Positions 1-34,713 of a DNA stretch of 34,713 bases are shown here, in pieces. The position numbers were made by a program, and so were the translations under genes. The stretch is from the NCBI GenBank assembly GCA_022794055.1, contig JAAWEA010000035.1:1-34713 (forward strand), read 5' to 3'. The notes under the pieces are model-generated. The model was given only the letters and a program-made list of their open reading frames with translations. It was not told the origin of the DNA and searched no databases. The number at the start of each line of letters is the position of its first letter. The stretch's first letter is position 1. This stretch comes from Clostridia bacterium. Its GTDB lineage: Bacteria; Bacillota; Clostridia; TANB77; CAG-508.

Positions 1-1
1 A

Positions 2-379
2 ATATCTTATGTATCACAAAGTACAGAAAATTTAAAAGGAAATTTAAAAATATTTGCACAAGACAATAAAATTGATGAAAGCATTTTTAAAGCAATGCTT
101 TCTAAAATGGGCTTTTCAAAATTAGACTTTGATATGGATATGCTAAATATGAGTGAAGGGCAAAAAAAGAAAGTTTTAATTGCTAAAAGTATCTCAGAAC
201 GAGCTAATATCTATATATGGGATGAACCATTAAATTATATAGATATAATAACAAGGATACAAATAGAAGACGCAATTTTAAATTATACACCTACATTAAT
301 TTTTGTTGAACATGATGAAACTTTTATAAAAAAAGTAGCTACTAAAATTATAAAATTAGAAAAGAATAGGGATAAATAA
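2..379 (+). CDS. ABC-F-like ATP-binding protein, C-terminal part (5' end outside window)
   Basis: Frame 2 is open from the window edge (ISYVSQSTENLKGNLKIF...); signature-like MSEGQKKKVLIAKS, Walker B-like IYIWDEPLNYID, H-loop FVEHDE. Confidence 0.8.
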   Translation: MSYVSQSTENLKGNLKIFAQDNKIDESIFKAMLSKMGFSKLDFDMDMLNMSEGQKKKVLIAKSISERANIYIWDEPLNYIDIITRIQIEDAILNYTPTLIFVEHDETFIKKVATKIIKLEKNRDK

Positions 380-387
380 TATAAAAA

Positions 388-1281
388 ATGAAGAAATATA
401 CAAATTTTGATGAAAAAAATAAAAAAGTGCTATCAGACTATTTTGAATTTAAAAACAATAAATACATGAATGAAAAAACTTTTAAAAGTGAAAGAGGACA
501 TTTTGCTAATTTTTGTGATGATGATTTTGTTATAAATATCATGGGAATTAATCCATCAGTTCCTAAAGATGAAAGAAGAGAAAATTATGCAGATAATGAG
601 TTTATTTTAGGAAATGATTTAGATTTGTTTTATGTTCCAAAGTATGACACGAAATATAAAGAAAAATATAATAATTATGTATTAGGGACAAATTTTTCAA
701 GAAGCCAATACAAAATTTTGAATGATGAAATTTTCGGAAATAAAGATAAATATTTAAAGATGAGTTGGCAAAAATATGATGAACAGTTTTTAAAAGAAGT
801 TTATGGAGAAATTAAAGCAAAAGAGTATACAAAAATACTTGAAGAAATAAATAGTGAATATAAAAAAAATGATATAAAATTTGAAGAAAAATACTTAATT
901 TTCACTAACTTAATATATGTTTCAAATCATAATCAGAAAATTATTGAGTCATTTATTAATGAACACAAATATGTAAAAGATATAAATGAATTATTCATGG
1001 AACAATTAGAATACTATAATGCTAAAATAACTTTAATATCTAATAGTGCTGCTTCACATTATGTAGAAAGAAATATATTAAAAAAATATGATTGCTGGGA
1101 AAAAGTAATTTTCAATGGAGATGAAGAATATTCAGATTTTTGCAATTTATATATACATAAAAATAAGAAATGCTATATTTATTTAACATCTAGGTATTTT
1201 GATGGAAGAACAATGAATGAATTTACAAAAAGATTATTTATTAAGGAGATGAAAAAATTAATTAAGATAGCCAATTCTTAA
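388..1281 (+). CDS. Hypothetical protein, possibly a divergent uracil-DNA-glycosylase-fold protein
   Basis: 297 aa ORF; INIMGINPSVPKDE, IFTNLIYVSNHN, KITLISNSAASHYV and YIYLTSRYFDG fall in the order expected for UDG-superfamily motifs; next to ogt. Confidence 0.4.
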   Translation: MKKYTNFDEKNKKVLSDYFEFKNNKYMNEKTFKSERGHFANFCDDDFVINIMGINPSVPKDERRENYADNEFILGNDLDLFYVPKYDTKYKEKYNNYVLGTNFSRSQYKILNDEIFGNKDKYLKMSWQKYDEQFLKEVYGEIKAKEYTKILEEINSEYKKNDIKFEEKYLIFTNLIYVSNHNQKIIESFINEHKYVKDINELFMEQLEYYNAKITLISNSAASHYVERNILKKYDCWEKVIFNGDEEYSDFCNLYIHKNKKCYIYLTSRYFDGRTMNEFTKRLFIKEMKKLIKIANS

Positions 1282-1295
1282 TATTAGGAGATATT

Positions 1296-1835
1296 ATGAT
1301 TTATAAATGGATTTATAAAACTCCAGAAGGTTTTTCAAATATGGCAATGAATAGTAATGGAGAGTATTTAACAGGGTTGTGGTTTGAAGATTCAAAGGAT
1401 TCTTATAAACATAAAGTAGATTGTGAAGAAAAAGATTTATTAATATTTAGAGAAACAAGCAAATGGCTAGATATTTATTTTGAAGGGAAAAATCCTAATT
1501 TTACACCAAAATATAAAATAGGAAATTTAACACCATTTAGGCAAGACGTAATTGATATAATAAACTCTATTGATTATGGAAGAATTTTAACATACAATGA
1601 TATAGCTAAAATAATTGCTAAAAATAGAGGAATAAAAAGAATGTCGCCCCAAGCAGTTGGAGGGGCTGTTGGCTGGAATCCAATTTGTATTATTATTCCT
1701 TGTCATAGAGTTGTAGGAACTAATGGTAGTTTTACAGGATATGGGGGTGGAATAAAGAATAAAATTGAACTTTTAAAACTTGAAGGAAATGATATGAAAA
1801 AATTTTTTATTCCAAAACTAGGTACTGCATTATAA
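1296..1835 (+). CDS. ogt: Methylated-DNA--[protein]-cysteine S-methyltransferase
   Basis: Active-site IIPCHRVVG, helix-turn-helix region RMSPQAVGGAVGWNP. Confidence 0.92.
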   Translation: MIYKWIYKTPEGFSNMAMNSNGEYLTGLWFEDSKDSYKHKVDCEEKDLLIFRETSKWLDIYFEGKNPNFTPKYKIGNLTPFRQDVIDIINSIDYGRILTYNDIAKIIAKNRGIKRMSPQAVGGAVGWNPICIIIPCHRVVGTNGSFTGYGGGIKNKIELLKLEGNDMKKFFIPKLGTAL

Positions 1836-1886
1836 TTAATAATGATAAAATTAGATATGATAATAATTTATAAAGAGGAGTAAAAT

Positions 1887-2312
1887 ATGGATAAGTTTAA
1901 AGAAATAAGACCAATTGTTCTTGGAATAGTAAAAAGAGATAATAAAATATTGGTTAGTGAAGGATATGATAAGGTTAAATCTGAAGTATTTTATAGAAGT
2001 ATAGGTGGAGGAATTGAATTCCTTGAAGACAGTAAAGAAGCATTAAGAAGAGAGTTTAAGGAAGAACTGAATATAGATATTAAAGTAGGAGAGTTTCTAG
2101 GAATTTCTGAAAATATATTTATATATAATGGAAAAAATGCACATGAAATAATCTTAATTTATAATGTTACTATAAATGAGTCTGATTATAAAGAAAGATA
2201 TCATATTATAGATGATAATTATGAGACTGATGCAATGTGGATAGATATAAATAAATTTAAAAATAAAGAATTAAAGATATATCCTAAACAAGTATTTAAA
2301 TACTTACAATGA
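1887..2312 (+). CDS. NUDIX hydrolase
   Basis: Nudix box GGGIEFLEDSKEALRREFKEELNIDI; RBS aaagaggag upstream. Confidence 0.92.
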   Translation: MDKFKEIRPIVLGIVKRDNKILVSEGYDKVKSEVFYRSIGGGIEFLEDSKEALRREFKEELNIDIKVGEFLGISENIFIYNGKNAHEIILIYNVTINESDYKERYHIIDDNYETDAMWIDINKFKNKELKIYPKQVFKYLQ

Positions 2313-2418
2313 TAAATACTTACAATTTTTTTGAAGTATTAATTTAAAAATTTATGATAAAGCATAGATATAATAAAATTATCAAAAAAGTAAATTATAA
2401 CAATAAGGAGGAATATAG

Positions 2419-2769
2419 ATGGAAACAAAAATTATAAATGATATAGTAATAGTCAAAAGTAAAGAAATTATAATTAAAGATGTTCAATCAGCTATAGACT
2501 TTATAATGACTATAAATTATGAAACAAACTGTAAAAAAATAGCACTAAATAAAGAAGCAATAACAGAGGACTTCTTTATATTAAGTAAAGGATTAGCAGG
2601 AGAAATATTACAAAAATTTGTAAACTATCAAACTAAGTTTGCTATATATGGAGACTATTCAAAATATACAAGTAAGCCATTAAAAGACTTTATATATGAA
2701 AGTAATAATGGAAAAGATATATTTTTTACAGAAAATGAAGAAGAAGCAGAGAAAATGTTAAATAAATAG
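2419..2769 (+). CDS. DUF4180-like protein
   Basis: 116 aa; pattern ...ITEDFFILSKGLAGEILQKFVNYQTKFAIYGDYSKYTSKPLKDFIYESNNGKDIFF...; RBS aaggagg. Confidence 0.75.
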   Translation: METKIINDIVIVKSKEIIIKDVQSAIDFIMTINYETNCKKIALNKEAITEDFFILSKGLAGEILQKFVNYQTKFAIYGDYSKYTSKPLKDFIYESNNGKDIFFTENEEEAEKMLNK

Positions 2770-2819
2770 ATTAAAATTAAGTAATAGTATTTTAATATAA
2801 AGTTGAAAAGGAGATAAAA

Positions 2820-3146
2820 ATGGCTACAACAAATGAGTACATAGAATATATATGTGAACAAATAAAAGGAGTTGGAGAAATAAGATATAAGAAAATGTTT
2901 GGTGAGTATATGATTTATATAAATGATAAACCAATAATTACAGTATGTAATAATACGCCATTTATTAAAAAGATAGATTGTATTAAAGAAAGAATGAAAA
3001 ATGCAGAAGTGGGCTGTCCTTATAATGGTGCAAAAGAACATTATATATTAGATATTGATAATTCAGAATTTTGCAAATCTATTATAATAGAAATAGAAAA
3101 GATAACACCAATTCCAAAGAAGAAAAAAGAGGAAGTATCAAAGTAA
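2820..3146 (+). CDS. TfoX N-terminal domain-like protein
   Basis: IRYKKMFGEYMIYINDKPIITVCNNTPFIK; RBS aaaggag. Confidence 0.75.
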   Translation: MATTNEYIEYICEQIKGVGEIRYKKMFGEYMIYINDKPIITVCNNTPFIKKIDCIKERMKNAEVGCPYNGAKEHYILDIDNSEFCKSIIIEIEKITPIPKKKKEEVSK

Positions 3147-3150
3147 AAAA

Positions 3151-4589
3151 ATGAAAAAATACAAAAATAAAATTACATTTTGTATTTTATTTATTATAAC
3201 AATATGTATATTTTACCAATTCATAACTATGCAACAGATACATATAACATAATAAATTTAGGATACAAAGAATATGCAATTAAATACTCATTAAATAATG
3301 GAAGACCAATTATGTGCTTAATATCATTATTAGCAGAAAAAATAAATCTTTCAATAGAAGCTTATATTATAGGACTTACAATTATAGCAATTTTTATATT
3401 ATGTATAAGTGTATTGAAACTAAAAAATATAATAATGAAATACACAGAAATAACTAAAAATGAATGGATAATTTTAGGAATATCTTATGTAATAATATTT
3501 AATTTTACATATTTAGAAAATATGCAATTTGCAGAATGTGCAGTTATGGCAGCAAGTGTATTACTAAATATTATAGTTGCACATATTATTGTAGAAAAGC
3601 AAAAAAATCACATTCCAAAAAGTTTATTATTAGCAATAATATCAATAATGATGTACCAAGGAATGATAAATTGGCTAATTACAATTACATTTGTTTTATC
3701 AATATTAAAAGAAAAAAAGATTAATAAAGTAGTAATCGAAAATGTATTGTTAAGTGGAATCTATATATTATTAGGAATTATATTAAACTTAATACAAATA
3801 AAAATTACAGGCAATATATTTAATTTAACACAAAATAGGATAGGGAATATAAAAAATATAGGAAACAATATAAAGTATATTTTACAAAATATATATCCAA
3901 TATTAGAAGGTACATATCAATTATTTCCAAGATATATGTTATTACTATATTTAGCAATATTATTGATATATACAAATATTTTATTAAAAGATAAAAATCA
4001 AAAAATAAATGTATTTGGAATTATAATAATTTCAATTGGAGCAACTTTTGCTCCATACTTAATCACATTATCAGCTTTTGGAGCAGCAAGAATGTCATTT
4101 TCTATTGGTGCAATGTTAGGATTAATAATTTTATATGTATATAATGTACAAAAAGAAAATGAATATAAAAAAATTATAATAGTAATTTTAGTTTTTTATA
4201 TGTTACTTACATATTTAAACTATATAAATATTATGTGTCAACATAAAATTGGGAATAAACAAGATAAAGAAGAAACACAAATAATTGGAAATTGGATTAA
4301 TGAATATGAACAGGAAAGTGGAAATGAAATTAAAAAAATTATTTTTCTAAAAGATAAAAAAACTACTAGATATAACAATAATATAAAAAATAAATCAGCA
4401 TTATGCTATCGACCATTATATGTAGAATGGTCTAGAATAGGTATTATAAATTATTACAATAATAGAAAATTTTTAGAAGTAAAAACAGATGGTAAATATG
4501 ATAAATATTTTAAAACCAAAAATTGGGACAAGCTTGAAAAAGATCAGTTGATTTTTGAAGAAGATACATTATACTATTGTAGATATTAA
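3151..4589 (+). CDS. GtrII-like glucosyltransferase-domain membrane protein, apparently frameshifted near the N-terminus
   Basis: Polytopic membrane protein with HNYATDTYNIINLGYKEYAIKYSLNNGRPIM. The ORF track starts at TTG 3180, but ATG 3151 in another frame encodes MKKYKNKITFCILFIITICIFYQF. Confidence 0.6.
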
Positions 4590-4614
4590 GAAAGCAAGAG
4601 AGGAAAAAACAAAA

Positions 4615-6111
4615 ATGAAACAAGAAAAAGAAGGATATAAAAAAACTATAAAATATTTTTTTAATAGTAGAGTTTTCATTTTCTCTATTATACTAGTTAC
4701 AATATTAAGTTTTGGATTTACTATTACAAATTCTTCAATTGGAGTAGATGACACAGCATTTGATAGGTATTATCAAGGAAAAGAAATGCTATCAATTGGA
4801 AGATGGGGAGCGTATATTGTATATCAAATTTTAAATATTACAGAATTTACACCATTTTGGGGAGACTTAGTAGCAAGTATTGTATTAGTTAGTGTAGCAA
4901 TTGTTTGGTGTATATTCTTAAAGAAAAATTTAAAAGAAAAAATAACAATGGGAGCATTTATTGCATTTTCCAGTATATTTATTTCTTATCCACTAATAAA
5001 TGAAATATTTATATACCAAAATTGCAATATAGCAGTTATGTTAGGAAGTTTATTGGCTTCAATAGGTGTTATGATGTTTTATGAAAATTATCAAAATATT
5101 CATAAAAAAAGTTTATATTTTTTAGCAGTAATGACATTGACATTAGGAATATCAATGTATGAAGCATCTGTACAAATTATGTTATTATCTACTTGCATAA
5201 CATCAGCCATTATGATTTTTAAACAGAAAAATAAGTGGAAAAATATATTAAAATATTTAATGTTTGCATTAGGAATTTTATTAACTGCAATAATATTGAA
5301 TAGTATAATTGTAAAATTAATTTATTTAATAGGAGTTCCTGTATCAGAAGCGGCCGAAAAAGATATAAACTGGGGAAATTATACTATTTTAGAAAGTTTA
5401 CAAATAATATGTTATGAAATAAAATGTTCAGTAACAAATATAAGTTATTTGCCAGTATTAGTATTTAGTATAAGTGCTATATTAGGATTTATAATTAGTA
5501 TTATACAATCTTATAAAAAACGAAATGCTATGATATTATTAATATATATTGGAATGATATTATCAAATTTTGCAATAGCAATTTTACAATTAAAAGGAGT
5601 AATATATAGAGCATGTACATCTTGGAGCCTTTTTGTTGCAATAATAATATTCTTTACTTATATTTATTTATCAGAATATAAAATAACGAAAATAATGTCA
5701 GCAATTTTTATTACTATTTTAGTATTACAACAATCAAGATATGTAAGTCAAATGTTTTATAATGATTATATAAGATATCAAAGAGACCTAAATGTTGCAT
5801 TTAATTTAATTGAAGATTTAGAAAAATCTTATGATATATCAAAACCATTAGTTATAATGGGAACACCTAAAAAGAGTATAGGAAAAGATGGAAGCCAAGT
5901 AAATAGTTTATCAGTTTTATGGTGGGGGAAAAAGGCATTTGATGATAATGGAGCAGAATTTATTAAGTTTTTGAATTCATTAGGATATAGCTTTAAAAGA
6001 CCAAATGATGAACAATATGAAAAAGGTAAAATAGAAGCTGAAAATATGAATTCTTATCCAAAAAATGGTTCAATAGTTGAATTAAGTGATTGTATTGTGG
6101 TAAACTTTTAA
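4615..6111 (+). CDS. GtrII-like glucosyltransferase-domain membrane protein
   Basis: ORF 4555-6111; likely start MKQEKEGYKKTIKYF at 4615. Contains DDTAFDRYYQGKEMLSIGRWGAYIVYQ and many TM segments. Confidence 0.65.
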   Translation: MKQEKEGYKKTIKYFFNSRVFIFSIILVTILSFGFTITNSSIGVDDTAFDRYYQGKEMLSIGRWGAYIVYQILNITEFTPFWGDLVASIVLVSVAIVWCIFLKKNLKEKITMGAFIAFSSIFISYPLINEIFIYQNCNIAVMLGSLLASIGVMMFYENYQNIHKKSLYFLAVMTLTLGISMYEASVQIMLLSTCITSAIMIFKQKNKWKNILKYLMFALGILLTAIILNSIIVKLIYLIGVPVSEAAEKDINWGNYTILESLQIICYEIKCSVTNISYLPVLVFSISAILGFIISIIQSYKKRNAMILLIYIGMILSNFAIAILQLKGVIYRACTSWSLFVAIIIFFTYIYLSEYKITKIMSAIFITILVLQQSRYVSQMFYNDYIRYQRDLNVAFNLIEDLEKSYDISKPLVIMGTPKKSIGKDGSQVNSLSVLWWGKKAFDDNGAEFIKFLNSLGYSFKRPNDEQYEKGKIEAENMNSYPKNGSIVELSDCIVVNF

Positions 6112-6177
6112 TGTATCCAACAGGGGAGCTTCGTACCACTGGAGTGTTATCCTGATTAGGACATTTGAGGAGGAAAA

Positions 6178-8625
6178 ATGAAAAAATTAGTATTGATAGA
6201 TGGAAATAGTATTATGAATAGAGCGTTTTATGGCATTATGGGAAGAAAAGCACTTACAACAAAAGATGGAAAATATACTAATGCAGTATATGGATTTTTA
6301 TCTATTTTATTTAAATTATTAGAAGATGAAAATCCAGAGTACTTAGCAGTTTCTTTTGACTTAAAAGCACCAACATCAAGACATGAGTTATATGAGGGAT
6401 ATAAAGCGAATCGTAAAGGAATGCCAGATGAACTTGCTGAACAAATGCCAATTATTAAAGATATATTAAAAGCAATGAATATAGACATAGTAGAAAAAGA
6501 AGGTTATGAAGGAGACGACATAATAGGGACTTTATCGAGATATGGAGAGAAGAGAGGTCTAAAAGTTATTATCCTTTCTGGAGATAGAGATACTTTTCAA
6601 TTGGCAACAGATAAAGTAGAAATCCACATACCAAGAACAAAAAGTGGAAAAACAGAGACAGAAATATTTGATAGGAGCAAAGTAAAAGAAGTTTATGGAA
6701 TTGAGCCAAAACAACTCATTGAAGTAAAGGGGTTGCAAGGAGATACTTCTGATAATATTCCAGGAGTTCCAGGAATTGGAGAAAAAACAGCATTAAATTT
6801 AATAAAAAAGTTTGGAACTATTAAAACATTATATGAAAAAGTAGAAACAGGAGAAGCCGAATTAAAAGGAAAACAAAAAGAAAACATAGAGCAGAATAAA
6901 GAATTAGCAATTTTATCGAGGACACTTGGAGAAATAAATACAGAAGTTCCAATTGAAGATACTTTAGAGGAATTGAAAGTTGAAGAATGGGATAAGAGTA
7001 AATTATTAGAAATATTTAAAGAATTAAACTTTAAAAGATATATTGAAAGATTTAATTTGCAAGATGAAAATTCAAACTCAGAAGAAAATAAAAAAATAGA
7101 AGAAAAATATATAGTTGGTAAAAAAGATTTAGAGGAAATAAAAAAGAGCATAAAAAAAGAAAATGAAATGATTTTCTATATTAACACAGAAAAAGATGAT
7201 AATTCTGAAAAGATTATTAAAGAAAAAATTATAGGAATGAGTATATTTTTAAAAAATGAGAATAAAGCTTGTTATAAATCACTTGATGAGAAACAAATTC
7301 AAGAGCTAAAAGAGATTTTTGAAAATGAAAAAATTAAAAAAGTAGGAATTGATTTAAGCAAAATATATATATTATTAAAACAACAAGGAATTGAATTAAA
7401 AGGAATAGAATTTGATGCAAGCATAGCAGCATATATTTTAAATCCAACCAATAATAGACTAAAAATAGAAAATTTAGCAGAACAATTTTTAGACATAGAT
7501 ATTAGTGAAATTTTAAAAGAAAATCAAAATAAACAAATAAATTTATTTGATATGAACTCACAAGATATAGAAGATAATAGTACTGGGAAAGAAGAAAAGT
7601 ATACACTATATGCTTATATATTAAAAGAATTAAAAGAAATAACAAGTAAAAAATTAGAAGAAATAAACAGCTTAAAATTATTTAATGAAATTGATATACC
7701 AACAATAACAGTTCTAGCAGACATGCAATGGAATGGAATGTATGCAGATGAGGAAGAACTAAATAAATTTGGTAGTATGTTAAAAGAACAACTAGAAATT
7801 AAAACAAAAGTAATTTACGAATTAGCAGGAGAAGAATTTAATATAAATTCAACAAAGCAATTAGGGGAAATTTTATTTGAAAAAATGAAATTACCAGTTG
7901 TTAAAAAAACTAAAAGTGGATATTCAACAGATGTGGATGTTTTGGAAAAATTAAAGTCAGAAAATCCAATTATATCAGAGATTTTGGATTACAGACAATT
8001 GATGAAACTAAACTCTACTTATGTAGAAGGTTTGAAACCTTATATAAATCCAAAAACAAAAAGAGTACATTCATTTTTCCATCAAACTATAACTGCTACA
8101 GGAAGAATTAGTTCAACAGAGCCAAATGTACAAAATATACCAACAAGATTTGAACTAGGAAAACAAGTTAGAAAAATATTTAAACCAGAAGAAGGAAAAG
8201 TATATATTGATGCAGATTATTCTCAAATAGAGTTAAGAATTTTAGCAGCTATTTCAGAAGATAAACATTTAATTCAAGCGTTTAAAGAGGGAGAAGATAT
8301 TCATAAACAAGCAGCTTCAAAAGTATTTAAAACACCAATTGATGAAGTAACAAAAGAGCAAAGAAGTAATGCAAAAGCAGTAAACTTTGGAATAGTATAT
8401 GGAATTAGTGATTTTGGATTAGGTGAGCAATTAGGAATTCCAAGAAAGCAAGCAAAGAAGTATATAGAAGAATACTTATCAGAATATGTTGGAATAAAGG
8501 ATTTTATGGATAATATTACAGAAAAGGCAAAAGAAATAGGATATGTAGAAACATTATTTAATAGAAGAAGATATATTCCAGAATTGAAGTCAAATAATTA
8601 TATGGTAAGACAATTTCGGAGCTAG
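6178..8625 (+). CDS. polA: DNA polymerase I, main part (interrupted by frameshift at 8617)
   Basis: 5'-nuclease domain (VLIDGNSIMNRAFYG, GDTSDNIPGVPGIGEKTA), motif A DADYSQIELRILA, motif B RSNAKAVNFGIVYGISDFGL; RBS gaggagg. Confidence 0.95.
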   Translation: MKKLVLIDGNSIMNRAFYGIMGRKALTTKDGKYTNAVYGFLSILFKLLEDENPEYLAVSFDLKAPTSRHELYEGYKANRKGMPDELAEQMPIIKDILKAMNIDIVEKEGYEGDDIIGTLSRYGEKRGLKVIILSGDRDTFQLATDKVEIHIPRTKSGKTETEIFDRSKVKEVYGIEPKQLIEVKGLQGDTSDNIPGVPGIGEKTALNLIKKFGTIKTLYEKVETGEAELKGKQKENIEQNKELAILSRTLGEINTEVPIEDTLEELKVEEWDKSKLLEIFKELNFKRYIERFNLQDENSNSEENKKIEEKYIVGKKDLEEIKKSIKKENEMIFYINTEKDDNSEKIIKEKIIGMSIFLKNENKACYKSLDEKQIQELKEIFENEKIKKVGIDLSKIYILLKQQGIELKGIEFDASIAAYILNPTNNRLKIENLAEQFLDIDISEILKENQNKQINLFDMNSQDIEDNSTGKEEKYTLYAYILKELKEITSKKLEEINSLKLFNEIDIPTITVLADMQWNGMYADEEELNKFGSMLKEQLEIKTKVIYELAGEEFNINSTKQLGEILFEKMKLPVVKKTKSGYSTDVDVLEKLKSENPIISEILDYRQLMKLNSTYVEGLKPYINPKTKRVHSFFHQTITATGRISSTEPNVQNIPTRFELGKQVRKIFKPEEGKVYIDADYSQIELRILAAISEDKHLIQAFKEGEDIHKQAASKVFKTPIDEVTKEQRSNAKAVNFGIVYGISDFGLGEQLGIPRKQAKKYIEEYLSEYVGIKDFMDNITEKAKEIGYVETLFNRRRYIPELKSNNYMVRQFRS

Positions 8626-8632
8626 AGCAGCT

Positions 8633-8890
8633 ATGAATACACCTATACAAGGAACAGCAGCAGATATTATGAAAATTGCAATGATAAATGTTTATAAGGA
8701 ATTAAAGACTAGAAATTTAAAATCAAAAATAGTATTACAAGTTCATGATGAAATGATGATAGAATCGCCAATTGAAGAAGCACAAGAAGTTAAGAAAATT
8801 ATAAAAGAAAAAATGGAAGGGGCAGTTAGCCTAATAGTTCCACTAGTAGCGGAAGTGTCAGAAGCAAAAAACTGGTATGAATGCAAATAA
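8633..8890 (+). CDS. polA: DNA polymerase I, C-terminal part (continuation in +1 frame)
   Basis: MNTPIQGTAADIMKIAMINVYKELK...VLQVHDEMMIE: the end of the polymerase domain including motif C, in the frame +1 to the upstream ORF. Confidence 0.93.
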   Translation: MNTPIQGTAADIMKIAMINVYKELKTRNLKSKIVLQVHDEMMIESPIEEAQEVKKIIKEKMEGAVSLIVPLVAEVSEAKNWYECK

Positions 8891-8917
8891 AGAAAACCAG
8901 ATAAACAGTCAATAGGA

Positions 8918-9541
8918 ATGCACCTATTGACCAATTTGATGGAAGATTTAATAAAGAGAGGAGTGTTAAAAATAGTTATTATTAAGAAAAAAACGATTTT
9001 TATTATATTAATATTAGTATTTATAATAGGAATAATAGCCATTGGAGATATTCCTCAAAAAATACAGAAGCTAATTTATATTAAAGAGTATACAGAACAA
9101 GTTGAAAAGTATTCTAATGAATATCAAGTAGATACAGATTTAATATATGCAGTTATAAAAGCAGAAAGCAATTTTAATCCTAATGCAAAATCAAGTAAAA
9201 ATGCTATTGGATTAATGCAATTAATGGAAGAAACTGCAAAAGATTTAATGAAAAGAGTTAATCTAAAAATAGCAGATGAAGAATTAAAAAATAAATTATA
9301 TGATGTTGATATAAATATAAATTTAGGAACAAAATATTTATCAATACTATTAGAACGTTATGAAAATATAGAAATAGCTGTAACTGCATATAATGCAGGC
9401 ATTGGAACTGTAGATAATTGGATTGAGAAAGGTATTATCAAATCAGATGGATCTAATATTGAAAATATTCCTTATAAAGAAACTAATAATTATGTTAGAA
9501 AGATTTTAAGAGATTATAAAATTTATAAAAATTTAGAATGA
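8918..9541 (+). CDS. Membrane-anchored lytic transglycosylase (SLT domain)
   Basis: VDTDLIYAVIKAESNFNPNAKSSKNAIGLMQLMEETA...AYNAGIGTVDNW; N-terminal TM. True start uncertain (GTG 8963 possible). Confidence 0.9.
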   Translation: MHLLTNLMEDLIKRGVLKIVIIKKKTIFIILILVFIIGIIAIGDIPQKIQKLIYIKEYTEQVEKYSNEYQVDTDLIYAVIKAESNFNPNAKSSKNAIGLMQLMEETAKDLMKRVNLKIADEELKNKLYDVDININLGTKYLSILLERYENIEIAVTAYNAGIGTVDNWIEKGIIKSDGSNIENIPYKETNNYVRKILRDYKIYKNLE

Positions 9542-9628
9542 CACAAATGAGCTATTAGGAATTGTTTAAAATACTGGACAAATTATAAAAAATAAAATAA
9601 AATAATAAGAATAGAAAAGGAGAACTAT

Positions 9629-10858
9629 ATGATAGAACAATTAATTTTCACAATAATATCATTTTTACTATTTATATATATGTTTTTTAAAATGTTTAAA
9701 GAAAATGATACAAATTATATAATTATATTAGTGTTAGAAGCAATAGGAATAGCTATAAATCTAGTACAAGTAATAGCAAACATAGATATAATATTAGTTT
9801 TTATGATTATAAAATATATAGTAGGAGTTATTTTACCAGTATTTGTAATAGCTTTGGAAAAAAAAGAATTACCATTAATTCAGATTTTAAATGTAATAAA
9901 AGCAAAAATATATTTGAAATTAGGAGATAATAAAAAGGCAAAAGAACAATTAATAAATTTAGTTTCAAAATATCCAGAAAATTATATTGGACATAAAATG
10001 CTAGCAAATATATATGAACTAGAAGGAGGAATGAGAAAAGCAATTGATGAATATGTACAAGCAATTGATAGTAATAAAAAAGACTATGATTCATATTACA
10101 AAATAGCAGACCTTTTAAACCAATTAGATAAAAAAGAGGAAGCATCAGAAATGCTACATAATTTACTAAATAAAAAGCCTGATTATTATAAGGCAACAGA
10201 ATTGCTAGGAGATATATTAATTTCAAAAGAAAAATATAAAGAAGCTGTAAATATTTATCAAGATGCGTTAAAATATAACCCACTAAGCTTTGAAATAAAC
10301 TATAATTTAGGAATTGCATATACTATGTTAAATGATTTTCAAAATGCAAAAATATGTTATGAAAGAGCAGCAGATATAAATTCACTTTCATATAATTCAA
10401 AATATTCTCTTGCTGAAATATCATTAATTTATAAAGAATTAGAAAAAGCAGAACAATATTTTATGGAAGCGTTAGAAGATGAAGAATTATCAGCAGATAG
10501 TTATTATGAACTTTCAAAAATTGCAATGATTAAAGGAGAAAAAGAAAAGGCAATTAAATTTGCTAATATAGCAGTGGATATTAATTCATCAAAAATAGTA
10601 AAAAAAATAAAAAATGATCCAATTTTTATTCCTATAATGGCAAAAATCTCAATACCATTTAATATTGAAGAAATAGAAAATACAGAAAAAAATATGAAAG
10701 AAAAAGAAAGAAAAGCAAAGGAACATTTGGAGGACATGTTTGATGTAACAAGAAATTTAAGTTATAATGATATTAAAATGCTAAAAGATAAAACGCAAAA
10801 AGAAAAACCAAAAGGGATAAATAAAAAGGAAAATGAAACTCAAAAAGAATTAGAATAA
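9629..10858 (+). CDS. Tetratricopeptide-repeat membrane protein
   Basis: N-terminal TM segments followed by repeated TPR-type helices (e.g. YKEAVNIYQDALKYNPLSFEINYNLGIAY). Confidence 0.85.
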   Translation: MIEQLIFTIISFLLFIYMFFKMFKENDTNYIIILVLEAIGIAINLVQVIANIDIILVFMIIKYIVGVILPVFVIALEKKELPLIQILNVIKAKIYLKLGDNKKAKEQLINLVSKYPENYIGHKMLANIYELEGGMRKAIDEYVQAIDSNKKDYDSYYKIADLLNQLDKKEEASEMLHNLLNKKPDYYKATELLGDILISKEKYKEAVNIYQDALKYNPLSFEINYNLGIAYTMLNDFQNAKICYERAADINSLSYNSKYSLAEISLIYKELEKAEQYFMEALEDEELSADSYYELSKIAMIKGEKEKAIKFANIAVDINSSKIVKKIKNDPIFIPIMAKISIPFNIEEIENTEKNMKEKERKAKEHLEDMFDVTRNLSYNDIKMLKDKTQKEKPKGINKKENETQKELE

Positions 10859-10929
10859 ATGAATCATAAATTTCTAAAAAAAAAATATAATTATAAAAGT
10901 AAAAATAACAAAAGAAAGGAATAAAATAG

Positions 10930-11760
10930 ATGAATATTTTTCAAGCAATAATTTTAGGAGCAGTTCAAGGATTAACAGAGCTACTACCAATTTCAAGTTC
11001 AGCACATTTAAATCTATTTCCATGGATATTTGGATGGGGAGAAATTGGTGCTTCATTTGATGTTGCTTTACATATAGGAACATTATTTGCAATTGTAATC
11101 TTCTTTTTTAAGGATTGGATAAAACTAATAGAATGTGGATATAAGCAAGTAATAAAAAAAGAAAAATCAACAGAAGGAAAGATATTTTGGTACATAGTAA
11201 TATCAACTATCCCAACTGGAATATTATGCTTAATATTAGATAAAATATCAGAAAAAATAATAGAAAAACTTGCAATGAGTTTTAATATAGAAGAAAAAAT
11301 GATAGAGATGTTTTTAATTGCTTTTGCATTAATTATTATGGGAATAATATTATATATAGTAGATAAAAAGGCAAAATCAAAAGTAGAATATAAAGATATT
11401 ACATTAAAGCAATCTTTATGGATAGCAATGTCTCAAGCAATAGCAGCAGCATTTCCAGGAGTATCTAGATCTGGAATTACAATGACAGTAGGAAGAGGAA
11501 TGAAATTAAAAAGAGAATCAGTTGCTAAATATTCATTTTTATTATCAACGCCAATAGTTGCAGCAGCTGCATTATATGATTTAAAACATTTTGCATTTAA
11601 TGTGCCATTCTTTATTGGAATTTTAGTAAGTTTTATAGTAGGTGTAATAGTTATTAAATTCCTATTAGAATATTTAAAAAAAGGTAGCTTTAAAGTATTT
11701 GCTATTTATAGAGTTATTTTAGGATTATTTATTATAGGATTATGTTTTATGAGATTATAA
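10930..11760 (+). CDS. uppP: Undecaprenyl-diphosphatase
   Basis: AVQGLTELLPISSSAHL, FPGVSRSGITMTVGR; polytopic membrane protein. Confidence 0.95.
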   Translation: MNIFQAIILGAVQGLTELLPISSSAHLNLFPWIFGWGEIGASFDVALHIGTLFAIVIFFFKDWIKLIECGYKQVIKKEKSTEGKIFWYIVISTIPTGILCLILDKISEKIIEKLAMSFNIEEKMIEMFLIAFALIIMGIILYIVDKKAKSKVEYKDITLKQSLWIAMSQAIAAAFPGVSRSGITMTVGRGMKLKRESVAKYSFLLSTPIVAAAALYDLKHFAFNVPFFIGILVSFIVGVIVIKFLLEYLKKGSFKVFAIYRVILGLFIIGLCFMRL

Positions 11761-11764
11761 AAAT

Positions 11765-11802
11765 AAAAAGTAGAAAAGATTAGTTTTTCTTTTCTACTTT
11801 TT
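11765..11802. terminator. Bidirectional terminator between uppP and the RHH gene
   Basis: Perfect 15-bp inverted repeat AAAAAGTAGAAAAGA (11765-11779) / TCTTTTCTACTTTTT (11788-11802), 8-nt loop. Confidence 0.85.
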
Positions 11803-11992
11803 CATTTTTTAATTTTAGTTTATCTTCATCATCTAAATTATCTAATCCAAATTCTAAAAGATTTATAATTATCTTATTAAAAGATAAATTTTTTAAATTA
11901 GCAAGATTTTGTATATCATTTACAATATTTTCAGGTATACGTAAAGTTTTACTAATACCACTATGATTTTCTGGAATTTTTAATTTATTCAT
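11780..11992 (-). CDS. Ribbon-helix-helix-type small regulator
   Basis: MNKLKIPENHSGISKTLRIPENIVNDIQNLANLKNLSFNKIIINLLEFGLDNL...; start at 11992 preceded by AGGAGG on the minus strand (ORF track extends to 12043). Confidence 0.65.
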   Translation of the reverse strand: MNKLKIPENHSGISKTLRIPENIVNDIQNLANLKNLSFNKIIINLLEFGLDNLDDEDKLKLKNEKVEKKN

Positions 11993-12004
11993 TATAATAC
12001 CTCC

Positions 12005-12069
12005 TGCAATTATTTTATACCGATAATAGTAATAAATATGCACCTAAAAATAATTGCAAAATAATTGCA
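12005..12069. promoter_or_regulatory. Putative operator: three AAAATAATTGCA boxes in the divergent promoter region
   Basis: Inverted copy TGCAATTATTTT 12005-12016, direct copies 12047-12058 and 12058-12069 (11-bp period). Candidate plus-strand promoter TTGCAA 12054-12059, N17, TAATAT 12077-12082. Confidence 0.55.
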
Positions 12070-12115
12070 AATGTGTTAATATGATTTTAAACATAATTAG
12101 GAGGTAAGAAATCAA

Positions 12116-13189
12116 ATGAAAAATAAAGTAAATAATGTAATAAAACTAATAATATTGATATTAGCAGTAATAGTAATATTAGTTTTAGTAGGAAAAAAAA
12201 GCTTGATAGAAAATACAGAAAAATCAAAAAAGACATCTATAGAAACAGAAAATGAAAAAATAAGATTAACTTATGAAGTAGGAGAAAGAACAGGAAATGA
12301 TATAAAAGTACTCATAGAAATAATAGCACAAGAAGGAATAAGAGAAATACATACTCCAGAACCAGATATAATTTATGTATATGGAGGAATAGAACTTGCA
12401 ATAGACTATATAGTGAAATTAGATGTAGAGTATAAATTTATAATTATCTCAGAAACAGGAGAAGAAAAACAAGAAATAATACGTATAGAGCCACAAATAG
12501 AGACAACAACAGTATTTATAAATGAAACTCAGAATGCAATAACATCTTTGCCTGAATATAGTGTAGAAAAAGGAACACCACTATATATAAATTTTGAAGC
12601 AACTTTAGAAGGAGAAATTTGCACAATAGAACCGCCGTTATCACAAGCTATAACCTCAAATGGATTATATACTTATATAATGACAGGTAAATATAATGGA
12701 AGGATAATAACCGCAACAAAAGAGGTTATGGTGAAACAGTATAATTCAGCAAGAGATATAGTAAAATATGATGCAGGAGAATGGACAAAAGAAGAAATTG
12801 AAGAATTAAAAAACCAGAAACTATATGATATAAATGTAGATAAAACAATTAGTAGCCAGTATAAAATAAATAGTGAAACAGGATTTAATTTAACTTTTGG
12901 AGGATTTACATATAAAGGAGATTCAGAAAATGAAAATAATATTAATGAAAAAAAAGTAATCACAAATAGAAACCAAAGCATAAGTAATGAAAATGGTTAT
13001 GGAAGACCTAAATATGATGGATGGCAAATATTAGAAACAGAGGGAATTAATGGTAAGACTTATGTTAAAAAATTAATACATGCAGGAAGTCCAGAAAATT
13101 TTTCATCTTATACTTTTGGAACTAGAGATGAAGATATGCAAAAAATGCGGAAAATATGCTTTACATATTACATCAGATGGAAAGTATGA
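12116..13189 (+). CDS. Membrane-anchored surface/secreted protein, N-terminal part (frameshifted at about 13140)
   Basis: N-terminal TM then a long extracellular-type region; frame ends at 13189 after the A6 run; RBS aggagg. Confidence 0.7.
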   Translation: MKNKVNNVIKLIILILAVIVILVLVGKKSLIENTEKSKKTSIETENEKIRLTYEVGERTGNDIKVLIEIIAQEGIREIHTPEPDIIYVYGGIELAIDYIVKLDVEYKFIIISETGEEKQEIIRIEPQIETTTVFINETQNAITSLPEYSVEKGTPLYINFEATLEGEICTIEPPLSQAITSNGLYTYIMTGKYNGRIITATKEVMVKQYNSARDIVKYDAGEWTKEEIEELKNQKLYDINVDKTISSQYKINSETGFNLTFGGFTYKGDSENENNINEKKVITNRNQSISNENGYGRPKYDGWQILETEGINGKTYVKKLIHAGSPENFSSYTFGTRDEDMQKMRKICFTYYIRWKV

Positions 13190-13622
13190 GGAAGGAAAAA
13201 ATTATTCTTTAAAAGATGGAACAAGTCTAAATATTAGAAATTGGGATATGTATAGAGATAAAGAATTAGATGAAAAAGGATATATCAGTAATGTACACAT
13301 GCTTACATGTACAGAGTTTTGTGATTTTAGAGATAATAAAAAAGAAGGATGGAATAAAATGCAAATTGGCTGCAAGTATTTCTTAACAGAAAGAGAAAAG
13401 GATACAAATGGGAGGTATGCTAGCTTTTCATGGAATACAGGGCGTTATTATTTATATGTTCTACCATATTATTTTGAATTTATAAATATGTATAATATAA
13501 ATACAGATAGTTCTTCTGTAGGATGCTATGGCATAAGACCAGTAATTGAGTTAACACAAGGAGTATATATAAAAAGTGGTTTAGGAATAGAAGAAGATCC
13601 TTATATCCTTGGAAAAGATTAA
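13146..13622 (+). CDS. Surface/secreted protein, C-terminal part (continuation of 12116 gene)
   Basis: CGKYALHITSDGKYEEGKNYSLKDG...CYGIRPVIELTQGVYIKSGLGIEEDPYILGKD continues the product in another frame; ORF track start at 13080 is upstream in the overlap. Confidence 0.65.
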   Translation, partial: CGKYALHITSDGKYEEGKNYSLKDGTSLNIRNWDMYRDKELDEKGYISNVHMLTCTEFCDFRDNKKEGWNKMQIGCKYFLTEREKDTNGRYASFSWNTGRYYLYVLPYYFEFINMYNINTDSSSVGCYGIRPVIELTQGVYIKSGLGIEEDPYILGKD

Positions 13623-13630
13623 AAGGACAT

Positions 13631-13658
13631 AAAAAAACCGACTTAAGTCGGTTTTTTT
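13631..13658. terminator. Bidirectional rho-independent terminator
   Basis: AAAAAAA-CCGACTTAAGTCGG-TTTTTTT between convergent genes. Confidence 0.92.
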
Positions 13659-13663
13659 ATACT

Positions 13664-15058
13664 TTATTTCATATCATTTTTAATTTTTATATATCTAATT
13701 CCTAAAACAACTGATATTACAGCAACAACTACAATTCCACCATAAAGAATAGTTTTACCAGCTTTTGGCAAGATAGTAGGTAATTTTTCAGGCTCTACTA
13801 ATTTGATTTGAGGTGTAATATCAGATGATTTTGATTCAGGTATATTAGTAGAAGAATCTGTATAAGTAATATCTAATTTTGTATGAGTATCTAAAATTTT
13901 ATCTAAAATATCTGTGCTATAATTTTCTTTTAACTTAATTTTATATTGAACTATTGCTGTTTCAGTAGACTTTAGTTCTGGTATATTCCAAGTAATAGAA
14001 TTAGTATTAAGATCTATTTTATCTGAAATTGTACCAAAATTTGGATCTTTTACAATTGAGAATGTAAAGTTATCTACAATTTCTTTAGAAAAAGTATCAA
14101 CAACTTCTATGTCTTTATATGTTTTAGAAATAGATACTAAGTCATTATAAATGTCAGTTGTAATTGTTTGTTCTACTTTATCGTCTGTAACATAATAAAA
14201 CTTTCCAATTGTTGGATTCGCAGTTGTTCCAAAAACTTCCTCAATAATTTCATCATTTGTTTTAGTTCCCATTGGTTTTGCATTACCATCTACAATTCCT
14301 GTAAGCATTGTAATAACTTTATCTGCTACACCTGATAAAGATGATAATTCATTTTTTGTTTTTTCTATAACAGAATCTGAAAAATAATTATCAAAGTCGA
14401 ATGAAATATTTGGTACACCATCTGTTAAAATAATTACATATTTATTAACTTTGTTTTCTGTGTCATCTGGATTAGCAGGGGTAAAGCAAGTTTTTGCTAA
14501 ATTAACACCAGCTTGTAAATTTGTTCTATCTCCTTCAAACGGAATATTACTAATAGAAGAAATTAAGTCATCTTTATTATTTGTTAGTTGAGAAATAACT
14601 TTTGCATCATTAATTGTTCCTTCATTACCAGCAGTTCCATCTGCATTTGGAGCAATTGCTGAAAAACTTACAGCACCTATTTTTAATTGCTCATTATCTT
14701 TTAATAAATTTGTTATTAATGTTTTGGCAGACTCAATAATTAAGCTTTCTCTAGTTCTATCGCCTATTGCAGGTGTAAGCATACTTTTTGAATTATCAAG
14801 AACTAACATTATTTCTCCAGTTGGTTTCATTGCTACTTCTTCATTTACAACTTTTAATTGAAATGTAATTTCTTTTTTGTCTAAATCTTTTGAAATAACT
14901 CTTCTTTCAATGTAAGACTTTTCACCAAATTTAATAGTAGCTACTGGTTCTGATATAACTGACATAGTAACATCACTATAAGAGGCTAATGAAATTGTTG
15001 AAATAAGAGTTATTAATAAAAATGTTAATAATAATAATTTAATATTTAATTTTTTCAT
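13664..15058 (-). CDS. vWA-domain surface protein with LPKAG-type C-terminal signal
   Basis: N-terminal signal peptide, MIDAS-like LVLDNSKSM, VIILTDGVPN, C-terminal ILPKAGKTILYGGIVVVAVISVVLGIRYIKIKNDMK. Confidence 0.85.
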   Translation of the reverse strand: MKKLNIKLLLLTFLLITLISTISLASYSDVTMSVISEPVATIKFGEKSYIERRVISKDLDKKEITFQLKVVNEEVAMKPTGEIMLVLDNSKSMLTPAIGDRTRESLIIESAKTLITNLLKDNEQLKIGAVSFSAIAPNADGTAGNEGTINDAKVISQLTNNKDDLISSISNIPFEGDRTNLQAGVNLAKTCFTPANPDDTENKVNKYVIILTDGVPNISFDFDNYFSDSVIEKTKNELSSLSGVADKVITMLTGIVDGNAKPMGTKTNDEIIEEVFGTTANPTIGKFYYVTDDKVEQTITTDIYNDLVSISKTYKDIEVVDTFSKEIVDNFTFSIVKDPNFGTISDKIDLNTNSITWNIPELKSTETAIVQYKIKLKENYSTDILDKILDTHTKLDITYTDSSTNIPESKSSDITPQIKLVEPEKLPTILPKAGKTILYGGIVVVAVISVVLGIRYIKIKNDMK

Positions 15059-15234
15059 TATAACATATCTCCTTTATATAAATATATAATTTTATTTTAT
15101 TATAAAAGTTAACAAAAGACAAGCATTTTATAGAAAAATAAAAAAAAATATGTTATTATTATTACGAGTTAATTTTAAAGTATTCATAATATTTAATAGA
15201 TAATATTAATTTATTGTTAGAAAAGGAGTTTTAA

Positions 15235-17073
15235 ATGTTAGAAAAAATAAATTTACCAGAAGATTTAAAAAAATTAAGTATAGAAGAAAAAAATCAACTA
15301 GCACAAGAATTAAGGGATTATATTTTGCAAGTAGTATCAGAAAATGGAGGTCATTTAGCATCGAATTTAGGAGTAGTAGAATTAACAATAGCCCTACACA
15401 GTGTATTTAACATGCCTAAAGACAAGATTGTGTGGGATGTAGGACATCAAACTTATGCACATAAAATTATTACAGGGAGAAGAGAAGAATTCAAAACACT
15501 AAGAAAAAAAGATGGATTATCTGGTTTTCCAAAAACAAATGAATCAGAATATGATAGCTTTAATACTGGACATAGTAGTACTTCTATTTCAGCAGCGCTT
15601 GGAATGGCAAGAGCAAGAGATTTAAAAAAAGAAGATAATAATGTAATTGCAATAATAGGAGATGGAGCATTAACAGGAGGAATGGCACTAGAAGCACTAA
15701 ATGATGCAGGATTTAGTAAAACAAAAATTACTGTTATTTTAAATGATAACGAAATGAGTATTTCTAAAAATATTGGTGGTTTAAATTCATTTTTAACAAA
15801 GTTAAGAACTAAAAAATTATATACAAAATCGAATTCATCAATAAAAACAATTTTAGCTAAAATACCTGGAATAGGGCAAGGAACTGTAAGAATTGTACAA
15901 AATATAAAGAGACGTATCAAACAATTGGTAATTCCAAAAATGTTTTTTGAAGATATAGGTTTTACTTATATAGGAACAGTTGATGGACATGATATTGAAC
16001 AATTGCAAAATATATTAGAAATGAGTAAAAAAATTGAAAAACCAGTATTGATACATGTATTAACAAAAAAAGGAAAAGGATATAAAATTGCAGAAGAAAA
16101 TCCAGATAAATTTCATGCTACTTCACCATTTTATATAGAAACAGGGAAATTAAAAAAAGAAAAAAAGACAGATTATTCAAAAGTATTTGGTGATAAGTTA
16201 ATAGAATTAGCAAAAAAAGACAATAGAATTGTAGCTATTACAGCATCAATGAAAGATGGAACAGGATTATCAGATTTTCAAAAGGAATTCTCAAATAGAT
16301 TTTTTGATATAGGAATTGCAGAGCAACATGCACTAACAATGGCTGCGGGAATGGCAAAAGAAGGTATGATACCTTATGTACCAATTTATTCATCTTTTTA
16401 TCAAAGAGCCTATGATCAAGTAATTCATGATATAGCAATTCAAAATTTACCAGTTATTATGTGTGTAGATAGAGCTGGTGTTGTAGGAGCAGATGGAGAA
16501 ACACATCAAGGAACTTTAGATATGGCATTTTTTAGATTAGTACCAAATTTAGTAATTATGGCACCAAAAGATTTTAAAGAATTAGAAGATATGCTAGAGT
16601 TTGCTGCTACTTTAAATCGACCAGTTGTAATTAGGTATCCAAGAGGAGGAGAGCTAGATAATATCAAATTTGAAAAACATGAGAAAATAAAATTAGGAAA
16701 TGCGGAGATAATAAAACAAGGAAATGATTTGAGCATTATAGCAATAGGAAAAAGAGTAGCGAAAGCCATGGAGATTGCTAAACAATATGAAGAAAATGGC
16801 TTAGATGTAGAAGTTATAAATGCTAGATTTCTAAAACCAATAGATAAAGAAACAATAAAAGATTCAATTTATAAAACAAAAAGAGTAATTACAATAGAAG
16901 ATGGTACAAAAATAAATGGACTTGGAACAGCAATTGAAGAAATTATTGTAGAAGAAGGTATGCAAGATATTGAAATTGAAATTCAAGCATGGCCAGATGA
17001 ATTTATTAAACAAGGAGTTGAAGAGTGGGGAAAATATGGACGAAAAAATATTTTTAGCACAAGTAACAGATAA
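15235..17073 (+). CDS. dxs: 1-deoxy-D-xylulose-5-phosphate synthase
   Basis: GGHLASNLGVVELTIALHSVF, IGDGALTGGMALEALNDAG, DIGIAEQHALTMAAGMA, RYPRG; RBS aaaggag. Confidence 0.97.
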   Translation: MLEKINLPEDLKKLSIEEKNQLAQELRDYILQVVSENGGHLASNLGVVELTIALHSVFNMPKDKIVWDVGHQTYAHKIITGRREEFKTLRKKDGLSGFPKTNESEYDSFNTGHSSTSISAALGMARARDLKKEDNNVIAIIGDGALTGGMALEALNDAGFSKTKITVILNDNEMSISKNIGGLNSFLTKLRTKKLYTKSNSSIKTILAKIPGIGQGTVRIVQNIKRRIKQLVIPKMFFEDIGFTYIGTVDGHDIEQLQNILEMSKKIEKPVLIHVLTKKGKGYKIAEENPDKFHATSPFYIETGKLKKEKKTDYSKVFGDKLIELAKKDNRIVAITASMKDGTGLSDFQKEFSNRFFDIGIAEQHALTMAAGMAKEGMIPYVPIYSSFYQRAYDQVIHDIAIQNLPVIMCVDRAGVVGADGETHQGTLDMAFFRLVPNLVIMAPKDFKELEDMLEFAATLNRPVVIRYPRGGELDNIKFEKHEKIKLGNAEIIKQGNDLSIIAIGKRVAKAMEIAKQYEENGLDVEVINARFLKPIDKETIKDSIYKTKRVITIEDGTKINGLGTAIEEIIVEEGMQDIEIEIQAWPDEFIKQGVEEWGKYGRKNIFSTSNR

Positions 17074-17803
17074 AATTGAATTTTGTAGACAGAAAGAAAG
17101 AATAGAATATACTGATTTTTTAGATATGTATCAAATATCACTTATAAAAAATTTTTTAAAGAAGATGAATTTTGAAAATTATATTTTATATGGAGGATTT
17201 GAGGATAGTGAAAGAAAAATACTAATTATATATCCTGAAAAATATAATATAGATATGATTCAAAAAAATTATTCAAAATTTATAAAAATAATTAGGATTT
17301 CATTAAATGAAGAAGAAAAAGGAAAATATACTCATAGAAATTATTTAGGTGGGATTGTAAAATTAGGAATGAAAAGAGAAAAAGTTGGAGATATTCTTGT
17401 TTTTGATGATGGAGCAGATATTCTAGTAAAATCAGAAACAGCAGAAACACTAAAACAAGAATTGGGAACTCTTACAAGATTTGAAAATTCTAAATTAGAA
17501 ATAATTAATATTGAAAATTTAAGAAAACAACAAATAAAAATTGAAGAGGTAAATATTATAGTTCCTTCTTTAAGGTTAGATAATTTTGTGTCTGATTTAG
17601 CAAGAACTTCTAGAAGTAAAGCAGTTCAAATAATTGACAGTGAAAGAGTTTTTATCAATGGTCAAAGTGAAACAAAGGCTTCTAAACAGATAAAGTTAGG
17701 TGATGTAATTACAATTCGTGGAAAAGGGAGATTTGTTGTAAAAGAATTTGCTGGAAATACTAGAAGTGGTAGAAATATTGTTAAAATAGAAAAATATGTG
17801 TAA
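17036..17803 (+). CDS. YlmH-like S4-domain RNA-binding protein
   Basis: MDEKIFLAQ...; HRNYLGGIVKLGMKREKVGDILV; C-terminal S4 domain LRLDNFVSDLARTSRSKAVQII..VFINGQ. Start 17036 overlaps the end of dxs (ORF track gives 16970). Confidence 0.85.
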   Translation: MDEKIFLAQVTDKIEFCRQKERIEYTDFLDMYQISLIKNFLKKMNFENYILYGGFEDSERKILIIYPEKYNIDMIQKNYSKFIKIIRISLNEEEKGKYTHRNYLGGIVKLGMKREKVGDILVFDDGADILVKSETAETLKQELGTLTRFENSKLEIINIENLRKQQIKIEEVNIIVPSLRLDNFVSDLARTSRSKAVQIIDSERVFINGQSETKASKQIKLGDVITIRGKGRFVVKEFAGNTRSGRNIVKIEKYV

Positions 17804-17870
17804 TCACTTAGAAAGTTTAACATTACTTTTCTTATATTTTGATATTTCGAACATTTAATTAATCTCCTAA

Positions 17871-17951
17871 TTAGGTGAGGCCTTTTGCTCAGATGATGAT
17901 GGAATAAATAATGGGTATCCTATATTAAAGTGGCAAAATAATAGAGAATAA
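17871..17951 (+). pseudogene. Remnant of the C-terminus of a repeat-type surface protein
   Basis: Frame translates LGEAFCSDDDGINNGYPILKWQNNRE*, with no start codon and a stop immediately upstream; resembles the NNGYPILKWQ ending of clostridial GLUG/repeat surface proteins. Confidence 0.45.
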
Positions 17952-17979
17952 TAAGCAAAAATTTATATATTGAAAATAT

Positions 17980-18027
17980 AAAAAACAATTGTAATTTGAA
18001 ATTTATTTTAAATTACAATTGTTTTTT
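17980..18027. terminator. Bidirectional terminator between ylmH-like gene and rimI
   Basis: 18-bp perfect inverted repeat 17980-17997 / 18010-18027 (AAAAAACAATTGTAATTT ... AAATTACAATTGTTTTTT). Confidence 0.85.
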
Positions 18028-18450
18028 CATTATAATTGCAGAATTTTGATTATCATAATAATTTTTCCTAATGCCTACATATTTAAAACCCAAATTATCA
18101 TACAAATGAATTGCATGTAAATTAGTTTCATTAACTTCTAAATTAAGAATTTTTAAATTATTATCTTGAGCATAAGAAATCAAATTTTCTAAGAGTTTAG
18201 AACCAATACCTTGACCACGAAAATTTTTGCAAACTACGATGTTCATAATATCAGCTTCATCTAAAATTTTTTTAAAACCTGCAAAACCTACAATTTTATT
18301 ATTAATTCTAGCAACTAAGAAATAAGAATTTTTACACATCAGTTCTTGCTTTAAACAATCACAGGTCCAAAAATCATCAAAATCAGAAAATAGTATGTTA
18401 GAAATTTCATAAAAATCGTTTAAATCCATTCTTTTTATATCAATAAGCAT
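18013..18450 (-). CDS. rimI: Ribosomal-protein-alanine N-acetyltransferase-like GNAT protein
   Basis: GNAT motif VVCKNFRGQGIGSKLLENLI, LEVNETNLHAIHLYDNLGFKYVGIRKNYY; downstream of tsaB. Confidence 0.88.
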   Translation of the reverse strand: MLIDIKRMDLNDFYEISNILFSDFDDFWTCDCLKQELMCKNSYFLVARINNKIVGFAGFKKILDEADIMNIVVCKNFRGQGIGSKLLENLISYAQDNNLKILNLEVNETNLHAIHLYDNLGFKYVGIRKNYYDNQNSAIIMKKQL

Positions 18451-19115
18451 TATTTAACACAACCTTTTAATTTTTCTTCCAATTGTCTTTGGGCTTGAGG
18501 CTTTTTTAGATATAAAGGTAAAATTTCTTCACTTTGTTTATAAGTGGTTTGGTATTTTCTAAAACCAGCTATTCCTAGATTTTCAACAGATAAAGTATTA
18601 TTTGTGGATTTTTCAGTAAGACCATCACCTACAAAGTGAATAATTTGTTTTGAATATTTATTTTCCAAAAAATCTAATATATTTTTTACAGTATCTGCCC
18701 TTGGTTCTTCAATAATTTTATAAATTCCATTATTTAATTCATATAAAGCAAAATAACAATTATCATTTTTGCAATCTATTGTAGAACAAATAAGACCATC
18801 ATCTTTGATATTATAAGCTAAAACTTCTAAACTACTAATTCCAATACAAGGTATGCTTAAACTATCAGAAAAAGCCTTAACTGTTGCGATTCCAATACGA
18901 ATTCCAGTAAAAGACCCAGGACCAATATCACAAACTAATAAATCAATATCATTTAAAGTTAATTTACATTCTTCTAAAAGTTGTTTTAATAAAGGCATTA
19001 AAGTTTCAGAATGTGTTAAGCCATTATTTAATTCAACTTTTTTAATTAAATTATTATCGTTCAAAATAGAAATTCCACAAAGTACACTAGAAGTGTCAAT
19101 ACACAATATTTTCAA
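18450..19115 (-). CDS. tsaB: tRNA t6A37 biosynthesis protein TsaB
   Basis: MKILCIDTSSVLCGISIL, ICDIGPGSFTGIRIGIATVKA-type motif; operon with tsaE and rimI. Confidence 0.93.
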   Translation of the reverse strand: MKILCIDTSSVLCGISILNDNNLIKKVELNNGLTHSETLMPLLKQLLEECKLTLNDIDLLVCDIGPGSFTGIRIGIATVKAFSDSLSIPCIGISSLEVLAYNIKDDGLICSTIDCKNDNCYFALYELNNGIYKIIEEPRADTVKNILDFLENKYSKQIIHFVGDGLTEKSTNNTLSVENLGIAGFRKYQTTYKQSEEILPLYLKKPQAQRQLEEKLKGCVK

Positions 19116-19116
19116 A

Positions 19117-19608
19117 CTAATTTCCTCCTAAATTATTTGCAAAATTAGAACAAATTTCAATAAAATCATTATATTTATTTCCAATTGATTTAATTTCCAA
19201 AATTCTCTCATTGTCATTTTTTAAATTTCTTGAAAAATTAATTTTTATATAATTTTTAGGAAGAGCATCCTCAATTAGTTCTCCCCACTCAATAATACAA
19301 ATACCATTTTCAAAATATTCTTCTCCTCCAATTTCATAAAACTCAGAAGAATCTTCCAAACGATATACATCAAAATGAAAAATAGGAAGATTATTTTTAC
19401 AATATTTATTAACAATTGTAAAAGTAGGACTAGAAATTTCATTTTCCAAACCAAAAAAAGATAAAATTCCTTCTGTGAATTTTGTTTTACCAGAACCTAA
19501 ATCTCCAGAAAGTACAATAACATCTTTGCATTTTAAGCTAGATGCAAATTTTTTAGCAAAATTTAAGGTTTCTAATTCAGATTTAGAATGAAACAAAAAT
19601 GTATCCAT
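19117..19608 (-). CDS. tsaE: tRNA t6A37 biosynthesis ATPase TsaE
   Basis: Walker A LSGDLGSGKTKFTEGIL, SPTFTIVNKY, FHFDVYRLED, IIEWGE. Confidence 0.95.
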   Translation of the reverse strand: MDTFLFHSKSELETLNFAKKFASSLKCKDVIVLSGDLGSGKTKFTEGILSFFGLENEISSPTFTIVNKYCKNNLPIFHFDVYRLEDSSEFYEIGGEEYFENGICIIEWGELIEDALPKNYIKINFSRNLKNDNERILEIKSIGNKYNDFIEICSNFANNLGGN

Positions 19609-19751
19609 AATTTCCTCCTAATATAATTTTTAATTAAAAAGATAAAAAATAATCTATTGTAAATTATATATAAATTTTAAGATTATTTTATCCTCTCAAA
19701 TTAACTAAAAACAATTATAATATAAAACTTCTAAAAATTCAATAAAAGCTA

Positions 19752-19797
19752 TTGATAAATAAAAAAAAATGTAATATAATCGTAATGATTTTGTAAT
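19752..19797 (+). promoter_or_regulatory. mreB promoter region with three WalR-like boxes
   Basis: TTGATA 19752-19757, N17, TATAAT 19775-19780; TGTAAT 19770-19775, N5, CGTAAT 19781-19786, N5, TGTAAT 19792-19797. Confidence 0.55.
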
Positions 19798-19836
19798 AAA
19801 AGTGAAATAAAGAATAACATAGAAGGGAAGATTATC

Positions 19837-20844
19837 ATGTTAAAATTAGGATTTGGACAAGATGTAGGAATTGATTTAGGAACAGCAACAGTAATTGTAT
19901 ATATAAAAGGAAAAGGCGTTGTATTAAGAGAACCATCTGTAGTAGCTGTTGATAATTTATCAGGAAATGTATTAGCAGTTGGAGGAGAAGCAAGAAGAAT
20001 GCTTGGAAGAACTCCAGGAAATATAGTAGCGACAAGACCTTTAAGAGAAGGTGTAATATCAGACTATACAGTAACAGAAAAAATGTTAAAACACTTTATA
20101 GAAAAAGTTTGTGGAAAGTCAATATTTGCACCAAGAATTATGATTTGTATCCCTTCAAGAGTAACAGAAGTTGAGAAAAAAGCAGTTATAGATGCAGCAA
20201 TGCAAGCAGGAGCAAGAAAAGTATATTTAATTGAAGAACCAATTGCAGCAGCAATTGGAGCTGGAATTGATATAGCTAAACCATCTGGAAATATGGTTGT
20301 GGATATAGGAGGAGGAACAACAGACATAGCAGTAATTTCATTAGGAGGCTCAGTTGTTAGTACATCACTAAAAACAGCAGGAGACAAATTTGATGAATAT
20401 ATTGTAAAATATATAAAGAAAAAGCATAATGTGGTAATAGGTGAAAGAACTGCAGAAGACTTAAAAATGAATATTGGATGTGTCTATCCAAGAATTCAAG
20501 ATGCTGAAATGGACATAAGAGGAAGAGATTTATCAACAGGATTACCAAAAACAGTTACAATTCATTCTAGTGAAATGCTAGAAGCCTTAATAGAGCCAGC
20601 AATGATGATAGTAGATGCTGTCCATGGAGTACTAGAAAGAACACCACCAGAGCTTGCAGCAGACATAAGTGATAAAGGAATATATATGACAGGTGGAGGA
20701 TGTTTAGTAGATGGGTTAGACAAACTAATACAAGAAAAAACAGGAATTAATGTAATGATTGCACAAGATGCAGTATCATGTGTAGCATTAGGAACTGGAA
20801 AAGCATTGGATAATTTAGATGCATTAGATGGAAAAGCAAAATAA
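19837..20844 (+). CDS. mreB: Rod shape-determining protein MreB/Mbl
   Basis: GIDLGTATVIVYIKGKGVVLREPSVVA, DIGGGTTDIAVISLGG, GIYMTGGGCLVDGLDKLI. Confidence 0.95.
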   Translation: MLKLGFGQDVGIDLGTATVIVYIKGKGVVLREPSVVAVDNLSGNVLAVGGEARRMLGRTPGNIVATRPLREGVISDYTVTEKMLKHFIEKVCGKSIFAPRIMICIPSRVTEVEKKAVIDAAMQAGARKVYLIEEPIAAAIGAGIDIAKPSGNMVVDIGGGTTDIAVISLGGSVVSTSLKTAGDKFDEYIVKYIKKKHNVVIGERTAEDLKMNIGCVYPRIQDAEMDIRGRDLSTGLPKTVTIHSSEMLEALIEPAMMIVDAVHGVLERTPPELAADISDKGIYMTGGGCLVDGLDKLIQEKTGINVMIAQDAVSCVALGTGKALDNLDALDGKAK

Positions 20845-20852
20845 TAAAAAGA

Positions 20853-20885
20853 AGATAGAATTGTAAACAGCAATTCTATTTTTAT
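20853..20885 (+). terminator. Rho-independent terminator after mreB
   Basis: ATAGAATTG-TAAACAG-CAATTCTAT followed by TTTTATT. Confidence 0.8.
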
Positions 20886-20936
20886 TGTATAGGAAAACAT
20901 TAAATTTTGTGATAAAATATTAATAATAAAAAAATA

Positions 20937-22286
20937 TTGAAAGGCAGTAATTATATGGAATATATAAAAAAAAGAAATAAAAGAAAAGTTATATTTTATA
21001 CATTAGGTTGTAAAGTAAATCAATATGAAACAAATGCAATGATACAAAAATTTTTAGAAAAAGGTTATGAAGTAATAGAAAATGGTCAAGAAAAAATTGA
21101 GGAACAAGCAGATATTTGTATAATAAATACCTGTACAGTAACTAATATGTCAGATAGAAAATCAAGACAGATGCTAAGAAGAGTAAAGGAAAAAAATAAA
21201 AGTGCTATCATAGTTGCTGTAGGATGCTATGCACAAGTAGCGAAAGAAGAATTAAGAAAAATACCAGAAATTGATATAGTTTTAGGGAATAATGAAAAAG
21301 TTGAAATTGTAAAATATGTAGAAAGATTTATTAAAGAAAAGCAAAAAGATTTTGAATTAGAAGATGTTTTGAAATCAAAAGAATTTTCAGAATTTGGAAA
21401 AATTACATTTACAGAAAAAACTAGAGCTGTTATAAAAGTACAAGATGGATGTAATCAATTTTGCTCTTATTGTATTATACCTTATGCAAGAGGAAGAGTA
21501 AGAAGTAGGAAACCAGAAATTATTATATCAGAAATATCACAAATAGCAGATAAAGGAATTAAAGAAATAGTTATAACAGGAATTCATGTAGCATCTTATG
21601 GAAAGGATTTTGATGAAGACTATAAATTAATAGATTTATTAGAAGAAATCAATAAGATTGAAGGAATAAAAAGGATAAGATTAGGATCTATAGAACCATT
21701 ATTAATAACAAAAGAATTTTTAACAAGGTTAAATAAACTAGAAAAAATATGCCATCATTTTCATTTATCATTACAAAGCGGATGTAACGAAACTTTAAAA
21801 AGAATGAATAGAAAATACACAACAGAACAATTTAGAAAAATTGCCAAGATGTTAAGAGATACTTATCCAGATGTTAATTTAACAACAGATATTATAGTTG
21901 GATTTCCAGGAGAAACAGAAGAAGAATTCAAAAAAACTTATGAATTCTTAAAAGAAATTAGTTTTTATAAAATGCACATATTTAAGTATTCACCAAGAAA
22001 AGGAACAAGGGCAGCAGTTATGAAAAATCAAATTGATGGAAGTGTAAAAGAGGAACGAAGCAAAAAATTAATAGAATTATCAAATCAAAATGAGTTTAAA
22101 TACAATAAGAATTGTATAGGAAAAGAGATAGAGGTATTATTTGAAGAAGAAAAAGAAGGAATTTATCAAGGACATACACAAAATTATATTTTGGTTCATT
22201 ATAAATCAGAAGAAAAAATAGAAAATGAAATACTAAAAGTAGAATGTAAAAAAGCGTTTGAAGAATATATAGAAGCATCAAGGTAA
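20937..22286 (+). CDS. mtaB: tRNA (t6A37) methylthiotransferase MtaB
   Basis: FYTLGCKVNQYETNAM, radical-SAM CNQFCSYCIIPYARGRVRSR, TTDIIVGFPGETEEEF. Likely start ATG 20955. Confidence 0.93.
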   Translation: MKGSNYMEYIKKRNKRKVIFYTLGCKVNQYETNAMIQKFLEKGYEVIENGQEKIEEQADICIINTCTVTNMSDRKSRQMLRRVKEKNKSAIIVAVGCYAQVAKEELRKIPEIDIVLGNNEKVEIVKYVERFIKEKQKDFELEDVLKSKEFSEFGKITFTEKTRAVIKVQDGCNQFCSYCIIPYARGRVRSRKPEIIISEISQIADKGIKEIVITGIHVASYGKDFDEDYKLIDLLEEINKIEGIKRIRLGSIEPLLITKEFLTRLNKLEKICHHFHLSLQSGCNETLKRMNRKYTTEQFRKIAKMLRDTYPDVNLTTDIIVGFPGETEEEFKKTYEFLKEISFYKMHIFKYSPRKGTRAAVMKNQIDGSVKEERSKKLIELSNQNEFKYNKNCIGKEIEVLFEEEKEGIYQGHTQNYILVHYKSEEKIENEILKVECKKAFEEYIEASR

Positions 22287-22303
22287 TATATATATTTAAT
22301 AAA

Positions 22304-22405
22304 TGTAACAATAATGTAATAAAAATGTAATTAAAATTTAATAAAAAAAGATAAAAAACAACTTGATATTTGATATTTGATATAGTATAAATAAAATACT
22401 ATTAT
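22304..22405 (+). promoter_or_regulatory. Candidate promoter: WalR-like triplet boxes plus (TTGATAT)x3
   Basis: TGTAAC-N5-TGTAAT-N5-TGTAAT at 22304-22331; TTGATAT three times in tandem 22363-22383; TTGATA-N17-TATTAT and TTGATA-N17-TATAAA combinations. Confidence 0.5.
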
Positions 22406-22427
22406 TTAGTACAAAGGAGGAATAAAA

Positions 22428-22841
22428 ATGTTAGAGCAACGAAAAAAAGGAATATTTGGAAAGTTTTCAATGGAGAAAGAAATAAACAAGGAAAATGAAG
22501 AAATATTTATAGAAAGTGAAACTGAAAAAATAGGAGCTTTTGGAAAAGTAGGAGAGATTCAAACAACTGAAGAAGTCGATATAAATACAATACAAGAAAG
22601 TACAGAAAAAGTAAATGCTGGAACGATTAGAAATACAGCATTACCTATGAAGGTAGGATTTTGGCAAAAATTTAAAAATTTTTGGTTACAAGAAATTGAT
22701 TGGAATAAAGAAATAAAGATTGAGCTAACACCAAAACAACAAAAAATAGAAGATGAAATAAATGAATTTTTACATCAAGAAATAACATGGGAAAAAGTTC
22801 ATGACTTTTTATTCAAAAAAGTTAAATTTGGAAAAAAATAA
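22428..22841 (+). CDS. Uncharacterised 137-aa protein
   Basis: ORF with strong RBS aaaggagg; conserved-looking C-terminus VGFWQKFKNFWLQEIDWNKEIKIELTPKQQKIEDEINEFLHQEITWEKVHDFLFKKVKFGKK; no family recognised. Confidence 0.75.
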   Translation: MLEQRKKGIFGKFSMEKEINKENEEIFIESETEKIGAFGKVGEIQTTEEVDINTIQESTEKVNAGTIRNTALPMKVGFWQKFKNFWLQEIDWNKEIKIELTPKQQKIEDEINEFLHQEITWEKVHDFLFKKVKFGKK

Positions 22842-22946
22842 TAAAGAATTTAGAGTAAAAATGAAAAAAACTTATAGCCATTGTGAGAGTGTACACAGAG
22901 ATATTTTAAAGGACAAAATAAGATAAAAAATATTAGAGATATAAAA

Positions 22947-23111
22947 AAGTATAGCATATTAAAAATATATATGTTATACTTATTTGTTGTATAGGAAAAT
23001 TGAAAAAATCCCCTATACAACAAACACATTATACAGAAAAATTGCTTTGCAATTTTTCGCAGATGAACAAATATGGGGAATGTAAATTTTTTAAAAGTTT
23101 AAAAAATTTTA
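22947..23111. other. Cluster of four consecutive stem-loops upstream of radA
   Basis: Stems 22947-22959/22969-22981, 22983-22995/23012-23024 (13-bp perfect), AAAAATTGC-TTT-GCAATTTTT at about 23037-23057, AAATTTTTTAAA/TTTAAAAAATTT at about 23084-23109. Confidence 0.55.
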
Positions 23112-23148
23112 ATTATTTCCTGTTAGTTCTAGTATTAAAGGAGGAATA

Positions 23149-24519
23149 ATGGCAAAAAGTAAAACAATATTTGTATGTAATGAATGTGGATATGAATCAG
23201 CAAAATGGTTAGGAAAATGTCCAGCCTGTGGAAGTTGGAATAGCTTTTTTGAACAAAAAATAGTTGAAAGTAAAAACAGTAGTTTAAAGGCAAATCCAGC
23301 AGGAAAAAACACAAATATACCACAAAAATTAAATTTATATGAAGCAAAGGAAACAATAAGAACTTCAACAGGTTTTGAAGAATTAGATAGAGTTTTAGGA
23401 GGAGGATTAGTAAAAGGTTCATTAATTTTACTAGGAGGAGAGCCAGGTATTGGTAAATCAACATTAATTCTGCAATTATGTGATAAAGTAAAAGGTGAAG
23501 GAAAAGTACTTTATGTATCAGGAGAAGAATCAGCAGAACAAATAAAACTAAGAGCTGATAGATTAGGAATAAAAAATGAAGAAATTTTATTTTTAGGAGA
23601 AACTGATATTGATATAGTAAATCAAAATATTATTGATATAAATCCCAAATTAGTTATTATAGATTCAATTCAAACAATGTATTCAGAAGAATTATCAGCA
23701 GCAGCAGGAAGTGTAAGTCAAGTAAGGGAAATTACAACTCAAATAATGAAAGTATGCAAATCTAGAAATATAACTACAATAATTATAGGACATGTTACAA
23801 AAGATGGAAATATTGCAGGTCCAAGAGTTTTGGAACACATGGTAGATACAGTATTATATCTAGAAGGAGAAAGATATTTTTCATATAGAATTTTAAGAGG
23901 TGTAAAAAACCGTTTTGGATCAACAAATGAGATTGGAATGTTTGAAATGAAAGGCGAAGGAATGTGCGAAATATCAAATCCATCTGATGTACTTATTTCA
24001 GATACAGAAGACAACCCACCAGGAGCATGTGTTATATCATGTATGGAAGGGACAAGATCTATATTAGTAGAATTACAAGCTTTAACTACACAAAGTGTAT
24101 ATGGAATTCCAAAAAGAACAGCAAATGGGATAGATTATAATAGGTTAGCCTTACTAATAGCAGTTTTAGAAAAGAGAGCTGGAATGATGCTTGGAAGCCA
24201 AGATGTATATTTAAATGTTGTTGGAGGATTAAAAATAAATGAACCTTCTATTGATTTAGGAATCTTAATTGCTACAGCATCTTGCTATAAAAATCTTCCA
24301 ATAGATAAAAGAATAGTAATTATGGGAGAAGTTGGATTAACAGGAGAAGTAAGAAGGATTAATTTAATTGAAAAAAGACTAAAAGAAGCAGAAAAATTAG
24401 GTTTTAAAAAATGTATAATTCCAGAAAGTAATAAAAAAGGGTTGAAAGATAATTTTAAATTAGATATAATAGGTGTCAAAGATGTAAATGAAGCAATGAA
24501 AAAGTTAGGGCTAAAATAA
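23149..24519 (+). CDS. radA: DNA repair protein RadA
   Basis: Zinc finger CNECGYESAKWLGKCPACGSW, Walker A GGEPGIGKST, KNRFGSTNEIGMFEM, Lon-like C-terminus. Confidence 0.96.
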   Translation: MAKSKTIFVCNECGYESAKWLGKCPACGSWNSFFEQKIVESKNSSLKANPAGKNTNIPQKLNLYEAKETIRTSTGFEELDRVLGGGLVKGSLILLGGEPGIGKSTLILQLCDKVKGEGKVLYVSGEESAEQIKLRADRLGIKNEEILFLGETDIDIVNQNIIDINPKLVIIDSIQTMYSEELSAAAGSVSQVREITTQIMKVCKSRNITTIIIGHVTKDGNIAGPRVLEHMVDTVLYLEGERYFSYRILRGVKNRFGSTNEIGMFEMKGEGMCEISNPSDVLISDTEDNPPGACVISCMEGTRSILVELQALTTQSVYGIPKRTANGIDYNRLALLIAVLEKRAGMMLGSQDVYLNVVGGLKINEPSIDLGILIATASCYKNLPIDKRIVIMGEVGLTGEVRRINLIEKRLKEAEKLGFKKCIIPESNKKGLKDNFKLDIIGVKDVNEAMKKLGLK

Positions 24520-24616
24520 ATGCACTAATTTACATATTTTACTGACTTTTTTCAAATGTCTAACTTAAAAAAGGAATGTTCCTCTAAAAAATAGACAGAA
24601 GGGGGAGAAAGCTAAA

Positions 24617-25684
24617 GTGAAAATCAAAGATGACAAAACATCAGAACTATTAAAATTAATTGCACCAGGTACTCCAATACGAAATGGCTTAGAAAATATA
24701 TTAAGAGCAAAAACAGGAGCTTTACTTTTAATTACAGACAATAATGAAATAATAGAAGAAATTGTAGATGGAGGATTTAATATAAATGAAGAATATACTT
24801 CATCAAGATTATATGAATTAGCAAAAATGGATGGAGCAATTGTTTTAAGTGGAGATTTAAAGAGAATTTTATTTGCTAATGCACAATTAAGTCCATCAAG
24901 AGAAATAGAAACTAGAGAAACAGGAACAAGACATAGAACAGCAGAAAGGACAGCTAAGCAAACAGGAGAATTAGTGATAAGTATCTCCCAAAGAAGAAAT
25001 ATTATAACTATATTTAAAGGAAACTTTAGATATATATTAGAAGATACAAATGATGTATTAAATAAAGCAAATCAAGGAATTCAAACTTTAGAAAGGTATA
25101 AAAAAGTATTTGATAATAGACTAAGTATTTTGAATGAATATGAATTTAATGATATTGTAACACTAAAAAATGTTATTGATGTAATACAAAGGGCAGAAAT
25201 GGTAATGAGAATTGCAGAAGAAATTAGAAGGCAAATATATGAACTAGGTGAAGATGGAAGATTAGTTAATATGCAATTAGAAGAATTACTAGGTGGATTA
25301 GAAAAAGAAAAAGAATTAATTATAAAAGATTATATGGTACCAACAAAGAAAAAAAGAACAACAAAAAAAATCATGGAAGATTTAGAAGAACTTTCTTATG
25401 AAGATATTGGAAAAGAAACAAACATTGCTAAATTATTAGGATTTGGAACATTTGATGATTATGATGAGGTAGGAGTATTTACAAGAGGATACAGAATTTT
25501 GAATAGAATACCAAGAATGCCTAATAATATAATAGAAAACTTAATATCATCATTCAAATCATTCCAACATATATTAGCAGCTGATATAGAAAGTTTAGAT
25601 GATGTTGAAGGAATAGGAGAAATAAGAGCAAGAACAATTAAGCAATCACTTAGAAGAATGCAAGAACAATTTATGTTTGAATAA
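24617..25684 (+). CDS. disA: DNA integrity scanning diadenylate cyclase DisA
   Basis: DAC domain MDGAIVLSGD, GTRHRTAERTAKQTG; C-terminal helix-hairpin-helix VEGIGEIRARTIKQSL; GTG start. Confidence 0.95.
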   Translation: MKIKDDKTSELLKLIAPGTPIRNGLENILRAKTGALLLITDNNEIIEEIVDGGFNINEEYTSSRLYELAKMDGAIVLSGDLKRILFANAQLSPSREIETRETGTRHRTAERTAKQTGELVISISQRRNIITIFKGNFRYILEDTNDVLNKANQGIQTLERYKKVFDNRLSILNEYEFNDIVTLKNVIDVIQRAEMVMRIAEEIRRQIYELGEDGRLVNMQLEELLGGLEKEKELIIKDYMVPTKKKRTTKKIMEDLEELSYEDIGKETNIAKLLGFGTFDDYDEVGVFTRGYRILNRIPRMPNNIIENLISSFKSFQHILAADIESLDDVEGIGEIRARTIKQSLRRMQEQFMFE

Positions 25685-25793
25685 AGGCTAAAAAATAATA
25701 ATTAGCATTGTATTGTTAAATTTTGATTTTCAAAAAGAATTGTACCCTAGAAAAGAAATAATAAAAAAATAAAAACAAGAAAGGAAGAAAGAA

Positions 25794-26537
25794 ATGAAAA
25801 ACTTATCAAAAATTATTTGGATAATAGCATTAATAGCTATTATAGTATTAATAGGAATTGTAGGATATGGATATTATAAAAAAATTACATTTAATTCACA
25901 TAAATCTCAAAATCCAGTAGCTACAATAGTAGTAGAGAATTTTGGAGAAATTAAAGTAGAATTATATCCTGACCAAGCACCAGAAACAGTATCAAACTTT
26001 ATTGCATTATCAAATAGAGGATTTTATGATGGGACAGGTTTTCATAGAATAATTAAAGATTTTATGATTCAAGCAGGATCAAAAAATGGAGATGGAATAA
26101 CAGGAGCTAAAATAAGTGATTTAAAAGATGGTGAAGAAGAAAAAGAATATACAATAAAAGGTGAGTTTATATTAAATGGAGTAAATAATATAGTAAAATT
26201 TGAAGAAGGTACAATAGCTATGGCAAGAGCAGATTATACTAGTTACTCACCATCACTAACGAAAGAATCATATAATTCAGGATGTTCACAATTCTTTATT
26301 ATGACAGAAAAAAATACTGGATTAAATGGACAATATACAGGTTTTGGAAAAGTTATAGAAGGAATGGATATTGTTAAGAAGATTGCAGAGGTTGAAGTAA
26401 CTGCTGCTGAAGGACAACAAGGACAAGAAAATGCAGAAGTTAGTACACCAGTAAATCAACCAAAAGTAACATCAATTAGAGTAGAAACTTATGGAGAAGA
26501 TTATGGATTACCAAACACTTTAACACCTTTTAAATAA
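25794..26537 (+). CDS. Membrane-anchored cyclophilin-type peptidyl-prolyl isomerase
   Basis: N-terminal TM; IKVELYPDQAPETVSNFIALSNRGFYDGTGFHRIIKDFMIQAG, SGCSQFFIMTE. Confidence 0.93.
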   Translation: MKNLSKIIWIIALIAIIVLIGIVGYGYYKKITFNSHKSQNPVATIVVENFGEIKVELYPDQAPETVSNFIALSNRGFYDGTGFHRIIKDFMIQAGSKNGDGITGAKISDLKDGEEEKEYTIKGEFILNGVNNIVKFEEGTIAMARADYTSYSPSLTKESYNSGCSQFFIMTEKNTGLNGQYTGFGKVIEGMDIVKKIAEVEVTAAEGQQGQENAEVSTPVNQPKVTSIRVETYGEDYGLPNTLTPFK

Positions 26538-26551
26538 TATATTTTTATTAA

Positions 26552-26640
26552 TAAAGCACTTGCTAATTTTTTTAGTAAGTGCTAAAATAATAATAGATTA
26601 AAAAAAAACCAAATTTTCTGGTAGATTTTTTTAATCTTTT
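26552..26640 (+). terminator. Two consecutive terminator-like hairpins
   Basis: AGCACTTGCTAA/TTAGTAAGTGCT (26555-26583), then AGATTAAAAAAA (26595-26606)/TTTTTTTAATCT (26626-26637) followed by a T run. Confidence 0.75.
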
Positions 26641-26713
26641 TTTGTTATATATGGAAATTTTATATGACAAAATATTTTAATAATATAATAATAAAGCTAA
26701 AAAGGAGAGAAAA

Positions 26714-28177
26714 ATGAAAGAAGCGTTTAATAATGAACTATATTTAAAGTTACAAAAAGAAAAAATTGAAGAAAGAATAAAAATGTTTGACAATAAGTTA
26801 TACCTTGAATTTGGAGGGAAGATTTTTGATGATTATCATGCAAGTAGAGTTTTACCAGGATTTCATCCAGATTCAAAAATACAATTATTAAAAGAGTTTA
26901 AAGAAGATTTAGAAATTATTTTTTGCATTAATGCTAATGATATAGAAAAAAATAAAATACGTGCTGATTATGGAATAGGATATGATAGAGAATTAATAAG
27001 ATTAATAGACAACTTAGAAAAGTTAGAAATAAATATAAATAGTGTAGTTGTTACAATGTATACAGGACAAAATCAAGTAAATAAGCTAAAAAATATTTTA
27101 GAAGATAGAAAAATAAAGATGTATATACATACTCCAATAGACGGATATCCAAATGATATAGAAAAAATAGTAAGTGATGAAGGATATGGAAAAAATCCTT
27201 ATATAGAAACAACAAAAAAGTTAGTGGTCATTACAGCACCTGGAGCTAATAGTGGAAAATTAGCAACATGTTTATCACAATTATACCATGAATATAAAAG
27301 GGGAATTAAAGCAGGATATGCAAAATTTGAAACATTTCCAGTATGGGATTTACCTTTAATGCACCCTATAAATGTGGCGTATGAAGCTTCAACAGCAGAT
27401 TTAGGAGATATTAATATAATAGATCCATACCATTTAGAAAGTTATAACATTAAAGCTGTTAACTATAATAGAGATATTTCAACTTTTTCAATTTTGAAAA
27501 ATATATTGACTAAAATAACAAAAGAAGAAATATATAAATCTCCAACAGACATGGGAGTTAACACCATAAGTAAATGTATAACAGATAATGTAACTGTTGA
27601 AAAAGCAGGAACTATGGAAGTTATTCGTCGCTATTATAATTCTTTATGTGATCATAAAAGAGGAATTAGTAATGAAAAAACATTAGAACGAATGAAAGTC
27701 CTAATGAATGAACTTAATTTGAATAAAGAAGACCGTAAAATTATTATTAAAGTAAATGAAATGGTAGAAAAGAAGAAAAAAGAAATAATGGCAATACAAA
27801 TTGATGATGATAATATAATTACTGGAAAAGAATCAGAATTATTAACAGCTCCAAGTGCAGCATTTTTAAATGTAATAAAATATTTAGCTAAAATACCAGA
27901 TGATGTATATTTATTATCACCTTCAGTACTTGAGTCTATTTTTAAAATGAAACAGAAAACACTATATAAGAAAAAATACCAATTAAATTTGTCAGAAGTT
28001 ATAATTGCTCTTAGTATATGTTCAACAACAAATCCAATTATAGAAAAAACATTGGAGTATATAGATCAAATGAGAGGGATGGAGGCACATTGTTCTTATA
28101 TAATAACTGATTCTGAGCTAAATGTAATAAAAAGTTTAGGAATTAATTTAACATCTGAACCAAAATTAATAGGATAG
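26714..28177 (+). CDS. DUF1846 domain protein
   Basis: LYLEFGGKIFDDYHASRVLPGFHPDSKIQLL, VVVITAPGANSGKLATCLSQLYHE-type sequence, GANSGK nucleotide-binding-like. Confidence 0.92.
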   Translation: MKEAFNNELYLKLQKEKIEERIKMFDNKLYLEFGGKIFDDYHASRVLPGFHPDSKIQLLKEFKEDLEIIFCINANDIEKNKIRADYGIGYDRELIRLIDNLEKLEININSVVVTMYTGQNQVNKLKNILEDRKIKMYIHTPIDGYPNDIEKIVSDEGYGKNPYIETTKKLVVITAPGANSGKLATCLSQLYHEYKRGIKAGYAKFETFPVWDLPLMHPINVAYEASTADLGDINIIDPYHLESYNIKAVNYNRDISTFSILKNILTKITKEEIYKSPTDMGVNTISKCITDNVTVEKAGTMEVIRRYYNSLCDHKRGISNEKTLERMKVLMNELNLNKEDRKIIIKVNEMVEKKKKEIMAIQIDDDNIITGKESELLTAPSAAFLNVIKYLAKIPDDVYLLSPSVLESIFKMKQKTLYKKKYQLNLSEVIIALSICSTTNPIIEKTLEYIDQMRGMEAHCSYIITDSELNVIKSLGINLTSEPKLIG

Positions 28178-28304
28178 ATATCAAGATTTTTCTATAATAT
28201 ATAGATATTTACACAGTTCTAAAATATTAAAAATTTAATATAATATAAGGTCAAACATTAACAAAACTGTTTTTTATTAAAAGAATGTGAAATCTATGTG
28301 AATT

Positions 28305-28331
28305 TTAGCAAACAATATTGACAATTGCTAA
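28305..28331. promoter_or_regulatory. Second, degenerate CIRCE-geometry palindrome
   Basis: TTAGCA (28305-28310)-N15-TGCTAA (28326-28331), inside the perfect 9-bp arms TTTTAGCAA/TTGCTAAAA; overlaps the -35. Confidence 0.5.
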
Positions 28332-28346
28332 AAAAAGGTGTAAATT
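28318..28346 (+). promoter_or_regulatory. groESL promoter
   Basis: TTGACA 28318-28323, N17, TAAATT 28341-28346. Confidence 0.75.
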
Positions 28347-28347
28347 A

Positions 28348-28374
28348 TTAGCAGTTACTCATGAAGAGTGCTAA
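28348..28374. promoter_or_regulatory. CIRCE element (HrcA operator), degenerate left arm
   Basis: TTAGCAGTT-N9-GAGTGCTAA versus consensus TTAGCACTC-N9-GAGTGCTAA, upstream of groES. Confidence 0.9.
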
Positions 28375-28408
28375 AAATAAAAAGAGGTATTCTTAAAGAA
28401 AATTATAA

Positions 28409-28705
<297 letters not shown>

Positions 28706-28721
28706 TTAAGAAATAAAAAAC

Positions 28722-28812
28722 AGAGGGAAAAAGGGTCCAGGACAAAAAATCCCTCTTGTATAAATATAATTTAGTAAAGAGGGATTTTTTGTCCTGGACC
28801 CTTTTTCCCTCT
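28722..28812. repeat. Perfect 36-bp inverted repeat between groES and groEL
   Basis: Left arm 28722-28757 AGAGGGAAAAAGGGTCCAGGACAAAAAATCCCTCTT is the exact reverse complement of right arm 28777-28812; 19-nt loop. Confidence 0.97.
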
Positions 28813-28826
28813 TTGGGAGGAGATAA

Positions 28827-30467
<1,641 letters not shown>

Positions 30468-30492
30468 AATTTAAAAAATTTTAAAAAATCTC

Positions 30493-30533
30493 TTGACAGT
30501 TATAAAAAAATACATTATAATTTATAACTGTCA
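30493..30533 (+). promoter_or_regulatory. tRNA-Gly promoter flanked by 13-bp inverted repeat
   Basis: TTGACA 30493-30498, N17, TATAAT 30516-30521; TGACAGTTATAAA 30494-30506 / TTTATAACTGTCA 30521-30533. Confidence 0.85.
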
Positions 30534-30543
30534 GGAACAATAT

Positions 30544-30617
<74 letters not shown>

Positions 30618-30648
30618 ATCTATGTAAATATTGAACTTGAAATAATAC

Positions 30649-30722
<74 letters not shown>

Positions 30723-30925
30723 TTAGAGAAGTCATTGTATTAGAAAGAGGTCTAGTATGATGGCTTTTTTATTATGACTAACATTCAAATACTTACTCAA
30801 AATTATGCATTATTTAAAGCCCATAAAAACTTGTTTGCAATCTTAATTTTATGTAGATGTGTTATTAACAAAATAAACATAAAGACGTAAAATAGATATA
30901 TCATAAATAAAGGAGTTGAAGGATT

Positions 30926-31043
30926 ATGGCAAAACGGAACAAGAAACAGCAACAATCCAACAACAAAATTTTTTGCATTAGGAATAGCAGATGTTTATGT
31001 ATCTGTCAAAGTGAATGAAGAAGAAATTGAAATAAAATTGTAG
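30926..31043 (+). pseudogene. Small frameshifted ORF
   Basis: RBS aaaggag and ATG 30926 (MAKRNKKQQQ...) in one frame; another frame gives NPTTKFFALGIADVYVSVKVNEEEIEIKL* ending at TAG about 31043. Confidence 0.35.
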
Positions 31044-31057
31044 CAGTAATTAGTAAT

Positions 31058-31190
31058 CAAAAATAAAAAATCAGAGGAAAAATTCGAGATAAGTACAATT
31101 TTTGTACTACTATATATATCCTAACAAGTACTGAATTTTTCCTCCCTAGTAAAAATTCGAAATTTTGGGACATACTCCCAACGCCTTAAG
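31058..31190 (-). ncRNA. Candidate structured RNA or dispersed repeat, minus strand
   Basis: 12-bp arms 31074-31085/31133-31144, internal AGTAC/GTACT hairpin 31092-31108, TTGGGA/TCCCAA hairpin 31165-31181; T-rich tract on the minus strand after the long stem. Confidence 0.35.
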
Positions 31191-31303
31191 AAAAAATCAA
31201 AAATATAGTTATCAGCAATATGGATAGTGTAAAATTTATCTCTTTCGTTGTAATATATATGTTTTATTGATATAATTTTATTAATTGGAAAGGAAGGTTT
31301 TAA

Positions 31304-31951
31304 ATGGAAAATGATAAATATGTTCCTATAAAAACGATAATTTATTTAATAAGACATGCAGAAACAATTGATGAAAATGGTATAAGAAATACTGATGAAA
31401 CAAGTCAGATGATTAATGAAAAAGAAATCTTATCAATCGAAGGAGAAGAAACATCAAAAAATCTTGGTAAGAATGTAGAACTAAAAAATATTGATGTAAT
31501 CTGGAGTAGTAGTTACACGAGAGCAAAGCAAACAGCAAAATATATCGCAAGTGAAAATAATTTACCACTTAATCTTGATTATAGATTAAGTGAAAGAAAG
31601 TTAGGAAACTTAGATGAAATATCTATGTTTATGAAAGATAAAAAGACAAGAGATCCTTCACAAGAACAATTAGCATATCCAAAATTTAAAACATCAGATG
31701 GAGAAAGTGCAGAAGATACAAATAAAAGAATGACAGAATTTTTGAATGAAACATTGGAAAAGTATAAAGAAAAAAGAGTTGCAATAGTTAGTCATGGTGG
31801 TTCAATAAAATTTTTGTTATTAAATTGGTGTGAAGTAAATAAAAATATGAAACTAGAATATAAAGGAAAAGAATTAAATATCTCATCACCATGTTTATTA
31901 AAACTTACATTTGAGAATAATGAGGTAGTTAATTTAGAACAAATTGTATAA
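31304..31951 (+). CDS. Histidine phosphatase (phosphoglycerate mutase-like) family protein
   Basis: IYLIRHAET, SSYTRAKQTAKYI, VAIVSHGGSIKFLLLNW; RBS aaggaagg. Confidence 0.9.
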   Translation: MENDKYVPIKTIIYLIRHAETIDENGIRNTDETSQMINEKEILSIEGEETSKNLGKNVELKNIDVIWSSSYTRAKQTAKYIASENNLPLNLDYRLSERKLGNLDEISMFMKDKKTRDPSQEQLAYPKFKTSDGESAEDTNKRMTEFLNETLEKYKEKRVAIVSHGGSIKFLLLNWCEVNKNMKLEYKGKELNISSPCLLKLTFENNEVVNLEQIV

Positions 31952-31964
31952 TTGGAGGAGTAAA

Positions 31965-32632
31965 ATGGTAGAATCAAAAGGCTGAATTGGGAAATTGTTA
32001 AAGATGATAAAGCAGAAATTTGGAAAAATCCAAGTATAGAATCTTATTATTTGTTGAATAGATGGAAATCGCAACAAAAGCAGTACTTTCTTGATTTAGG
32101 TTGTGGTTTAGGTAGACATTCAATTTTATTTGGAAAAAATAATTTTAAAGTTAATTGTTTTGATATAAGTGAAGAAGCAATTAATAGAACAAGAGAATGG
32201 GCTAAAAAAGAAAATTTAGAATTTAATTATAATGTTGGAGATATGCTTAAATTACCTTATGAGAATGAACAATTTGACTGTATTTATTGTAGAAATGTAA
32301 TTTCTCATACAGATACAGAAGGAATGAAACAAGTCATTAAAGAGCTTTATAGAGTAATGAAAAATAATGGAGAATGTTATTTAACATTAGGTTCAAAAGA
32401 TACATGGGGATTTAAACAAGAAGATTGGCCCTTAATTGACGAAAATACAAGACTGAGAATGGAAGAAGGTCCAGAATATAAAATACCACATTTTTATGTA
32501 GATTATAATTTAGTCCAAGAGTTATTTAAAGATTTTGAAATTATTAATATATATCAAGTGGTAAATTACTATAAAGATAATAAAGGTTTGTTTGATTCAT
32601 ATCATTATCATGTTTTAATTCATAAAGATTAA
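31965..32632 (+). CDS. Class I SAM-dependent methyltransferase (apparent N-terminal frameshift)
   Basis: FLDLGCGLGRHSILFGK, VNCFDIS; frame open from 31964 (KRLNWEIVKDDKAEIWKNPSIESYYLLNRW), but the only ATG with an RBS (31965) is out of frame. ORF track starts at 32051. Confidence 0.85.
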
Positions 32633-32688
32633 CAAACTAATAAGTAGAATAATGATTAACAAATAAATGGGAAAATAAGGTATAAAAT

Positions 32689-32787
32689 ATGAATAGTTTA
32701 GAAATATGGAATAAAAATATATATCCAATAATTGTTTCTATTCTACATAGCGGAACATATCTTCCTAACTTAAGACTACTGGGTTAA
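32689..32787 (+). pseudogene. Truncated N-formylglutamate-amidohydrolase-like N-terminus
   Basis: MNSLEIWNKNIYPIIVSILHSGTYLPNLRLLG*; PIIVSIxHSGTYLP resembles the family's N-terminal motif. Confidence 0.45.
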
Positions 32788-32930
32788 GATTTATGGCAAA
32801 GCCAAAGTCCTGTGCTACGAAAAAAATTCAAGGATGTGTTATTGGAACAAGAATTAACATATTTTTTTCACTTAGAATTGATAAAAAATACATTGTATAG
32901 TAAAATAATAAAAAATAGGAGGTCATTAAA

Positions 32931-33359
32931 ATGGTATATAATGATAAATATAAGTTTGTAGCGGTTATTAATGAAAAAATTGAAATGGGAAGAGCTCTAA
33001 ACGCAATAGCACATCTGGGGTTGGGGCTTGTCAATATAGCAGATAAAGAAAACAGAGAAAAAATGTCTTTTATAGACTTTCTTGATAAAGATAATGAATC
33101 ACACAAAAGTATATCTGGATTATCTTTGATAGTGCTAAAAGGAAGAAATGGAGAAATAAAAAAAGTAAGAAGACAATTTTTAGAACAAAATATTTTATTT
33201 ACGGATTTTATAGAAACAATGACAGGAGATACCTATGCCGAGCAATTAGTGAAAACTAAAGAATTAGGATTAGAAGAACATAACTATTTTGGAATATTAG
33301 CATTTGGAGAAATAGATAAAATAAATCCTATTACAAAAAGACTTTCTCTATGGAAGTAA
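32931..33359 (+). CDS. DUF2000-like protein
   Basis: KFVAVINEKIEMGRALNAIAHLGLGL, FTDFIETMTGDTYAEQL; RBS aggagg. Confidence 0.85.
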   Translation: MVYNDKYKFVAVINEKIEMGRALNAIAHLGLGLVNIADKENREKMSFIDFLDKDNESHKSISGLSLIVLKGRNGEIKKVRRQFLEQNILFTDFIETMTGDTYAEQLVKTKELGLEEHNYFGILAFGEIDKINPITKRLSLWK

Positions 33360-33386
33360 AATTTTATTGAGTTATATATTTATGAT

Positions 33387-33426
33387 AAACACCACAAAGC
33401 TTGGCAGAGTTATGTGGTGCTTTATT
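33387..33426. terminator. Terminator hairpin between convergent genes
   Basis: CACCACA (33390-33396) / TGTGGTG (33413-33419) followed by CTTTATT. Confidence 0.65.
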
Positions 33427-33461
33427 ATTTGCAGAAAATCATCCTAAGCCTATAAATTTAA

Positions 33462-34655
33462 TTATTTATAATTTTTAGTCAAATAAATCATTAGTTTTGT
33501 ATAAACAATAATTATAAGTGTTACTAAAAACAATAATATTTTAAAAACAATTATATTGTCAAATAGACTAGCAATGTATAAAACTATATATCCTACTATT
33601 CTGGAAATATTTAATACTATTTGCCAAGTTATTTGATGTTCTACAATATAATCATTTATTACTTTTTCATCTTCATTTATAATATCATAATTCTTGGTTT
33701 CAGCGGTATTTAGTAATAAAACTAAAAATACACTATTACATATATTATATATAATTATTGAAGTTTTATTAATATTAAATAAAAGTAATAATACACTTAT
33801 AACCATAGCAATATTACTGAATTTCAAAACATTTTTATTACTTTTTAGTTTATATTGAAAAACATAAACTGATACCATTGAGCATATAGAAAATATAGTT
33901 GTCAATATACCAAGACTAAGTGTTGTTTTAAAAGTCATTACAATTAGTATTGTAATTAATGTTTCTAATAGATAATGTACAATACCATCACATAGAGCTA
34001 TTTTATACACTATATTAAATTTGTTATTATTTCTTATATATTTTATATATTCTTTTAAATCATATTTCTTATTACTTATTTTTTCTTTATCCTTAATTAA
34101 CAATGAAAATGAAAATTGTATTAAAGATAACAAAAGCACAATTTTTGCAATATAAGAAAAAGATGTTAATTCTATTGATGCTCCAAATATAATTGGAAAA
34201 AATATTTTCAAAAGCTTGCTTAAAATTGATTTAATAGAGATAAAACTATTTTCAACATTCTTGGTATATTCATTAATTAATGTATGTCCAGCTACCCAAA
34301 ATAATCCTTGCACAATACCATAAAAAAAACCAAGATAAGCATAGTAAATTGTTATTTTTTCTTTTAATAAAGCTATCATTAAAATGTATACACAATATAA
34401 TATTATTCCACTTCGAAATATTATTACTTGTCCTCTATTTTTGATTGTTTTTGCACAGATTAAAAAAGTAATCAAAATTCCAACAAATGATAATGCATAA
34501 TAAATAGAAATACATTTATAGTCATAATTAGTTAAGGTTATAAAATAAGCCACCATAAAAGTATTTAAAAACATATATAAAATATTATTTATTAAGCAAG
34601 CTCCAGTCAATCCTATTATATTTCTATTATTTTTTATTTTATCTTTCAATTTCAT
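33462..34655 (-). CDS. MFS-like polytopic membrane transporter
   Basis: 397 aa with about 12 hydrophobic segments; GFFYGIVQGLFWVAGHTLINEY. Confidence 0.7.
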   Translation of the reverse strand: MKLKDKIKNNRNIIGLTGACLINNILYMFLNTFMVAYFITLTNYDYKCISIYYALSFVGILITFLICAKTIKNRGQVIIFRSGIILYCVYILMIALLKEKITIYYAYLGFFYGIVQGLFWVAGHTLINEYTKNVENSFISIKSILSKLLKIFFPIIFGASIELTSFSYIAKIVLLLSLIQFSFSLLIKDKEKISNKKYDLKEYIKYIRNNNKFNIVYKIALCDGIVHYLLETLITILIVMTFKTTLSLGILTTIFSICSMVSVYVFQYKLKSNKNVLKFSNIAMVISVLLLLFNINKTSIIIYNICNSVFLVLLLNTAETKNYDIINEDEKVINDYIVEHQITWQIVLNISRIVGYIVLYIASLFDNIIVFKILLFLVTLIIIVYTKLMIYLTKNYK

Positions 34656-34680
34656 TTATTTATACTCCTAATAGTTATTT

Positions 34681-34713
34681 TTAATATATCATAATAATTA
34701 ATATATCATAATA
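34681..34713. repeat. 17-bp tandem repeat running off the window edge
   Basis: TTAATATATCATAATAA followed by TTAATATATCATAATA. Confidence 0.8.

Follow-up and report, generated by a model that had tools for sequence, protein, structure and literature searches.

A REPIN-like palindromic dimer between groES and groEL of a gut Clostridia lineage and its probable Y1/HUH nuclease partner

Introduction

REPIN or BIME elements accompanied by a RAYT (TnpA-REP) are exemplified by those of Pseudomonas fluorescens SBW25 (PMC3116915) and by the E. coli REPtron. Further points of comparison are the TIRtrons with their TIRYT enzymes (PMC3733652), the TnpA-Y1 subclass 2.1 (PMC6006769), and the IS200/IS605 elements IS608 and ISDra2. 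Our literature search on REP/RAYT systems in Clostridia and on TIRYTs returned TIRYT papers only, subscription RAYT-classification papers lying outside its scope.

The repeat described here, which lies between groES and groEL, appears by analogy to work like a REPIN with its RAYT. As in REPINs and BIMEs, two palindromic units are inverted around a spacer that also pairs, copies are extragenic and multiple, a Y1/HUH gene is bracketed by units, and changes across the hairpin are compensatory. The repeat does not have the GT[AG]G (GTAG/GTGG) tetranucleotide foot and is therefore not a canonical GTAG REP. It also differs from REPINs and BIMEs in numbering tens of copies rather than hundreds, in its host, a small-genome, AT-rich gut Clostridia lineage, in its longer enzyme (250 aa), which has an additional helical region at the C terminus, and in its copy-specific outer stems.

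The Y1 enzyme with a C-terminal extension and self-complementary flanking TIRs recalls TIRYT and subclass 2.1 systems, and TIRs that can form families and dimers are a further likeness to TIRYTs. TIRs of related genomes contain GGGGAC, and GGGGACAG/GGGGACAC fit the published TIRYT motif GGGGWSAS, whereas the core of the repeat studied here, GGGTCCAGGAC (unit GGGTCCAG), lies two mismatches from it; strictly, then, this core is not the published TIRYT motif, which the repeats of relatives do fit. A phylogenomic survey reported no REP-like sequences near genes of subclass 2.1 (PMC6006769), a probably related group; in contrast, many genomes of the genus studied here have dispersed dimers. With IS200/IS605 elements the system shares the Y1/HUH nuclease fold and hairpin DNA recognised by the enzyme, but the groES-groEL element is a hairpin dimer without a gene of its own. 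The findings extend REPIN-type populations to a small-genome clade of gut Clostridia, in which GTAG is replaced by a core of GGGAC type.

Results and Discussion

A perfect palindrome fills the groES-groEL spacer

The window is the whole 34,713-nt stretch of DNA that was analysed, from a Clostridia bacterium. The 124 nt that separate the groES stop codon at 28705 from the groEL ATG at 28830 are filled by the repeat. Features of this region are as follows, both genes having been identified from sequence:

28424..28705, plus strand: groES, 93 aa, upstream gene (open reading frame and translation)
28722..28757, plus strand: left repeat unit (REP/TIR-like), with foot stem AGAGGGA/TCCCTCT and core GGGTCCAGGAC at 28733-28743
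28758..28776, no strand: spacer or loop of 19 nt, GTATAAATATAATTTAGTA
28777..28812, minus strand: right repeat unit, an exact inverted copy of the left unit
28815..28822, plus strand: groEL Shine-Dalgarno GGGAGGAG, unpaired in the fold and 2 nt 3' of the hairpin
28830..30467, plus strand: groEL, 545 aa, downstream gene (open reading frame and translation)

The initial annotation had described a perfect 36-bp inverted repeat that ends just before the groEL Shine-Dalgarno, and both points hold: the arms (28722-28757 and 28777-28812) match as reverse complements at 36/36 positions around the 19-nt loop, with a gap of 2 nt to the Shine-Dalgarno. The nested palindromes that it listed are likewise present (AGAGGGA...TCCCTCT in both arms, GTCC-A-GGAC at 28735-28743), the nesting arising because the repeat unit is itself a palindrome. 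Its proposal that the sequence can fold as one long hairpin agrees with the predicted RNA fold, a single hairpin of -69.1 kcal/mol (z = -12; 0/200 shuffles equally stable). Perfect arms elsewhere in the window reach 18 nt at most, and those in 50 shuffles do not exceed 15 nt. A chance palindrome is ruled out by the fold z-score and shuffles together with these arm lengths. Against Rfam, no RNA family matched at the repeat; the only matches were two tRNAs.

The repeat belongs to a dispersed family

The host genome comprises 1.62 Mb in 93 contigs and is 90.5% complete; repeat copies were gathered from it region by region. Searched with the groES-groEL repeat, many of its contigs showed strong matches. 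The core GGGTCCAGGAC was matched 33 times in forward and 32 times in reverse orientation, with no match for a reversed-pattern control, and the palindromic unit of ~35 nt is found at 47 places (about 45 copies), mainly as inverted pairs. Its build is AGAGGGA-AAAA-GGGTCCAGGAC-AAAAAA-TCCCTCT, and the two members of a pair are separated by a variable spacer. The initial annotation had proposed a comparison with the host genome and relatives; by that comparison the repeat is multi-copy in its host, and so not single-copy. The exact core had no match in the genome_contigs and viral_contigs collections, which possibly do not include this genome.

Pair statistics were taken from 32 scored complete inverted pairs. 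Doublets predominate over a handful of solo units (C64:17343, C68:13914, C81:8163, C27:26674, C87:29855 and C10:260), the unit feet are AGAGGGA or variants of it, and partial copies of the unit lie at contig ends. All but two of the scored pairs (30/32) lie outside open reading frames, the other two falling within short, doubtful ones. The dimer starts no more than 30 nt from a stop codon in 26/32 cases; the neighbouring genes are convergent for 11 of the 32 and divergent for only 2. No direct target duplications were seen by eye in the printed copies, whose flanks are instead inverted and copy-specific.

A Y1/HUH nuclease gene is bracketed by the repeat

The host genome carries two Y1_Tnp genes, on contigs C39 and C64. 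The features of the second are:

C64:17379-18128: Y1/HUH nuclease open reading frame, 250 aa
C64:17763-18089: Y1 domain of this nuclease

This gene is flanked by a solo unit (C64:17343, 9 nt from its stop codon) and by an upstream dimer (C64:18235-18291). Its product contains HxH (H60, H62) and Y120---N124-P125, which are invariant in 17 relatives; the Y---NP motif is the one named for class 2 TnpA-Y1 (PMC6006769). The best NCBIfam match is the REP-associated tyrosine transposase model NF047646, at 62.3 bits against a cut-off of 80, and all 17 relatives match the same model at E<=0.001. In a structure search with the AlphaFold model (pLDDT 89.5), PDB 4ER8 ranks first (E 5.8e-6), a complex of the REP-associated tyrosine transposase TnpA(REP) with a REP hairpin; the IS608/ISDra2 transposases come next. 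TIRYT and subclass 2.1 enzymes are characterised by a C-terminal HTH (Bac_DnaA_C, HTH_23 or HTH_28); the model here has C-terminal helices, and in the profile search HTH_17 is a sub-threshold match at 15 bits and other HTH matches are weak. The C39 gene was rejected as the mover: it is an IS200-type tnpA that matches IS200 rather than REP_Tyr_transpos, and the surrounding stretch that was read contains no copy of the repeat.

The C64 nuclease is the one such bracketed gene found so far, and likely fits as the mover of the groES-groEL repeat family. Since dispersed inverted pairs occur together with a bracketed TnpA(REP)-like nuclease, the repeat can be described as a REPIN-like dimer with a likely cognate transposase. 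We consider it very probable that the groES-groEL repeat is a dimer of the family that brackets the C64 nuclease and that it was moved or copied by this Y1 enzyme. In single-stranded DNA, for example on the lagging-strand template, a unit pair would fold into a hairpin; the enzyme would recognise the unit, nick through Tyr120, and move or copy the dimer to extragenic sites, mainly just 3' of stop codons, with insertions that would include operon interiors such as groES-groEL. Cleavage of the unit is an inferred step, and the repeat is likely mobile. The suggestion in the initial annotation that the palindrome is a mobile repeat gains strong support from the ~45 dispersed copies, the REP-type transposase gene between two of them, and the empty sites in relatives described below.

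Related enzyme-repeat systems are widespread in the genus

Homologues of the C64 nuclease are encoded in 168/213 genomes of the same genus, many of which hold two to five. Most of the 30 homologue loci fetched are flanked by inverted repeats that likewise consist of a foot stem and a core of GGGAC type. A second set comprised 56 related Y1 loci in named MAGs, almost exclusively of uncultured gut Clostridia. Of these loci, 38 have flanking inverted repeats, all of which contain GGGAC, and shuffled flanks gave 0. Dispersed dimers of the form GGGGAC-N20-50-GTCCCC are present in 149/213 same-genus genomes, a single genome carrying as many as 43; the reversed control gave hardly any. Each of these 149 genomes apparently has its own repeat family.

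The host genome stands apart in having GGGTCCAGGAC in place of GGGGAC. The exact 16-mer AAGGGTCCAGGACAAA occurs 58 times in it and is absent from the 212 other genomes of the genus. The closest enzyme, that of G176, is 52% identical and has GGGGCCAGGC on both sides; this sequence has 24 occurrences in G176 and none in the host genome. The unit of G018 is CGGGATTTGGGGACGGGTC. The repeat families are species-specific, and most species of the clade seem to run an enzyme-repeat family of their own. The genus offers about 200 natural replicates for repeat spread, turnover at fixed sites and the upkeep of perfect arms.

Two copies related to the host family (a GGGTCCAGCAC variant) were observed in G020, at C2:31953-32058 and C3:58772-58815. 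This genome, which is only 79% complete, gave no enzyme match at E<=1e-10; copies can thus be present where no enzyme gene is detected. GGGGAC-type repeats also flank a related Y1 enzyme gene on a Candidatus Endomicrobium contig (L302), so the enzyme-repeat system may reach beyond Clostridia.

Orthologous sites are empty or occupied by other families

The groES-groEL spacer is minimal (22-48 nt) and free of a hairpin in G061, G176, G183, G122, G072, G043, G092, G098, G113 and G028. It is occupied by a hairpin in G197 and G020 (GGGACGYCCC types), in G206, G208, G096 and G207 (GGGGACGGGGC), in G018 (GGGGACGGGTC), and in G048; other relatives have longer spacers with no clear dimer. The spacer of G202 (L139) contains a long AT-rich inverted repeat without a GGGAC core, possibly a different element.

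Further sites of host dimers were picked before inspection and reached via their flanking genes. At nrdD-nrdG, a different family is present in each of G197, G018, G069 and G176, and no dimer is present in G020, G061 or G202; the queA-tgt site is occupied in G018 and G020 (both gene pairs are named from our reading of translated ends). Overall, strict dimers of relatives' own families were found at 10/32 orthologous host-dimer sites vs 2/65 other intergenic regions (p = 2e-4), which is evidence for shared sites and not proof of a mechanism, because the background, the intergenic regions of groESL loci, is small and unmatched for gene orientation. For 9/14 site occupants tested, the best match among the enzyme flanks of ten genomes was to those of the occupant's own genome. 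Occupants that do not match the repeats of the fetched enzyme may belong to other enzymes of those genomes.

Arms are nearly identical within copies and extend into outer stems

The two arms of a copy differ at 9 of 1056 positions, and arms of different copies differ at 1.3 per 33. Beyond the shared unit, the flanks pair perfectly for 9.2 nt on average, vs 2.2 nt after shuffling between copies (p <= 5e-5). In 12 dimers from relatives, outer pairing extends for 12.6 vs 1.5 nt; one of the 12, a nested dimer, has a 40-nt match that includes a second unit. In host dimers, as in L173, L205 and L169 of relatives, these outer stems are copy-specific perfect inverted repeats, often with a polypurine 5' side. 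Copying of the dimer as one unit could explain the likeness of arms within copies but does not explain the paired outer flanks. Template switching at hairpins makes and repairs such arms (PMC8794818), and we prefer the as yet unproven reading that hairpin-templated, arm-to-arm copying may lie behind both the perfect arms and the outer stems. A competing account would derive the outer stems from insertion into a pre-existing hairpin. When empty sites were used to ask which outer flank is original, their AT-rich spacers did not align. The recent origin or active maintenance that the initial annotation had read from the perfect arms fits these data, since arms are closer within a copy than between copies and the copy-specific outer stems point to arm-to-arm copying.

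Alternative explanations

The turnover at orthologous sites could potentially also be explained by rewriting in place, in which an ancestral occupant of the site was later converted, species by species, to the family now current, so that position is inherited and sequence replaced. The enrichment of relatives' own-family dimers at host-dimer sites, the usual best match of occupants to the repeats that flank the resident enzyme, and the signs of templated copying in the arms are in its favour. However, independent insertion into shared permissive sites accounts for the pattern just as well, and minimal spacers, such as those of 22-26 nt in groESL, leave no other position in any case. Some relatives are also empty, and a few occupants mismatch the repeats of the fetched enzyme; we regard rewriting as unlikely. 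Rather unlikely, too, is the fuller version for dimers of gut Clostridia, in which groES-groEL and nrdD-nrdG would stay occupied over speciation while the resident enzyme's family replaces the sequence, and arms would grow outward by hairpin-templated copying. If true, position and pairing would be heritable and sequence would not. Hairpins of several unrelated families at groES-groEL in many species of the genus, together with the strong fold and the free Shine-Dalgarno just downstream, are also what might be expected of a selected cis-regulatory RNA that, as the initial annotation had suggested, would set the GroES:GroEL ratio as an attenuator, RNase III site or stability hairpin. This is quite improbable, as several relatives have no hairpin there, the unit also lies at dozens of places unrelated to groESL, turnover of the same kind is seen at nrdD-nrdG and queA-tgt, and a search for intrinsic terminators (GC-rich hairpin and U-tract) at the repeat found 0 sites, the sequence 3' of the hairpin being TTGGGAGG. 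The hairpin could still alter message stability. Since the hairpin is present in some relatives and absent from others, we see any influence on groEL expression as a possible by-product, not as what explains the repeat at this site.

A short, multi-copy, terminally palindromic sequence without coding capacity would also fit a MITE mobilised by a DDE-type transposase from another locus, but the Y1/HUH gene bracketed by the unit and the inverted, copy-specific flanks seen in place of direct duplications in the copies inspected make this origin very improbable. An assembly or binning artefact might be suspected in a 93-contig assembly with several copies at contig ends. The dimers, however, measure only ~75-150 nt, the same architecture recurs in other genomes, and about 30 other complete pairs with different, unique flanks lie inside other contigs, so an artefact is hardly conceivable. 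Movement or copying by the Y1 enzyme is the reading that we retain.

Neighbouring features of the groESL locus

A CIRCE-like element was observed upstream of groES (window 28348-28374), with a perfect right half, GAGTGCTAA, and a degenerate left half; its sequence suggests HrcA control of groES. Just downstream of groEL are two tandem tRNA-Gly(TCC) genes (window 30544-30617 and 30649-30722).
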